DNA from: Novosphingobium sp.
GTDB lineage: Bacteria; Pseudomonadota; Alphaproteobacteria; Sphingomonadales; Sphingomonadaceae
Length of the DNA stretch: 64,000 nt
Reading direction: 5' to 3'
Assembly (NCBI GenBank): GCA_024236215.1
Contig: JACKKX010000004.1
Location: 62,001-126,000, forward strand
The stretch's first letter is position 1. Each line of letters starts with the position of its first letter. Positions 1-64,000 of this stretch are shown piece after piece. Position numbers and translations under genes: made by a program. The notes below the pieces were generated by a model. The model saw only the letters and a list, made by a program, of their open reading frames with translations. It searched no databases and had not been told where the DNA came from.

Positions 1-1617
1 CGGCAAGCGGCCGACCGAAGCGCCGTTGAGGGCAACGGCCTCATCGCCGGACCGCGCCGCAGCCTGCGGCCAAGGCGCGGACATGGCGGAGAGGTTGAAC
101 AGGCAGGTCATCCGCTCGCCAGCCGCCTCGCGGCAGAAGGCAAGCACCGCATCGTCGGCGTGGAGCAGCGCAAAGCTTCCCTCGCGCAGCGCCGGGCTGC
201 CTTGGCGCAGACCAAGCAGTCTGCGGGTCAGATTGAGCAGCGAGGCGGGATCGCCATCCTGCCGGTCGATCGCACGGGCAAGATTGTCCGCGCCCAGCGG
301 CAGCCAGGGCTGTACCGCGCTGAAGCCGCCATGCTCGTCCTGCGCTGTCCAGGGCATCGGTGTGCGGGCGCCATCGCGCGACAGGGTCAGCGGCCAGTTG
401 GCGATCGCCTCGGGATCCTGGAGCTGATCATAGGGAATATCGACCTGGGTCAGCCCCAGCTCTTCCCCCTGATAGAGAATGATATTGCCCCGCAGCGCGG
501 CAAACAGCACCGCCTTCATCCGCGCGAAGGCCTCGTGGTCTTCAGGCCGGGACCAGCGCGAAAGCGCGCGGGGAGCATCGTGGTTCTCGAATGCCCAGCT
601 TGGCCAGCCCACGCCTTGCCGATCGGGCCAGTCTGCCTGGGCCGCGGCGACGAGCTGCGGGGTCAGCGCCGCAGCATAGAGAAAATCGAAGCCATAGGCG
701 CTGTTGAGCCGGGTTTCGCCCTGGGTATAGGACTGCATCTGGGCCAGTGCCCCGGTGCCGCCGACCTCGGCCATGGTGAACACCGCCCGATAGCTATCGG
801 TCAGCTCGCGAATCCGCCCAAGGAAGGCCGGAATATCCGCGTGTCCCTGATTGTAGAGCCGTTGCTGGAAATCGAACGGGCGGGTGCGCGGGTTGCCATC
901 CTCGGGCGCGGGCGGATTGTCCCGCAGCTGCGGGTCATGCATCGCGAAATTGAGCGCATCGAGCCTAAAGCCATCGACTCCGCGATCGAGCCAGAACTTC
1001 GCCACTTCAAGCAGCGCATCCTGCACGGCGCCATTGTGCACGTTGAGCTGCGGCTGGCTGGAGAGGAAATTGTGCAGATAGTACTGCCGCCGCCGCGCAT
1101 CCCAGGTCCAGGCCGGGCCGCCGAATACCGACTGCCAGTTGCTGGGCGGCGATCCGTCGGGCTTGGCATCGGCCCAGACGTACCAGTCGGCCTTGGGATT
1201 GGCCCGATCCTGTCGGCTCTCGGTGAACCAGGCGTGCTGATCGGAACTGTGGGCATAGACCTGATCGATCAGCACCTTGAGGCCAAGTTTGTGCGCCCGC
1301 GCGACCAGTGCGTCGAAATCGGCCAGATTGCCGAAGATCGGATCGACATCGCAATAGTCGGCCACGTCATAGCCGAAGTCTTTCATCGGCGAGGTGAAGA
1401 ACGGAGAAAGCCAGATCGCATCGACCCCAAGCGAGGCGATATAGTCCAGGCGTTCGGTTGCCCCGGCCAGATCCCCGATCCCGTCGGCATTGGAATCGCG
1501 GAAGCTGCGCGGATAGACTTGGTAAATCGCCGCTCCGCGCCACCAAGAGCTGGCGGTGCGACCGGCGGTCGCTTCAAGACGTGACATGCGGTTCATGAAA
1601 TCAGGCCGATCATTCAT
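1..1617 (-). CDS. GH13 alpha-glucosidase (C-terminus beyond the window)
   Basis: Glycoside hydrolase family 13 enzyme expected to release glucose from malto-oligosaccharides. 539 codons are visible and the frame is still open at the left edge, so only a few residues are missing compared with the usual 530-560. Three GH13 carboxylates are seen: Asp220 in GFRLDALNF (nucleophile), Glu284 in FTMAEVGG (acid/base) and Asp347 in ENHDAPRA (transition-state stabiliser). The N-terminal segment WWRGAAIYQVYPRSF is typical of the oligo-1,6-glucosidase/alpha-glucosidase branch. No signal peptide is visible, so it is probably cytoplasmic. The ATG at 1617 overlaps the amylase stop as ATGA, which fixes the start and argues for translational coupling. 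It is the last visible gene of the leftward maltose operon. Family is certain; exact linkage specificity is not. Confidence 0.93.
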   Translation of the reverse strand, partial: MNDRPDFMNRMSRLEATAGRTASSWWRGAAIYQVYPRSFRDSNADGIGDLAGATERLDYIASLGVDAIWLSPFFTSPMKDFGYDVADYCDVDPIFGNLADFDALVARAHKLGLKVLIDQVYAHSSDQHAWFTESRQDRANPKADWYVWADAKPDGSPPSNWQSVFGGPAWTWDARRRQYYLHNFLSSQPQLNVHNGAVQDALLEVAKFWLDRGVDGFRLDALNFAMHDPQLRDNPPAPEDGNPRTRPFDFQQRLYNQGHADIPAFLGRIRELTDSYRAVFTMAEVGGTGALAQMQSYTQGETRLNSAYGFDFLYAAALTPQLVAAAQADWPDRQGVGWPSWAFENHDAPRALSRWSRPEDHEAFARMKAVLFAALRGNIILYQGEELGLTQVDIPYDQLQDPEAIANWPLTLSRDGARTPMPWTAQDEHGGFSAVQPWLPLGADNLARAIDRQDGDPASLLNLTRRLLGLRQGSPALREGSFALLHADDAVLAFCREAAGERMTCLFNLSAMSAPWPQAAARSGDEAVALNGASVGRLP

Positions 1618-3452
1618 TCCTTGGCGGCACAAACCGCAAAGCCCAGAGCAGGCAGGGTAATCGTGACAGTGCCCGGCGCGTCGGCCGTTAGAGGGCACTG
1701 GCCCGAGAGAGGTGCGAAGGCAAGACTGCCAGGTTCGATTGCGATCCGGGCGGTAATGGGCCGGTCGGCAGTGTTGAAGGCTGCAACCACCTCGCGCTGG
1801 CTCTCCGGATCGAACCGCGAGACGGCAAACAATCCCGGCTTGTCGGAAAATGCCCGGACCTTGGTCGAGCCGCCGCGCAGTGCCGGGGTTGTGCGGCGCA
1901 CCTCTGCCAGATCCGCGATCAGGCGGTAGAGCGGATGGCCAGGGTCGAAATTCGCCTCGGCGGTCGTCGCATTGGTACCGATCAGCGGCTGATCGTTGTA
2001 TTGCGCAACCTTGCTCGCGAACATGTCCTGACGCGCCTGCTGATCGCCACCGGTGCCGACAAAGCCTTGCTCATCGCCCGAATAGATCACCGGCACCCCG
2101 CGCAGGGTCAGCAGCATGGCATGGCCCAGCATGGTGCGGGCCAAGAGCTCTTCCTGGGAAATCTGCGGATTGGCCTGCTTGACCAGCATCGCCAGACGGC
2201 CGGCATCGTGATTGGATACGAAGGTCGGCAATTGCAACGCGCCCTGCTTTCCGCCCTGATAAAGCGCATCGTCATCGAACAGCCGGGCAAGATCGGTTGT
2301 GCCCGCGCGTCCGCCGACTGCCTCCGCCACGGCAACCGAAAAGCCGAAATCGAGAACCGCCGGCAGCCCCGCGTTGCGCGTCCATGAGGCGAGCAGCGCC
2401 GGATCGTAGTCGCTGACCGCAACCTCGCCGAATATGTGGAAGTTGGAAATTCCGCGTGCTTTCGCCCGATCGAGCATTGCCGGAACGAATGCTCGCCAGA
2501 ACTCGGGGTTCACATGCTTTGCCGTATCGATCCGGAAGCCGTCGATCCCGAACCGGTCGATCCAGCTTCCATAAATCTCGATGAATCCTTCAACGACCCG
2601 CGGATTCTCGGTCGCGAGATCGTCCAGTCCCGAAAAGTCGCCGTAGAGCGCACTTTCGCCGACCCAGTCCGAGTTGCCGCGGTTGTGATAATAGATCGGA
2701 TCGTTGAGCCACGAGGGAACCTTGGCGTTCTCCTCACCCTTGGGCACATAGGGAGTGTAGGCAAACGCGGGATCGGTCATCCTGGCCCAGTTGGCGGGCG
2801 AGGGATCGGCGTCGCCAGCGAAGCCGGGGTTGATCGGCGTTCCTCCCACCCCGCCGCGCCGCGAATAGGGAAAGTCCGCCTTCGAGCGATAGGGATAGCC
2901 GCCTTCGGGAGCCAGTTCGCGATACTGGATCACATCGGCGGTGTGGTTGGCGATGATGTCCATATAGACCTTCATCCCGCGCGCATGAGCCGCCTCGACA
3001 AAGGCGCGAAAACCGGCCTCGGTCCCGAAGTGCGGATCGACTGCGGTGAAATCGGTCACCCAATAGCCGTGGTAACCGGCGCTTTCCTGGCCCGGCGGCC
3101 CCTGCACGGGCTTGTTCTTGAAAATCGGGCCCAGCCAGATCGCGGTGGCGCCCAGCCCCTGGATGTAGTCAAGCCGTGCAGTCAGCCCCTTGAGATCGCC
3201 GCCGTGGTAGAACCCGCGCGCCGACGGATCGAAACCGGTGACCAGGCGATCGCCCTTCAGCCCGCCCCGATCGTTGCCGGGATCGCCATTCTCGAAACGA
3301 TCGGGCAGAACGAAATAGACCACCTCGTCGCCGGGAGCCCGCGCCCGAAAATCTGCGGCCGCGGTAGGTATTGCGGCAGGCGTCCGGGCGCAGGCCGGCA
3401 GGGCCAGCGCCAGCGAAAGTGCCAGGGCAATGGGCATCGGCGGCTTAGGCAT
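1614..3452 (-). CDS. Secreted GH13 alpha-amylase, probable lipoprotein
   Basis: Family 13 alpha-amylase of 612 aa that would cut alpha-glucans outside the cytoplasm. The start at 3452 is preceded by an AGGAG ribosome binding site. It gives a signal peptide ending in the lipobox LPAC (Cys about residue 20), suggesting a membrane-anchored lipoprotein. Catalytic residues are visible: Asp309 in GFRIDTAKH, Glu343 in FGEVA and Asp416 in SNHDAGR. The segment GYHGYWVTDFTAVDPHFG is the first conserved GH13 region neighbourhood. It overlaps the halogenase gene upstream by 8 bases and the alpha-glucosidase downstream by 4, so the three are one operon. A longer in-frame start exists at 3557, but it would bury the signal peptide. 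It could act as neopullulanase or cyclomaltodextrinase; specificity cannot be read from sequence alone. Confidence 0.92.
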   Translation of the reverse strand: MPKPPMPIALALSLALALPACARTPAAIPTAAADFRARAPGDEVVYFVLPDRFENGDPGNDRGGLKGDRLVTGFDPSARGFYHGGDLKGLTARLDYIQGLGATAIWLGPIFKNKPVQGPPGQESAGYHGYWVTDFTAVDPHFGTEAGFRAFVEAAHARGMKVYMDIIANHTADVIQYRELAPEGGYPYRSKADFPYSRRGGVGGTPINPGFAGDADPSPANWARMTDPAFAYTPYVPKGEENAKVPSWLNDPIYYHNRGNSDWVGESALYGDFSGLDDLATENPRVVEGFIEIYGSWIDRFGIDGFRIDTAKHVNPEFWRAFVPAMLDRAKARGISNFHIFGEVAVSDYDPALLASWTRNAGLPAVLDFGFSVAVAEAVGGRAGTTDLARLFDDDALYQGGKQGALQLPTFVSNHDAGRLAMLVKQANPQISQEELLARTMLGHAMLLTLRGVPVIYSGDEQGFVGTGGDQQARQDMFASKVAQYNDQPLIGTNATTAEANFDPGHPLYRLIADLAEVRRTTPALRGGSTKVRAFSDKPGLFAVSRFDPESQREVVAAFNTADRPITARIAIEPGSLAFAPLSGQCPLTADAPGTVTITLPALGFAVCAAKE

Positions 3453-4947
3453 CGGGTGCTCCTGCGGGGCAATACCGGGCAATGAAATCGGCATGGGAAG
3501 GCATCCGCGCCGCATCGCGTGCATAGGCATCCTTGACCGTATCGAGGAAGCCCCCAAGCTGCTCGATCGAGAGCTGATCGGCCAGCGGATGCCAGCCCTG
3601 CGGATCGATTCCCTGACCGATCATCACCTGGACCCAGCCGGGAACATCGAACAGTTCATCGTGTTCGCGCACGATCCGGCCCGAGGCGCGGAACATGGCG
3701 ATGCGTTCGGCGAGCGGCTGGGGCAATTCCATCGTCCGCTTGTGATCCCAGAATGGCTCGCCATTTCGTCCGTTGGCGGCATAGTGCAGGATCACGAAAT
3801 CGCGGATCTTCTCGATCTCGAACAGTGCGAGCCGGTTGAAGCCGTCGCGGTCGGCCGCGGCGACGGGACCATTGGGGAGGAAATCGAGCAGACGGCTGAT
3901 CGCGGTCTGGACAAGATGGATCGCGGTCGATTCAAGCGGTTCGATAAAGCCCGAAGCCAGCCCGATCGCCACGACGTTGCGGTCCCAGAAGCGGGTGCGG
4001 CGGCCCGAACGGAAGCGGATCACCCGCGGCTCGGCCAGCACCTGGCCATCGACCTGATCGAGCAGGAGCCGGGTCGCCTCATCCTCGCTCATCAGGTTTG
4101 AACAGAACACATGGCCGTTGCCGGTGCGATGCTGGAGCGGGATGCGCCAGCGCCAGCCTGCGCGCTGCGCGACCGAGCGGGTATAGGGCACCAGAGGATC
4201 GGTCCGCGCGGTGGGCACCGCAACCGCGCGGTCGCATGCCAGCCACTGACCCCAGTCCTCATAGCCCACGCCCAGCGCCTCGCCGAGCAGCAGGCTGCGA
4301 AAGCCCGAACAGTCAACGAACAGATCGCCTGCCAGCTCGCCCCCGTCGGCCAGCCGCAGCACCGCCACATCGCCGCTTTCGCCGTGGCGCTGCACCTCGA
4401 CGATCCGCCCCTCGCGCCGGACTACCCCGCCCTTTTCGGCATAGCCGCGCAGGTAGCGCGCATAGAGCGTCGCATCGAGATGGTAGGCATAGGGCATCGG
4501 CGGCAGCGGACTGTCGGGCGCGCGTTCGACATGGGCGAAGCGGCCAGCATGGGCGGCCGCCGCGTTGAGCACATAATCGCCCAGCGGCCCCGCCAAACCC
4601 TCGGCGCGGCCGCGCAGCCAGTAGTGCTGGAACGGCAGCAACCCCAGGCCGCGCCCGACCAGTCCGAACGCATGGATATAGGCCTGGTCGAACCCGCCCC
4701 AGCCCTCGAAATTGATCCCGAGCTTGTACGAAGCCTGGGTCGCGGCCATGAATTCGGCCTCGTCGATCCCCAGCGCCTGATTGAAATTGCGAACCATCGG
4801 GATGGTGGCTTCGCCCACGCCGATGGTGCCGATTTCGTCGCTTTCGATCAGGGTGACCTGCCAGCGCGAAAGATCGAGGAACCGCGCCAGCGCGGCGGCG
4901 GACATCCAGCCGGACGTGCCTCCTCCGACGATGACGATCCTGTTCAT
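3445..4947 (-). CDS. Flavin-dependent tryptophan halogenase family protein
   Basis: A 500-aa protein of the PrnA/RebH-like flavin-dependent halogenase family. The FAD-binding motif GGGTSGWM lies at residues 8-15, the conserved Lys (K75, in SYKLGINFEGW) is present, the signature WRWRIP is intact, and FIEPLESTAIH holds the catalytic Glu region. By family knowledge such enzymes use FADH2, O2 and halide to halogenate an aromatic ring, but the natural substrate of the TonB-receptor-associated members is generally unknown. It sits between a TonB receptor and two GH13 enzymes and overlaps the amylase start by 8 bases, so it is co-expressed with sugar-uptake genes. An AAGGAG lies 16 bases before the ATG at 4947. 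In-frame GTG codons at 4962 and 4956 are better spaced and could be the true start, adding two to five residues. Confidence 0.88.
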   Translation of the reverse strand: MNRIVIVGGGTSGWMSAAALARFLDLSRWQVTLIESDEIGTIGVGEATIPMVRNFNQALGIDEAEFMAATQASYKLGINFEGWGGFDQAYIHAFGLVGRGLGLLPFQHYWLRGRAEGLAGPLGDYVLNAAAAHAGRFAHVERAPDSPLPPMPYAYHLDATLYARYLRGYAEKGGVVRREGRIVEVQRHGESGDVAVLRLADGGELAGDLFVDCSGFRSLLLGEALGVGYEDWGQWLACDRAVAVPTARTDPLVPYTRSVAQRAGWRWRIPLQHRTGNGHVFCSNLMSEDEATRLLLDQVDGQVLAEPRVIRFRSGRRTRFWDRNVVAIGLASGFIEPLESTAIHLVQTAISRLLDFLPNGPVAAADRDGFNRLALFEIEKIRDFVILHYAANGRNGEPFWDHKRTMELPQPLAERIAMFRASGRIVREHDELFDVPGWVQVMIGQGIDPQGWHPLADQLSIEQLGGFLDTVKDAYARDAARMPSHADFIARYCPAGAPDA

Positions 4948-5076
4948 GCCTTGCACTGCCACAGGGCTCCTTCCGCCGCCAGCAGACGGCACCGATCCTG
5001 TGCCCTGTCGGGCCCTGCTTGCAAGAGGAGTTGGCGGGATTCCGGAACCAGCCGAAACCCCGCCTCCCTCATGTCC

Positions 5077-7767
5077 TCAGAACTTGTAGGTGAACCCGGC
5101 CATGAAGCGGCGACCGTAGCTCTGATAGTTCATGATCTGCAGAGGAGAACCGTTGGAGATCGAAACCTCGGGCTCGTTGGTCAGGTTCTGACCCTGCAGA
5201 TAGACCGACAGGCCCTTGAGCATGCTGTCTCCGCCGAAATCGTAGCCGATCTGGCCATCGACGATGGTCTCGCCCAGGATCCGCTTGTCGACCAGCTCAC
5301 CGCCGAAGCCGACGAACTTGCCCACGAACGATGAGCGGTAGCGCACCGAGGCGCGGGCGTTGAAGCCCCACTTCTCGAAGTAGACGGTGCCGTTGGCAAC
5401 CCACTTCGAGTAGTCCGGAATGTCTTCCGAAACGCCGCCCAGAGTGGGGGTGATATTGGTCTTGGTATAGCCGACGCCGCCGGTGATGCCGAACCCGTCG
5501 AGGGCAGGGGTGATCACGCTGAGCGGGATCGAGCCGGCAAGTTCGGCGCCGTAGAGCGAACCATTGTTGACGTTGACCGGCTGGGTGATCGTCCCGATCC
5601 AGTTGATCGTCACGTTCGGCGGCAGGGTGATCGGCAAGCCGCTGTAGTCGAACGCTGCCGGTGCGCGGTAGATGAAGCTGTCGAACTTCTTGTAGAACAG
5701 CTGCAGCCCGACATAACCCTTGCCGCCAAAGTACTTTTCGAGGTTCAGGTCAGCGGCCCAGGCGCGATAGGGGCGAACCTTGGGGTTGCCGCCGCTACCC
5801 GAGATGTAGTTGCCGGTGACGTTGTAGGAATAGTCGCGGCTGACCTTGAGGTCTTCAAGACGCGGACGCTGGATCTCGCGGGCCGCCGCGAAGCGGATCA
5901 CGAAATCGCTCGGGAAGCGCAGCGAGAGGTTGAGGCTGGGCAGCACGTCCCAATAGGTCGCGCCTTCGACCCGGTATTCCTGCGTCGAGGGGTAAGTCGC
6001 CAGATTGACCAGCCCGCTCGACTTCTGCTCGGTGTTCTGCGCCAGCACGCCGATGTTGCCCGAAAGATCGGCCGAACCCAGGGTTCCGCGCAGATCGGCC
6101 TGGACATAGAACGAGAGCAGTCGCTCGGTCACCGAATAGGCCTTGGCGGGGATATCCTTGCTGGTGTTGGCGACCTTCACCAAAACTCCGTCGGCCAGCA
6201 GCTTGAACGGATCGTAGCTGACCATGTTGCCCGAACCGATATAGGCGAAGTTGGTCGGCGCAAGGCTGTACTGCGAAGGCAGGACCAGCGAAGTCGCCCC
6301 GTTGGCCAGGTTGAGGTAATATTCCTCGGGGGTCTTGGACTTGGTGCGATCGTTGTAGGACATGCCCACGCTGAGCCGCTGAACAAGGCCCTGCTCGAAC
6401 TCATGCGCGACCTTGGCCTGGAAGCTCTTGATCTCGTCGTCGATCTTGCGATCGTTGTAGTAGCCTTCCTGGTGTCCGGAAGGCGCGCCGCCGCCCCAGC
6501 CGAGCGGGTCGGTCAGCACGATCAGGCTGGCATTCGAATAGTCGAGCACGTGGCTGGTGAAGTGGGTGCCGTGCGAATCGCTGACGAAGGTCAGCGTGTC
6601 GAGCAGCTTGGTGGAGTTGTTGATCGTGCCGGCATTGCTTTCCAGGCTCAGCTCGTTGCGCTTGGTCTTGGAATAGCCGAGGTCGAACATTGCCGACCAG
6701 CCGTCGTCGCCTTCGTACTTGCCGTTGATCCCGCCCGAGAAGATATCCGAATTGCGCTCGTAGCCGTGGTTGTTGACCACCGCGCCGACCCCGGTGAAGG
6801 TTCCGCCGGTGATCAGGTTGCCGGTGGTTCCGGTTGAGGTCAGCGAGGCGCCCGACCAGGCCAGCGGAAACTCGATCCCGCGCTTGATCTGCTTGTCGGT
6901 GAAGTGCGAATAGAACGCATCGGCGGTCAGGGTGAACTGCGGCGTCATTTCCCACTGCAGAGTGCCCTGGAAGGCCGCGCGCTTGACCCGCGAGGAGACG
7001 CCGAAGGGCTTGATCCCGCCGATCACCTTGTTCGAGCCGCTATCGGCATAGCCCCAGGCCTCGAACTCCTCGGACTGATAGGGATCGTCGGTGTAGGCCG
7101 CCGAAAGCGCCACGCCGAATGTATCGTCGGCGAATTTGTCGGCATAGGTGCCGGTCACGCGGAAGCCCTTGTCGCGGCTTTCGGCGTTGACCTTGCCCAT
7201 ATCGGCATAGGTGCCGCGCGCGCCGATCGAAAGGATGCGGCTGCCGATCTCGAGCGGACGCAGGGTCTTGATGTCGACCGTGCCGACCAGGCCCTGGTTG
7301 ACCAGAGAGGCCATCGGCGACTTGTAGACATCGATCCGGCTGACGGTTTCAGAGGGGAACTGGTCGAATTCGACGTTGCGCTGCTCACCGGTCGAGGTCT
7401 GCGGACGACCGTTCATGGTGGTCGACGACAGGTCGGGGCCAAGACCGCGGATCGCAATCGAGTTGGCGCGGCCGGCCAGGCGCTGCGAGGTCAGGCCCGG
7501 CAGACGGGCAAGCGACTCGCCGATCGAGGCATCCGGCAGCTTGCCGATGTCTTCCGCCGAGACCGATTCGACGATCGTATCGGCCTTCTTCTTGGTGTTG
7601 ACCGCGCTTTCGATACTGGCGCGGAAGCCGGTGACGATGATCGTGCCTTCGGCATCTGCATCGTCGGCGGCCTGCGCAAAGGCAGTGCCCGGAAGGGCAA
7701 GGGCGGAAACGGCGATGGCCAGCGCGGATGCGCCGATGCCACCAAAAGTCTTGGTGCGAAGTGCCAC
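5077..7767 (-). CDS. TonB-dependent receptor, maltodextrin type
   Basis: Outer-membrane receptor of 896 aa for active import of a large substrate, here probably maltodextrins, by analogy with MalA of Caulobacter. The start is GTG at 7767, preceded by GGGAGAG. It gives a signal peptide cleaved near AFA-QA (residue 31), followed by a TonB-box-like VTGFRASIESAV. The plug segment contains IRGLGPDLSSTTMNGR, typical of the Xanthomonas/Caulobacter receptor subfamily. The protein ends in a beta-strand with C-terminal Phe (GFTYKF), as outer-membrane barrels do. It lies divergently from lacI, separated by 219 bases that carry a probable operator. 129 bases separate it from the halogenase downstream. 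A much longer open frame continues upstream to 8448 but overlaps lacI and lacks a second signal, so it was not used. Confidence 0.93.
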   Translation of the reverse strand: MALRTKTFGGIGASALAIAVSALALPGTAFAQAADDADAEGTIIVTGFRASIESAVNTKKKADTIVESVSAEDIGKLPDASIGESLARLPGLTSQRLAGRANSIAIRGLGPDLSSTTMNGRPQTSTGEQRNVEFDQFPSETVSRIDVYKSPMASLVNQGLVGTVDIKTLRPLEIGSRILSIGARGTYADMGKVNAESRDKGFRVTGTYADKFADDTFGVALSAAYTDDPYQSEEFEAWGYADSGSNKVIGGIKPFGVSSRVKRAAFQGTLQWEMTPQFTLTADAFYSHFTDKQIKRGIEFPLAWSGASLTSTGTTGNLITGGTFTGVGAVVNNHGYERNSDIFSGGINGKYEGDDGWSAMFDLGYSKTKRNELSLESNAGTINNSTKLLDTLTFVSDSHGTHFTSHVLDYSNASLIVLTDPLGWGGGAPSGHQEGYYNDRKIDDEIKSFQAKVAHEFEQGLVQRLSVGMSYNDRTKSKTPEEYYLNLANGATSLVLPSQYSLAPTNFAYIGSGNMVSYDPFKLLADGVLVKVANTSKDIPAKAYSVTERLLSFYVQADLRGTLGSADLSGNIGVLAQNTEQKSSGLVNLATYPSTQEYRVEGATYWDVLPSLNLSLRFPSDFVIRFAAAREIQRPRLEDLKVSRDYSYNVTGNYISGSGGNPKVRPYRAWAADLNLEKYFGGKGYVGLQLFYKKFDSFIYRAPAAFDYSGLPITLPPNVTINWIGTITQPVNVNNGSLYGAELAGSIPLSVITPALDGFGITGGVGYTKTNITPTLGGVSEDIPDYSKWVANGTVYFEKWGFNARASVRYRSSFVGKFVGFGGELVDKRILGETIVDGQIGYDFGGDSMLKGLSVYLQGQNLTNEPEVSISNGSPLQIMNYQSYGRRFMAGFTYKF

Positions 7768-7902
7768 GGTGTACTCTCCCAAACCCGCCGGACGAACGAG
7801 GGCCCCGGCGCGTCGACCCGATTGCTTGCAGGTCCGGGCGTTGGGCCCGTTCCCCCCTGCATCGGAGCGCTGAATAGTGTGGTGGCATTGCCCGCAGGAA
7901 GA

Positions 7903-7916
7903 AGGCATACGTATAC
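7903..7916 (+). promoter_or_regulatory. Probable LacI-family operator, receptor/lacI intergenic
   Basis: The sequence AGGCATACGTATAC lies between the divergent TonB receptor and lacI and contains the perfect palindrome ATACGTAT (7907-7914). A copy with 13 of 14 identical bases occurs on the other strand just after lacI (9027-9040). Two near-identical partial palindromes flanking a LacI-family gene and preceding two sugar-uptake genes are what an autoregulated local operator pair looks like. The role is inferred. Confidence 0.6.
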
Positions 7917-7928
7917 GCATAATATGCG
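7916..7928. promoter_or_regulatory. 13-bp perfect palindrome next to the operator
   Basis: Two 6-base arms (CGCATA and TATGCG) surround a single A, directly adjoining the operator-like site at 7903-7916. It may be a second half-site cluster for the same LacI-type dimer or for another regulator. It lies 59 bases before the lacI start. Function is inferred from symmetry and position only. Confidence 0.4.
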
Positions 7929-7986
7929 GCAGCGGCAGCTGTGGCCTTCCGGCCACTGTCTGAGCCGGCCGAGAGGGACAGGGTGG

Positions 7987-9021
7987 ATGGGACGCAAGCG
8001 CTCGAACAAGCCGACCAGCTTCGATATCGCCTATATCGCGGGGGTCTCGCAGCCCACGGTCAGCCGTGCGCTGCGCGGCTCGCGGTCGGTCAGTCTGGCT
8101 ACCCGCCAGCGGATCGAGGCAATCGCGCGCGAGCTCAACTACTCGGTCGACAAGAATGCCTCGTCGCTCCGCTCGCAGCGGTCCAACACCATCGCGCTGC
8201 TGTTCTTCGAGGAACCCGGGCCCGAGGAAAGCGCGATCAACCCGTTCTTTCTTGCCATGCTTGGATCGATCACCCGTTCCTGCGCCAGCCGCGGGCTCGA
8301 TCTGCTGATCTCGTTCCAGAAGATGGAGGATGATTGGCATGTGCGCTATCAGGACAGCCACCGCGCCGATGGGCTGATCCTGCTCGGCTATGGCGATTAC
8401 ACGCTTTACGAACGCCGCCTGACCGATCTGGTTGAGCATGGCACCCATTTCGTACGCTGGGGTTCGGTCGGGGCGAACAACATCGGATCGACCGTCGGTT
8501 CAGACAACTTCGGGGCCGGTCAAACGGCTGGCGAGCACCTTCTTGGCCTTGGGCGCAAGCGGATTGCCTTCCTTGGCCAGGCCGATGAACACTACCCCGA
8601 GTTCGCCGATCGCTATCGCGGGCTGTGCGCCGCCCTGGCGCAGGCGGGCATTTCTCCCCAACCCTCCCTACAGTGCGATGCGCTGAATTTCGAGGAAGCA
8701 GGCTCCGAAGCAGTCAGGGCGCTGCTTGAAACAGGGATCGAATTCGATTCGATCTTTGCGGCGAGCGATCTGATCGCGATCGGCGCGCTGCGGGCACTGG
8801 CCGCAGCGGGTCTGCGGGTTCCCGAGGACGTCGCCATTGTCGGGTTCGACAACCAGCCGGCCGCAAGCATGACCAACCCGCCGCTCACCACGCTGATGCA
8901 GGATCTCAAGGCGGGGGGCGAACTGCTGGTCGAAACCCTGCTCGCCCAGATCGAGGATCGGCCGCTCGATAACCGCACCATCCCGGCGCAACTGATCGCG
9001 CGCCGCTCAACCCTGGGTTGA
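7987..9021 (+). CDS. LacI-family transcriptional regulator
   Basis: A 344-aa regulator with an N-terminal helix-turn-helix (IAYIAGVSQPTVSRALRG, residues 14-31), the hinge segment ELNYSVDKNASSLRSQRS, and a periplasmic-binding-protein-like effector domain reaching the end. It includes the late conserved DVAIVGFDN and the final LIARRS typical of the family. The ATG at 7987 follows the purine-rich AGAGGGACAGGGTGG. It is divergent from the maltodextrin receptor and followed by a sugar transporter, so it most likely represses this locus until a sugar effector binds. Two near-identical palindromic sites at 7903-7916 and 9027-9040 are its likely operators. An open frame extends far upstream through the receptor gene, but protein homology begins only at the chosen Met. 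Confidence 0.92.
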   Translation: MGRKRSNKPTSFDIAYIAGVSQPTVSRALRGSRSVSLATRQRIEAIARELNYSVDKNASSLRSQRSNTIALLFFEEPGPEESAINPFFLAMLGSITRSCASRGLDLLISFQKMEDDWHVRYQDSHRADGLILLGYGDYTLYERRLTDLVEHGTHFVRWGSVGANNIGSTVGSDNFGAGQTAGEHLLGLGRKRIAFLGQADEHYPEFADRYRGLCAALAQAGISPQPSLQCDALNFEEAGSEAVRALLETGIEFDSIFAASDLIAIGALRALAAAGLRVPEDVAIVGFDNQPAASMTNPPLTTLMQDLKAGGELLVETLLAQIEDRPLDNRTIPAQLIARRSTLG

Positions 9022-9026
9022 GCTAT

Positions 9027-9040
9027 GTATTCGTATGCCT
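9027..9040 (-). promoter_or_regulatory. Probable LacI-family operator upstream of the transporter
   Basis: Read on the minus strand this is AGGCATACGAATAC, differing at one base of 14 from the site at 7903-7916. It starts six bases after the lacI stop and lies 62 bases before the transporter start. This suggests the MFS gene has its own regulated promoter rather than relying only on read-through from lacI. Confidence 0.58.
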
Positions 9041-9102
9041 GTTGTCGCGGAAGCGCGGGCGTGCCAGCCATGACGCCGGGATAGGGGAAGGATTGCACCG
9101 CA

Positions 9103-10596
9103 ATGGCAAAACCGCGCCAGGGCTGGGCCGGGCTGTTCAACATCAGCTTCGGCTTCTTCGGAATTCAGATCGGCTTCGCATTGCAAAATGCCAACATGAG
9201 CCGGGTGTTCCAGTCGCTTGGATCGAGCCTCGACGATCTTCCGGCCCTGTGGATTGCCGCTCCGCTGACGGGCCTGCTGGTTCAGCCGGTGATCGGCCAT
9301 CTCAGCGACCGGACCTGGCTTGGCCGGATGGGGCGACGGCGGCCCTATTTTCTGGCCGGCGCCGTACTCGCCGCGCTGGCGCTGGTCCTGATGCCGCTTT
9401 CCGGAGCGCTGCTCATGGCGGCCACCCTGCTGTGGATGCTCGATGCCAGCCTTAACGTATCGATGGAGCCGTTCCGCGCCTTTGTTGGTGACATGCTCGA
9501 CAAGGACCAGCACACCGCGGGCTATGCCGTTCAGACCGCCTTTATCGGCGCCGGGGCGGTGGCGGGATCGCTGTTCCCCTGGCTGCTCGACCATTTCGGC
9601 GTCGCCAATCAGGTCGTGGGTGGCGGGATTCCGGATACGGTGCGCTATTCGTTCTGGGCGGGGGGTATCGCGCTGTTCCTCGCGGTGCTGTGGACGGTGC
9701 TGACCACCCGCGAATATTCGCCGCAGGAACTGGCCGGTTATGGCGAGCAGGCAGTGCAGGATACGTCGGCCGATACTGCCGCTCTGGCGGCGCGTAGCAT
9801 GGTGGCGCCGCTGCGCTGGGTGGCGGCAGGGCTGCTGCTCGCCTTCTTCACCAGTGAGCGCGGCCTCGAAAAGGAGGTCTATCTGCTCGCGGCGCTGCTG
9901 TGCGGTTACGGTCTGGTCAGCCTGGCCGCGATCGCGCTGGCCCGGGCCGGGCGCCCGGCTTCGATGCTAACCAGCATCGTCGGCGATTTTTCCGGCATGC
10001 CCGAGATCATGAAACGCCTGGCGCTGGTGCAGTTCTTCAGCTGGTCTGCCCTGTTCATCATGTGGATCAACACCACCCCGGTGGTTGCCCAGGAGTTCTT
10101 CGCTTCACCCGATCCGGCGAGCGCCGGCTATCAGGACGGCGGCAATTGGGTAGGGGTGCTGTTTTCGGTCTACAATGGCGTTGCCGCGATCGCGGCGCTG
10201 GCGCTGCTGCCCTGGCTATCGCGGCGGCTGGGCAAGGCGCGCACCCATATGGTCTGTCTGCTTGCCGGTGCGGCGGGCTATGCCAGCTTCTTCCTCATCA
10301 CCGATCCGCAGTGGCTGCTGCTTAGCGAGGTGGGCATCGGCATCGCATGGGCCTCGATCCTGGCCATGCCCTATGCGATCCTTGCCAGCAGCCTGCCACA
10401 ATCCAAGCTTGGCATAACCATGGGCCTGTTCAACGTCTTCATCGTTGTGCCGCAACTACTGGTGGCGACTGCGATGGGTTCGATCATGAAAGCCTGGTTC
10501 CCGGGCGAGCCGATCTGGACCATGGCCTTTGCCGCAGGAACCTTGGTGATCGCCGCGCTGGCCATGCTGCGGGTTGAGGTACCGGGCGAGGCCTAG
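9103..10596 (+). CDS. MFS sugar transporter, maltose/sucrose type
   Basis: A 497-aa inner-membrane permease with about twelve hydrophobic segments. The motif SDRTWLGRMGRRRPYF (residues 68-83) matches the loop 2-3 signature of the sugar:cation symporters related to sucrose carriers and to Caulobacter MalY. In this locus it would carry the maltose or maltodextrin that the TonB receptor brings into the periplasm. The ATG at 9103 follows GGGGAAGGA. An operator-like site lies 62 bases upstream. The stop codon TAG at 10594-10596 is formed by a TA dinucleotide plus the first base of a MITE-like element. If that element were cleanly removed, the stop would still be TAG, so the protein is probably intact. 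Confidence 0.9.
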   Translation: MAKPRQGWAGLFNISFGFFGIQIGFALQNANMSRVFQSLGSSLDDLPALWIAAPLTGLLVQPVIGHLSDRTWLGRMGRRRPYFLAGAVLAALALVLMPLSGALLMAATLLWMLDASLNVSMEPFRAFVGDMLDKDQHTAGYAVQTAFIGAGAVAGSLFPWLLDHFGVANQVVGGGIPDTVRYSFWAGGIALFLAVLWTVLTTREYSPQELAGYGEQAVQDTSADTAALAARSMVAPLRWVAAGLLLAFFTSERGLEKEVYLLAALLCGYGLVSLAAIALARAGRPASMLTSIVGDFSGMPEIMKRLALVQFFSWSALFIMWINTTPVVAQEFFASPDPASAGYQDGGNWVGVLFSVYNGVAAIAALALLPWLSRRLGKARTHMVCLLAGAAGYASFFLITDPQWLLLSEVGIGIAWASILAMPYAILASSLPQSKLGITMGLFNVFIVVPQLLVATAMGSIMKAWFPGEPIWTMAFAAGTLVIAALAMLRVEVPGEA

Positions 10597-10864
10597 AGCC
10601 TGTTCTGGTTAGGTGGAAGCACCGTCATCGCGTCAGGAAGGCCGCTGGATAGGAGTGGCGTGTAGCAGGGGCTGGTTGCCCCTGCAAATCGACACGACGC
10701 AGCCAGCGGCCTTCCTGACGCGACCCCGCAGGGGCGGGCCATTTTTGGCCCATCGCAGCGTTGCTCGTCGGTCACTATGCGATGGCATGGCTCTCTCCTC
10801 GCGCCTCGCGCTGGGCCAAAAATGGCTCCGTGCCGGTGCATCCACCTAACCAGGACAGGCTCTA
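10594..10864. mobile_element. MITE-like palindromic element with 31-bp terminal inverted repeats
   Basis: The outer arms 10594-10624 and 10834-10864 are inverted copies with 29 of 31 bases identical. The element proper (10596-10862, 267 bp, ends GAGCC and GGCTC) is bounded by TA on both sides, as expected of a TA target duplication. Inside are a perfect 20-bp inverted repeat (10629-10648 with 10703-10722) that contains a 7-bp hairpin (10665-10671 with 10679-10685). A second pair (14 bp, 10738-10751 with 10813-10826) contains a 7-bp stem (10751-10757 with 10778-10784). No transposase is present. It lies between two convergent genes. Removing one copy plus one TA would leave those genes one base apart with both stops intact. 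It could be a non-autonomous derivative of an IS630- or IS5-type element. Confidence 0.75.
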
Positions 10865-10866
10865 GC

Positions 10867-13353
10867 CTACCACTTGAACCGCACCGTCGCTCCATAGGTG
10901 CGCGGCTGGTTGGTGTAGCCCGAGATCGAGCTTGGCTGGGCAACCGAATCGAACACGGTGATGATCGTACGGTCGTTCAGCAGGTTGCGCCCCCAGAGCG
11001 ACATTTCGAGCCCCCCCGCTAGGCCATAGGTGATCGAGGCGCCCAGATCGTCGGCATCGCGGCGGAACGGGCGCGCGGCATCGAAGGCGGGCTGGTAGCT
11101 CACGACATTGCCCGCTGCATCGCGCTGGATAAAGCCGGGCAGGCCATCGACCACCTGGGTCGCGCTTTCATAGTGAAAATCGCTGCGCAGCGTCAGGCGA
11201 TCGCCGTTGCCGAACTTGTGGCTCCACTGTGCCCCGAAGGTGGCGGAAAGCGAGGGGATCCCGGCGGGTCGCCTGCCGGTCAGATCGCCCAGCGGCGAAT
11301 TGGGAAAGCTGTCATATTTGGGATCGAGCACCACCAGCGAAAGGCTCAGCGTCAGATTGGCATGCGGGCGCACCTGTCCATCGAACTCGGCACCGCGGAT
11401 CGATTGGCGCCCGGCGTTGGCCAGGGCAAAACCGGTGCCGGTGAACACGTTCGACTGGAACCCGTCGATGGTCTGCTTGAACAGGGTCAAATTGGCGCTG
11501 GCAACGCCCCAGTCGCCCTTGATGCCCAGTTCCCAGACCTTGGCATCCTCCGGGCCGGCAAAGCGCGATCCGGTGGAGAGGTTCGGCACCAGGAGGCCCG
11601 CCGTACCCAGCGCCGCATAGTCCGCCGCGAGCGGACGGCTATCGCGCGAGAGGTTGAACGAGCTGGCCTTGAACCCGGTGGCATAGCTGAGATAGGCGCG
11701 CACCTTGGGCGAGAGATCGATCGCAAGCCGCGCGTTCCACGACCAGTCGCCATCGCGGGTCTTGCCGCTTTCCACCGCGTTGGGAAAGTTGAGGAATGGC
11801 GGCAGGAACTGAAACGGCCTCAGCGCCGAGGCGCCATAGTTCGACAGGACCAGTGCCGAGAAGGTATCGGTGCTGACGGTGTTGGAACTGACATCCTTGG
11901 CATCGCGGGTGTAGTTCCCGCCCAGCGTCACCGTCACCCCTGGCCGGACCTTGTAATCGACATTGCCGAACACCGACCAGGCAGCGTTGCTCATCGCGAA
12001 GCGATCGGTGAGCCCTTGCCCGGCGGCAAAGAAACGGCCGGTGTTCGATCCGTAGAGCGCGGTTTCAAGCGTGGTGATCCCGCCGACCGAAAGCAGATCG
12101 GCATAGGCACGGAACTGCGATCCATAGGTCAGCACATTCTCGCTGCTGACGTTTTCGTGGAAGTAGAATGCGCCCAGCATGGCGTTGAACACGTCGAGGA
12201 AACCCACCGAGGCGCGCAGTTCCTGGGTGAAGGTGGAAATGTCCGTATCGCCCCGGTTCTGCCCGATCAGGTTCGCGCTGGTGAAGTCCGAATCCTGATT
12301 GGTCAGGCTGTGGCTTTCGCGCCAGGCGGTGATCGAGGTGACCTTGAGCGGCCCCACCTGGTAATCGGCCTGGGCCGAGAGACCCCAGTTTTCGATCTTG
12401 TTGCTTGACGCAAGGTTCGACCAGGTAACGTCGGCAAAGGGCGTGGACGCCGCGTTGACGTGGCCTCCCAGCGCCTCGATCGCCGAGGTTGCGCTCGATC
12501 GGCGCAGGTTGACCACCGCGCAGCAATCCTCGTCGATCCGGTCATAGTCGGCGATCAGGCGGACCGAGAACACATCGCCGGGGGCGAATTTCAGCTGCCC
12601 GCGCGCGAACCAGCGATCGCGCTCGTTGGCTTTCTCGCCGGTGCCAAGATCGCGGACATAGCCATCGCGGCGGTTAATCCCGGCTGCAAGGCTCGCGGCG
12701 ATGTTCTTACTCACCGGCCCGGTAACATAGCCCTTGACCACCGTAGCGCCAAGATTGCCGTAACTGCCCTCGAGCGACCCATGAAAACGGAACGACGGCT
12801 CACGCGTGACGATCGAAATCACCCCGGCGCTGGCGTTCTTGCCGAACAGCGTCGATTGCGGCCCGCGCAGCACCTCGACCCGCAGCGCATCGGGCAGATC
12901 GCCGATCTGGGCAGCGGCGCGGCTGCGATAGACCCCGTCGACGAACACCCCCACCGAGGGCTCGATCCCGGCGTTGTTGGCCCCGTTGCCAAAACCGCGG
13001 ATGATGAAGTTGGTCTGGGCGGAGCTTTGCTGCTGCGTAACCCTGAGCGCAGGGACCAGCATTTGGAGATCCTTGAGGTCGCGCACCTGGGTGCGTTCAA
13101 GCGCCTCGCCGCTGGCAACCGAAACCGCAACCGGCACGTCCTTCAGCGTCTGCTCGCGCTTGGTTGCGGTGACCACGATCACCGCATCGTCATCGGCCGG
13201 GGTGAAATCGTCGGCCGGGGGCGCGGCTTCCTCCTCGGCTGCTGCCGCCTCCTCGTAGTATTCTTCTTCGGCAGGCGCGCTTTCCTGAGCCTGCGCTGCG
13301 GCTGGCAGGGCAATCGAAACGAGCAGGGCGGCGCGCAAATGCTTGGTCATCAT
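10867..13353 (-). CDS. TonB-dependent receptor, second of the locus
   Basis: Outer-membrane receptor of 828 aa. A signal peptide (cleavage near AQA, about residue 23) is followed by an unusually acidic stretch at residues 27-57 rich in Glu, Asp, Ala and Pro. The TonB box VIVVTATKREQTL comes next, then the plug domain with FIIRGFGNG and EVLRGPQSTLFGKNASAG. It ends in RFKW with an aromatic terminus. This is a different subfamily from the receptor at 5077 and resembles the large general receptor group of sphingomonads, whose members take siderophores, polyphenols or sugars. The substrate cannot be assigned from sequence. It converges with the sugar transporter across the MITE-like element and diverges from typA. 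No copy of the LacI operator motif was seen upstream. ATG codons at 13353 and 13350 are both possible starts. Confidence 0.9.
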   Translation of the reverse strand: MMTKHLRAALLVSIALPAAAQAQESAPAEEEYYEEAAAAEEEAAPPADDFTPADDDAVIVVTATKREQTLKDVPVAVSVASGEALERTQVRDLKDLQMLVPALRVTQQQSSAQTNFIIRGFGNGANNAGIEPSVGVFVDGVYRSRAAAQIGDLPDALRVEVLRGPQSTLFGKNASAGVISIVTREPSFRFHGSLEGSYGNLGATVVKGYVTGPVSKNIAASLAAGINRRDGYVRDLGTGEKANERDRWFARGQLKFAPGDVFSVRLIADYDRIDEDCCAVVNLRRSSATSAIEALGGHVNAASTPFADVTWSNLASSNKIENWGLSAQADYQVGPLKVTSITAWRESHSLTNQDSDFTSANLIGQNRGDTDISTFTQELRASVGFLDVFNAMLGAFYFHENVSSENVLTYGSQFRAYADLLSVGGITTLETALYGSNTGRFFAAGQGLTDRFAMSNAAWSVFGNVDYKVRPGVTVTLGGNYTRDAKDVSSNTVSTDTFSALVLSNYGASALRPFQFLPPFLNFPNAVESGKTRDGDWSWNARLAIDLSPKVRAYLSYATGFKASSFNLSRDSRPLAADYAALGTAGLLVPNLSTGSRFAGPEDAKVWELGIKGDWGVASANLTLFKQTIDGFQSNVFTGTGFALANAGRQSIRGAEFDGQVRPHANLTLSLSLVVLDPKYDSFPNSPLGDLTGRRPAGIPSLSATFGAQWSHKFGNGDRLTLRSDFHYESATQVVDGLPGFIQRDAAGNVVSYQPAFDAARPFRRDADDLGASITYGLAGGLEMSLWGRNLLNDRTIITVFDSVAQPSSISGYTNQPRTYGATVRFKW

Positions 13354-13517
13354 GGGCGCCGCCTATAGTGGCAAGACCCGCGCTCGCCAATCCACCTGGC
13401 GCGCTGCTTGCTACGCCGCATGCTGCGCCGCTTGCTCCTGGACCTCGCTTGGGCTAGGGGCGCGCCAATATTGCGGCGCAGCAAGTGCCGCCCCTCCCGC
13501 ATTTCAGGAATTTGACG

Positions 13518-15350
13518 ATGTCCGCCCCGCTTCCCCTGCGCAATATCGCGATCATTGCGCACGTTGACCACGGCAAGACCACCCTGGTCGACCAGCTGTT
13601 CCGCCAATCCGGCACCTTCCGCGACAACCAGCGCGTTGAAGAGCGCGCGATGGATTCGAACGATCTGGAAAAGGAACGCGGGATCACCATTCTGGCCAAG
13701 TGCACCTCGGTCGAATGGAACGGCACGCGGATCAACATCGTCGACACCCCCGGCCACGCCGACTTCGGCGGCGAGGTGGAGCGCATCCTGTCCATGGTCG
13801 ACGGCGTGATCCTGCTGGTCGACAGCTCCGAAGGCGCGATGCCGCAGACCAAGTTCGTCACCGGCAAGGCGCTGGCGCTGGGTCTGCGCCCGATCGTGGT
13901 GGTAAACAAGATCGACCGCCCGGACGAACGCATCCAGGAAGTGCTGGACGAAGTGTTCGACCTGTTCGTCAGCCTCGACGCGACCGATGAACAGTGCGAT
14001 TTCCCCGTGCTCTACGCCTCGGGCCGCAACGGATATGCCAACGAAGACCCCTCCTTGCGCGAAGGCACGCTGACCCCGCTGTTCGAGAAGATCGTCAATC
14101 ACGTCCCCGCCCCGGCGGCGGATGTCGACGGGCCGTTCAAGTTCCTGGTCACGCTGCTCGATCGCGACAACTTCCTGGGCCGGATCCTGACCGGCAAGGT
14201 CCAGTCGGGGACGATCAAGGTCAACTCGGCAATCCACGCGCTCGACCGTGACGGCAAGGTGGTCGAAACCGGCCGCGCCAGCAAGCTGATGGCCTTCCGC
14301 GGGCTGGAACGCGTGCCGGTGGACGAAGCCCGCGCCGGGGACATCATTTCGATCGCCGGGTTGACCGATGCGACCGTGGCCAACACCATCGCCGATCCTG
14401 CGGTGACCGAGCCGCTCCATGCCCAGCCGATCGACCCGCCGACGCTGTCGATGCGTTTCGCGGTGAATGACAGCCCGATGGCCGGGCGCGAGGGCACCAA
14501 GGTGACCAGCCGCATGATCCGCGACCGGCTGGAGCGCGAAGCCGAAAGCAACGTGGCGATCAGGGTTACCGAAAGCGCCGACAAGGACAGCTTCGAAGTG
14601 GCCGGGCGCGGCGAACTGCAGCTGGGCGTGCTGATCGAAACGATGCGCCGCGAAGGCTTCGAACTCGGCATCAGCCGCCCGCGCGTACTGTACCGCACCG
14701 ATGAGAACGGCCAGCGCACCGAACCTTACGAACAGGTCGTGATCGACGTGGACGACGAACACTCGGGCACCGTCATCGACAAGATGGCGCTGCGCAAGGC
14801 CGAGATGACCGACATGCGCCCCAGCGGCGGCGGCAAGACCCGCATCACTTTCAGCGCCCCGTCGCGCGGCCTGATCGGCTATCACGGCGAATTCCTGTCC
14901 GACACGCGCGGCACCGGGATCATGAACCGCCTGTTCGAAAAGTACGGCCCCTACAAGGGCGCGATCGACGGCCGCCCCAACGGCGTGCTGATCTCCAACT
15001 GCGCGGGCGAGGCGGTGGGCTATGCGCTCAACAGCCTGGAAGAACGCGGGATCCTGTTCGTGCGTCCGCAAGACAAGATCTACGAAGGCATGATCATCGG
15101 CGAAAACGCCAAGCCCGACGATCTTGAAGTCAACCCGATGAAGAGCAAGCAGCTCACCAACTTCCGCTCGACCGGCAAGGACGACGCGATCCGTCTGACC
15201 CCGCCCAAGATCATGACGCTGGAACAGGCCATCGCCTATATCGACGATGACGAGATGGTCGAGGTGACGCCGAAGAGCATTCGTCTGCGCAAGGCGATTC
15301 TCGATCCGCATGAACGCAAGAAGGCCGGGCGCAAGAAGGAAGCCGCCTGA
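13518..15350 (+). CDS. typA: Ribosome-associated GTPase TypA/BipA
   Basis: Translational GTPase of 610 aa, the usual family length, involved in ribosome assembly and stress adaptation. Near the N-terminus are the P-loop AHVDHGKTT (14-22), then DTPGHADF and NKIDRP for guanine recognition. The elongation-factor-like domains and the TypA-specific C-terminal domain follow ([19 protein letters not shown] is characteristic). The start at 13518 is preceded by AGGA at a good distance. An upstream in-frame start at 13485 would add 11 unconserved residues. It is divergent from the second TonB receptor, with 164 bases between them for both promoters. Confidence 0.97.
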
Positions 15351-15409
15351 TCCCGGCCGGGCAAGGCCGCGACTCGCGCTTTGCCCGCCAATCGGTTAGA
15401 GCGCTGCCG

Positions 15410-16573
15410 ATGGACACCGCCGATCTCAGGATCGCCCTCGTCACGGGCAATTACAACTATGTGCTCGACGGGGCGAACCGCGCGCTCAACCGGCTGGTCG
15501 AATACTTGCTGCGCCAGGGCGCGGCGGTGCGGGTCTATTCCCCGACCGTGGCCCAGCCCGCGTTCGAGCCGCAGGGCGATCTGGTCTCGGTGCCTTCGTT
15601 TTCGATCCCCGGTCGGCCCGAATACCGCTTTCCGCTGGCGCTCAGCCCCCGGGTGCGGCGCGATCTGGCCGAATTCGCGCCCAACGTGGTCCATGTCGCC
15701 TCTCCTGATGTGGTGGCCCACCGCGCGGTCAGCTGGGCGCGGCGGCGCGGGTTGCCGGTGCTGTCCTCGGTCCATACCCGCTTCGAGACCTATCTTCAGT
15801 ATTACAACCTCGCCTGGTTCGAGCCGGTGATGGTTGCGATGCTGCGCCGTTTCTACCGCCGCTGCGATGCGCTGGTGGTGCCATCGGAAAGCTTCGCCCA
15901 GGTGCTGCGCGAACAGCGGATGAACTACGATATCGACATCTGGTCGCGCGGGGTCGATCGCGAGCTGTTCAGTCCCGCCCGGCGCAGCCTCGAATGGCGC
16001 CGCAGCCTGGGCATTGCCGACGACGAAGTCGTGGTCGGGTTCCACAGCCGCCTGGTGATGGAAAAGGGGCTCGACGTCTTTGCCGATACGATCGATGCGC
16101 TACGCCGGCGCGGGGTTGCGCACCGGGTGCTGATCGTGGGCGAAGGTCCGGCCAGACCGTGGTTCGAGGCGCGGCTGCCCCAGGCGGTGTTCACGGGCTT
16201 TCAGGGCGGCGCCGAGCTGGGCCGGGCGGTCGCCTCGATGGACCTGCTGTTCTTTCCTTCAACCACCGAGGCATTTGGCAACGTTAGCCTTGAGGCGATG
16301 GCCTGCGGTCTGCCGGTCGTTGCCGCGGCGGCAACCGGAAGCCAGAATCTCGTCGATGACGGCGTGTCGGGCCGCCTGATCCAGCCCGGAGCGGTCCACC
16401 AGTTTGCCGAGGCGCTGCGCGGATATGCCGCCGACGTCGATCTGCGCGCGCGCCACGGTGCCGCTGGCGAGCTGCGCAGCCGCGAGTTTTCATGGGACCA
16501 GATCAACCAGGTGGTCGCCGATACCTATATCCGGCTGATCCGGCAAAAGGCAGCGGCGACACCCCGGGTCTGA
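15410..16573 (+). CDS. GT4 family glycosyltransferase
   Basis: A 387-aa retaining glycosyltransferase of family GT4. The N-terminal half has the Rossmann start RIALVTGNYNYVLDGANR and SSVHTRFETYLQYYNL, as in the SQD2/mannosyltransferase-like subgroup that modifies diacylglycerol or similar lipids. The C-terminal half holds the nucleotide-sugar site with FHSRLVMEKGLDVF and the E-x7-E motif EAFGNVSLE followed by AMACGLPVVA. It is probably a peripheral membrane enzyme making a glycolipid. The sugar and acceptor cannot be decided, and glycosphingolipid synthesis is one possibility in sphingomonads. It stands 59 bases after typA and its TGA abuts the next convergent gene's stop with no spacer (TGATCA). 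Confidence 0.85.
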   Translation: MDTADLRIALVTGNYNYVLDGANRALNRLVEYLLRQGAAVRVYSPTVAQPAFEPQGDLVSVPSFSIPGRPEYRFPLALSPRVRRDLAEFAPNVVHVASPDVVAHRAVSWARRRGLPVLSSVHTRFETYLQYYNLAWFEPVMVAMLRRFYRRCDALVVPSESFAQVLREQRMNYDIDIWSRGVDRELFSPARRSLEWRRSLGIADDEVVVGFHSRLVMEKGLDVFADTIDALRRRGVAHRVLIVGEGPARPWFEARLPQAVFTGFQGGAELGRAVASMDLLFFPSTTEAFGNVSLEAMACGLPVVAAAATGSQNLVDDGVSGRLIQPGAVHQFAEALRGYAADVDLRARHGAAGELRSREFSWDQINQVVADTYIRLIRQKAAATPRV

Positions 16574-17020
16574 TCAGCGCAAGGTGCCCTTGGCTGCCTC
16601 GCGGGTGGAAAATCGCCAAAGGAACACGATCACCGCAAGAACCACGAAGGGCATGATCTTGCCCGCAGTAGTATCGAGCGAGGGCGGAACCGGGTTCATC
16701 CACTGCCCGGTAAAGCTGACCACCGCGCCGACCAGTGAAACCAGGAACGCGCTCGCCGCGTGGCGCGAGCGCATCAGCAGCAGCACCGAACCCGCAACCG
16801 AGCCCCAGATTCCCAGCCCGTAACCAACCTGCGCCCACAGAGGGAACCGGTCCATCCAGGCGGTGATTTCCGTCACATCGCCCATTTGCGACAGATATTC
16901 GACATTGCGGGTGCGGCTCATCCAGTAGTCGAAACCGCCAAAGCTGTTCCATACCAGCGAAAGCACGGCCACGACCCAATAGCTGACCGGCGCCTTGGCG
17001 CCGCCACTTGCCTTGTCCAT
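16574..17020 (-). CDS. Small four-helix membrane protein, unknown function
   Basis: A 148-aa protein with four hydrophobic segments (around SYWVVAVLSLVWNSFGG, WAQVGYGLGIWGSVAGSV, AFLVSLVGAVVSFTG and IMPFVVLAVIVFLW). The start at 17020 has an excellent AGGAGG five bases upstream; the longer frame from 17077 lacks one. I do not recognise a catalytic motif. Similar small proteins are common in sphingomonads without assigned function. It is convergent with the glycosyltransferase and upstream of nothing else on its strand. It may be an inner-membrane accessory protein, but this is a guess. Confidence 0.75.
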   Translation of the reverse strand: MDKASGGAKAPVSYWVVAVLSLVWNSFGGFDYWMSRTRNVEYLSQMGDVTEITAWMDRFPLWAQVGYGLGIWGSVAGSVLLLMRSRHAASAFLVSLVGAVVSFTGQWMNPVPPSLDTTAGKIMPFVVLAVIVFLWRFSTREAAKGTLR

Positions 17021-17113
17021 CTCCCCCTCCTGTATTTTCGTTTCAGGATGGGGAAAGATTAGCACGCAATCCGGCACGGCCCAAGCGCAATGCCCAGGCC
17101 GTGCCGCAGCGGG

Positions 17114-17725
17114 TCAGAGCCGTTCGATCTTGCGGGCGGCTTCATCGAGGATTTCGGCGATCCGGTGCACGGTATCGCGATCGAAATCCCCGTCGGCCGC
17201 CCGGTCGCGCAGCGCGGCAAACAGGTTGCCCACGGCGCGGCGGATCGGCGGGGCGCGGTGGCGTTCCTCGTCCTCGGCCAGTGCCTTGAGCCGGTCGATC
17301 AGCGACTGGAATTCCTCGCTGCGCTCGTCAAGTTCGGTGCGCCCGGTGTCGGTTGCGGCATAGGCCTTGCGCGAACCGTCGCCCGCAGCCTCTTCGATCG
17401 CGCCTTCGTCGGCGAGCAGGTTGAGCGTGGGATAGAGCACCCCGGGGCTGGGCGAATAGTTACCGCCGCTCAGCTCCTCGATCGCCTTGATCAGCTCATA
17501 GCCGTGGCGCGGCGTCTCGGCGATCAGTGCCAGCAGCACCAGTCGCAGCTCGCCGCCCGCGAAGACCCTTCCGCGCCCGCCGGGGCCGCGCCCCCGCCGC
17601 CGCGGGCCGCCCCAATCGCCGTCTTCATCGCTGAACGCGCGGCCCCAGCCGCGCCGCGCGCCAAACAGCATGGCCATTGCCGGCCAGTCGACCCGGCCGC
17701 GATGGCCCCATCGGTGTGCTCTCAT
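17114..17725 (-). CDS. PadR-family transcriptional regulator
   Basis: A 203-aa regulator with an Arg/Gly-rich N-terminal extension. The PadR winged-helix domain follows: GELRLVLLALIAETPRHGYELIKAIEE, then SPSPGVLYPTLNLLADEGAIEE, the diagnostic family core. The C-terminal part is a charged helical dimerisation region. The chosen ATG at 17725 has AAGGA eight bases upstream. An ATG at 17743 lacks a ribosome binding site and lies closer to the operator. A perfect 14-bp palindrome 27 bases upstream (17752-17765) suggests autoregulation. The gene is divergent from rarA. The ligand and other targets are unknown. Confidence 0.9.
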   Translation of the reverse strand: MRAHRWGHRGRVDWPAMAMLFGARRGWGRAFSDEDGDWGGPRRRGRGPGGRGRVFAGGELRLVLLALIAETPRHGYELIKAIEELSGGNYSPSPGVLYPTLNLLADEGAIEEAAGDGSRKAYAATDTGRTELDERSEEFQSLIDRLKALAEDEERHRAPPIRRAVGNLFAALRDRAADGDFDRDTVHRIAEILDEAARKIERL

Positions 17726-17751
17726 ATGTCTTGTTCCTTTCATGATGTGTC

Positions 17752-17765
17752 TAAGATATATCTTA
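17752..17765. promoter_or_regulatory. Perfect palindrome, probable PadR operator
   Basis: TAAGATATATCTTA is fully self-complementary and stands out in a GC-rich background. It lies just upstream of padR and 59 bases before rarA. PadR proteins bind such AT-rich palindromes and usually repress their own gene, so this is the likely autoregulatory site. It could also affect rarA. Confidence 0.6.
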
Positions 17766-17823
17766 TAACGCTATCGTCAAGCCCCGTGCAAATGCGCTGA
17801 CAAGGCCCTAAGCTGGCCGGGCA

Positions 17824-19146
17824 ATGAGCGACCTGTTCCCGCAAGACCTTCCCCCTGCCCCGCTCCCGGTCGCCGATGACGAGGCACCGCTGGCCGACCG
17901 GCTGCGCCCTGCCGCGCTGGGGGAAGTGATCGGTCAGGAGCACCTCACCGGCGAGGAAGGCGCCATCGGTCGCATGGTCGCGGCGGGGCGCCTTTCCAGC
18001 ATGATCCTGTGGGGACCGCCGGGCACCGGCAAGACCAGCATCGCGCGGCTGCTGGCCGATGCGGTGGGGATGCGCTTTACCGCAGTCAGCGCGGTCTTCT
18101 CGGGCGTGGCCGATCTCAAGAAGGCCTTTGCCGAGGCCGAAACCGCGGCCAGGGCCGGGCAGCGCACCCTGCTGTTCGTGGACGAGATCCACCGCTTCAA
18201 CCGTGCCCAGCAGGATGGATTCCTGCCCTTCGTAGAGCGCGGCGCGGTGACCCTGGTCGGCGCGACCACCGAGAACCCCAGCTTTGCGCTCAACGCCGCC
18301 TTGCTCAGCCGCGCGCAGGTGCTGATCCTGCACAGACTGGATGCGGCGGCACTCGACACACTGCTGGCTCGGGCCGAGGAACTGGAAGGCCCCTTGCCGC
18401 TGACGCCGGACGCCCGCGCCGCGCTTGTCGCCAGCGCCGATGGCGATGGGCGCTTCCTGCTCAACCAGGCCGAAACGCTCTACAATGCAAAAATCCCCGC
18501 GCCGCTCGATCCGGCCGGGCTGGGCACCTTCCTCCAGCGCCGCGTTGCCGTTTACGACAAGGACCGCGACGGGCACTACAATCTGATTTCGGCGCTGCAC
18601 AAGGCGCTGCGCGGGTCCGATCCGCAGGCTGCGCTCTATTACATGGCCCGGATGCTGACCGCCGGGGAAGAGCCGCTCTACGTGCTGCGCCGCCTGGTCC
18701 GTTTTGCCAGCGAGGACATTGGTCTGGCCGATCCGCAGGCGCTGACCCAATGCCTTGCCGCCAAGGATGCCTACCAGTTCCTCGGCAGCCCCGAGGGCGA
18801 GCTGGCGATCGTGCAGGCCTGCCTCTACCTTGCCGCTGCGCCCAAATCGAACGCGGCCTATACGGCGCAGAAGGCCGCCTGGAAAAGCGCGAAGGAAACC
18901 GGCAGCCTGGCCCCGCCCGCCCATATCCTCAATGCTCCCACCAAGCTGATGAAGGACATCGGCTACGGCGCGAACTATGCCTATGACCACGAGGCAGAAG
19001 ATGGCTTTTCGGGCGCCGACTACTGGCCCGAGGGGATGGAAGCGCAAACCTATTACCGCCCGGTCGAGCGCGGGTTCGAGCGCGAGGTGCTCAAACGCCT
19101 GGAATGGTGGGGGAAGAAGCGGCGCGAAATGCGGGGAGAAAGCTGA
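17824..19146 (+). CDS. rarA: Replication-associated recombination protein A (AAA+ ATPase)
   Basis: A 440-aa AAA+ ATPase of the RarA/MgsA/WRNIP1 family that acts at stalled replication forks. The Walker A motif GPPGTGKT is at residues 64-71, Walker B is DEIHRF, and sensor 1 is in VGATTENPSFALN. The C-terminal tetramerisation region is conserved (DKDRDGHYNLISALHKALRG, then ARMLTAGEEPLYVLRRLVR). Length fits the family. It is divergent from padR, with the PadR palindrome in the shared region. Its TGA overlaps the next ATG by one base. Confidence 0.96.
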   Translation: MSDLFPQDLPPAPLPVADDEAPLADRLRPAALGEVIGQEHLTGEEGAIGRMVAAGRLSSMILWGPPGTGKTSIARLLADAVGMRFTAVSAVFSGVADLKKAFAEAETAARAGQRTLLFVDEIHRFNRAQQDGFLPFVERGAVTLVGATTENPSFALNAALLSRAQVLILHRLDAAALDTLLARAEELEGPLPLTPDARAALVASADGDGRFLLNQAETLYNAKIPAPLDPAGLGTFLQRRVAVYDKDRDGHYNLISALHKALRGSDPQAALYYMARMLTAGEEPLYVLRRLVRFASEDIGLADPQALTQCLAAKDAYQFLGSPEGELAIVQACLYLAAAPKSNAAYTAQKAAWKSAKETGSLAPPAHILNAPTKLMKDIGYGANYAYDHEAEDGFSGADYWPEGMEAQTYYRPVERGFEREVLKRLEWWGKKRREMRGES

Positions 19147-19919
19147 TGCGCAAAAGCTGGCTGGCGATGGCAACCCTGGCGGGGCTGGCGGCCTGCGGAA
19201 CTGGTGAAAACCAGCCCGCCGCCGCCGCGACGGCTGCCTCTTCGGTGGCCGCGTCATCCCCCAAGGCCGCTCCGGCTGTCCGCCCGGATCTTGCCCGGTG
19301 CGAGAAATTCAAGCCCGATTCGGGAGAGGATCTGCGACAGCGTGAAAAGCCACTGTCCTTTCCCCCCTCAATGGCGGAAATCGTCGCGACCGACCGCGAT
19401 CGCATCGCCGTTGCCACGCTTGGCGGCACGACGCTGTGCATCGACGTGCGCTGGCAGGACAGTATCGAAGATGCCACGCTCAGCAAGGACGGTCGGTTCC
19501 TCGCCTGGGGCTGGGATGGCTACGAATCCTATGGCTACGAACTGATCGACCGCAGCGGCGCGGGCCAGGAAATCGATACCGGCGAAAGGCCGGTTCCCTC
19601 TCCATCGGGCAAGCGGCTGGCCTCGGTCGAATGGTCGGAGAGCGCATTCGGTTCGCTCAACGGCGTGCTGGTGCTGCAAGTCCTGCCGCAAGGATTGAAG
19701 GAACTGGCACGGATCGAAGATCTGCCCGGCGAAATGGCCGACTGGCGGCTCGATGCCTGGCACGGTGAGGAATGCTTCGCGATCTCGGCAGTCCGCTGGG
19801 CCGATATCCCCGATGACGGCGAGGCCACGCCCGAAACCCCGCGTCAGCACTTCGCCGTGGCGCGCAAGGGCGACCGGTGGTCAGTGGCCCCCGCAGCGCA
19901 CGGCTGCCCGCTGCAATAG
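19146..19919 (+). CDS. Putative lipoprotein, unknown function
   Basis: A 257-aa protein beginning MRKSWLAMATLAGLAACG, a signal peptide with lipobox LAAC (Cys about residue 18). It is therefore probably lipidated and exported. After an Ala/Ser-rich linker comes a mostly soluble region with beta-propeller-like spacing (KDGRFLAWGWDGYESYGYELID), but no named domain is recognised. The start is chosen because its ATG overlaps the rarA stop (TGATG) and gives the signal peptide. It is likely co-transcribed with rarA. It is followed by tRNA-Thr 48 bases later. Confidence 0.78.
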   Translation: MRKSWLAMATLAGLAACGTGENQPAAAATAASSVAASSPKAAPAVRPDLARCEKFKPDSGEDLRQREKPLSFPPSMAEIVATDRDRIAVATLGGTTLCIDVRWQDSIEDATLSKDGRFLAWGWDGYESYGYELIDRSGAGQEIDTGERPVPSPSGKRLASVEWSESAFGSLNGVLVLQVLPQGLKELARIEDLPGEMADWRLDAWHGEECFAISAVRWADIPDDGEATPETPRQHFAVARKGDRWSVAPAAHGCPLQ

Positions 19920-19967
19920 GGGGCTGGACCTTCGGCGCGCGCTGACGCAAAGGGGCGGCATCGACGG

Positions 19968-20043
<76 letters not shown>

Positions 20044-20067
20044 CGTCTTCTTGAGGGAGCGGGCACC

Positions 20068-21057
20068 ATGCTTGCCGAAATGATCCAGCGCCTGTTCGAG
20101 CGCAGCCTTGGTGACAGTGAGCAGGGCCTGGCGCGCGAAGGCCAGTGGCTGCCGGGCCTGTGGGCCGAAATCGAGGAAATGGGTCTGCCGCTCGCGCTTC
20201 TTAGCGAGGAGCAAGGCGGGTTCGGCCTGTCCGCCGCCGAGCAGGGCGAAGCGCTGCGGCTGCTCGGCCAGCTCGCCGTGCCGCTGCCGGTGATCGAAAC
20301 GATGGGCGCCAACCGCCTGCTGGCCAGCGCAGGGCTGGAGCTTGCCGATGGACCCGCAGGGCTGGCCCGCGCCGACCATCTGTTGCTTCAGAACGGCAGG
20401 CTCACCGGAACGGTGGAGCGGACCGCCTGGGGCGAACATCTCGCTTGCCTCGCCGTCGCCGTGGGCGACCGACTTTACCGTGTGCCCCGTGCTGGATGGA
20501 CAGTGGCCGAGAGTGGGTCGGCGATGAATTTCCAGCCGCGCCCCGCGCTGGCGATTGACTGGGCGGTCGATACATCGGCTCCGCTTCCGCATTGCCCGCT
20601 GGCCGAAGGCGCCACGCTGCGCGCGTTCCAGATCGCCGGGGCGCTTGAGGCCGCTCTCGACATGACGCTGGAGCACACCGCCACCCGGGTCCAGTTCGGC
20701 AAGCCCCTGCAGAAGAACCAGGTGGTCCAGCACGAGCTGGCCAAGCTGGCGGGCGAGCTGGCCTGCGCCACCGCCGCTGCCGATCTTGCCGCCGAGGCCC
20801 TGGCTCGCGGCGACCTTCTGGGGGTTGCCGCCGGCTCGCTGCGCGCGCGCGAAGCGGCGGGCAACGGCGCCGCGATTGCCACGCAGATGCATGGCGCAAT
20901 CGGCTTCACCCGCGAACACCGCCTGCATCTTTACACCACCTCGCTGTGGACCTGGCGCGACGAATTCGGCGGACAGGTGCACTGGGCAACCCTGCTGGGC
21001 CGCGCTGCGCGCGACGCCGGCGAGGCCGGATACTGGCCGATGGTAACTTCGCTATGA
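20068..21057 (+). CDS. Acyl-CoA dehydrogenase, small (beta) subunit type
   Basis: A 329-aa member of the acyl-CoA dehydrogenase superfamily, shorter than usual (about 380). The N-terminal helical domain contains LALLSEEQGGFGLSAAEQGE. The middle beta domain is degenerate, and the C-terminal helical domain keeps the FAD-contacting ATRVQFGKPLQKNQVVQH and HGAIGFTREHRLH. Such shortened members pair with a full-length partner to form alpha2-beta2 enzymes, as known for steroid side-chain dehydrogenases of Actinobacteria. The next gene overlaps by ATGA and is a full-length partner, so the two are very probably one enzyme. The acyl-CoA substrate is not predictable. A GAGGGAG ribosome binding site precedes the ATG. 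Confidence 0.85.
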   Translation: MLAEMIQRLFERSLGDSEQGLAREGQWLPGLWAEIEEMGLPLALLSEEQGGFGLSAAEQGEALRLLGQLAVPLPVIETMGANRLLASAGLELADGPAGLARADHLLLQNGRLTGTVERTAWGEHLACLAVAVGDRLYRVPRAGWTVAESGSAMNFQPRPALAIDWAVDTSAPLPHCPLAEGATLRAFQIAGALEAALDMTLEHTATRVQFGKPLQKNQVVQHELAKLAGELACATAAADLAAEALARGDLLGVAAGSLRAREAAGNGAAIATQMHGAIGFTREHRLHLYTTSLWTWRDEFGGQVHWATLLGRAARDAGEAGYWPMVTSL

Positions 21058-22208
21058 CCATGATCCCTTTCCCCGCCCCGCCCGCCGACAGCGCCGAAGT
21101 GCTGGTACTGCGCGGCGAGTTCCGCTCCTTTCTCGACAAGCTGCTAGGCCACCGCAGCCCGCGCCAGCGCTCGGACAACTGGTACGGCTTCAGCCGCGAG
21201 TTCAGCCTGGCGATGGGCCAGGCCGGCTATCTGGGCATGACCTGGCCCAAGCAGTACGGCGGGCACGAGCGCACCGCGTTCGAGCGTTATGTGGTGGTCG
21301 AGGAATCGCTGGCCTATGGCGCCCCGGTCGGCGCGCACTGGATCGCCGATAGGCAGAGTGGCCCCTCGATCCTGAAATTCGGCACCGAGGAGCAGAAGCA
21401 GACGATCCTGCCGCGCATCGCCGCGGGCGAGCTGGCCTTCGGGATCGGGATGAGCGAACCGGATTCGGGATCGGACCTTGCCGCCACCCGCACCCGGGCG
21501 GTGCGCGACGGCGATCTTTACCGCGTGACCGGGACCAAGGTCTGGACCAGCTTCGCGCACGAAGCGGACTATGTGATCCTGTTCTGCCGCACCAGCGGCA
21601 CCCCGGCCGACCGCCATCAGGGCACCAGTCAGCTGCTGGTCGATCTGCACAAAACCCCCGGCCTGACGATCAAGCCGATCATCGACCTGGCCGGCCAGCA
21701 CCACTTCAACGAGCTGCATTTCGAGGACGCGGCCGTGCCCGCCGCGAACCTGCTCGGCGCCGAGGGCGACGGCTGGAACCAGGTGATGAGCGAGCTGGCC
21801 TTCGAACGTTCGGGGCCGGAGCGCTTCCTCTCTTCGATCGAACTGATGTATCAGCTGATCGCCGTGCTCCAGGCCCGCGAGGATGAAGCCGCACTAGCCA
21901 CCATCGGGCGCCTTACCGCGCAGCTCGCGGTGCTGCGGCGCCTCTCGCGCTCGGTCGCGGCGATGCTTCAGGCCAGGGAAAATGCCGGGCTCCAGGCGGC
22001 CATCGTCAAGGATGTCGGCGCGGTATGGGAACAGACCCTGCCCGATTTCGCCCGCCAGCTGGTCGATGCCGAACCCGATCCGCGCACCGCGGCGGCCTAT
22101 GCCGGGGTACTTGCCAACATCGTCCACAACGCGCCGAGCTGGTCGCTGCGCGGCGGCACCCGCGAAATCCTGCGCGGGATCATCGCCCGCGGCCTGGGAA
22201 CGCGCTGA
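21054..22208 (+). CDS. Acyl-CoA dehydrogenase, large (alpha) subunit type
   Basis: A 384-aa flavoprotein. The N-terminal domain contains MTWPKQYGGHERTAFERYVV, the middle domain has the FAD/substrate motif FGIGMSEPDSGSDLAATRTRA and WTSFAHEADYVILFCRT, and the C-terminal domain carries ERSGPERFLSS and RGGTREILRGIIARGLG. This architecture matches the full-length partner of heteromeric dehydrogenases of the steroid/FadE group. The start at 21054 overlaps the stop of the small subunit as ATGA, implying coupled expression. It would dehydrogenate a bulky or branched acyl-CoA, with electrons passed to an electron-transfer flavoprotein. No CoA ligase or hydratase gene is adjacent, so the pathway is open. 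Confidence 0.88.
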   Translation: MTMIPFPAPPADSAEVLVLRGEFRSFLDKLLGHRSPRQRSDNWYGFSREFSLAMGQAGYLGMTWPKQYGGHERTAFERYVVVEESLAYGAPVGAHWIADRQSGPSILKFGTEEQKQTILPRIAAGELAFGIGMSEPDSGSDLAATRTRAVRDGDLYRVTGTKVWTSFAHEADYVILFCRTSGTPADRHQGTSQLLVDLHKTPGLTIKPIIDLAGQHHFNELHFEDAAVPAANLLGAEGDGWNQVMSELAFERSGPERFLSSIELMYQLIAVLQAREDEAALATIGRLTAQLAVLRRLSRSVAAMLQARENAGLQAAIVKDVGAVWEQTLPDFARQLVDAEPDPRTAAAYAGVLANIVHNAPSWSLRGGTREILRGIIARGLGTR

Positions 22209-22222
22209 GCCAAAAGTGAAGT

Positions 22223-22306
22223 GCAACACCGGCCCGCTCCCCCGGCCCAACCACCCGTTCATGGTACCCTGTGGGTGGTTGGGCCGGGGGAGCGGGCCGG
22301 TGTTGC
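22223..22306. repeat. Perfect 34-bp inverted repeat between convergent genes
   Basis: Arms 22223-22256 and 22273-22306 are exact reverse complements over 34 bases, separated by 16 bases that include GGTACC. The stem is very GC-rich. It lies between the dehydrogenase stop and the queF stop and could terminate transcription in both directions, but no T-tract follows either arm. Perfect conservation over 34 pairs is more than a terminator needs and suggests a dispersed palindromic repeat of REP type. Nothing else is seen in the 136-base gap. Confidence 0.8.
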
Positions 22307-22344
22307 AAGCCATCGACGGATGTCGATGGCGGACCGGATAAGGA

Positions 22345-22803
22345 TCACCCCCGTCCGCGATACCCCGCCACGCCCTGTTCGGGCACCCACAGCCCTTCGG
22401 GGGGCGGGCCGCTTTGCCAGAATACGTCGATCGGGATTCCCCCGCGCGGATACCAGTAGCCGCCGATCCTGAGCCAGCGCGGCTTCATTTCGGCAAACAG
22501 GCGCTGGGCGATACCCACGGTCACATCCTCGTGAAAACCCGCGTGATTGCGAAAGCTGCCGAGGAACAGCTTGAGGCTTTTCGATTCGACGATAGTTTCA
22601 CCCGGCGCATAGTCGATCACCAGATGAGCAAAGTCGGGCTGACCGGTGACCGGGCACAGCGAAGTGAACTCGGGCGCAGCGAAGCGCACCATGTAGAGCG
22701 AGCCGGAACGCGGGTTGGGCACATAATCGAGCACGGCCTCAAGCGGAGAGGCGGGCAAGGGGCTTTGCTGGCCCAGGTGCATGGGGCGCGGTGTGTCTGA
22801 CAT
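22345..22803 (-). CDS. queF: NADPH-dependent 7-cyano-7-deazaguanine reductase
   Basis: A 152-aa enzyme of queuosine biosynthesis that reduces preQ0 to preQ1. The catalytic Cys50 is in [13 protein letters not shown], the catalytic Asp57 follows, and the QueF signature [20 protein letters not shown] is intact. This is the short (unimodular) form like that of Bacillus. The start at 22803 (MSDTPRP) fits the family length; an ATG at 22815 is also possible and neither has a strong ribosome binding site. No other queuosine genes are in the window. Confidence 0.95.
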
Positions 22804-22923
22804 GCAACGCGCCATGCCCCGATCGCGCGGATTGCACAAGTCAGCGGTTGGATTGGCGCGGTTCACCGCCTATTCACCCGCGCGCGGCTGAGCCGCAAGG
22901 GTCACGCGGCAACGGACAGGGTA

Positions 22924-24099
22924 ATGATCGGGTTGGGGAGCAGACGGCAACGGGCATGGAGCGCTCTGGCGCTCGCACTGGCCGCTGCACCGCTTTCGGC
23001 CCAGTCGGTCAATGACTACCGCCTGCCCGAAGCCCGCCCAAGCGAGAGCACTACCCGCGCGCAAGGACCGGTCGATGCGGATAATCCGGTGACCCGCCAG
23101 CCGGTTGTCCGCCCTTCGGCCTCCGCCGCTCCCACGCCGACGCCTGCCGCGACCGCGCCAGCGGCCAATCCGGTCGTCACCGAACAAGCTCCCGCAGCAA
23201 CGCCCGCGTTGCGGCAGCCCGCCACGGTCCGGCGCGGCGGCGCTTCCCGGCCAACCGCCGCCCCGATCGAGCGCGCTACGGACAGCGTGCTTCCCGCAGC
23301 GACCGAAGCCCCTAGTCCGGTCGCGGCGGAGCCTGCTCCGTCGTTTTCCTCGACGCTGCCGCAGATCGAATCCGCGCCCGCACCGCAATCCACGCTGCCA
23401 CCCTGGTTGCTCCCCGCCGTGCTTGGGGCACTGGCAACAGCTCTTGCCTTTGCCGCCGCCTGGTGGTGGCGCGGGCGCAAGGCCGTTCCAGCGATCACCT
23501 TCGAGCCGCCGCGTGTGGAACCGGGTCCACGTCCGGTCCCTGCTCCTCCAGCTCCTGGGCCAGCAAAGCCTGCTCCAGCTCCTGCCCCGGCCCCTGCCGC
23601 CGCCCCATCCTCCGCGCCGCTGACGGTCTCGCTCGAGGCCCGGCGGTTGACCGCATCGCTGATGGCCACCACGCTCGCCTATCGCATCTCGCTCAGCAAC
23701 CGCACGGGGCAACCGCTATCCGCGCTGGCGATCGAGGGCGACATGATCGCCGCCCATGCTTCGCTCCCCCCCGATCAGCAGATCGCCAGTGCCGCGCAGC
23801 CATTGGCGCTGTGCCATGCGCTGGTAGAACTGGCGCCGGGGGAAAGCGCCGACTTCGTGGGCGAGTTTCGCTTGCCGCTGACGGCGATCACCCCGATTCG
23901 CTCGGGCGATGCCGCCTGGTTCGTGCCCCTGGCGCGGCTGCGGATTGCCGCTAGCACCGCTGCCGGAACCCCGCTGGTCGTCGCGCAGACCTTCGTGGTG
24001 GGTGAGGATTTGCGCGCTGCGGGCGGCACGCTCAAGCCATTCCGGCTCGACCTTGGCCCGCGAACCTATTCGCAGCTTGGACAGCGCGCCGTAAATTAG
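22924..24099 (+). CDS. Pro/Ala-rich single-pass membrane protein, unknown
   Basis: A 391-aa protein. A signal peptide ends near LSAQS (residue 27). Residues about 28-160 are a low-complexity Pro/Ala/Thr-rich exported region, and a transmembrane helix follows (LLPAVLGALATALAFAAAWWW, about 162-182) with a basic flank. A second Pro-rich linker leads to a globular C-terminal domain of about 170 residues (LTVSLEARRLTASLMATTLAYRISL onward). The order suggests a periplasmic Pro-rich arm and a cytoplasmic domain. I recognise no family. It stands alone on its strand, divergent from queF by 120 bases. The low complexity makes homology claims unreliable. Confidence 0.75.
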   Translation: MIGLGSRRQRAWSALALALAAAPLSAQSVNDYRLPEARPSESTTRAQGPVDADNPVTRQPVVRPSASAAPTPTPAATAPAANPVVTEQAPAATPALRQPATVRRGGASRPTAAPIERATDSVLPAATEAPSPVAAEPAPSFSSTLPQIESAPAPQSTLPPWLLPAVLGALATALAFAAAWWWRGRKAVPAITFEPPRVEPGPRPVPAPPAPGPAKPAPAPAPAPAAAPSSAPLTVSLEARRLTASLMATTLAYRISLSNRTGQPLSALAIEGDMIAAHASLPPDQQIASAAQPLALCHALVELAPGESADFVGEFRLPLTAITPIRSGDAAWFVPLARLRIAASTAAGTPLVVAQTFVVGEDLRAAGGTLKPFRLDLGPRTYSQLGQRAVN

Positions 24100-24148
24100 C
24101 AAATTCTGCGATTCCCCCCTCGACGCCCCGTTCGCGGAGGGCTAGGCT

Positions 24149-24202
24149 TCTTCGCAAATGCAGCGAAGAGGGGCGCGGCATTGGGGACAGGAGGCTGCGC
24201 CC
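24149..24202 (+). promoter_or_regulatory. Two tandem hairpins in the sseA leader
   Basis: A 7-bp stem (24149-24155 with 24163-24169, 7-base loop) is followed at once by a 9-bp stem (24171-24179 with 24194-24202, one G-T pair, 14-base loop). They lie 29-82 bases before the sseA start, whose GAGGAGG ribosome binding site begins just after them. This could be a structured regulatory leader, perhaps responding to a sulfur metabolite, but no known riboswitch consensus was recognised. Confidence 0.4.
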
Positions 24203-24230
24203 GTCGCAGCGCGAGGAGGACTTAGGGAAT

Positions 24231-25076
24231 ATGGACAGTCTGGTTTCGACCGAGTGGCTCGCCAAGGAAATGGGCGCGAGCGACCTTCGGATCGTCGATT
24301 GCACCAAGCATCTGGCCGGGACGGGGCGCGATGCGCAGGCCGAGTACGAGGCCGGGCACATTCCCGGCGCGGTGTTCATGGACCTGTCCGATCTGGTCGA
24401 TGCCAGCGCGCCGGTCGAAAACACCCTGCCCCCGCCGGAAAAGTTCGCCAGCCGCATGCAGTCGCTGGGGCTGGGCGATGGCAGCCGGATCGTGCTCTAC
24501 GATGACAGCGCGGTGAAAACCTCCGCCCGGGCCTGGTTCATGCTCAAGATGTTCGGCGCGCACGATGTCGCGATCCTCGACGGTGGGATCGCCAAGTGGA
24601 AGGCCGAGGGCCGCGCCCTGGCCCAGGGCAAGGAAACCCTGCGCCACCGCCACTTCACCGTCTGGCAGGATGACAAGAACGTGCGCACCAAGGCCCACGT
24701 CCTCGCCAACCTGCACTCCAAGGACGAGCAGGTGGTCGATGCCCGCGGCGCCAAGCGCTGGTCGGGCGAAGAGGCCGATCCGCGCCCCAACATCGCCTTC
24801 GGGCACATTCCCGGCTCTTTCAACGTGCCCTTCACCGAGCTTTACAACGCCGATGGCACCTTCAAGGACAAGGCCGCGATCACCGCAACCTTCGAGGGCG
24901 CCGGGGTCGATATGGCCAAGCCGGTGATCACCAGCTGCGGTTCGGGGGTGACGGCCTGCGTGCTGATCTTCGCGTTGCATCTGGCCGGCAAGGACGATGC
25001 CGCGCTCTATGATGGCAGCTGGACCGAATGGGGCAACGATCCGGACACCCCCAAGGCGACCAAGACGGCGGCCTGA
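24231..25076 (+). CDS. sseA: 3-mercaptopyruvate sulfurtransferase
   Basis: A 281-aa protein with two rhodanese domains. The N-terminal one contains STEWLAKEMGASDLRIVDCT and AGHIPGAVFMDL. The catalytic C-terminal one contains VVDARGAKRWSG and the active-site loop CGSGVTAC starting at Cys236. CGSGVTAC is the loop type of mercaptopyruvate rather than thiosulfate sulfurtransferases. It moves sulfur from 3-mercaptopyruvate to acceptors such as thioredoxin or cyanide. GAGGAGG precedes the ATG. It is followed six bases later by a cystathionine lyase-type gene, consistent with a sulfur amino acid operon. Confidence 0.94.
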   Translation: MDSLVSTEWLAKEMGASDLRIVDCTKHLAGTGRDAQAEYEAGHIPGAVFMDLSDLVDASAPVENTLPPPEKFASRMQSLGLGDGSRIVLYDDSAVKTSARAWFMLKMFGAHDVAILDGGIAKWKAEGRALAQGKETLRHRHFTVWQDDKNVRTKAHVLANLHSKDEQVVDARGAKRWSGEEADPRPNIAFGHIPGSFNVPFTELYNADGTFKDKAAITATFEGAGVDMAKPVITSCGSGVTACVLIFALHLAGKDDAALYDGSWTEWGNDPDTPKATKTAA

Positions 25077-25082
25077 GGGCCG

Positions 25083-26294
25083 ATGGCCAAGGTTCCACCC
25101 GGAAAGCAAGGTCTGGCGACGCGCCTGGTTGGCGCCGGGCGCAAGCCGGAGTGGACCGGACCGGCGGTCAATCCCCCGGTCTGGCGGGCCAGCACCCATC
25201 TGTATGAGAATACGGCGGCGCAGGATGCCGGTCGCCACGTAAATGCCGACGGGGTATTCCACTATGGCGCGCGCGGCGGGCCGACCCAATGGGCCCTGGC
25301 CGAGGCGCTGACCGCGCTGGAACCCGGCGCGGCAGGGACAATGCTCTATCCGACCGGCCTTGCCGCCCCGGTGATGGCGCTGCTGAGCGTGCTCAAGGCC
25401 GGCGACGAGCTGCTGGTGGCGGACAATTCCTACGATCCCAGCCGCTCCTTCGCCACCCACGCCCTGCGCGACTACGGCATTTCGACCCGGTTCTTCGATC
25501 CGCTCGATATCGATGGCTTCGCCGCCGCGATCGCCGCCAACAGCCGCGCGGTGCTGCTGGAAAGCCCCGGCAGCCTGAGCATGGAGGTATGCGATGTGCC
25601 CGCGCTGGCGGCTGCCGCCAAGGCGCGCGGGCTGACCGTGCTGATGGACAACACCTGGGCCGGGCCGACCGGCTTTGCCGCACTGAGCCACGGGGTCGAT
25701 CTCTCGATCCTGGCGCTGACCAAGCATGTTGGCGGACATTCGGACGTGATGCTGGGCAGCGTCACCGCGAACGCCGAATACTATCCACGGCTGCGCAAGC
25801 GCTCGTTGATGCTGGGCCAGCAAGCCTCGCCCGACGATTGCGCGCTGGCCTTGCGCGGGCTGCGGACGATGGACGTGCGGCTGCGGCGCTCAAGCGAAAG
25901 CGCGCTCACCATCGCCGAGTGGCTGCAAACGCGCGACGAAGTTTCCGCCGTATTGTTCCCGTTGCTCCCCGGCTCGCCGGGCCACGATTTGTGGAAGCGC
26001 GATTTCACCGGCGGCTGCGGGCTGATGACTGTGATCATGGCCGGGAGCGATGCCGCCGCGCGTGACCGGCTGGTCGATGCGCTCACTCTGTTCGGGATCG
26101 GATACAGCTGGGGCGGCTTTGAAAGCCTGGCCCTGGGCGTCCATCCCGAGCGCGACCGGGCGGCGATGCCCTGGCCGCCGCGCGGCTGCGATCCGCAGCA
26201 CCCCCATGCGGTGCGGCTATGGATCGGGCTGGAGGATCCCGCCGATCTGATCGCCGATATCGAGCAGGCGCTGGCCGCCTGGCGGACGCCATGA
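25083..26294 (+). CDS. metC: Cystathionine beta-lyase type PLP enzyme
   Basis: A 403-aa PLP-dependent enzyme of the Cys/Met metabolism family. The PLP lysine is K214 in LALTKHVGGHSDVMLGS. Upstream lie YGARGGPTQWALAEAL, which replaces the more common YSRxxNPT motif and is typical of MetC, and VLMDNTWAGPTGFAALSHG. It would cleave cystathionine to homocysteine, pyruvate and ammonia. Cystathionine gamma-lyase or a related desulfhydrase remains possible. It starts six bases after sseA and overlaps mscS as ATGA, so the three are one operon. Confidence 0.88.
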   Translation: MAKVPPGKQGLATRLVGAGRKPEWTGPAVNPPVWRASTHLYENTAAQDAGRHVNADGVFHYGARGGPTQWALAEALTALEPGAAGTMLYPTGLAAPVMALLSVLKAGDELLVADNSYDPSRSFATHALRDYGISTRFFDPLDIDGFAAAIAANSRAVLLESPGSLSMEVCDVPALAAAAKARGLTVLMDNTWAGPTGFAALSHGVDLSILALTKHVGGHSDVMLGSVTANAEYYPRLRKRSLMLGQQASPDDCALALRGLRTMDVRLRRSSESALTIAEWLQTRDEVSAVLFPLLPGSPGHDLWKRDFTGGCGLMTVIMAGSDAAARDRLVDALTLFGIGYSWGGFESLALGVHPERDRAAMPWPPRGCDPQHPHAVRLWIGLEDPADLIADIEQALAAWRTP

Positions 26295-27190
26295 ACCCGC
26301 TGCGGACCCTGCCCGAACTTCTCGGCTGGCTCGATTCGATAGGCTTCGACATCGGCGAGACCCGCATTTCGCTCTACCGCGCGCTGGTGGTGCTGTTCGT
26401 CGCGATCTGCGTGATCGTGCTGGGCAAGGCGGCAACCATGCTCGCGCGCCGCTCGTTCCGGCGCATGCAGCGGCTCGATCGGGCCCAGCAATTGCTGGGC
26501 GAAAAGCTGGCCTCTATCGCCATCTGGCTGAGCCTGGCGCTGATGGCGATCGACTATCTGGGGATCAGCCTGTCCGCGCTGACAGTCTTTTCCGGGGCCT
26601 TCGGGCTGGCGATCGGTTTCGGTCTGCAAAAGACCTTCGGCAACCTCATCTCGGGCATCATCCTGCTGATGGACCGCTCGATCAAGCCGGGCGACGTGAT
26701 CGCGGTGGGCGGCACTACTCCGCCAACCTTCGGGCAGGTCAACCGGATCGGGATCCGTGCGGTTTCGGTCATCACCCGCGATCAGATCGAATTCATCATT
26801 CCCAACGAATTGCTGATGACCAGCCATGTCGAGAACTGGTCCTACACCAACCGCGACGTGCGGGTGAAGGTGCCGGTGGGCGTGGCCTATGGCACCGACA
26901 TCGATCTGGCCGAGCAGCTGATGCTCCAGGCGGCGCGCGAATCGGTGCGGGTCAAGACCGATCCCGAGCCGGTGGTCTGGCTGAGCGCATTTGGCGAAAG
27001 CTCGATCGATTTCGAGGTGCTGCTGTGGATCGACGATCCCGAAGCCGGGCTGGGCAATGTGCGCTCCGAAGTGCTCAAGCGGGTTTGGCACCTGTTCCGC
27101 GATCACGGGGTGGAGATACCCTTCCCCCAGCGCGATCTGCATATCAAGGAATGGCCCGCCCTGCCCCCGCGTGAGGCCCCGCAAAGCTGA
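26291..27190 (+). CDS. Small-conductance mechanosensitive channel (MscS family)
   Basis: A 299-aa inner-membrane channel that opens on osmotic downshock. About three N-terminal transmembrane helices are visible, the last forming the pore with FSGAFGLAIGFGLQKTFGNL. The beta domain begins RSIKPGDVIAVGG and includes FGQVNRIGIRAVSVITRD and IPNELLMTSHVENWS, followed by the C-terminal cytoplasmic domain. The ATG at 26291 overlaps the metC stop; the longer frame from 26219 runs inside metC and was not used. Its presence in a sulfur operon is probably a matter of convenience rather than function. Confidence 0.93.
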   Translation: MNPLRTLPELLGWLDSIGFDIGETRISLYRALVVLFVAICVIVLGKAATMLARRSFRRMQRLDRAQQLLGEKLASIAIWLSLALMAIDYLGISLSALTVFSGAFGLAIGFGLQKTFGNLISGIILLMDRSIKPGDVIAVGGTTPPTFGQVNRIGIRAVSVITRDQIEFIIPNELLMTSHVENWSYTNRDVRVKVPVGVAYGTDIDLAEQLMLQAARESVRVKTDPEPVVWLSAFGESSIDFEVLLWIDDPEAGLGNVRSEVLKRVWHLFRDHGVEIPFPQRDLHIKEWPALPPREAPQS

Positions 27191-27194
27191 CCTT

Positions 27195-27232
27195 GCCCCC
27201 GGCAAAGGCATTCTGACTGGCCCGCCGGGGGC
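27195..27232 (+). terminator. GC-rich hairpin after mscS
   Basis: GCCCCCGGC at 27195-27203 pairs exactly with GCCGGGGGC at 27224-27232 across a 20-base loop. It starts four bases after the mscS stop and ends 21 bases before cobA. There is no T-tract, so it could be a weak or Rho-assisted terminator or simply a structured spacer. Confidence 0.3.
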
Positions 27233-27253
27233 CGCACCGCCACATCGCGCAGC

Positions 27254-28027
27254 ATGAACCAAGCTGCCCCAACCCCCGCAAAGGTCTGGCTGGTCGGCGC
27301 CGGCCCCGGCGATCCCGAGCTGCTGACGCTGCGCGCCGCGCGCCTGATCGGGGCGGCGCGGCTGATCGTCCACGATGGACTGGTCGATCCGGCGATCCTC
27401 GCCCTCGCCCACCCGGAAGCGCGGCTGATCTCGGTCGCCAAGGCGCGCTCGCGCCACACCATGAGCCAGGCGGCGATCAACGCCCTGCTGGTGCGGGAAG
27501 CACTGGCCGGGACCGAGGTGGTACGGCTGAAGGGCGGCGATCCCTTCATTTTCGGGCGCGGCGGCGAAGAGGCCGAGGCCTGCCGGGCGGCCGGTGTGCC
27601 GGTGGAAGTGGTGCCGGGCATCAGCGCCGCGACCGGCGCGGCGGCGGCGGCGCAGCTCCCGCTGACCCACCGCAGCTCTGCCTCGATCGTGTCGTTCGTT
27701 GCCGGGCAGTGCAAGGGCCTGTCGGATCAGGACTGGACCGGGCTGGCCGGGCACGGTCGCACGCTGGTGATCTACATGGGCGTGGCTACCGCCGGTAGCA
27801 TCGCGGAAAAGCTGATGGCAGACGGTCTCGCCCCCGCCATGCCGGTGGCGGTGATCGAGAATGCCACCCGCCCGGCGATGCGCGTGCTGCGCGCGCCGCT
27901 GGCCGGCCTGCCCGCGCTGGTGGCCGAGGAAAAGGTCGCCAGCCCGGCGCTGATCGTGATCGGCGAGGTTGCCGCGACTCCCCAAACCCACAAATTGCGC
28001 GCCCTAGCGCTGGAGGCACTGGCATGA
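27254..28027 (+). CDS. cobA: Uroporphyrinogen-III C-methyltransferase
   Basis: A 257-aa SAM-dependent enzyme that methylates uroporphyrinogen III to precorrin-2, the first step to siroheme, the cofactor of the sulfite reductase encoded two genes downstream. Family motifs are VWLVGAGPGDPELLTLRA near the N-terminus, VVRLKGGDPFIFGRGGEEAE, and VPGISAATGAAAAAQLPLTHR. It is the methyltransferase-only form, without the CysG dehydrogenase/ferrochelatase part. That activity must come from elsewhere in the genome. It overlaps the DUF2849 gene as ATGA. Confidence 0.95.
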   Translation: MNQAAPTPAKVWLVGAGPGDPELLTLRAARLIGAARLIVHDGLVDPAILALAHPEARLISVAKARSRHTMSQAAINALLVREALAGTEVVRLKGGDPFIFGRGGEEAEACRAAGVPVEVVPGISAATGAAAAAQLPLTHRSSASIVSFVAGQCKGLSDQDWTGLAGHGRTLVIYMGVATAGSIAEKLMADGLAPAMPVAVIENATRPAMRVLRAPLAGLPALVAEEKVASPALIVIGEVAATPQTHKLRALALEALA

Positions 28028-28320
28028 AGATCCTGACCGGAAACGATCTCAAGACCGGGGCAGTGGTCTGGTGGGACGGCGTATCGTGGTCGCTCCATGT
28101 CGAGGATGCGATCGATGCCGGCGATCAGGCCGAAACCATCCTCGCCCGCGAACAGGCCACCCGCCGCGTCAATGCCGCCTATGCGATCGACGCCACCCGC
28201 GAAGAAGGCGGAGTGCGCCCTGCGCACATCAAGGAACGCATCCGCGCGCTTGGCCCCACCGTGCGCGCCGACCTGACACTGAAGCCGGCCGATCCCGAGG
28301 CCGGAAACTGGGTGATCTGA
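28024..28320 (+). CDS. DUF2849 protein of the sulfite reductase operon
   Basis: A 98-aa soluble protein (MKILTGNDLKTGAVVWWDG...) matching the DUF2849 family, which in alphaproteobacteria is found beside cysI. It is overlapped by cobA at the start (ATGA) and by cysI at the end (TGATG). Constant linkage suggests a small accessory or regulatory role in sulfite reduction, but no catalytic residues are evident and none is proven to my knowledge. Confidence 0.85.
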   Translation: MKILTGNDLKTGAVVWWDGVSWSLHVEDAIDAGDQAETILAREQATRRVNAAYAIDATREEGGVRPAHIKERIRALGPTVRADLTLKPADPEAGNWVI

Positions 28321-29948
28321 TGTACAAGTACGACACTTACGACCAGCAGCTGGTCGATACCCGGGTCGAGGAATTTCGCGACCAGGTGCGCCGCCGCCTC
28401 GAAGGCCATATCACCGAGGACCAGTTCAAGCCGCTACGGCTGATGAACGGGCTCTACCTGCAGCTCCACGCCTACATGCTGCGCGTGGCGGTGCCCTATG
28501 GCACGCTGAACAGCGCGCAGATGCGGATGCTGGGCCACATCGCCGACAAATACGATCGCGGCTATGGCCACTTCACCACCCGTCAGAACATCCAGTACAA
28601 CTGGATCAAGCTGGAACAGGCTCCCGATATCCTTGCCGATCTCGCCTCGGTCGAGATGCATGCGATCCAGACCAGCGGCAACTGCATCCGCAACACCACC
28701 TCCGACCAGTATGCCGGGGCCGCCGCCGACGAGGTGGTCGATCCGCGTCCCTATGCCGAGCTGATCCGCCAGTGGAGCACCTTCCACCCGGAGTTCAGCT
28801 TCCTGCCGCGCAAGTTCAAGATGGCGGTGATCGCCAGCGATACCGACCGCGCGGCAATGCGGCTGCACGACATCGGCATCAAGATCGTGCGCAATGATGC
28901 GAGCGATCTGGGCGCCGCATTCTACGTCGGCGGCGGCATGGGCCGCACCCCGATGATCGCGCCCTGCATCAATCCCTTCGTGCCGCTTGACCGGTTCATC
29001 ACTTATGCCGAGGCCTGCCTGCGCGTCTACAATCGCCACGGCCGCCGCGACAACAAGTACAAGGCGCGGATCAAGATCCTGGTCCACGAGCTGGGCAAGG
29101 AAGAATACACCCGCCAGGTCGAGGCTGAATTCGCGCACCTGTTGACCCAGGGCGTCGAGCCGCCACTGGCCGAACTGGAACGGATCAAGGCGCAATTCAC
29201 CGAGCCGCCGTTCGAAGTCGGGATATCGGATGAAGTGGACCGCTCCGATCCCGACTTCGCGCTGTGGCTCGAAACCAATTGCCTGGCGCACAGGCAGCCG
29301 GGCTATGTGGCGGTCACGATCAGCCTCAAGCCGGTCGGCGGGATACCGGGCGATGCCAGCGCCGATCAGATGCGGCTGATGGCCGATCTGGCCCGCGATT
29401 ACAGCTTCGACGAGCTGCGCGTCACCCACGCCCAGAACGTGGTCCTGCCGCACGTGAAGAAGGCCGATCTTTACGCGCTGTGGCAGGCTCTCGATGCAGC
29501 AGGGCTGGGCACGGCAAACCTTGACCGGATCGGCGATATCATCGCCTGTCCGGGGCTGGACTATTGCAGCCTGGCCAATGCCCGCTCGATCCCTGTGGCG
29601 CAGAAGATCAGCGAGCGGCTTTCGCCGCGCTCAGATGAGATCGGCGAGCTGAAGCTCAAGATCTCGGGCTGCATCAACGCCTGCGGCCACCACCATGCTG
29701 GCCACATCGGCATCCTGGGGGTCGATCGCAAGGGGGTGGAAAACTACCAGCTGCTGCTCGGCGGCAACGAAGGCGCCGATACCTCGCTCGGCACGATCAC
29801 CGGTCCCGGTTTCGACGAAGACGGAATCGTCGACGCGGTGGACAGGGCGACCGGCGTGTACCTCGCCAACAAGCAGGGCGCGGAACGCTTCCTCGATACC
29901 TACCGCCGCATCGGCATGGCCCCGTTCAAGGAGGCGATCTATGGCTGA
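28320..29948 (+). CDS. cysI: Sulfite reductase (siroheme, 4Fe-4S)
   Basis: A 542-aa nitrite/sulfite reductase family enzyme that reduces sulfite to sulfide. Cluster and siroheme ligands are in CPGLDYC (C-x5-C) and CINAC (C-x3-C, followed by GHHHAGHIG). Substrate-pocket basic residues lie around TTRQNIQYNW and QTSGNCIRNTTSDQYAG. The ATG overlaps the DUF2849 stop by one base; the frame extends upstream to 28071 but that part overlaps known neighbours. No cysJ flavoprotein is encoded in the operon, so ferredoxin or another donor is likely. The operon (cobA, cysH) argues for sulfite rather than nitrite as substrate. Confidence 0.92.
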   Translation: MYKYDTYDQQLVDTRVEEFRDQVRRRLEGHITEDQFKPLRLMNGLYLQLHAYMLRVAVPYGTLNSAQMRMLGHIADKYDRGYGHFTTRQNIQYNWIKLEQAPDILADLASVEMHAIQTSGNCIRNTTSDQYAGAAADEVVDPRPYAELIRQWSTFHPEFSFLPRKFKMAVIASDTDRAAMRLHDIGIKIVRNDASDLGAAFYVGGGMGRTPMIAPCINPFVPLDRFITYAEACLRVYNRHGRRDNKYKARIKILVHELGKEEYTRQVEAEFAHLLTQGVEPPLAELERIKAQFTEPPFEVGISDEVDRSDPDFALWLETNCLAHRQPGYVAVTISLKPVGGIPGDASADQMRLMADLARDYSFDELRVTHAQNVVLPHVKKADLYALWQALDAAGLGTANLDRIGDIIACPGLDYCSLANARSIPVAQKISERLSPRSDEIGELKLKISGCINACGHHHAGHIGILGVDRKGVENYQLLLGGNEGADTSLGTITGPGFDEDGIVDAVDRATGVYLANKQGAERFLDTYRRIGMAPFKEAIYG

Positions 29949-30369
29949 GGTCCAGTTCCGCTTCCGCGACGATGAGCCCGTGGCCGATCCGGGCGTGACG
30001 GTGGATGCCTTCGGCGCCCAGAGCAACGCTGCGGCGGTGCGGCTTGAACCGGGCGACGATGCCCGCGATCTGCTGCCGCATTTGGGTCGCCTGCGGCTGG
30101 TCGAGGTCAACTTTCCGGTCTTTGGCGACGGGCGCGGCTATTCGGCGGCGCGGATCCTGCGCGAGGCGGGCTACGCGGGTGAACTGCGCGCGGTGGGCGA
30201 TGTGCTGGTCGATCAGCTCGCCTATCTGCGGCGCTGCGGGTTCGATGCCTTCGCACCCGAAGTGCCGCTCGACCCCGTCGATGCCGAAGCCGCCTTCGCC
30301 CGCTACGAACAGGCCTATCAACCCGCCGCCGATGGCCTGCGCCCGGTCTGGGCGCTGCGTCATGGCTGA
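29941..30369 (+). CDS. DUF934 protein of the sulfite reductase operon
   Basis: A 142-aa protein of family DUF934 containing LRLVEVNFPVFGDGRGYSAARILRE and GDVLVDQLAYLRRCGFDAF, the conserved family core. It overlaps cysI by 8 bases and cysH by 8 bases. The family is found almost only next to cysI and has been proposed to serve in electron transfer or assembly of CysJ-less sulfite reductases; that is inference. No cofactor-binding cysteines beyond a single Cys are seen. Confidence 0.87.
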   Translation: MAEVQFRFRDDEPVADPGVTVDAFGAQSNAAAVRLEPGDDARDLLPHLGRLRLVEVNFPVFGDGRGYSAARILREAGYAGELRAVGDVLVDQLAYLRRCGFDAFAPEVPLDPVDAEAAFARYEQAYQPAADGLRPVWALRHG

Positions 30370-31147
30370 AGCCGCCCGGCGCATCGACCGGCTCGACACC
30401 GCCGCGCGCTTCACCGCGGCGGATGCTGAGGCGCTCAATGCGCGCTTCGCGGGCGTTCCGACCCAGGAAATGCTTGCGGCCGTGCTGACCGAGGGTCTGG
30501 CCGGGCGGATCGCTGCGGTTTCCAGCTTCGGTGCGGAAAGCGCGGTACTGCTCCACCTGATCGCCAGCATCGATCCGGCGGTGCCAGTTCTGTTTCTCGA
30601 TACGGGCAAGCACTTTACCGAGACGCTGGCCTATCGCGATGAGCTGATCGCGCGGCTGGACCTGGGCGACGTGCGCAGCCTTGCCCCCGATCCGGCCGAA
30701 CTGGCCGCGCGCGACGAAAGCGGCCTCAGGTGGTCCTACGATCCCGATGGCTGCTGCGAGATCCGCAAGGTCCGCCCGCTGGCCCGCGCGCTCGAAGAGT
30801 TCGATGCCAGCTTCACCGGCCGCAAGGGCTTTCAGAGCGCGACCCGGTCCGGCCTGGCCCGGTTCGAGATCGACACCACCGACGCGGCTGGCCGGCTCAA
30901 GGTCAACCCGCTGGCCGACTGGTCGAGCGGCCAGATCGAGGATTATCTCATCGCCAGCGGCCTGCCGGCGCATCCGCTGGTCGCGCGCGGCTACCCCTCG
31001 ATCGGTTGTTCGCCCTGCACTTCGGTGGTCGCGCCGGGCGAGGATCCGCGCGCAGGGCGCTGGCGCGGCTGGGACAAGACCGAGTGCGGTATCCACGTCG
31101 AAGGCGCGGCGGAAGAGTTGCCGCCGGGATACGATCCGGCGTTCTGA
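30362..31147 (+). CDS. cysH: Adenylyl-sulfate (APS) reductase
   Basis: A 261-aa reductase giving sulfite from activated sulfate. The P-loop-like SSFGAESAVLLHL opens the nucleotide domain. The 4Fe-4S cysteines Cys-Cys (DGCCEIRKV) and C-x2-C (GCSPCTS) mark it as the APS-using type rather than PAPS. The C-terminal ECGIH carries the thiol that attacks the substrate. It is the last gene of the operon, overlapping DUF934 by 8 bases. Its TGA abuts the stop of the next convergent gene without a spacer. No cysDN sulfurylase is in the window. Confidence 0.93.
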   Translation: MAEAARRIDRLDTAARFTAADAEALNARFAGVPTQEMLAAVLTEGLAGRIAAVSSFGAESAVLLHLIASIDPAVPVLFLDTGKHFTETLAYRDELIARLDLGDVRSLAPDPAELAARDESGLRWSYDPDGCCEIRKVRPLARALEEFDASFTGRKGFQSATRSGLARFEIDTTDAAGRLKVNPLADWSSGQIEDYLIASGLPAHPLVARGYPSIGCSPCTSVVAPGEDPRAGRWRGWDKTECGIHVEGAAEELPPGYDPAF

Positions 31148-32056
31148 TCAGAGCCAGCCGGCGTCGCGATACCACTTCGCCGTGGCCTTGAGGCCTTCGC
31201 GCGTCGGGACCAGCGGCTCCCACAGCGCGGCGGAGGGACGCGCGCCTTGGCTCACCACCCAATCGGGATGGGCCATGTAGCCGGCCCGGTCGAGCGTCAG
31301 TTTGGCCTTGTCGCGGCGCAGGAAGCGGTCGGCCCGCGCCGCGCGTTCGAGCGAGGCGCGCGAGAGGTGCACCACCCACGGACGCCGCCCCATCGCCCAG
31401 CCGATCGCGCGCGCGACCTCATAGTGGCTCCAGCCGCCGGTGCGGCCGTCATCGGGCTCGAACAGCTGCTGGCTTACTCCTTCGCCGCCAGGAACCAGCG
31501 CCAGCAGCAGCCGGGCCAGATCGTCAACGTGAAGCAGCGAGCTGCGCCCCTCGCGCGGAGGCATCGGCATCAGTCCCCAGCGCGCCGCCTTGAACATGTC
31601 GAGCGTATCGCGGTCGCCCGGGCCAAAGATCCACGGCGGGCGCACCACGGTCCAGTCCAGACCGCTGGCCATGACCAGCTTTTCCGCCCGCGCCTTGCTG
31701 GCGCCATAGGCCGACAGCTCGGGCTCGCGCGCGGAGAGCGAGGAAACGAAGACGAAACGCTGCACGCCCTCGGCCTTGGCTGCCTCGATCAGGGCCAGGG
31801 TGCCCAGCACATTGCCGCGCTCGAACTCCTGCGGATCGGGCGCGTTGACCACTCCGGCGACGTGGATCACCGCTTCGGTGCCGCGCACCAGCTCGCGCAG
31901 CGCCTGTGCATCGGCAAGATCGCCCGCGATCCATTCGACCCCGCCGCGACCCTGCTGCTCGCGCCGGGTCAGGGCGCGCACTGCCACCTGGCCGCGCGCG
32001 CGTTCGAGCAGGGTCTGGCCGACAAACCCGGTCGCGCCGGTAACGGCAATGGTCAC
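31148..32056 (-). CDS. NAD(P)-dependent epimerase/dehydratase family protein
   Basis: A 302-aa extended SDR protein. The nucleotide-binding motif TGATGFVGQ is at residues 6-14, followed by AVIHVAGVVNAPDP, and the catalytic YGASKARAEK holds the YxxxK pair. The start is a GTG at 32056 overlapping the proB stop as GTGA. The substrate is unknown; the family includes sugar-nucleotide epimerases and complex I NDUFA9-like proteins. Order on this strand is obgE-proB-this gene, suggesting one transcript, although no functional link with proline synthesis is evident. Confidence 0.87.
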   Translation of the reverse strand: MTIAVTGATGFVGQTLLERARGQVAVRALTRREQQGRGGVEWIAGDLADAQALRELVRGTEAVIHVAGVVNAPDPQEFERGNVLGTLALIEAAKAEGVQRFVFVSSLSAREPELSAYGASKARAEKLVMASGLDWTVVRPPWIFGPGDRDTLDMFKAARWGLMPMPPREGRSSLLHVDDLARLLLALVPGGEGVSQQLFEPDDGRTGGWSHYEVARAIGWAMGRRPWVVHLSRASLERAARADRFLRRDKAKLTLDRAGYMAHPDWVVSQGARPSAALWEPLVPTREGLKATAKWYRDAGWL

Positions 32057-33183
32057 AGCAGAACCATCTGATCGCGGTGGACCACCGCCGGGCGCGGGGC
32101 ATAGCCCAGTAGCGCGGCGTGATCGCCGCTTTGCCGACCCATGATCGTGCGGCATTCGGCGGCATCGTATTCGCTGAGGCCGTGGGCCAGCACCTGCCCC
32201 TCCGCATCGCGGACCGCAACCGCGTCCCCCCGGCGAAATTCACCCTCAACGGAAGCGATCCCGGCGGCGAGCAGGCTCGATCCCTTGCCCAGCGCCCGCG
32301 CCGCGCCGGCATCGACCACCAGCGCGCCCTTCAAATGCAGCCTCCCTCCCAGCCAGGCCTTGCGCGCGCCATCCTTGCGGAGGGGGAGGAACAGTGTGCC
32401 GATCCCCTCGCCCAGCGCGCGGGCGATCGGCGCATCGTGCAGCCCGCTGGCAATGGCCAGCGCGATCCCCGCCCGCTCGGCAATCTCCGCCGCCTGGAGC
32501 TTGCTGGTCATGCCGCCCGAGCCCATGCCGGAGGACGATCCGCCGCTGGCCATGGCATGGATTTCGGCGGTAACCCCGCGCACCTCGTCCAGTAGCTGGG
32601 CACCGGGATCGGCCGGATTGCGATCGTAGAGGCCGTCGACATCGGAAAGCAGCAACACGCCCTGCGCCTGCGCCGCCTGGGCCACCCGCGCGGCGAGCCG
32701 GTCATTGTCACCAAAGCGGATTTCCTGGGTCGCGACCGAATCGTTCTCGTTGATGACCGGCACCGCACCGGCATCGAGCAGCCGCGTGAGCGTGGCCGTA
32801 GCGTTGAGGTAGCGCCGCCGCTCCTCCAAATCTTCCAGCGTGAGCAGCAATTGCGCGGCGGTCAGCCCGTGCGCCGCCAGCAGTTCGGCCCACAGCCCCG
32901 AAAGCGCGATCTGCCCCACCGCGGCCGCCGCCTGGGCATCGGCCAGACTGGCCCGCCCGCCCTTGTCCAGCCCCAGCCGCGCCGCACCCAGCGCGATCGC
33001 GCCCGAGGAGACCACGATCACATCCTGGCCCCGCGCGCGCGCCGCCGCCAGTTCAGCCACCAGCCCTTCGAGCCAGCCGCGCCGCACCCCGTCCCTGCCG
33101 ACCAGCAGCGACGAGCCGACCTTGACCACCAGACGGCGGCAGGCGGACTTGTCGGCCAGATCGGAAAGGCGCGCGATGGTCAT
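32053..33183 (-). CDS. proB: Glutamate 5-kinase
   Basis: A 376-aa enzyme catalysing the first step of proline synthesis from glutamate. The amino acid kinase domain (about 1-260) has RRLVVKVGSSLLVG, VSSGAIALGAARLGL, PVINENDSVAT and the loop GGMTSKLQAAEIAERAG. A C-terminal PUA domain (about 280-360) contains KGALVVDAGAARALGKGSSLLAAGI. Length is normal. It lies 44 bases downstream of obgE, a common bacterial pairing. The next pathway enzyme proA is not in the window, but proC is at 36360. Confidence 0.96.
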   Translation of the reverse strand: MTIARLSDLADKSACRRLVVKVGSSLLVGRDGVRRGWLEGLVAELAAARARGQDVIVVSSGAIALGAARLGLDKGGRASLADAQAAAAVGQIALSGLWAELLAAHGLTAAQLLLTLEDLEERRRYLNATATLTRLLDAGAVPVINENDSVATQEIRFGDNDRLAARVAQAAQAQGVLLLSDVDGLYDRNPADPGAQLLDEVRGVTAEIHAMASGGSSSGMGSGGMTSKLQAAEIAERAGIALAIASGLHDAPIARALGEGIGTLFLPLRKDGARKAWLGGRLHLKGALVVDAGAARALGKGSSLLAAGIASVEGEFRRGDAVAVRDAEGQVLAHGLSEYDAAECRTIMGRQSGDHAALLGYAPRPAVVHRDQMVLL

Positions 33184-33227
33184 GGCGCGGGATTAGCGGC
33201 TGATGCCTTGGCCGCAAGTCTTTTGGA

Positions 33228-34280
33228 TCAGAGTGGCGACCAGGGCCGCTCGTCGCCCTCCTCGCGCTCTCCATCGGGGCGTTCGGTTACGGTCTGGGCG
33301 GGGAGGTATTCGAGCACCGCATCGAGCAGCGCGCCGATTCCCTTGCCGGTCGCGCCGGAAATCGGGAACACCTTGGCCACACCTGCGGCGCGCAGCTCCT
33401 TGCTGAAGGCGCGGACCAGTTCGGTATCGATCAGGTCGATCTTGTTGAGCGCAACCAGCCGCGGCTTGCCCTCCAGCCCGGCGCCATAGGCCGCCAGCTC
33501 TTCCTCGACCACTTCCAGCGCCTCGACCGGATCGAGCCCATTGGCGTCGATCAGGTGGATCAGCACCCGGCAGCGCTCGATATGACCCAGAAACCGGTCG
33601 CCTACACCTGCGCCCTCGGCCGCTCCGGCGATCAATCCGGGAATGTCGGCCAGCACGAATTCGCGGCCCTTGTGCCGCACCACGCCCAGCTGCGGGCGCA
33701 GCGTGGTGAAAGCATAGTCGCCAACCTTGGCCTTGGCATTGGTGATCTGGTTGATGAAGGTGCTCTTGCCGGCATTGGGCAGCCCGACAAGCCCGGCATC
33801 GGCCAGCAGCTTGAGCCGCAGCCAGACCCACATTTCCTCGAACGGTTCGCCCGGCTGGTGCTGGCGCGGGGCGCGGTTGGTGCTGGTCTTGTAGCTGGCG
33901 TTGCCGCGTCCGCCCAGGCCGCCATGGAGCAGGGTGATGCGCTGGCCCGCTTCGGTCAGGTCGGCCAGCACGGTTTCGCGATCGTCATCGAGGATCTGGG
34001 TTCCCACCGGAACCTTGATCACCATATCCTTGCCCGCCGCGCCGTTGCGGTCCTTGCCCGAACCATGGATTCCGCGCTGGGCTTTGAAATGCTGGGTATA
34101 GCGAAAGTCGATCAGGGTGTTGAGCCCGGCCACCGCCTCGAACACCACATCGCCGCCCCGGCCTCCGTTGCCGCCATCGGGCCCGCCATATTCGACATAT
34201 TTCTCGCGCCGGAACGACACCGCTCCGGGGCCACCGGCGCCCGAGCGAATGTAAATCTTGGCCTGATCGAGAAAATGCAT
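33228..34280 (-). CDS. obgE: Obg-family GTPase
   Basis: A 350-aa GTPase involved in 50S ribosome assembly and stress signalling. The N-terminal Obg fold has the glycine-rich GGPDGGNGGRGGDVVF. The central G domain has GLPNAGKST, ADIPGLIAGAAEGAGVGDRFL and NKIDLID. The C-terminus is short and acidic, as in many alphaproteobacteria. The start at 34280 (MHFLDQAKIYI) matches the family. It is followed by proB on the same strand. Confidence 0.97.
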   Translation of the reverse strand: MHFLDQAKIYIRSGAGGPGAVSFRREKYVEYGGPDGGNGGRGGDVVFEAVAGLNTLIDFRYTQHFKAQRGIHGSGKDRNGAAGKDMVIKVPVGTQILDDDRETVLADLTEAGQRITLLHGGLGGRGNASYKTSTNRAPRQHQPGEPFEEMWVWLRLKLLADAGLVGLPNAGKSTFINQITNAKAKVGDYAFTTLRPQLGVVRHKGREFVLADIPGLIAGAAEGAGVGDRFLGHIERCRVLIHLIDANGLDPVEALEVVEEELAAYGAGLEGKPRLVALNKIDLIDTELVRAFSKELRAAGVAKVFPISGATGKGIGALLDAVLEYLPAQTVTERPDGEREEGDERPWSPL

Positions 34281-34305
34281 GGTTGGGGGCTAACGGAGCG
34301 CGGGG

Positions 34306-34331
34306 CCTTCGACAAGCTCGGGCCGAACGGG
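34306..34331 (+). repeat. Single unit of a widespread proteobacterial palindromic repeat
   Basis: The stretch containing TTCGACAAGCTC and CGAACGG just upstream of obgE matches the common dispersed repeat that, when translated on the other strand, gives the telltale peptide RPELVEG. TTCG at 34308 and CGAA at 34324 form part of the imperfect palindrome. It is recognised from general experience of such repeats; genome copy number was not checked. Confidence 0.5.
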
Positions 34332-34352
34332 AGGGGGGCACAGGGCGCTACC

Positions 34353-34497
34353 GCGGGTTGGTTGAGAATTGGCCCAGGGTGAGCCGAAAATGGCGGATTT
34401 CGAGAACCGGAGCGCAGCGGCCTGCTGGCCGTGAGCATCGGAAGCGCAGAAAGCCGCCGTTTGCAGGCCATCCTGGGCCAATTATCAGCCAACCCGC
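34353..34497. repeat. 145-bp long-hairpin element abutting tRNA-Ala
   Basis: Arms 34353-34378 and 34472-34497 are inverted copies over 26 bases with two mismatches (GCGGGTTGG outermost). Inside, AAATGGCGG with GATTTC pairs in large part with GAAAGCCGCCGTTT. The centre contains the small hairpin CGGCC-TGCT-GGCCG, so the whole could fold into one long stem. A direct repeat (ACCGGAGCGCAG and ATCGGAAGCGCAG) brackets the centre. It ends one base from the 3' end of tRNA-Ala and may terminate its transcript, but its size fits a dispersed palindromic element better. Confidence 0.65.
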
Positions 34498-34498
34498 C

Positions 34499-34574
<76 letters not shown>

Positions 34575-34674
34575 GTTCCAGTGCGAGTGCGAAGGGCCAG
34601 GCCCATCGCGCGAGGCGCCCCCTTAGCGAAGTGGGCGCGCGCATGAAAGCGCAAAATGCGCGCTCTGCGGTGGG

Positions 34675-35385
34675 CTATTTCCCCGGTGCCGCAACGGCGG
34701 TTGCAGCCGGTGCGGGCGCTGGCTCATACTTTGACTTCCACAGTGCCAGATCGCGGGAGTACTGCTCATAGGAGCGGTAGAAATTCTCGAACACGCTATC
34801 GAGCATCACCAGATTGCGGCCTGAGAAGGCATTCAGCTCCGCCGCTTTCAAGCTGACCGACTCGCGCGCCATCACCAGCGCCGCATCGCAGAAGTTCTGC
34901 AGGGTCGGCGGATAGGCGTAATAGTTGTAGACCTGCGTCATGTAGGCCTCGCGCGGGCGGATATAGCTGGCGCCGTATTTCTTCTTGAATTCGGCATCGA
35001 CAGTGGTGTTAGCCTTGGCCAGGCCCTTCTTCTGGGATTTGAGAAACGCCTTGTAGCCGCCGAGGATCTCGGCGTGTTCGGGCTTCAGGCAATTGAGCGC
35101 GGCCACGTTGTAGGCCGAACGCAGGTTCCACACGGTCTGCGCGGTGGAGATCCTGGCGTTGACCGTCTGGCGCACCCCGTCTTCACCGACCAGCGGCACA
35201 TAGAGCCCGGCGGCGGCCCCCATCGGCGGGATCGGGCGCGGCGGGATCACCACCACCACCGGCGGGGGCGGGGGCGGCGGCGCGGGCGGCGGGGCCGGGG
35301 TCGATTTCGGACCGCAGGCGGCCAGCGCCCCCAGGGTCAGGGTAACCCCGCCCATCACTATCTTGCGGCGCAATTGCGTGGCCAT
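34675..35385 (-). CDS. Pro-rich lipoprotein, unknown function
   Basis: A 236-aa exported protein. The signal peptide ends in the lipobox LAAC (in LTLGALAACGPKS), followed by a run of prolines (residues about 30-45) and valines. A helical domain of about 150 residues contains two cysteines (LNCLKPEHAE and NFCDAALVMARE). The ATG at 35385 has AGAGGA upstream; starts at 35406 or 35460 would lengthen the signal without a ribosome binding site. I recognise no named family. It is likely attached to the outer or inner membrane by lipid. Confidence 0.78.
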   Translation of the reverse strand: MATQLRRKIVMGGVTLTLGALAACGPKSTPAPPPAPPPPPPPVVVVIPPRPIPPMGAAAGLYVPLVGEDGVRQTVNARISTAQTVWNLRSAYNVAALNCLKPEHAEILGGYKAFLKSQKKGLAKANTTVDAEFKKKYGASYIRPREAYMTQVYNYYAYPPTLQNFCDAALVMARESVSLKAAELNAFSGRNLVMLDSVFENFYRSYEQYSRDLALWKSKYEPAPAPAATAVAAPGK

Positions 35386-35502
35386 TTTCACTGCGATCCT
35401 CTCCATGTCGAAGGGCGCGTTCCTAAACGCTTTGCCACCCAAAGCAAATGCCCGGAGCACCGCAAGGCGCCCCGGGCACGATCTGCCGTTTTTTGCGTGC
35501 GA

Positions 35503-36246
35503 TCAGCGGCGGTCGCCGAGGAAGCGCAGCAGGTAGAGGAACATGTTGATGAAATCGAGATAGAGGCTCAGCGCCCCCATCACCACCGCCTTGCCGGCCA
35601 TGTCGGTTCCGGCGACATAGTGGTACTGTTCCTTGAGGCGCTGGGTATCGTAGGCGGTAAGCCCGGCGAAGATCAGCACGCCGATCACGCTCGTCGCCCA
35701 GTAAAGTCCCGGCGACTTGAGCCACAGATTGAGCAGCGAGGCAACGATCAGCCCGATCAGCCCCATCACCATGAAGGTGCCCATTCCCGAAAGATCGCGG
35801 CCGGTGGTATAGCCATAGAGGCTCAGCCCGCCGAACGCCGCCGCCGCCGAGAAGAAGGCAACCGCGATCGAGCCGCCGGTGTAAATCAGGAAAACCAGCG
35901 AAAGCGAAAGCCCCATCGCCGTGGCAAAGGCCCAGAACAGCATCTGCAGCGTGCTGGTCTGCATCCGGTTGAGCCCGAAGCTCATCGCCAGGATGAATCC
36001 CAGCGGCGCCAGCTGGATCACCCAGCCGAGCGGTGTGCCCATGATCTGCAGCACCGCGCCCGAACGCGCGAACAGCAGCGCGACCACGCCCGAAAGCAGC
36101 ACGCCCGAGGCCATGTAGTTGTAGATCGCCAGCATGTGGCGGCGCAGCCCCTGGTCGAGCGTACCGGCCCCCAGCACCTCGCCATTGAGCGAGGCGGGCG
36201 AGCCGAAGCCAGTCCGGGTGGACTGCGGATCGTTCCAGTCAGCCAT
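35503..36246 (-). CDS. Bax inhibitor-1 (YccA/YbhL) family membrane protein
   Basis: A 247-aa protein with seven hydrophobic segments, the Bax inhibitor-1 architecture. Characteristic parts are LRRHMLAIYNYMASGVLLSGVVA, YTTGRDLSGMGTFMVMGLIGL and the C-terminal GLTAYDTQRLKE followed by LYLDFINMFLYLLRFLG. Bacterial members have been linked to membrane stress and calcium leak, but the physiological role is uncertain. The ATG at 36246 has AGGAG eight bases upstream. It is followed by the lipoprotein gene on the same strand. Confidence 0.92.
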   Translation of the reverse strand: MADWNDPQSTRTGFGSPASLNGEVLGAGTLDQGLRRHMLAIYNYMASGVLLSGVVALLFARSGAVLQIMGTPLGWVIQLAPLGFILAMSFGLNRMQTSTLQMLFWAFATAMGLSLSLVFLIYTGGSIAVAFFSAAAAFGGLSLYGYTTGRDLSGMGTFMVMGLIGLIVASLLNLWLKSPGLYWATSVIGVLIFAGLTAYDTQRLKEQYHYVAGTDMAGKAVVMGALSLYLDFINMFLYLLRFLGDRR

Positions 36247-36359
36247 CAATCAAACTCCTTTTCCGCCCCGCGACTGGGGCGCTGGGGCCAATATCGGCCC
36301 CCTCCCCCGCGGTTTCAAGCAAAACCGGACAGGTGCCGGTCGCAATTTGTAACAGGTGC

Positions 36360-37160
36360 TCAGCCGCGCGCAGCAGCAGCCAGTTCCGCGCCGCGATCGC
36401 GCGCCGCCTTGAGAGTAGCCGCAACCAGCCGGGCAAGGGCCGCATCCTGATCGAGCACCGCAAGCCCGGCGGCGGTGGTGCCGCCCGGACTGGTCACGCG
36501 CCGGGCGAGCTCAGCCGGATCGTCCGCTGAGGCAGCCGCGAGCATGGCCGCGCCCTCTACCGTGGCCCGGGCCAGACGGTCGGCCTGCGCGGGATCGAGC
36601 CCCAGCGCCGCGCCGCCTTCAGCTAGGGCGGCGATGAAGCGGTAGACGAAGGCCGGCCCCGATCCGGCCAGCGCGGTGACCGCATCGAGCAGATCCTCGC
36701 TCGCCAGCCATTCGGCGGTCCCGAGCGGGGTGAGCAGCGCATCGACGGCACGTCGCTGAGCCTCGTCGAGACCTGCGCCGAACAGCCCGAGCGGAGATTT
36801 GCCGATCGCTGCAGCGAGGTTGGGCATGATCCGCACGATCGCGCCAGTCGCCGGGAACCGCGCGGCAAGGCTTGCCACCTCAACCCCGGCGAGGATCGAA
36901 AGCAGCACGCTATCGGCACCGATCGCCGGAGCCAGCGCGGCGCTTACCTCATCCAGCAGCTGCGGCTTGATCCCCAGCAGCACCGCATCGAAGCGGCGTT
37001 CCGGCACCGCGCGGAGCAGCTCGACCCCCTCAGGCGCGCGATCGAGCAAGGGATCGACCACGGTGAAGCGTGCCGGATCGAGCCCGCCAGCCAGCCAGCC
37101 GGACAGCATCGCCCCGCCCATATTGCCGCAGCCGAAGATCAGGATGGAGTTGAAGGTCAT
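36360..37160 (-). CDS. proC: Pyrroline-5-carboxylate reductase
   Basis: A 266-aa enzyme for the last step of proline synthesis, reducing pyrroline-5-carboxylate with NAD(P)H. The N-terminal Rossmann motif is LIFGCGNMGGAML, followed by IVRIMPNLAAAIGKS. The C-terminal domain has the family signature ALAGSGPAFVYRFIAALAEGG and RRVTSPGGTTAAGLAVLDQ. Length is normal. It lies 35 bases after the YbjN gene on the same strand. Confidence 0.95.
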   Translation of the reverse strand: MTFNSILIFGCGNMGGAMLSGWLAGGLDPARFTVVDPLLDRAPEGVELLRAVPERRFDAVLLGIKPQLLDEVSAALAPAIGADSVLLSILAGVEVASLAARFPATGAIVRIMPNLAAAIGKSPLGLFGAGLDEAQRRAVDALLTPLGTAEWLASEDLLDAVTALAGSGPAFVYRFIAALAEGGAALGLDPAQADRLARATVEGAAMLAAASADDPAELARRVTSPGGTTAAGLAVLDQDAALARLVAATLKAARDRGAELAAAARG

Positions 37161-37195
37161 CGCGGTGCCTTCCTAGAGCGCCGCGCGCGCGCTGG

Positions 37196-37735
37196 CTAGG
37201 CTTCGCCCGCCGCGTCGACCATCGCGCTGGCGAGCGCTTCCTGCGGGCTCTTGTCGCCCCACAGCACGAACTGGAACGCGGGATAGAACCGGTCGCATTC
37301 CTCAACCGCGGCCTCGACCGCGATCTGCGCCTGCGACAGGCTGAGCAGCCCCTCGTCGCCCAGCAGCAGGCCATGGCGGTAAAGCAGCACCGAGCCGTTC
37401 GACCACATGTCGAAGTGCCCGACCCACAACTGTTCGTTGACCAGCGCGAGCAGCTCATAGACTGCCGCGCTCTTGTCGTCGGGCACGCGGATGTCGGGCA
37501 GACACAGCAGTTGCAGCACGTGATCCTCGCGCCGCCAGATGCCGCGCAGGGTATAGCTCGCCCAGCTGCCCTTGATCTCGCCCGAGATTTCGTCCTCGGC
37601 GACGAATTCGCAGGGCCAGCCGCGCGCCTCGAACAACGAGGCGAGCATATCGACCGGCGCGGCGTCGTCATCGTCGCGTTCGTAGTCCTGATTGCCTTGC
37701 ATCATCCGGTCCAAGCGAGGGTCCTGTGGCGTCAT
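37196..37735 (-). CDS. YbjN domain protein
   Basis: A 179-aa soluble acidic protein with the YbjN/sensory-transduction-regulator-like fold: LASLFEARGWPCEFVAEDEISGEIKG, then VLQLLCLPDIRVP and LALVNEQLWVGHFDMWSNGSVLLYRHGLLL. Members are thought to act as chaperone-like or regulatory proteins; no reaction is known. The start is not certain, because neither the ATG at 37735 nor one ten codons later has a clear ribosome binding site. It is upstream of proC. Confidence 0.85.
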   Translation of the reverse strand: MTPQDPRLDRMMQGNQDYERDDDDAAPVDMLASLFEARGWPCEFVAEDEISGEIKGSWASYTLRGIWRREDHVLQLLCLPDIRVPDDKSAAVYELLALVNEQLWVGHFDMWSNGSVLLYRHGLLLGDEGLLSLSQAQIAVEAAVEECDRFYPAFQFVLWGDKSPQEALASAMVDAAGEA

Positions 37736-37869
37736 GGCGGCACAATCGCGCGCCGGATGCTGGATGCGTCGGCAAGGGCGCCCGCGACAATGAGCGCCCG
37801 CCGCTGGGCTGCGCAAAACTCGACAAGTCTGTTTACAAGGTGTGGAAAAGCGGGGGATTGCGACCCGTC

Positions 37870-39639
37870 TCAGGGTAACGCATCAACCACCTGACCGGCC
37901 GGGCTGGTCCACAGGAACGACCCGTCGACCCCGGCCTTGCGCAGTCTGGCCATGAAAGCCTTGGCCTCGGCTTCGGTATCGAAGGGGCCCGTGAGCAGCC
38001 GGTTGGTCGCCCCCCAGGCGCTGGTATAGCCCTTGCGCCCGCGAAACGCCTCGGGCTCGTCCTTGAGGAACCGGCGCCAATCGAAGGCCAGCGCCTTCTT
38101 GTTCTTGCCGGTCGCCACCTGAACCCAGATCCGGCTCGGATGGCTCGGTCCCTTGGGCTTGGCGTCCTTGCCGGTCTTGCACTGAGCCTGGGCACCCTTG
38201 CCAGCCTTGGCGGCAGCCTTGTTCTTGCCTTTCGTGGGCACGGCGGGTGCGCAGGGATCCTCGTCCTTCTTGCCCCTGGCTTCCTTTGCCGCGACTTCGA
38301 CCGGAGGTTTCTCCTTTGCGATCGGCTGGATCTTGCGCACATCGACCGCCCCGGCGGCGGGTTCGACCGCGTGGCTGGGCCGACCGAATTCGGCAAAGGC
38401 ATCCTCCAGCCGATCAGCGGCAGGAGCCGCGGTTGCCGGAGCAGGATTTGCTTCGACGGGCATTTTTGCGGCGGGCTGCGGGGCGGCAGTCTGGGCCCCG
38501 CTGCTCTGCCGCAGATCGAAACCGGGCGCCGGATCAAGCGTGGAAAAGCCCGGTTCAGAGACCGGCGGGGTTTGCGCGGTCACCGGCTGAGGCTGCTGGA
38601 CCGGAGGCGCCGCACTGGCGATCTGGATCGGCCCGCCGTTCACTTCACGCCCCACCTGGGGTTCGGGCGGCGCGGCGACAGCTTCTGCCTGCGGCTTGGA
38701 AACGGCAACCTGCTGGGCCGGAGCCGGACGGCCTTTGGCCGGGGCGGTCTTGCCCTTGCCCTTTGCCACCGGGGCAGCTGGCGGCTGAACCGGGGTGGCC
38801 GCGGCCAGCACCGCGCGCGGCCTTGAAAATTGCGCAACGCGGGGATCATCCCGTCCAATCTCGGCGGCGCGGGGAAACTGGCCCAGGTTGGCCGCAGCGG
38901 CCTGCTGAGCTGGAGTGAGGCGCGGCATATAGCGCAGGTAGGCGCTCATCGCGCCGGCCTTGTCGGCGGGCAGGTTCTGCCGCGAAATCGCATCGGCTTC
39001 ATCCGCGTAACCCAGAATCGCCAGGCCGAAAGCTCGGGTGCGCCAGGCAGCCTTGTCCTGCCGTTGCAGCAGCGGCGCCAGCGTCACTTCCATGCCGCGC
39101 CGATCGCCGGCGATGGCCTGGCTCAGCGCCAGGCGCCGCGCGGCCTCGTCGCTTGGCGCCTGTGCCAGCGACTGGCGATAGAATTCCTGCGCCTTCGCTC
39201 CGTCGCCCACCAGATCATAGGCCAGCCCCCGGTCCGCGAGCCGGTCAGGCTCGAGCCGACCGACGGCGGCGGCCTCCTCGAACAGCGGGATCGCACTGAA
39301 GGGGTCTTTCTTGCGGATGTAGGCTCCGGCAAGCCCGGCCTTGGCTCGCGGATCGGCTGGAGCAAGCGCCGCCGCGCGCTGAAAAAACCCGATCGCGGCA
39401 TCCGTATCGCCGATATCGAGCGATGCTTTGCCCGCATCCACCAGAGCGGCCACATCGCGCGGATCCTTGGCCAGACGGTTAAGCGCATCGTTGAGCTTCA
39501 TGCTCTCGCCGCCGGGAATAGCCTGAACTACGGGCTGGCTGACTGTCGGCGCGGACTGCGCCAGCAACGGCGCAGCGCCGACAAGCAGCACCGCGACCCC
39601 GCCGACCAAAAGGCGCATGGGCAGGCTGGCACGGCTCAT
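37870..39639 (-). CDS. TPR and SPOR domain protein
   Basis: A 589-aa exported protein. The signal peptide is in LLVGGVAVLLVGAAPLLAQS, with cleavage near AQS. TPR-like helices follow over about residues 45-200 (DVAALVDAGKASLDIGDTDAAIGFFQRAAALAPADP). A long Pro/Ala-rich linker leads to a C-terminal SPOR domain (about 510-589; RIWVQVATGKNKKALAFDW, GPFDTEAEAKAFMARLRKAG). SPOR domains bind denuded peptidoglycan at the division site. Its position just downstream of ftsZ, on the same strand 89 bases away, supports a cell-division or cell-wall role. An upstream ATG at 39654 is also possible. Confidence 0.86.
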   Translation of the reverse strand: MSRASLPMRLLVGGVAVLLVGAAPLLAQSAPTVSQPVVQAIPGGESMKLNDALNRLAKDPRDVAALVDAGKASLDIGDTDAAIGFFQRAAALAPADPRAKAGLAGAYIRKKDPFSAIPLFEEAAAVGRLEPDRLADRGLAYDLVGDGAKAQEFYRQSLAQAPSDEAARRLALSQAIAGDRRGMEVTLAPLLQRQDKAAWRTRAFGLAILGYADEADAISRQNLPADKAGAMSAYLRYMPRLTPAQQAAAANLGQFPRAAEIGRDDPRVAQFSRPRAVLAAATPVQPPAAPVAKGKGKTAPAKGRPAPAQQVAVSKPQAEAVAAPPEPQVGREVNGGPIQIASAAPPVQQPQPVTAQTPPVSEPGFSTLDPAPGFDLRQSSGAQTAAPQPAAKMPVEANPAPATAAPAADRLEDAFAEFGRPSHAVEPAAGAVDVRKIQPIAKEKPPVEVAAKEARGKKDEDPCAPAVPTKGKNKAAAKAGKGAQAQCKTGKDAKPKGPSHPSRIWVQVATGKNKKALAFDWRRFLKDEPEAFRGRKGYTSAWGATNRLLTGPFDTEAEAKAFMARLRKAGVDGSFLWTSPAGQVVDALP

Positions 39640-39728
39640 AGCTAGAATTCCCATCAAACTGGCCAGCCTGATGCGGGAGCCAGCCTTAACCGGGCCGGAA
39701 CGCGGCGCCAAAGGCGCGGCGCAGCCGG

Positions 39729-41369
39729 CTATTGGTTGTTCTGTCGACCGAGGAAGCGCGGGATAGAGATCGACGGACCACCGCCCTCATCTTCATCCTC
39801 ATCATCCTCATCGGCCGAAGAACGCCCGCCACGCGACAGGTTGGCCATGCGCTCGAAGAGCGTTGCGCCGCCGCTGGCGATCTTGGGCGCTCGGCGCGGC
39901 GCCTCTTCGGCCCCGCCACCCTCGCCCGCTGCGGCATCCGCGCCGTGGGTTTCGCCGCCTTCGCCGCTTTCGCCCGAAACCAGCCCCCTGCGGCGACCAG
40001 GCAGCGCTCCTGGCGCAGCAACCGGCGCGTCTTCCTCTACCAGACGGCTGGCATCGAGCAGCAGCTCATCGTCATCGCCGTCCTCTGCCTCGTCGCCGCC
40101 ATCGGCCTCATCCGCGAACGAAAGCTCAAGTGGCCCGTCGTCGCTCTCATCGATTTCCGGTGTGTCCCAGTCATCCTCGTCGCCATAGCTGGCGACGGGC
40201 GCCGGAGCTTCGATCGCCGATTCCCCATGCTCGACCGGGGCCTCGACCGCGATGGCCGGTTCTGCTTCCGGTTCCGGCTCGGAAGTCTGCTCGGCGCGAT
40301 CGAACAGCGGCTGCACCTCCGGGGTCTCGATCGCAGCCGGGCGCGCCGGGCCGCGCGATGCGCCAAGATTGAACGGACGCGCCGCTTCCTCGGCCTGGGC
40401 TGCGCTCTGCTCGATCCCGGTGGCGACCACCGAGACGCGGATCTTGCCCTGCAGATCGGGATTGAAGGCGCTGCCCCAGATGATGTTGGCGTTGGGATCG
40501 ACCAGTTCGCGGATATGGTTCGCGGCCTCGTCAACCTCAAGCAGCTTCATGTCCTCGCCGCCGATGATCGAGATGATGACGCCCTTGGCGCCCTGCATCG
40601 AGACACCGTCGAGCAGCGGGTTGGCGATCGCTTTTTCCGCCGCCTCGAGCGCGCGGTTCTCACCGCTACCCTCGCCGGTGCCCATCATCGCCTTGCCCAT
40701 TTCGGCCATGACCGAGCGGACGTCGGCAAAGTCGAGATTGATGAGGCCGGGCATGACCATCAGGTCGGTGATCGAACGCACACCCTGCTGCAGCACCTCG
40801 TCGGCCAGCTGGAAGGCTTCCTTGAAGGTCGTTTCGGCCTTGGCGACCAGGAACAGGTTCTGGTTTGGAATGACGATCAGGGTATCGACGTGCTTCTGCA
40901 GTTCCTCGATCCCCGCCTCGGCGGCGCGCATCCGGCGGGTGCCCTCGAACAGGAACGGCTTGGTTACCACACCGACAGTCAGCACGCCCTTGTCACGCGC
41001 GGCCTTGGCCACCACCGGCGCGGCGCCGGTGCCGGTGCCCCCGCCCATCCCCGCGGCGATGAAGCACATGTGCACGCCATCGAGCGCGCGCTCGATCTCC
41101 GCCATGGTTTCTTCTGCGGCGGCGCGCCCCACTTCGGGACGCGAGCCCGCGCCCAGACCCTGGGTGATATCTGGGCCGAGCTGGATGCGGTGTTCGGCAA
41201 TCGAATTGTTGAGCGCCTGGGCATCGGTGTTGGCGACGACAAAGTCCACGCCCTCGATCCCGGCGGTGATCATGTTGGCGATCGCGTTGCCGCCGGCACC
41301 GCCCACCCCGACAACCGTGATGCGGGGGCGCAGCTCTTCGACAGCTGGCGGTCCGATGTTGATGCTCAT
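39729..41369 (-). CDS. ftsZ: Cell division protein FtsZ
   Basis: Tubulin-like GTPase that forms the division ring. The tubulin signature GGGTGTG is at residues 109-115, and the T7 synergy loop follows in [11 protein letters not shown]. At 546 aa it is far longer than the E. coli protein (383 aa) because of an acidic, low-complexity linker of about 200 residues (roughly 325-530). The conserved C-terminal peptide [14 protein letters not shown], which binds FtsA and other partners, is intact. Long linkers are usual in alphaproteobacteria. A CAGGAGAG ribosome binding site precedes the ATG. The 134-base gap before it carries two GANTC sites and a DnaA-box-like sequence. Confidence 0.98.
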
Positions 41370-41431
41370 GGCGCTCTCCTGTCAGTCGCGCGGATGTTAC
41401 AGTTGCAATTCATCGCGTTCTTGCACCCTTC

Positions 41432-41470
41432 GAATCGGCGAATCAAAGCGGTTTCACCCCTTTGTCCACA
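41432..41470. promoter_or_regulatory. Two GANTC sites and a DnaA-box-like sequence upstream of ftsZ
   Basis: GAATC occurs at 41432-41436 and 41440-41444, and TTGTCCACA at 41462-41470 differs by one base from the DnaA box TTATCCACA. All lie in the only sizeable spacer within the division cluster. In Caulobacter, CcrM methylation at GANTC and DnaA both promote ftsZ transcription. Transfer of that role to this organism is inferred. Confidence 0.5.
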
Positions 41471-41503
41471 GCCACCAGGCAAGAAAGCGTGCGGGCGGAT
41501 CAT

Positions 41504-42784
41504 CTAGAAATACTCCCGCACCGCCCGATAGAGGCGATCCACTAGGTCAAAACCCTTATACTTGAAGGTCGGGGTGTAACGCGGCCCGGCCGAGCGGACG
41601 TCGATCGGATCGGCCACGGCATAGAGCACCAGCCCGGCCAGTGTCGAAAAGCCGGGCGTGGCATGGGCCTCGGCCAGGCCTTTGACCTGCTGCGGCTTGC
41701 CGATCCGTACCGGCTTGCCCAGCGCGCCCTGGGCAAAATCGGCCAGCCCCGCCAGCTCGGCCCCGCCGCCGGTGAACACCACCAGCTGCCCGCGCTGCCC
41801 GGTGAAGCCCAGCCCCTTCAGCGCCTTGCACACCTCATCCATCAGCCGCCCAAGCTGCGCGGTAATCACCGAGACCAATTCGGCGCGCGGCACCCGGTTC
41901 TTGTCGTCGGCGTGGCGCGCGGCGGGGCTGGCAACCTCTTCGCCCGGCGCATTGACCGGGATCATCTCGCGGTGGTCGGCCGGGCTGGCGATCGCCGAGC
42001 CGTGGACGCATTTGAGCCGCTCGGCCTGGAAGCGCTTGATCCCGAAGGCGCTGGCGATCGCATCGGTGATGTCGGCCGAACCCATCGGGATCGTCACCAG
42101 CCCCAGCAGCATTCCGGCGGCGTAAACCGAAACGTTGGTTACCTCGGCGCCGAATTCGACCAGCGCCACTCCCAGTTCGCGTTCTTCGGCGGAAAGGCAG
42201 GCATGGCCCGCCGCGATCGGCGAACCGACCACCGCTTCAACTTCCAAATGCGCGTTCTGCACCGCTTCGGTGATGTTGCGGATCGGCGCGCCATCGGCCA
42301 GCAGCACGTGGATATCGACCCCCAGCCGCTCGGCATGGAGACCCTTGGGATCGGCCACTCCGTCGGCCCCGTCGAGCGTGTAGTGCGCGGGCTGGGCATG
42401 AAGCACCATACGCCCGTCGGGCTGGATCACGTCGCGCGCGGCAAAGAGCAGGTGCTCGACATCGTCCTGCTCGATCCGGCGTCCGCCGATATCGACCTCA
42501 ACCTGGGCAACCTGGCTGGCAAGTCCGCCGCCCGAGGCCCCGATCCACACGCTCTTGACCGCCACATTGGCCATCTTCTCGGCCCGCTCGACCGCATCGC
42601 GCACCGCATAGGTCGCGGCCTGCATGTCGGTGACATAGCCGCGCTTGATCCCCTGCGCGGCGCGGTGGCCCGAACCCAGCACCACCAGCTCGCCGGTTTC
42701 CGACAGTCCGGCGATCATCGCCGAGACCCGGAACGAACCGATGTTGACCGCCGCAAAGGTACGGGCGATGCGCGGCGGAGCCAC
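41504..42784 (-). CDS. ftsA: Cell division protein FtsA
   Basis: A 426-aa actin-like ATPase that tethers FtsZ to the membrane and recruits later divisome proteins. The phosphate-binding segment is AAVNIGSFRVSAMIAGL, the 1C domain follows, VALVEFGAEVTNVSVYAAG is phosphate 2, and VVFTGGGAELAGLADFAQ is the adenosine motif. A C-terminal amphipathic segment (YKGFDLVDRLYRAVREYF) is suited to membrane binding. The start is GTG at 42784, overlapping the ftsQ stop by one base (TAGTG). Confidence 0.97.
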   Translation of the reverse strand: MAPPRIARTFAAVNIGSFRVSAMIAGLSETGELVVLGSGHRAAQGIKRGYVTDMQAATYAVRDAVERAEKMANVAVKSVWIGASGGGLASQVAQVEVDIGGRRIEQDDVEHLLFAARDVIQPDGRMVLHAQPAHYTLDGADGVADPKGLHAERLGVDIHVLLADGAPIRNITEAVQNAHLEVEAVVGSPIAAGHACLSAEERELGVALVEFGAEVTNVSVYAAGMLLGLVTIPMGSADITDAIASAFGIKRFQAERLKCVHGSAIASPADHREMIPVNAPGEEVASPAARHADDKNRVPRAELVSVITAQLGRLMDEVCKALKGLGFTGQRGQLVVFTGGGAELAGLADFAQGALGKPVRIGKPQQVKGLAEAHATPGFSTLAGLVLYAVADPIDVRSAGPRYTPTFKYKGFDLVDRLYRAVREYF

Positions 42785-43734
42785 TATTCGGCCTCCTTCT
42801 TTTCAGCCGGTTTGGACGGCGGAGCCTTGGCTGCCGCGGCGGCCTGCTCGACCGGATCGACCCGGCCCGCCATGCGGATATAGATCCGGTCGTTGGCGCG
42901 CATGTCGAAAGCCACCGCGCTGCCCCCCAGCAGGCGGTTGCGACCGTCCATCGTCGCGAACTTGACCAGCGCCTTGCGCGACTGGTCCTCGCCTTCGGGC
43001 AAGGCCAGCACCTGGCCGGTCTTGAAGGTCAGGTTCCAGCGGCGGTTGCCGATCCATTCGGCCTCGCGCACCTGCGGCTTCATCGCTGGAGCGGCGGTGA
43101 GCAGCGCGGTCAACTCCTCGATCCGTCGGCCCGCACCGGGGCCGGAAATGGCCAGCTTGCCGCGCGCGCGCTCGGCCGAAATCGGCTCAAGCTCGTGTCC
43201 TTCGCCATCGATCAGCACCAGCCGGTCGGGCTTTTTCAGCACCGCCACCGGCTTGCGCTCGACGATGTCGATCACCAGGGTATCGGGCAGCTGGCGCGAA
43301 ACCCGCGCTTCCTGCACCCAGGAAAGATCGAGCAGCCGCCCGCGCAGCGCATCGAGATCGACCTGCGGCATGGCCCGGCGATTGTCGGCCAGCGCGATCT
43401 CGTAAACCTTGAGCTCGTTGAGGTTCTTCGTCCCGCGCACCGAAACGTTGCGCACCTCGAAGCCGGTTTCGTGCGCCAGCCGGGCAACCTCGGCCCCGGC
43501 CATGGTCGGCACGCCCGCCATGCTCGCGACGATCCAGGCCAAGGCCACCGCCCCGCCGAGGATCGCCGCCAGGAACACCCGGTGCAGCTGCGCCTCGGTG
43601 ATCGGCAGCCACGAGAGCGCGGCATCGAGCGCCGATCCCGTGCGCACCTTCGCGGCACGAACCTGGCGCGCCTTGCCCTGGGCGGCGGCGGCCTTGCGCA
43701 CACTCTTGCCCCCGCGCTTGAGCTTCTGGCTCAT
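42784..43734 (-). CDS. ftsQ: Cell division protein FtsQ
   Basis: A 316-aa bitopic divisome protein. A basic cytoplasmic N-terminus is followed by one transmembrane helix (about 52-72), the POTRA domain (FEVRNVSVRGTKNLNELKVYE onward) and the beta domain, ending in a Lys/Glu/Ala-rich tail. It links early FtsZ-ring proteins with FtsL, FtsB and later partners. The ATG overlaps the ddl stop as ATGA. Confidence 0.95.
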   Translation of the reverse strand: MSQKLKRGGKSVRKAAAAQGKARQVRAAKVRTGSALDAALSWLPITEAQLHRVFLAAILGGAVALAWIVASMAGVPTMAGAEVARLAHETGFEVRNVSVRGTKNLNELKVYEIALADNRRAMPQVDLDALRGRLLDLSWVQEARVSRQLPDTLVIDIVERKPVAVLKKPDRLVLIDGEGHELEPISAERARGKLAISGPGAGRRIEELTALLTAAPAMKPQVREAEWIGNRRWNLTFKTGQVLALPEGEDQSRKALVKFATMDGRNRLLGGSAVAFDMRANDRIYIRMAGRVDPVEQAAAAAKAPPSKPAEKKEAE

Positions 43735-44687
43735 CGCTTTGCCTCCCTGGCCTTCAGCGCATCGGCAATGATGATCTCCACCAGCTCGCCGTATTCGATC
43801 CCCAGGTGCCGAGCCTGCTCGGGCACCAGGCTGAGCGGAGTCATCCCAGGCTGGGTGTTGGTTTCGAGCACGAACAGCCCTTCGATCCCCTGGCTGTCAT
43901 CCCAGCGGAAATCGGTGCGGCTGCATCCCTGACAGCCCAGCAGGGTGTGGCAACGCAGCGCCAGATCGAGGCAGGCCTGGGTGATCTCATCGGGAATCTC
44001 CGCCGGGCAGACGTGTTCGGTCATGCCCTCGGTATATTTGGCATCGAAATCGTAGAACCCCGACTTGGGCTTGAGTTCGGTGACCATCAGCGCCCGAGGT
44101 CCGTCGACTCTGCCCAGCACCGCCGTGGTCAGCTCGCGCCCGCGGATATAGGGCTCGGCCAGCAGCTGGTCGAATTCCTGCCACGGTCCCTTGGCATCGC
44201 GGCTGATCGGATTGCCGTAATTGCCCTCTGCCGTGACGATCGCGACCCCCACGGAGGAACCCTCGTTGACCGGTTTCAACACATAGGGCCGCTCAAGCGG
44301 ATCGCGCGCGAAGATCTCTGCGGTGCAAACGATCCGCCCGCCGGGCATCGGCACCCCGTGCGGCACCAGCGCCTGCTTGGTCAGTTCCTTGTCGATCGCG
44401 ATGACCGAGGCGACCATGCCCGAATGGGTATAGGTCAGCCCCATCAGGTCCATCATGCCCTGCACGGTGCCGTCTTCGCCGGGGGTGCCGTGGAGTGCGT
44501 TGAACACCACATCGGGCTTCACCTCGGCAAGGCGCAGCGCGACATCGCGGTCCATGTCGATCCGCGTCACCCTGTGCCCGCGCACCTCGAGCGCCGTGGC
44601 CACGCCTTCGCCGCTCATCAGCGAGACCGGCCGTTCGTTCGACCAGCCGCCCATCAGCACCGCGACATGGAGTTTCGGAAGGCTCAC
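43731..44687 (-). CDS. ddl: D-alanine-D-alanine ligase
   Basis: A 318-aa ATP-grasp ligase making the D-Ala-D-Ala dipeptide used by MurF. The N-terminal segment is HVAVLMGGWSNERPVSLMSG, with NALHGTPGEDGTVQGMMDL. The central ATP-grasp part has YVLKPVNEGSSVGVAIV, and the C-terminal part has TDFRWDD and FVLETNTQPGMTPLSLVPEQA. The start is a GTG at 44687 overlapping murB as GTGA, with GGGGAA just upstream. An ATG nine codons earlier is an alternative. It corresponds to ddlB of E. coli by position. Confidence 0.96.
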   Translation of the reverse strand: MSLPKLHVAVLMGGWSNERPVSLMSGEGVATALEVRGHRVTRIDMDRDVALRLAEVKPDVVFNALHGTPGEDGTVQGMMDLMGLTYTHSGMVASVIAIDKELTKQALVPHGVPMPGGRIVCTAEIFARDPLERPYVLKPVNEGSSVGVAIVTAEGNYGNPISRDAKGPWQEFDQLLAEPYIRGRELTTAVLGRVDGPRALMVTELKPKSGFYDFDAKYTEGMTEHVCPAEIPDEITQACLDLALRCHTLLGCQGCSRTDFRWDDSQGIEGLFVLETNTQPGMTPLSLVPEQARHLGIEYGELVEIIIADALKAREAKR

Positions 44688-45622
44688 GTGTTCCCCACTC
44701 TCTGAATTTCCCATTCCAACTCGATGCCAGACTGTGCCTTGACCCGGCGGCGCACCTCCTCGCCCAGCGCTTCGATCTCGGCGCTGGTGGCATTGCCGGT
44801 GTTGAGCAGGAAGTTGGTGTGCTTCTCGCTCACCTGCGCCCCGCCCAGGGTCAGCCCCCGGCACCCGGCCTGGTCGACCAGCTGCCAGGCCTTGTGCCCT
44901 TCGGGGTTCTTGAAGGTCGAACCGCCAGTCTTGCTGCGCAGCGGCTGGCTGGCTTCGCGGCTCGCGGAAATGCGGTCCATCTCGGCCTGGATTGCCGCCG
45001 GATCGCCCGCCCGCCCCCTGAACCGCGCCGCGACCACGATCGCGCCTTCGGGCAGTTCGGAGCGGCGATAGGAATAGCGCAGATCGGAGACTTGCAGGGA
45101 GCGCAGCGTTCCGTCGCGCAGCACCACATCGCAATCGACCAGAATGTCCTTCACTTCGCCGCCATAGGCGCCGCCGTTCATACGAACGAAGCCGCCGACC
45201 GTTCCGGGGATCGAACGCAGAAACTCAAGGCCAGCGATGCCATGATCGCGCGCGGTCGAGGAAACGAGAATGCCTGAAGCCCCTGCCCCGCAATCGAGGG
45301 TCAAGTCAGCGCGCTTGCTGACCGTCGCAAAGGCCTTGCCCAGCCGTACCACCACGCCCGGAACCCCGCCATCGCGCACGATCAGGTTGCTGCCCAGCCC
45401 CAGCGCCATCACCGGCACCGCCGGATCGAGATCGCCAAGGAAGGCTTGCAGATCGGCCAGATCTTTCGGCTCGAACAGCCACTGCGCCGCGCCGCCGCTC
45501 TTGAACCAGACCAGCGGGGCCAGCGGTGCGTTCGCCGTGAGTTTGCCGCGCGGGGCCACCACCCCCAACCCCTTCTCTTCAGAGGAGGGGGCCGGGGGGT
45601 GGTGACGAGCAGACAGGGTCAT
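44684..45622 (-). CDS. murB: UDP-N-acetylenolpyruvoylglucosamine reductase
   Basis: A 312-aa flavoenzyme that reduces UDP-GlcNAc-enolpyruvate to UDP-MurNAc. FAD-binding motifs are [21 protein letters not shown] and [24 protein letters not shown]. The proton-donor Ser is in [13 protein letters not shown], and [23 protein letters not shown] lies at the C-terminus. This is the short (type II) form. The ATG at 45622 overlaps the murC stop as ATGA. Residues 7-23 are encoded by a palindromic repeat and look foreign; family homology starts near [14 protein letters not shown] within the repeat (residues 21-22) could be the real start. Confidence 0.95.
45556..45604. repeat. Palindromic repeat inside the 5' end of murB
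   Basis: The 49 bases form an imperfect hairpin: CTCT-TC-AGAG at the centre, then CCCC/GGGG, an internal mismatch loop, and CCCCC/GGGGG with CACC/GGTG at the base. It encodes residues 7-23 of MurB in frame. Its composition (runs of C and G) differs from flanking coding sequence and resembles dispersed palindromic repeats of other proteobacteria. Confidence 0.6.
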
Positions 45623-47064
45623 GCCTCTCCCCTCCGTGCCCGGATCGCATCGGCAAGGCCCGCCGCCCACTTGGTGATATCGCCCGCGCCCAGGCACACC
45701 ACCATGTCGCCTGCCTGCACCGTTTCGGCCAGCGCATCGGCCAGGGCTTCGGGCCCGGCCACGACCTGCGCCGAGCGGTGCCCGCGCGCCTTCATCGCGG
45801 TGACCATCGCGTCCGAACTCACGCCCTCGATCGGCTGTTCGCCCGCGGCATAGACCGGCGCGGCATAGACCATGTCGGCATCGTTAAAAGCGGCGGCAAA
45901 ATCTTCCATGTGATCGCGCAGACGGGTGAAGCGGTGCGGCTGGACCACGGCGATCACTCGTCCAGTGCCCACCCCTTCGCGCGCGGCGGCAAGAACGGCG
46001 CGGATTTCTACCGGGTGATGGCCGTAATCGTCGATCACCGTCGCGCCACCCACCTCGCCAACCTTGGTGAAGCGCCGCTTGACCCCGCCGAACTTGGCAA
46101 AGCCGGTGCGGATCACATCGTCGGGCACGCCCATTTCCACTGCCACGGCAATCGCGGCGAGCGAGTTCTGGACATTGTGGCGGCCCGGCATCGGCAGTTC
46201 GATCCCCTCGATCCGGCGAAGCGACCCATCGCGCTGGCGCAGCACCGCGTCAAAGCGGTTGCCGCCCGGATAGGGGGTGACGTTTTCGCCGCGCACGTCG
46301 GCCTGGGCGGAAAAACCATAGGTCACCACGCGGCGATCGCGCACCTTGGCGATTACCGCCTGAACCTCGGGGTGATCGATGCACAGCACCGCGCAACCAT
46401 AGAACGGCACATTCTCGATGAATTCGACGAAAGCGTCCTTGATCGCGTCGAAACTGCCATAATGATCAAGGTGCTCGGGGTCGATGTTGGTGACGATCGC
46501 GATCGTCCCGTCGAGCCGCAGGAACGAGCCGTCGCTCTCATCGGCTTCGACCACCATCCATTCGCTTTCGCCCAGCCGCGCGTTGGAGCCGTAGGAATTG
46601 ATGATCCCGCCGTTGATCACGGTGGGATCGACCCCGCCGGCATCGAGCAGCGCCGCAACCATGCTGGTGGTGGTGGTCTTGCCGTGGGTTCCGGCCACCG
46701 CCACAGTGCGCTTGAGGCGCATCAGCTCGGCCAGCATTTCCGCGCGGCGCACCACGGGGATGCGGTTTTCCAGCGCAGCGGCAACCTCGGGGTTGGTGCG
46801 GCGCACGGCGGTGGAGGTGACAACCACGGCGGCATCGCCCAGATTCTCGGCGGCATGGCCGATCGAAACCTTGATTCCGCGCTTCCTGAGGCCCTCGACC
46901 ACATAGCCTTCGGCGATGTCGCTGCCCTGCACCTTGTAGCCCAGGTTGTGCATCACCTCGGCGATGCCCGACATGCCGATCCCGCCGATCCCGACGAAGT
47001 GGATCGTGCCGATGTCGGTCGGCATCCGCCCGCCCGGCGCGGTTGAACGCAGCGCGGCCTTCAC
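45619..47064 (-). CDS. murC: UDP-N-acetylmuramate-L-alanine ligase
   Basis: A 481-aa Mur ligase adding L-alanine to UDP-MurNAc. The N-terminal domain is [23 protein letters not shown]. The ATP site is [20 protein letters not shown], the central domain has [14 protein letters not shown] and [12 protein letters not shown], and the C-terminal domain begins around [16 protein letters not shown]. The start is a GTG at 47064 that overlaps the murG stop (GTGA). An AGGAGG lies seven bases before it, inside murG. This is a strong case for translational coupling. Confidence 0.97.
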
Positions 47065-48224
47065 GCCACCGCCTCCTGCCCGCTGGCCTCGGTCGCTCCG
47101 GCCAGGCGGATCACGTCCATCAGCGGTGCGCCGCCGAAGCTCTCGACCAGATCGGCCAGATCGTGCGCGGCATTGGGATAGCCGCAATTCCACGCCCCGT
47201 GCGCGGCACTGGCCAGCGTTTCGGGGTTCATCGCGATGGCCTGGATCTGCTTGGCAAGTTCGGTTGCGGTGAAACGATCCTGCCGGATCATCCGCGCGCC
47301 GCCCGCAGCGACAATCTCGCGGGTGTTGAAGGCCTGATGATCATCGGTGGCGATCGGCAGCGGCACCAGGATCGCCGGGCGACCCACGGCGGTCAATTCG
47401 GCAATCGTCGAGGCGCCCGCGCGCCCGATGAACAGGTGTGCATCGGCCAGCCGCTCGGCCATGTCCTCGAAATAGGTGCCCAGCTCGGCGGGAATGTCGT
47501 GGCTGGCATAGCGATCGCGCACCGCCTCGATATCCTCCGCACGGCATTGCTGGGTCACCTGCAGGCGGCTGCGCAGCGCAGGCGGCAGCATGGCGAGACC
47601 ATCGGGCACCACTTCGGACAGCACCGAGGCACCCTGGCTGCCCCCGGTCACCAGCACCCGAAGCAACCCGTCGGCGGTGAAGGCCGGAAACGGCTGTTCG
47701 CGCAGCGCCAGCACTTCGGCGCGGACCGGATTGCCGGTGAGGTGGACCTTGGACAGATGCTTGGCTTTGAGGCGATCAACCTCGCGGTACGAGGTGGCGA
47801 TGGCATCGACCCGCCCGGCAAGGAACCGGTTGACCCGCCCCAGCACCGCGTTCTGTTCGTGGATCACGCTGGGAACCCCGGCCGAAGTCGCCGCCCACAG
47901 CGCCGGAAAGGCCGGATAGCCGCCGAAGCCGATCACTGCCGAGGGCTGGAAGCTGTCGAACAGCCGCAGCGCCATGCGCCGCCCCTCGAGGATCGCCTCG
48001 ATCCCGGCGGGCCAGTGCAGCGGGTTCTTGCCGATCCGCCCGGCGGGGAGGACATGGCTGACCAGCGAAGCGGGCCGGCCCGGCAGCTTGGCCCCGCGCG
48101 CATCGGTAATCAGCGCAACGTGGTGACCGCGCGCCTCAAGCTCCGTCGCAAGCGCAAATGCAGGGATCAGGTGCCCCCCGGTGCCCCCGGCGGCGAGCAC
48201 ATAGTGACGGTTGACCGCGCTCAC
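47061..48224 (-). CDS. murG: Lipid II synthase (UDP-GlcNAc transferase MurG)
   Basis: A 387-aa GT28 glycosyltransferase at the inner face of the cytoplasmic membrane, adding GlcNAc to lipid I. The N-terminal loop is [26 protein letters not shown], the second G loop is [18 protein letters not shown], and the donor-site segment is [26 protein letters not shown]. The start is GTG at 48224, overlapping ftsW as GTGA. Length is close to the family norm. Confidence 0.97.
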
Positions 48225-49450
48225 CGGGCCAGCCCCAGATCGCGGGCGAGATGCATCAGGCTGTAGCCCTCGCGCTTGAGGAAGGGGTTGCGGCGGGTGA
48301 TGGCGATCAGGAATCCCACTCCCAGGCACAGGGCGACGGTTGAGGAACCGCCATAGGAAATCAGCGGCAAGGTCATCCCCTTGGATGGAAACAGCTGCAG
48401 GTTGACGAGCATGTTGATGAACGCCTGCCCGCCCAGCTGGGCCACCAGACCGGCGGCGGCCAGGGTGGTGAACAGGTCTTCCTCGTCAAGCAGGCGCAGC
48501 AGCACGCGCAGCACGATGGCAAGATAGAGCACCACGATCAAGCCGCAGACCAGCAATCCGAATTCCTCGCCGATGACGGAGAAGATGTAGTCGGTATGGG
48601 CCTCGGGCAGGCCGAACTTGCGCGTACCCAGCCACAGCCCCGATCCGGTCCAGCCGCCCGCCAGCAGGGTGCGCTGGGCGATATCGACCTGATCGAAGGC
48701 CGTGCCGCCACCCAGGAAAGCGTCGATACGGTGGCGGGCGTTGTCATAGAAGGCATAGGCCGCGATCAGCCCCACCACCCCGGCACCCCCGGCTGCGGCG
48801 ATCCGCTTGACCGGGATGCCGCACATCAGGATCATCGTGAACCACACCGCCGCGAACAGCACGGTCGATCCGAAATCGGGCTGGGCCATCAGCAGCGCGC
48901 CGATCAGCCCCATGATTACTGCGGAAATGCCGATCACCGGCAGTCCCGGATCGCGCACCCGCCATGACAGGATCCAGGCGATCCCGATCGCGAAGGCCGG
49001 TTTGAGGAACTCCGACGGCTGGAGCGACATGCCCAGATCGAGCCAGCGCTGCGCGCCGTTACGGGCGCTGCCGATCACCGGCACCAGCATCAGCGCCACC
49101 AGCATGGCAAAGCCCAGCAGGATCCCGGCGCGGCGTGCGTTCTCGCGCGAGAGCAGCGAGGCGCCGAACATCGCCACCAGACCTGCCGCCTGCCAGCGCA
49201 GATGGATATAGAAGAAATGCAGATCGTCGAGCCGCACCGCTGCGGTCGACAGGCGCCGCGCGCTGGCCGGGCTGGAGGCAGCGACGGCGGCCGTGCCGAT
49301 CCCCATCAGCGCCAGCACCAGGAACAGCAGCACCCGGTCAATCTCGCGCCACCACACCGCCAGCTCGGCGCGGCGGCTGCGGCGCAGGCGCGCGGCTCCG
49401 GCCTGGGGGGCCTTGCCCGCGTGGGGCACGAAGGGCGGACTGCTGGCCAT
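48221..49450 (-). CDS. ftsW: Septal peptidoglycan polymerase FtsW
   Basis: A 409-aa SEDS family glycosyltransferase with about ten transmembrane helices, working with FtsI at the septum. Family landmarks are GSARNGAQRWLDLGMSLQPSEFLKPAF, MAQPDFGSTVLFAAVWF, LPEAHTDYIFSVIGEEFG and FPSKGMTLPLISYGGSS. A basic N-terminal tail precedes the first helix. The ATG at 49450 overlaps the murD stop by one base (TGATG). Confidence 0.96.
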   Translation of the reverse strand: MASSPPFVPHAGKAPQAGAARLRRSRRAELAVWWREIDRVLLFLVLALMGIGTAAVAASSPASARRLSTAAVRLDDLHFFYIHLRWQAAGLVAMFGASLLSRENARRAGILLGFAMLVALMLVPVIGSARNGAQRWLDLGMSLQPSEFLKPAFAIGIAWILSWRVRDPGLPVIGISAVIMGLIGALLMAQPDFGSTVLFAAVWFTMILMCGIPVKRIAAAGGAGVVGLIAAYAFYDNARHRIDAFLGGGTAFDQVDIAQRTLLAGGWTGSGLWLGTRKFGLPEAHTDYIFSVIGEEFGLLVCGLIVVLYLAIVLRVLLRLLDEEDLFTTLAAAGLVAQLGGQAFINMLVNLQLFPSKGMTLPLISYGGSSTVALCLGVGFLIAITRRNPFLKREGYSLMHLARDLGLAR

Positions 49451-50802
49451 CAGCGCGTTGCTCCCGCCACCTGCTCCGCCTGCGGCTCAAGCAGGGTCTG
49501 GACGATCTGACGAAAGGCATCGCCGCGCGCCTCGAAATCGCGGAACTGGTCGAAACTGGCGCAGGCCGGGGAAAGCAGCACGACGTCACCGGGCTTCGCC
49601 GCCTCGATCGCCTGGCGGATCGCCTCGCACATCATCTCGCTGCGCCGCACCGGCATCGCCGGGGCGAGCAGATCGGCAAAGCGCGGGCCGGCTTCGCCAA
49701 TGGTGTAGGCCGCCGCGACATTGCCGAAGAAGGGTGCGCATTCATCCAGCCGGTCACCCTTGGGCAGGCCGCCCAGGATCCAGTGAATGCGCTTGTGATC
49801 GCTTGGCGGGAAGGCGGCCAGTGCCGGGGCGGCGGAGGCTGGATTGGTAGCCTTGCTGTCATTGATGAACAGCACTCCGCCAGCTTCGGCCACGCGCTCC
49901 ATCCGGTGCGGAAGGCCGCGAAACGTGCGCAGCGCCGGGCGCCACTGCGCCTCGCTCAGCCCCAGCGCCTCGGCGATGGCGACGGCGACGGCCGCGTTCT
50001 GAAGGTTGTGCGGCCCCTGAAGCGTCGGCCAATCGGCCTGCAGGGCCGCCAGATCGGCGCCGTCGATGCTGCGCACCTTGCCCGGCGCGCGGCGCGCGGC
50101 CTCCAGCGCGGCGATCCGCGCGGTATCGGCATCGCTGGTGCCGAACAGCGCGATCTGGTCCTCCCGCTGCATCGCGAACAGCCGGGCCTTGGAGGCGTAG
50201 TAGGCTTCAGTCCCGTCATAACGGTCAAGATGGTCGGGGGTCAGGTTGAGAAGCGCCGCCACATCGGCCGCGAGGCTGAAGGTCAGGTCGATCTGATAGC
50301 TCGACAGCTCGAGCACATAGACCCCGCCCGCCGCCAGCGGGCTCTGTCCCAGCACCGGCAGGCCGATATTGCCGCCCATCCGCACCGGCAGTGCCGCCGA
50401 TTGCAACAGATGATGGACCAGCGCGGTGGTTGTCGATTTGCCGTTGGTCCCGGTGATCGCCACTACCCGGTGCGCAGGCAGGCTGGACCGGGCCAGCGCG
50501 AACAGCTCGATATCCCCGATTACCGGCACCCCGGCGCGCGCGGCGGCGGCGGCGATCGGATGGCTGTTGAGCGGCACTCCGGGCGAAACGACCACTCCGG
50601 CATAGCCGGTCAGATCGATCGTCGCGGGATCGGCCAGGTTCACCCCGGCGCGCCCTTCCAACACCCGGCGCGGCTCTTCTCGGCTGTCCCAGGCGGTCAC
50701 GCTCGCCCCGCTCGCCAACAGGCATTCAAGCGCGGTCATCCCCGACCTTGCAAGGCCGAGGACGGCATAGCGCTTGCCGGAAAAGGCGGGCGAGGCGATC
50801 AT
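49450..50802 (-). CDS. murD: UDP-N-acetylmuramoylalanine-D-glutamate ligase
   Basis: A 450-aa Mur ligase adding D-glutamate. The N-terminal Rossmann-like start is [22 protein letters not shown]. The ATP site is [20 protein letters not shown], followed by [16 protein letters not shown] and [12 protein letters not shown]. The C-terminal domain has [20 protein letters not shown] and [20 protein letters not shown]. The ATG overlaps the mraY stop as ATGA. Confidence 0.97.
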
Positions 50803-51869
50803 CTAAGCTTGAGCGTCGAAAGTCCGATCAGGGCCAGCACGATCGAAACGATCCAGAAGCGGATCACCACGGTCGATTCCTTCCAGCCCAGCTGTTCGAA
50901 ATGGTGATGAATAGGGGCCATCTTGAACACCCGCTTGCCGGTGCGCTTGTAGACCGCGACCTGGATGATGACCGACGCGGTTTCCATTACGAACAGCCCG
51001 CCGACGATCAGCAGCACGATCTCATGGTGCGAGGCGACCGCGATCGCGCCAAGCGCGCCGCCCAGCGCCAGGCTGCCGGTATCGCCCATGAACACCGCCG
51101 CGGGCTGGGCGTTGAACCACAGGAAGGCGAGGCAAGCCCCCATGATCCCTGCGCACAGGATCGCCAGATCGCCCGCGCGCGGCACGTGGGGAATGCCAAG
51201 GTAGGCGGAAAAGTCGGCGCGGCCCGCCAGATAGGCAATCACTGCAAAAGTACCCGCCGCGATCACCACTGGCATCGCGGCAAGGCCATCGAGACCGTCG
51301 GTGAGGTTTACCGCGTTGCCGAAACCGACCATCACGAAGGCCGCGAAGACATAGTAGAGCGGCCCGAGCGGGATGTAGCGATCGCTCAAGAACGGGACAT
51401 AGAGATTGGTCGAAACCTGGCTGACGATGATCCATGCCGCCACCCCGGCCACCGCAAACTCGCCGGCCAGCCGCGCCTTGCCCGAAACCCCGGCGGTGCT
51501 GCGCTTCTTGACCTTGTCGTAATCGTCGAGGAACCCGATCAGCCCGAACCCGCAGGTCACCGCCAGACAGGCCCAGACAAAGGGGTTGGTCAGATCCATC
51601 CACAGCAGCATCGAGACCACCAGGCTGATCAGGATCATCAGTCCGCCCATGGTCGGGGTGCCGCGCTTGGCAAGGTGGCTCTGCGGCCCATCCTCACGGA
51701 TCGGCTGCCCCTTGCCCTGGCGCACCCGCAGCATGTCGATAAAGCGCGGACCGATCACCAACCCGATCACCAGCGCGGTCATCAAGGCGGCGCCCGCGCG
51801 GAAGGTCTGGTAGCGGATAAGGTTCGCCAGCCCCTCGAAATGGAAATAGTGCGCGATCAGGTAGAGCAT
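50799..51869 (-). CDS. mraY: Phospho-MurNAc-pentapeptide transferase
   Basis: A 356-aa integral membrane enzyme (about ten helices) moving phospho-MurNAc-pentapeptide to undecaprenyl phosphate to form lipid I. Conserved active-site pieces are [44 protein letters not shown] and the His-rich [15 protein letters not shown]. Starting eight bases after murF, it is one of the few non-overlapping junctions in this cluster. Confidence 0.98.
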
Positions 51870-51877
51870 GCCTGACC

Positions 51878-53334
<1,457 letters not shown>

Positions 53335-53338
<4 letters not shown>

Positions 53339-54792
53339 GCGGCACACTCCCTTGCCACGCTCACATCATCGAACGGCAGCACCCGGCATTGCTCCCCGGC
53401 GCCGACGATCTGGCCCTGTTCGTGGCCCTTGCCCGCGATCAGCACGACATCCTCGGCTCCGGCCTCGGCGATCGCGGCAGCAATCGCGGCGCGGCGATCC
53501 CCCACCTCGCGCAGCTTTCCGCCCCCGCCCGCAAGCACGGCGGCACGGATCGCGGCAGAATCCTCGCCACGCGGATTGTCGTCGGTGACGATCCCGAAAT
53601 CGGCGCGCTCGGCCACCACCTGCCCCATCGGCGCGCGTTTGCCGGGATCGCGATCGCCGCCCGCGCCGAACACCACGATCAGCCTCCCGGCGCAATGCGG
53701 GCGCAGCGCGGAAATCGCGGCTTCGAGCGCATCGGGGGTATGGGCATAATCGACATAGACCGGTGCCCCGGAACGGGTGATGCCTGCCCGTTCCAGCCGC
53801 CCGCGCACCGGCTGCAACCGCGCGAGCGCATCGAACGTTGCCCCGGCCTCTCCCCCGGTCGCCAGCACCAGCCCGGCAGCGACCAGCGCATTGGCCGCCT
53901 GATAGGCACCGATCAACGGCAGCTGGACCCGGCGCCGCGCGCCCTGCCATTCCACATCGAGCGTCTGGCCGAGCTGCCCCGGGGTGCGGGCAAGGAGGCG
54001 GATCCCATGCTCATCCGCCCCCTCGCCCACGCCCAGCACCTTCAAACCGCGGCGCGAGGCGTGGTCCTGGGCGCGGGCAGACCAGGGATCGTCGGTCCAG
54101 ATTATCGCGGTGCCATCGGCATCGACCACTTCGTCGAACAGCCGCATCTTGGCCGCGAAATAGTCTTCCATGTCGGCATGGTAATCGAGGTGATCGCGGC
54201 TGAGGTTGGTGAAGGCGCCAGCCACCACCTTCAGCCCCTCGTTGCGATATTGCGAGAGGCCGTGGCTCGATGCCTCAAAGGCGACATGGCTCACCCCTTC
54301 GCGGGCCAGACCGTGCATGTTGGCAAGGAAGGTGACGATGTCGGGAGTAGTCAGCCCGGTCGAGACGCTTTCGTCGGCGGTGGTCACCCCCAGGGTGCCG
54401 ATCGAGGCCGAGCGGTGCCCAGCCATGCGCCAGATCTGGCGCACCATCTCCACGGTGGAGGTCTTGCCGTTGGTCCCGGTTACCGCGACCAGGGTTTCGG
54501 GCACCGGCTGAAAGAACCCCGCCGCGAGCCGGGCGAAGGCGCGGCGCGGATTGGCATCGGCGATGTGGATCGCGCCTTCGACCACGGCCTCGGCCCGCGC
54601 GACCACCGCCACCGCCCCGGCGGTAACGGCAGCGGGAATGAAGTCTTCGCCATTGACGCTTGCGCCCTGAAAGGCGCCGAAGACGGTGCCGGGGGCGACC
54701 TTGCGGTTATCGATCGCGAACCCGGTGACTTCGGCATCGGCGTCTGCCGGAAGCGCAATCCGCGCGAGACCGGCGAGCGCGGCCAGCCTCAT
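53335..54792 (-). CDS. murE: UDP-MurNAc-dipeptide meso-diaminopimelate ligase
   Basis: A 485-aa Mur ligase adding the third residue of the stem peptide. The ATP site is VAVTGTNGKTSTVEMVRQIW. HVAFEASSHGLSQYR and NLSRDHLDYHADMEDY are central-domain motifs. The C-terminal specificity motif DNPRGED shows that meso-diaminopimelate, not lysine, is used. The N-terminal UDP-binding part has IDNRKVAPGTVFGAFQG. It overlaps ftsI as ATGA. Confidence 0.97.
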
Positions 54793-56516
54793 TCGCCCTC
54801 TCCGCTGGCGATCAGCGGAGCAAGGTCAGAAATGTCCACATCGCGGGTTTCGTCGGGCATGATCCCCAGCAGCGGGCCGATCCGGGGAACCACCCGCCCG
54901 ACGATCGGCGCGGCGTTCCAGGCAGCGGTGCGCTGGCCAAAGGTGGCGGCGGTGCCCTGCGGTTCATCGAGCATGGCGATGATGACATAGCGCGGATGAT
55001 CCATCGGAAAGGCCGCAGCAAATGTCGCCACCAGCGAGCTCTTGCGATAGCCGCCCGCACCCGGCTTTTCCGCCGATCCGGTCTTGCCGCCGACGCGGAA
55101 TCCCGCGGCATTGGCCTTGCGGCCGGTGCCGACGTCGACGATCAGGCGCAGCAGCTGGCGCATCCGCGCACTGGTCGAGGCCTTGAACACCCGGCGCCCC
55201 GGCGCGGCGTGACCCGGCTCGACCTTGACCAGAGTGGCGGGACGCCAGATTCCGCCGTTGACCAGTGCAGCGTAGGCACTGGCAAGGTGCAACGGAGTGA
55301 CCGCGATGCCGTGTCCGTAGGACACCGTCATGGTCGTGATCCGCGACCAGTCACCCTTGGGCCAGAGCGGAAAACCGCGCGCGGGCAGCTCGATATAGGG
55401 GCGCTCGTTCATCCCCAGCGCGCGCATCGTCGCGTTGAGCCGTGCGCCGCCAAGCTGGTCGGCGACCTGCGCGGTGACGATGTTCGAGGAATGGATCAGC
55501 GCCTCGGGCACATTGAGCGAGGCGCCGAAGCTGTGGCTGTCGTGAATCTCGAAACCGCCGATCGAAAGCGGCCGGTCGGACTGGTAACGGCGCGAAAGAT
55601 CGGTCACCACCCCGGCGTCGATCGCGGCGGCGATGGAGACCGGCTTGAAGGTGGAGCCCAGCTCATAGACCTGGTTGGTCACCCGGTTGAAGATATTGGC
55701 CTCGCCCGCGCGGTCGATCAGGTTGGGATTGAAGGCCGGGAGCGAGGCGAGCGCGATCACCTCGCCGGTATCGACATCGAGCACCAGCCCGGCCGCGCCT
55801 TTGGCATTGGCATCGATCATGCCCTTGGCGAGTTCGTCCTCAAGCGCGCCCTGAACGCGGGTATCGATCGATAGTGCCGCCGGAGCGCCGCGATTGCCCG
55901 GATCGGTCAGGCGGGCATCGAACACCTGTTCCATCCCGACATGGCCGCGCCCGTCCGCGCCGACAAAGCCAAGAACATGCGCCGCCATCGAACCCTGGGG
56001 ATAGAACCGCTCGGTCTCACGCGGAAATTCCAGCGCGGGTTCACCGAGCAGGTGGATGCGGTTGGCGTCCTCGGGCAGGATCCGGCGCCGCAGATAGCCG
56101 GGGCGCCCTTCGGCCAGACGGCGGGTCAGTTCCTCGACGTTCATGTCGGGGAAAATCTGCACCAGCTGTTCGGCGATCTGGCGCGCGGAATGGACCAGCG
56201 GGGGGCCATCACCGCCCAGTGCGGCGGGATTGTACCAAAGCGAATAGGCCGGAAAGGCCCGCGCCAGCGGCACACCGTTGCGATCGACGATATCGGCGCG
56301 CGCCGGGGTAAGCGCGGCGGCGAGATTTTCGTCGGCGGGATTGCTCTCAACCACCCCGAGAAAGGCGATCCGCACCAGCGCAACAAAGGCCAGAGCGAAG
56401 AATCCGGCCACCACCCACAGCACCCGCTGGCGTGCGGTGAGCAGCGAGCGCTGCCGCACATTGACCAGCGCGCCGCGCCCGGAGGTGACCACGGTCGAGA
56501 TCGAAAGCGCGGTCAT
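54789..56516 (-). CDS. ftsI: Penicillin-binding protein 3 (FtsI)
   Basis: A 575-aa class B transpeptidase that cross-links septal peptidoglycan. An N-terminal membrane anchor (about 31-53) is followed by the pedestal domain (ARADIVDRNGVPLAR onward). The transpeptidase motifs are STFK (288-291, nucleophile Ser288), SSN (343-345) and KTGS (478-481). The ATG overlaps the ftsL stop as ATGA. Length is normal. Confidence 0.97.
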   Translation of the reverse strand: MTALSISTVVTSGRGALVNVRQRSLLTARQRVLWVVAGFFALAFVALVRIAFLGVVESNPADENLAAALTPARADIVDRNGVPLARAFPAYSLWYNPAALGGDGPPLVHSARQIAEQLVQIFPDMNVEELTRRLAEGRPGYLRRRILPEDANRIHLLGEPALEFPRETERFYPQGSMAAHVLGFVGADGRGHVGMEQVFDARLTDPGNRGAPAALSIDTRVQGALEDELAKGMIDANAKGAAGLVLDVDTGEVIALASLPAFNPNLIDRAGEANIFNRVTNQVYELGSTFKPVSIAAAIDAGVVTDLSRRYQSDRPLSIGGFEIHDSHSFGASLNVPEALIHSSNIVTAQVADQLGGARLNATMRALGMNERPYIELPARGFPLWPKGDWSRITTMTVSYGHGIAVTPLHLASAYAALVNGGIWRPATLVKVEPGHAAPGRRVFKASTSARMRQLLRLIVDVGTGRKANAAGFRVGGKTGSAEKPGAGGYRKSSLVATFAAAFPMDHPRYVIIAMLDEPQGTAATFGQRTAAWNAAPIVGRVVPRIGPLLGIMPDETRDVDISDLAPLIASGEGE

Positions 56517-57016
56517 GGCTTGCGCCCCTCCCCGGCATCGACCTTGCCTAGACGCTCACCCAGTGTCGCGGCGGTTACGGGCTTGTGCCCGGGTTCGGCA
56601 GACACGGCCGTTTCCGGTTTCCCGGTCAGCGGTGAGACCATCGCCGGAAAGCCAAGCCCCTGCGGCCCCGAGCCTTGCGCCGAGGCAACCCGGATCGGAC
56701 TTGGCGCATCGGGGCCGCGCGCCTTGCCCAGCGCGGCGAGCTGGCGCTCGTTTTCCAGATATTGCCCGGCGGTGGGGGCCGAATAGCCGAATTCGACATC
56801 GTTGAGATTGCGCAGCTGCTGCTGGTTGGCGCGGGTCTCGAATTCGGTTTCGAGGAACAGGTTCTGCTGCTTGATCGCGACGATCCGCCGCTCAGTCAGC
56901 CGGACCTGGCTTTTGACCGCATTGACCCGGAAGGTCAGCGCCACCAGCAGGGCAAAGCAGGTCAGCAGCACCGCGGCCCAGCCAATCGAACGCGCGCGAT
57001 CGCGGGTCAGGTTCAT
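56513..57016 (-). CDS. ftsL: FtsL-like cell division protein
   Basis: A 167-aa small bitopic protein. One transmembrane helix (about 12-30; [19 protein letters not shown]) is followed by a coiled-coil-like segment ([23 protein letters not shown]) and a Pro/Gly-rich, probably disordered tail. Sequence conservation of FtsL is weak, so the call rests on topology and on its position between rsmH and ftsI. The tail of about 90 residues is longer than in E. coli FtsL (121 aa in total). Confidence 0.85.
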
Positions 57017-57963
57017 GCCGCCCTCCTTGCCCGCGCCGGGGCGGGAGTGCGCACCGCGCTGCGCAGCGTCGACGAGCGCGCCCGGGGATTGCGCGCGATC
57101 TCGGCGGCGGAAGGACGGATCGCCTTGCCGACCTGGGCGAAGGTTGGCGTGGCGGCTGGGGCAAGTGCGGGCAGATGGCGCGAGCCGCCGGCCTGCGCGC
57201 CGCTGGCATCGCGCAGGAACTGTTTGACGATCCGGTCTTCCAGACTGTGAAAACTGACCACCGCGAGCCTGCCGCCGGGGCGCAGCAAGGCCTCGGCTGC
57301 GTTCAGCGCGTCCTCCAGCTCGGCCAGCTCGGCGTTGACGTGGATACGGATCGCCTGGAACGAGCGGGTGGCGGGATCCTTGGGCGCGCCGGGGCGATGG
57401 CCCAGCGCCTTGCGCACGACCTGGGCTAGCTGGTGCGTGGTCGAAAGGGGCCGCGCGGCAACGATGGCGCGGGCCACCCGGCGCGATTGCCGCTCCTCGC
57501 CGTAGCGATAGAGCACATCGGCAATGGTTTCCTCAGCGGCGGAATTGAGGAAATCGGCGGCGCTTTCACCCTGCTGGCTCATCCGCATGTCGAGCGGGCC
57601 ATCGACCGAAAAGGCAAAGCCGCGCTCCGGCTGGTCGAGCTGCATCGAGGAAACCCCGATGTCCATCACCACTCCGTCGACCCGGGCGATGCCCACTTCG
57701 GCAAGTGCAGCGAGCATTTCGGAGAAGCGGCGGGGATGAAGCACCAACCGCGGCGCCTCGCCTGCGGTCTCGGGCCACTTGCGCCCTTCGGCGATGGCCT
57801 GGGGATCGCGATCGAAGGCGTGGACGCTGGCACCGGCATCGAGCAGGCGGCGGGTATAGCCACCGGCACCAAAGGTGGCATCGACGATCACCGCGCCGGG
57901 TTCGGGCGCCAGCGCGGCGATCACTTCGTCAAGGAGAACGGGAATGTGCGGGGCCTGGCTCAT
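57013..57963 (-). CDS. rsmH: 16S rRNA m4C1402 methyltransferase
   Basis: A 316-aa SAM-dependent methyltransferase modifying C1402 of 16S rRNA. The start is [20 protein letters not shown], the SAM site is [18 protein letters not shown], and [18 protein letters not shown] and [13 protein letters not shown] are family signatures. The C-terminal [16 protein letters not shown] is conserved. It overlaps mraZ as ATGA, the usual order at the head of dcw clusters. Confidence 0.97.
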
Positions 57964-58463
57964 CCCTTGGCCTTCCCGCTTGCGGCCTGGGCGATCAGAT
58001 CGGCGCAGGCTTCCTGGGCTTCCTCGAAACCCGGACCCATCTTCATCAGCACATCAGGGTTCCAGATCAGGAACGAGCGGCCCATGCCGCGGAAGAACAC
58101 CCGCTCTTCGATCCCCGCGAGGCGGAAATGGCGATCGGGCATGACGAACCGCCCGGAATCGTCGAACGGCAGGCGCGAATAGCCGTAAAGCTGCTGGGCG
58201 CGCAGATCGCGGTCGAAATCGTGGCCGCGATCGAGCGCATAACGCTCCTCGCGTTCAAGCTCTGCTTCCAGCTCCTCGATCCGCGACAGGCCGAAGCCGA
58301 CCAGCGCCTTCCAGCGCGGGTGCTTGGAAAGGCACAGAACGCGCTCACCATCGCCGGATTCGCGCAGGGTCTTGCGGATTTCGCTGGGCAGGACGAAGCG
58401 GCCCTTGTCGCCGATCTGCGACAGGCCATCGCCACTGTACCGGATCGGCCTTGCCGCCTCCAC
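57960..58463 (-). CDS. mraZ: MraZ transcriptional regulator
   Basis: A 167-aa AbrB-like DNA-binding protein with the two family repeats: [17 protein letters not shown] near residues 14-30 and [15 protein letters not shown] near residues 105-119. It represses the dcw operon in E. coli. The start is chosen as GTG at 58463 ([13 protein letters not shown]) because it follows a purine-rich stretch and gives the usual distance to the first repeat. The frame continues upstream to 58568 with unconserved sequence. GGGA repeats about 150-185 bases upstream may be its binding site. Confidence 0.92.
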
Positions 58464-58804
58464 TTCGCCCGCCTCGCCTTTTCCCGGGTAACCCCGGCCC
58501 CAGAACACAACCTCTCCGCCCTGCCCGCGCGCCCTCGCGGCCAGACCGCCCCCATCGGGACGCGGCAAAGCAATTGCTTGTCGATGAAATGGTTCCTTAT
58601 CGCCGCTCTGACCGGGATGGAAGGGAAAATTACGGGAAATCCGGGGATTGAATGATAAACTATTGATTAAGCTTATCTTGATTCAGGTTGGTTTGATCAG
58701 ACGGCCCTTCATGTTTGCATTTTGTTCTCATAGAAAATCAACGACTTGCGGCACGATTCGCGCAAGCTGTCGCTGCTGTCCCGCAATTTCCCCGAATCCG
58801 GACA
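58464..58804. promoter_or_regulatory. 341-bp region upstream of the dcw cluster
   Basis: No gene is seen here. The part 58650-58745 is clearly more AT-rich than its surroundings and probably holds the main dcw promoter, but no convincing -35/-10 pair could be fixed. It contains three GANTC sites (58680, 58755, 58794), a 12-bp palindrome AAGCAATTGCTT (58568-58579), and the GGGA repeats described separately. GANTC density suggests cell-cycle methylation control, which is inference. Confidence 0.55.
58614..58647 (+). promoter_or_regulatory. Four GGGA repeats at helical spacing, possible MraZ boxes
   Basis: GGGA starts at 58614, 58623, 58634 and 58644, intervals of 9, 11 and 10 bases. MraZ of E. 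coli binds TGGG-type direct repeats spaced about ten bases apart upstream of mraZ. Here the repeats are read on the strand opposite to mraZ, which differs from E. coli as I understand it, so the assignment is tentative. Confidence 0.45.
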
Positions 58805-59554
58805 TCAGGGCCGGGCAAAGGCCGTTTCGAGCAGGTGACCAAGCGCCTCGACACGTAACGCGCCGTCCCCGTCCTGCTCAAGCAATGCGGCATCGGCGAG
58901 CACGAGGACGCGGCCCTTGCCGATCGGGCAATCCGCAGCCAATCCTCCACCCGAAAGCACACAGGCGCTGCCTGGCTCGAGCGCGAAACTTCCCGCAAGG
59001 TTCACTGGCACCGCAATTCCCAGCGCTTTGCCCGCGTGCTCACCGAACGGCTGACGCTCGTCATAGCGCAGTTCCAGCCCCCAGCGACCCAGGATGGGCG
59101 AGAGCAGGACGCTCGTTTGCGGTCGGCGCGGATCGCCCAGCGCGAAGGCCGATTCCTCGGTCAACATCGGATCGGCAAACAGCAGAAGATGCCCGCCACC
59201 GCGAACCCACCGGTCCAGCGCGACATTTTCGGAGGGCGAGAGCGGGCGCGGCTGGGCAATCACGATCCGGTGCAGCGGCGCGAGCCTGTCTGGCTGGGCA
59301 AGATCGTCGAGCGGGACGATCGGCCCCGTCTGCTCCAGAATGTTTCGCGCCCAATGTCGCTCGGCCCGGCTTGATATCAGATCGCCGACATCGCCGCTTT
59401 CCGCCCAAAGGATCGGGAGGGTGGTGAACAGGCCAACCGGTTCGCGCGGCACCGCGCGCCGGACGGATCCTTGCCAGACCAGTGCGGCGGCCAGCGCGGC
59501 GAGAACCGCGCCGGCCGCCAGAACGTTTCGTCGGCTAGTTATGCGGATTGCCAC
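58805..59554 (-). CDS. GldG-like membrane-anchored protein
   Basis: A 249-aa protein with one N-terminal hydrophobic helix (NVLAAGAVLAALAAALVWQG) and a periplasmic domain. ALDRWVRGGGHLLLFADPML and LPILWAES resemble the uncharacterised ABC-associated GldG family, whose members bind or gate unknown substrates next to an ABC exporter; no ABC genes are adjacent. The GTG at 59554 overlaps the previous gene by 20 bases and has no clear ribosome binding site, so the start is uncertain. It is the last gene before the dcw promoter region. Confidence 0.7.
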   Translation of the reverse strand: MAIRITSRRNVLAAGAVLAALAAALVWQGSVRRAVPREPVGLFTTLPILWAESGDVGDLISSRAERHWARNILEQTGPIVPLDDLAQPDRLAPLHRIVIAQPRPLSPSENVALDRWVRGGGHLLLFADPMLTEESAFALGDPRRPQTSVLLSPILGRWGLELRYDERQPFGEHAGKALGIAVPVNLAGSFALEPGSACVLSGGGLAADCPIGKGRVLVLADAALLEQDGDGALRVEALGHLLETAFARP

Positions 59555-59879
59555 TGGGGGCAGGGCTGGCGGGTTTTTCCGGTGTGCTGGCCGGAACCAC
59601 CCCGGCATCGACCAGCGGATCGGTCTTGGCCTCGCCCGTGGCGCTGGCCGATGCCTCGGCGCCGGGCGATGCGGCATCGCTCTGGCGCGCACGGTCGTTG
59701 ATGATGTTTGCTAGCGCGACGATCAGCACGATCAGCGCAATCCCGAACAGCCCGGCCTGAAGCCGCTGCACTGCCTGGGCACGCAGTTCGCGCGCGGAAG
59801 GGGGCGTGAAGTGCTGTATGCCGTTAAGCGGGGGCACCATGCGCCCGTCGGGCTGGTTCTGGGGAGGCTGGCTGGCCAT
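59535..59879 (-). CDS. Small single-pass membrane protein, unknown
   Basis: A 114-aa protein with one hydrophobic helix (about 42-60; AGLFGIALIVLIVALANII) between a Pro/Gln-rich cytoplasmic segment and an Ala/Ser/Pro-rich tail. It starts nine bases after cysK and overlaps the GldG-like gene by 20 bases, so these three form a transcription unit. No family is recognised. Its coupling with the GldG-like protein suggests a joint membrane role. Confidence 0.7.
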   Translation of the reverse strand: MASQPPQNQPDGRMVPPLNGIQHFTPPSARELRAQAVQRLQAGLFGIALIVLIVALANIINDRARQSDAASPGAEASASATGEAKTDPLVDAGVVPASTPEKPASPAPSGNPHN

Positions 59880-59888
59880 GCGCCGGTT

Positions 59889-60896
59889 CTACCCCAGCCA
59901 GGGGAAGACCGGCAAGCCCTTCGCGCGCAGCCAATCGGGGTTGTAGAGCGTCGAGAGATAGCGAAAGCCGGTATCGGCCAGGATCGTCGCCACCCGCGCC
60001 TCTTCGCGCCCCTCGGCCACCAGCTGGCGGCCAAGCGCCACCGCGCCCGCCACGTTGATCCCCGAGGAAAGCCCCAGGCACAACCCTTCTTCGGCCAGCA
60101 GCCGGGTGACCCATTCAAGCCCTTCGGCATCGGAAATGCGGAACTGGGCGTCGATCGGCGCACCATCGAGGTTGGCGGTGATCCGCCCCTGCCCGATCCC
60201 CTCGGCCACCGAGGAACCTTCGGCGCGCAGCTCGCCGCAGGCGTAATAGTTGTAGAGCGCCGCGCCATGCGGATCGGTCAGCGCGATGCGGATGGTCTCG
60301 TCAAAGGCCTTGAGGCCCATGCCCACCCCGGCGATCGTCCCCCCGGTTCCCGCCGCGCAGGTGAACCCATCGATCCGCCCGCCCAGTTGCTCCCAGATTT
60401 CGGGCGCGGTACTCTCGATATGGGCCTTGCGATTGGCAACGTTGTCGAACTGGTTGGCCCAGATCGCGCCTTCGGTCTCTTCGGCCAGGCGGCGCGAAGT
60501 GTGAACGAAATGGCCGGGATTGGAAAAGGGCGCCGCGGGTACCAGCACCAGCTCGGCCCCCAGCGCGCGCAGCGTATCCATCTTCTCGCGCGATTGGGTT
60601 TCGGGCATGACGATCACGGTCTTGTAGCCCAGCGCATTGCCGACCAGTGCCAGCCCGATCCCGGTGTTGCCCGCCGTCCCCTCGACAATCGTCCCGCCAG
60701 CCTTCAGCACGCCGCGCGCTTCGGCATCGCGCACGATCCACAGCGCGGCGCGGTCCTTTACCGAGGCGCCCGGGTTGGCGAATTCGCACTTGCCCCAGAT
60801 CTCGCACCCCGCCGCCTCGCTTGGCCCCTGAAGCAGGACCAAGGGAGTATTGCCGATCAGCTCAAGGCTGGAAGGACGGGCGGTCTGGATCGTCAT
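59889..60896 (-). CDS. cysK: Cysteine synthase (O-acetylserine sulfhydrylase)
   Basis: A 335-aa PLP enzyme making cysteine from O-acetylserine and the sulfide supplied by the cysI pathway. The PLP lysine is in NPGASVKDRAA, the phosphate loop is GTAGNTGIGLALVGNALGY, the substrate-site segment is NQFDNVANRKAH, and the glycine-rich AAGTGGTIAGVGMGLK is intact. The start at 60896 (MTIQTARP) fits the family; its ribosome binding site is weak. A close relative such as cystathionine beta-synthase is less likely given the length. Confidence 0.93.
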   Translation of the reverse strand: MTIQTARPSSLELIGNTPLVLLQGPSEAAGCEIWGKCEFANPGASVKDRAALWIVRDAEARGVLKAGGTIVEGTAGNTGIGLALVGNALGYKTVIVMPETQSREKMDTLRALGAELVLVPAAPFSNPGHFVHTSRRLAEETEGAIWANQFDNVANRKAHIESTAPEIWEQLGGRIDGFTCAAGTGGTIAGVGMGLKAFDETIRIALTDPHGAALYNYYACGELRAEGSSVAEGIGQGRITANLDGAPIDAQFRISDAEGLEWVTRLLAEEGLCLGLSSGINVAGAVALGRQLVAEGREEARVATILADTGFRYLSTLYNPDWLRAKGLPVFPWLG

Positions 60897-60922
60897 GACA
60901 GGGCCAGAGGTAGGAAAGCAAA

Positions 60923-60953
60923 GGGCCAGGCGCAACGGAATTGCGCTTGGCCC
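60923..60953 (-). terminator. Hairpin terminator after the ferredoxin gene
   Basis: A 13-bp stem (60923-60935 with 60941-60953, one mismatch position) has a 5-base loop. Read on the minus strand it is followed by TTTGCTTTCC, a moderately T-rich tail. It lies between the ferredoxin stop and the cysK start, so it probably ends or attenuates the ferredoxin transcript. Confidence 0.6.
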
Positions 60954-60987
60954 CTGCAAACCCCGGCTTGTTCCGCCACGGGGAAAA

Positions 60988-61305
60988 TCAGTCCTCGGCG
61001 GCGATCGTCACCTTGAGGCCATCGAGAGCATCGCTCATGTGAAGCTGGCACGAAAGCCGCGACGTGGCATTGCGATAGTCCGAGCTGTCGAGCAGGTCGT
61101 TCTCGTCCTCGCTCATCGGGCTGACCTTGTCGGCAAAGGCCGGATCGACATAGACGTGGCAGGTCGCGCAGGAGCAGCATCCGCCGCATAGCGCGAGCAA
61201 TTCGTCGAACCCGTTTTCGCGCAGGGCTTCCATCACCGAGAGCCCGGCGGCGGCCTCGACCGTCTTTTCCTCACCCGCACGATTGACCACTACCAGCTTG
61301 GGCAT
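60988..61305 (-). CDS. 2Fe-2S ferredoxin, adrenodoxin type
   Basis: A 105-aa electron carrier. The cluster ligands lie in [16 protein letters not shown], with the spacing typical of vertebrate-type (adrenodoxin, Fdx) ferredoxins, and the fourth Cys is in [16 protein letters not shown]. It could serve a P450, iron-sulfur cluster assembly, or possibly the CysJ-less sulfite reductase. No iscSUA genes are adjacent, so the partner is open. It is divergent from the DNA glycosylase gene. Confidence 0.93.
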
Positions 61306-61390
61306 TGCATAGCTTCCTTGTCTTCGCGCATGATCCGCGCCTTGGCGCGGCTGCTAATCGGTCGCTTAACCTTTGGCAAGCAGGACCGCG

Positions 61391-62008
61391 ATGGGATTAT
61401 CGGCAGAACAGATCAAGCAGGGCCTCGATGCGGTGGCTGCGCGCGAGCCGGGGATCGCCCGTGCGCTCGAACGGACGGGCTATCCCGAACCACGCATTCG
61501 CGATCGCGGGCATGTGACGATGATGCGCACCATCGTCGGCCAGCAGGTCAGCGTCGCGGCGGCGGCCTCGATGTGGCGCAAGTTCGAGGAGTTTGCTGGA
61601 ACCGACCCCGATCCCGCCAGGGTGCTCGCAGCCGATTTCGACACCCTGCGCGCCTGCGGCCTTTCGCGCCAGAAGCAGGGCTACATGCGCAGCCTGTGCG
61701 AGCTCGTGGCCGAGGGTGCGCTCGATTTCCACGCCCTGCCTGTGGATGACGAGGAAGCGATCGAGCAACTCACCCGGATCAAGGGGATCGGGCGCTGGTC
61801 GGCGGAGATCTACCTGCTGTTTGCCGAGGGCCGCGCCGACATCTGGCCGGCGGGCGATCTGGCGGTCCAGGCCGGCCTGGCCAAGCTGCTCGATCTGCCC
61901 GAACGCCCCAGCGAAAAGCGCACCCGCGAACTGGCCGAAGTCTGGCGCCCGCACCGCGGCGCCACCGCGATCTTCACCTGGCATTGCTATAACAACCCGG
62001 CGCTGTAA
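61391..62008 (+). CDS. DNA-3-methyladenine glycosylase II (AlkA-type)
   Basis: A 205-aa HhH-GPD family base-excision glycosylase. The helix-hairpin-helix is in LTRIKGIGRWSAEIYLL and the catalytic Asp is in WPAGDLAVQAGLAKLL. MMRTIVGQQVSVAAAASMW is the conserved N-terminal helix of this group. It removes alkylated purines from DNA. It is the short bacterial form without the N-terminal AlkA domain. The ATG at 61391 was preferred over a TTG at 61373. Confidence 0.93.
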   Translation: MGLSAEQIKQGLDAVAAREPGIARALERTGYPEPRIRDRGHVTMMRTIVGQQVSVAAAASMWRKFEEFAGTDPDPARVLAADFDTLRACGLSRQKQGYMRSLCELVAEGALDFHALPVDDEEAIEQLTRIKGIGRWSAEIYLLFAEGRADIWPAGDLAVQAGLAKLLDLPERPSEKRTRELAEVWRPHRGATAIFTWHCYNNPAL

Positions 62009-62047
62009 TCTGCTTACATCAATGTAAGTGCGAATCGGGAGAGAGCA

Positions 62048-62854
62048 GTGGCAGCGCGCAAGTCGATTTTCATCACCGGCGGAGCTTCGGGCATCGGCCG
62101 GGCGACCGCGATCCGGTTTGGATCGCAGGGCTGGTTCGTCGGGATCGCCGACATCAACGAAGCGGGCATGAAGGAAACCGCCGCGATGCTGCCCGCCGGG
62201 CAAAGCTCGATCCACAAGCTTGACGTGCGTGACCGCGCGGCATGGGATGAAGCGCTGGAAGCCTTTGCCAGCGCCGCCGGGGGCCGGATCGACGCGCTGT
62301 TCAACAACGCCGGGATTCCGCTGGGCGGCCAGCTGATCGAGAACAATGTGGGCGAGATCGAGCGCTGCCTCGACATCAACCTCAAGGGTGTGCTGTTCGG
62401 CGCCCAGGCCGCCCACAAGTGGCTGAAGGCCAGCGCGCCGGGATCGTGCCTGCTCAACACGGCCAGCGCGGCGGGAATCTATGGCACGCCGGGCGCCTCG
62501 GTCTATTCGGCGACCAAGTTCGGGGTCCGCGCGCTGACCGAATGCCTCGATGCAGAATGGGCCGAAGACGGGATCAAGGTGGCCGATCTGATGCCCGGCT
62601 TCATCGACACCCCGCTGATCGACCATGCTCCCAACCAGCTGAGCAACGAGGATATCCGCAGCCGGGTGACCGAAGCGGGGCTTGAGATCACCCCGGTCGG
62701 CGAGGTGGCCGATGCCGCGTGGAACGCCGTCCACGGCACCGCCTTGCACAACCGCGTCGGCAAGACCGCGCACCGCCTGGCCTTCGCCGCGCGCTGGATG
62801 CCGGGGCGGCTGCGCAAGATGACCCGAAGCCAGCTCAAGCCGCTGGGGGGTTAG
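62048..62854 (+). CDS. Short-chain dehydrogenase/reductase
   Basis: A 268-aa classical SDR. The cofactor motif is [19 protein letters not shown] follows, and the catalytic set is Ser in [10 protein letters not shown] with YSATK. The start is a GTG at 62048 after GGGAGAGA. The C-terminal extension after residue 225 is basic. The substrate is unknown; steroid, sugar and fatty acyl alcohols are all possible in this family. Its TAG overlaps the stop of the convergent pterin dehydratase gene. Confidence 0.9.
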
Positions 62855-63141
62855 ACCATCCCCGCGATCGCCCGCACCATCGAGGCGTCGCGGGCGGAAA
62901 TGCCATCGGCATCGTGGGTGGTCAGGGTGATCTCGACCCGGTTGTAGACGTTGAACCATTCGGGATGGTGGTCGGCCTTGTCGGCATAGAGCGCAACGCG
63001 GGTCATGAAGCCGAAAGCCGCGTTGAAATCGGCGAAGGTGAAGGTGCGTTCGATCGCCCTGCCGTCATCGCGCAAGGTCCATTGCGGAAATTCGGCAAGC
63101 AGCGCGGCCACTTCGGCCTGGCTCAGGCGGGGAACGGACAT
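62851..63141 (-). CDS. phhB: Pterin-4a-carbinolamine dehydratase
   Basis: A 96-aa enzyme that recycles the 4a-hydroxytetrahydropterin formed by aromatic amino acid hydroxylases. The active-site motif is [25 protein letters not shown], abbreviated here as DKADHHPEW, with the His-His-Pro triad intact. Two adjacent ATGs (63144 and 63141) follow AAGGAG; the second has the better spacing. No phenylalanine hydroxylase gene is in the window. It is divergent from ccmA. Confidence 0.94.
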
Positions 63142-63189
63142 CATGGCTCTCCTTGGCAGACCCGGTGCTTTCAACTATCGCGCTCGCCC

Positions 63190-63768
63190 ATGCAAGCGTG
63201 CAGCCTTTCCGCGACCGACCTTGCCTGCCGGCGGGGCGACCGGCTGCTGTTCGCGCGGCTGAGCTTCGCACTCGGGCCCGGCGAGGCGCTGCAACTGGCG
63301 GGAGCCAACGGGATCGGCAAGAGCAGCCTGATGCGGATCGTTGCCGGACTGATGCCGGCCTTTGCCGGAACCATTGAGCGGCATGGCGCGCTGGGGCTGA
63401 TCGACGAGCGCCCGGCGCTTGATCCGCACCTGCCGCTGGGCCGGGCGCTGGCCTTCTGGCAGCGGCTCGATGGCCCGGCCGACAACGCCGCCGCGCGGCT
63501 GGGGCTGGCCGGGCTGATGGACGTGCCGGTGCGCTATCTTTCCACGGGGCAGAAGAAGCGCGCCGCGCTGGCCCGGCTGATCGGGCAGAAGGTGCCCCTC
63601 TGGCTGCTCGACGAGCCGCTCAACGGACTCGATACGCGGGGCGTGGCTTTGGTCGAGGAAATGGCCGCTCAGCATTGCCGCGAGGGCGGGATATGCCTGA
63701 TCGCCTCGCACCAGCCGCTGGCCCTGCCCGGCATGGGTCGGATCGAGCTGGCGGACTTCGCGGCATGA
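63190..63768 (+). CDS. ccmA: Heme exporter ATP-binding protein CcmA
   Basis: A 192-aa ABC ATPase of cytochrome c maturation, using ATP to release holo-CcmE from CcmC/D. Walker A is GANGIGKSSL, the signature is YLSTGQKKRAALARL, and Walker B is PLWLLDEPLNGLD, followed by the His loop in IASHQPL. Length is normal. The start at 63190 was chosen because the frame upstream lies in the antisense of phhB. It overlaps ccmB as ATGA. Confidence 0.95.
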   Translation: MQACSLSATDLACRRGDRLLFARLSFALGPGEALQLAGANGIGKSSLMRIVAGLMPAFAGTIERHGALGLIDERPALDPHLPLGRALAFWQRLDGPADNAAARLGLAGLMDVPVRYLSTGQKKRAALARLIGQKVPLWLLDEPLNGLDTRGVALVEEMAAQHCREGGICLIASHQPLALPGMGRIELADFAA

Positions 63769-64000
63769 GCGCCACCTTTCTCCCCCTGCTGCGGCGCGAT
63801 CTGGCCATGCTGGTTTCGGGCGGACGGCGCGGCGGCGCGGTGTTGCCGGTGCTGTTCTTCCTGGCGGTGGCGATGCTCTATCCCTTCGCGGTTGGCCCCG
63901 ACGCGGTGCTGCTGGGGCGGACTGGCGGCGGGGTGATCTGGGTGGCGGCGCTGCTCGCCGCGATCCTGCCGCTCGACCGGCTGGTCGAACCCGATCTTGA
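63765..64000 (+). CDS. ccmB: Heme exporter membrane protein CcmB (partial)
   Basis: The first 78 codons of CcmB, the membrane partner of CcmA, with the rest beyond the window. The beginning SATFLPLLRRDLAML is followed by the first transmembrane helix (VLPVLFFLAVAMLYPFAVGPD) and a second one beginning GVIWVAALLAAILPLDRL, which are family hallmarks. The ATG overlaps the ccmA stop. Confidence 0.94.
   Translation, partial: MSATFLPLLRRDLAMLVSGGRRGGAVLPVLFFLAVAMLYPFAVGPDAVLLGRTGGGVIWVAALLAAILPLDRLVEPDL

Follow-up and report, generated by a model that had tools for sequence, protein, structure and literature searches.

The window, the whole 64,000-nucleotide stretch of Novosphingobium sp. DNA that we analysed, contains a pair of convergent genes with a compact repeat element between them: an MFS transporter gene at 9103–10596 on the plus strand and a TonB-dependent receptor gene at 10867–13353 on the minus strand. 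The element itself occupies 10596–10862 (267 bp; called plus, the orientation of our alignment A1) and is flanked by a duplicated TA target, the left TA at 10594–10595 and the right one, as read in the sequence, at 10863–10864. The left TA doubles as bases 1 and 2 of the MFS stop codon, TAG (10594–10596), which is completed by the first base of the element, a G, while the stop codon of the receptor (10867–10869) lies 2 bases beyond the right TA. Excising 10596–10862 together with one TA leaves TAG, one base and CTA, exactly as the initial annotation of this DNA had claimed.

The element is built of nested palindromes, all placed on the plus strand. The left terminal arm (10596–10627) has its inverted partner in the right terminal arm (10831–10862); taken over 35 nt (10593–10627 with 10831–10865), the inverted arms are 91% complementary. 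Enclosed by them are hairpin 1 (10628–10723), with arms at 10628–10648 and 10703–10723 (100% complementarity over 21 nt) around an inner hairpin at 10655–10695; a small CCCC-GCA-GGGG hairpin (10724–10734); and hairpin 2 (10738–10826), with arms at 10738–10756 and 10808–10826 (95% over 19 nt), which holds the most conserved inner sequence. The predicted fold is a closed four-way junction of the terminal stem, the two long hairpins and the small one. As RNA, the plus strand is predicted to fold at −190.4 kcal/mol (z −15.3) and the minus strand at −180 kcal/mol (z −13.6), and the plus strand as DNA at −111.7 (z −14.4), with 0 of 200 shuffles as good in each case. These results confirm the terminal inverted repeats, the flanking TA and the nested palindromes that had been described before.

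We found no transposase gene within the element, in agreement with the earlier description; a mechanical 116-aa minus-strand ORF (10593–10943) spans it. In hairpin 2, a AGGAGAGAGCC-ATG stretch looks like a ribosome site and start codon, yet in other copies a stop follows soon after this ATG, so the stretch is probably no gene. A search of 9000–12500 against Rfam gave no match at or above the gathering score, the best candidate reaching 24.2 bits against the 100 needed, and we therefore rejected a known Rfam RNA.

Several copies are present in the window's own genome, which rules out a single-copy conserved feature. A second full copy (C1:615652–615924) matches at 96%, a third full copy, more diverged and bearing different ends, lies at C1:1010099–1010364, and a half copy is found at a contig end (C2:1–141). 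There is also a remnant, C2:351746–351772, which consists of little beyond one end, has a TA on either side and directly follows a stop codon. Using the window copy as query, 14 of 61 related genomes (own genome included) show a match, and using the copy of a genus-mate, at least 72 of 195 Novosphingobium genomes do; in this 195-genome search no more than three candidates were scored per genome, so the counts are lower bounds. Dispersed copies in the host genome and its relatives are what the initial annotation had proposed to look for. Shortened forms also occur, of 187 bp (L319:1501–1687) and 200 bp (L322:1501–1700), in which one hairpin or part of one is lost, as does a 53-bp form consisting of ends only (G147:C191:32040–32092).

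The taxonomic range is wider than first supposed. A scan of named genomes with a core pattern returned, among the matches listed, Novosphingobium, Sphingomonas, Sphingobium, Sphingopyxis, Erythrobacter, Porphyrobacter and others. Also among the matches listed were four contigs of Bacillus sp. 2B10 (L175, L181, L186 and L224), a record that may carry a wrong label or include sphingomonad DNA, and a contig titled Candidatus Eremiobacterota (L210), which is possibly a binning error. With a covariance model, the element was found in 29 of 147 genomes and 19 of 56 genera at the level of the order, and in 12 of 142 genomes at the level of the class, namely the window's own genome plus one genome from each of 11 other families. 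It is important to note that the reverse complement of a true copy scores 110.9 bits with this model; scores of about 110 bits are thus no proof of homology, and for this reason a sequence-only profile was run. With this profile, 20 of 24 distant loci reach an E value of 1e-3 or better, and all nine class-level loci tested, which cover 9 of the 11 other-family genomes, are supported (best E 1.7e-20, weakest 7.1e-4). The previous attribution of the repeat to sphingomonads is therefore too narrow, given that the covariance model reaches 11 other families of the class.

The model also located the element on plasmids of Novosphingobium sp. RL4 (L418:2502–2767), Sphingopyxis indica (L424:2502–2767) and Sphingopyxis alaskensis (L431:4382–4643), so plasmids can ferry the element between hosts. 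Plasmid searches with the whole element as query, and others with class-level copies as queries, gave no match, and a pattern scan of viral contigs gave 0 matches with a pattern that recovers only 51 of the 115 copies known to us.

We delimited 115 copies, with a typical length of about 267 bp. A TA is present on both sides of 66 of them, on one side of 36 and on neither side of 13, counts that are inflated because the boundary finder scored TA and GAGC favourably. In 65 of the 115, the arms pair perfectly over their first 22 bases. To the delimited copies of the site sample (113) we added 29 from named loci, giving 142 copies of which a few are orthologous and so not independent. TA stands on both sides in 81 of the 142, and 77 of these 81 lie in a YTAR context, compared with 9.2% of 4346 background TA. 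CTAG is the preferred target of IS630 elements, and is the commonest YTAR site here (27 copies).

A simple codon-based gene caller was applied to the 127 copies with enough flanking sequence, 15 being dropped. In 60 of the 127 a boundary TA belongs to a stop codon, and in 10 this holds on both sides. The neighbouring genes are convergent for 48 copies, tandem for 63 and divergent for 16, against 46 convergent among 294 control gaps; between tandem genes the element occurs in both orientations (23 and 40 copies). Non-coding control YTAR sites fall in stop codons in 73 of 467 cases, as opposed to 47 of 75 two-TA copies (73 control sites in stops, 394 intergenic, with a further 179 coding). A preference for the target alone is thus insufficient to explain the excess at stop codons, to which either counter-selection at other sites or some additional preference must contribute. 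Since each end of the element starts with G, a copy that enters a TAA or TAG stop at its TA restores a TAG on either strand, and the proteins survive.

The best empty site is that of copy L076 in genome G147 (in AACGC-TA). In genome G191 (L342) the flanks of this copy meet at a single CTAG, at which two convergent stop codons overlap; the computed gap is −2, or one TA. The same gap of −2 is seen at this site in L358, and likewise in L341 by extension of a partial match. For copies L029 and L026, too, relatives show an empty counterpart with a gap of −2, but they read TG or GA at the site and not TA. Dispersed copies and empty sites with target duplication, as expected of a MITE (miniature inverted-repeat transposable element), were therefore found, the latter through these sister copies. 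For the window copy itself no empty site was found, as the same TonB-dependent receptor lies beside the MFS gene in 0 of the 29 other MFS loci fetched. In one of these 29 (L271), the 60 bases past the MFS stop resemble the beginning of a further element whose ends differ. Taken together, the dispersed copies in the own genome, the TA flanks of most copies and the empty sites of sister copies uphold the initial annotation's reading of a mobile, non-autonomous repeat.

A bacterial MITE is commonly regarded as the remains of a single insertion sequence, to which its fixed ends still tie it. This family has variable ends and a constant inner part, the reverse of the usual MITE. Among the 101 copies of 262–270 bp there are 77 distinct left arms, and over positions 5–22 the two arms of one element are 96.9% identical while arms of different elements are 44.0% identical, so that the terminal repeats are not conserved across copies; many inner positions, on the other hand, are at least 90% conserved. 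Core identity and end identity correlate at only 0.25, and among pairs of copies with a core identity of at least 0.88, the ends are at most 60% identical in 30 of 140. The clearest case comes from a single genome, G147, in which L049 and L077 have cores at 0.975 identity and ends at 0.465. Judged by these comparisons, ends and core behave as separate modules.

The stems of the element change in a compensatory manner. We tested covariation against one fixed structure of 104 pairs, taken from a member of the alignment. Pairing cells make up 93.6% (76.2% shuffled), changes on both sides affect 80 of the 104 pairs (1735 cells, 447.5 shuffled), and the covariation score is 0.479, compared with 0.146 shuffled and at most 0.084 slid. 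Given that the structure came from an alignment member and that related sequences are non-independent, part of this excess is expected, but its size is not. Compensatory change beyond chance, as a structured RNA should show, is thus present. The earlier suggestion of a structured RNA is in this respect strongly supported as to structure; the acting molecule may be either RNA or DNA.

Could the element be kept for the host mainly as a structured RNA, or as a structured 3′ end of mRNAs, and spread only secondarily? Its stems would then covary because a transcript must fold, and its inner parts would bind protein or RNA. The strong covariation and the conservation of the inner sequence agree with such a role, as does the retention of one orthologous copy, with concerted changes, in six fetched loci (below). 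So does hairpin 1, which on the plus strand prefers G-U over A-C (222 against 31 cells; 23 against 5 columns, p 0.0009). However, the terminal stem has no strand preference (47 G-U and 49 A-C cells; 11 and 8 columns, p 0.65), and the hairpin 2 stem leans the opposite way, albeit not significantly (7 G-U and 68 A-C cells; 3 and 8 columns, p 0.23), meaning that no single strand accounts for every stem. Furthermore, compensatory changes in the terminal stem comprise more transversions than transitions (510 against 367 cells), which is not expected from a route through wobble pairs, the element stands in both orientations between tandem genes, and no Rfam family matches at its gathering score. We consider it unlikely that service to the host as an RNA is the primary role.

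Six of the fetched loci (L015, with the element at 1461–1727, L116, L121, L122, L136 and L137) share an orthologous copy, located between wecB- and wecC-like genes, as read by eye, with flanks that are 76–100% identical. In L015 the downstream ORF (161–1477, minus) has its mechanical start codon within the terminal arm of the element. The terminal and hairpin 1 stems of L015 and L121 differ at 13 pairs in which both partners changed and remained complementary, as opposed to two single changes and one further double change; for L015 and L136 the tally is 13 double and five single changes. Paired double changes at an orthologous site mean that both arms changed jointly without any need for transposition. 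About half of the double changes are transversions (7/15, 7/18 and 9/16), which argues for arm-to-arm copying or strong selection over the wobble route. Gene conversion from another copy could also underlie the paired changes at this site.

These observations bear on the possibility that we are dealing with an ordinary MITE of a single insertion sequence family, whose ends have drifted and whose compensatory pattern reflects many recent bursts from founders with matched ends. Such an origin would fit the TA duplication, the empty sites and the short, gene-less, multi-copy form of the element, and some of its ends do match those of insertion sequences. It is contradicted by the joint change of both arms in place, by the near-identical cores with unrelated ends in G147, and by the resemblance of the ends to those of two different transposase families, described next, and we regard it as quite improbable. 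That the element is instead a fixed, immobile feature of convergent genes, serving as a bidirectional terminator or to stabilise their mRNAs, would suit the very stable fold and the share of convergent sites (48 of 127 copies, 46 of 294 control gaps), but is weakened by the dispersed copies and empty sites, by the 16 copies between divergent and 63 between tandem genes, and by a scan that gave just one weak terminator-like site inside the element, on the plus strand only (0.4 expected). The scan does not bear out the terminator function mentioned in the initial annotation, and we hold this last explanation to be very unlikely indeed.

We did find insertion sequences with related ends. The end of L317, GGGCCTGTTGACATTCATC, is shared by an IS5-family element in Azospirillum that is 847 bp long and TA-flanked (L423; 22/26 and 19/26), and similar ends are also carried by similar IS5-family elements in Roseomonas and Paracoccus. 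The IS5-family elements found are 838–854 bp long and TA-flanked, and four of them (L423, L421, L420 and L422) cover two end types. The ends of the third copy in the window's own genome resemble, as a weaker match, those of an IS5-family element of Rhizobium etli (L422; 19/26 and 15/26). A second family is represented by GAGCGGTTTCCACCC, the end of the G179 and G215 copies, whose counterpart is an IS630-family element of 1052 bp in Sphingobium yanoikuyae (L426; 23/26 and 18/26); the first 13 bases are identical at both ends, where the median against all arms is 9/22.

For the window copy's own ends, no insertion sequence was found, the plasmid search included. Plasmid searches with three other end types, taken singly, yielded no recognisable insertion sequence end, and for two further end types the matches examined (L428, L429 and L430) included no clear insertion sequence. 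For one end type, every same-contig inverted pair in 194 genus genomes spans 53–299 bp; thus there is no autonomous element with those ends among them. Searches of the own genome for DDE_3 (IS630) and Y1 gave no match, and G179, with three copies bearing IS630-like ends, gave no DDE_3 match either. Across the genus genomes, DDE_3 and the element do not co-occur (p 0.88), and we rejected IS630 as the sole source on this ground and on the lack of a DDE_3 match in the own genome. Y1 genes co-occur weakly with the element (33 of 72 carriers, 29 of 122 others; odds 2.7, p 0.002, kinship uncorrected). The co-occurrence table totals 194 genomes and the element list comes from the 195-genome set, with at least one positive (G110) outside the 194. 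The IS630- or IS5-like descent that had been suggested is hence supported for other end types, by related ends on elements of both families, but not for the ends of the window copy, nor by the DDE_3 search of its genome.

A literature search gave no description recognisable as this element family. The TA-flanked bacterial MITEs RUP, Correia/NEMIS and ERIC are likewise small and gene-less, with terminal TA, inverted repeats and a stable RNA fold, and IS630-Spn1 is considered to mobilise RUP (PMC2229807, PMC3049150). They are described as roughly 100–200 bp long, as opposed to about 267 bp here, and differ from the present family in its hypervariable self-matched ends, its conserved core and its several end types matching two insertion sequence families. 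The Caulobacter and Brucella intergenic repeats (CIR) share with it the Alphaproteobacteria, the intergenic position, two hairpin arms and terminal TA (PMC2229807); they are about 110 bp long, are without a closing terminal stem and carry GANTC, whereas our element is about 267 bp long and has a terminal stem. We rejected identity with CIR on length and because GANTC occurs in only 15 of 113 elements. The BOX elements of pneumococcus are also modular and tightly folded, with terminal repeats that pair (PMC3049150), and are reported to encode the gene's stop codon in 36 of 58 overlaps (PMC3049150). Our likening is by description; here the stop codon comes from the TA target and the element's first G, in either orientation. 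The IS5-family IS427-group and the IS630 family share the ends of some end types, and the IS5-family elements also the TA flanks, but they encode a transposase, which our element does not, and its conserved inner part is unrelated to them. For IS427-group elements of Paracoccus, of 832–865 bp, 2-bp duplications are listed for most (PMC3281130). REP/BIME repeats with their RAYT transposases are palindromic and intergenic too, and Y1 genes co-occur weakly here, yet our element is longer, TA-flanked and closed by a terminal stem; its own genome has no Y1 match, and fewer than half of the carriers (the 33 of 72 above) have a Y1 transposase. In part, then, the phenomenon is known already, from RUP with IS630-Spn1 and from BOX, which often supplies stop codons (PMC2229807, PMC3049150). 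Our analysis adds a range that spans the class, ends that are hypervariable and yet match each other, a folded core that stays conserved, stems that change in place, and the exchange of modules.

Our preferred reading is that the element is probably a trans-mobilised, non-autonomous foldback element of Alphaproteobacteria with swappable ends, which inserts at YTAR and duplicates TA. IS5- and IS630-family transposases of the matching insertion sequences would move it in trans, and its ends would be re-adapted or swapped to suit whichever TA-specific transposase is around. The terminal arms may stay matched partly by copying between the arms of the palindrome in place, as the concerted change at one orthologous site suggests, and the G at both ends would spare the proteins by rebuilding TAG at TAA and TAG stops. 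A bolder version, which we offer tentatively and think more doubtful than the reading just given, is that what truly replicates is the folded core with its conserved sequence. The ends would change to borrow IS5 and IS630 transposases, the palindromes would let both ends mutate jointly by arm copying, and it would be the fold, rather than the end sequence, that is recognised by transposition or by the host.

The combination of variable ends, a constant folded core and some end types that match two transposase families makes it testable how non-autonomous elements outlive their founding transposase. The preference for YTAR, together with a G at both ends, offers a simple account of life in the stop codons of dense genomes. 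As the family is not in Rfam, the annotation of many Alphaproteobacteria would benefit from its inclusion.
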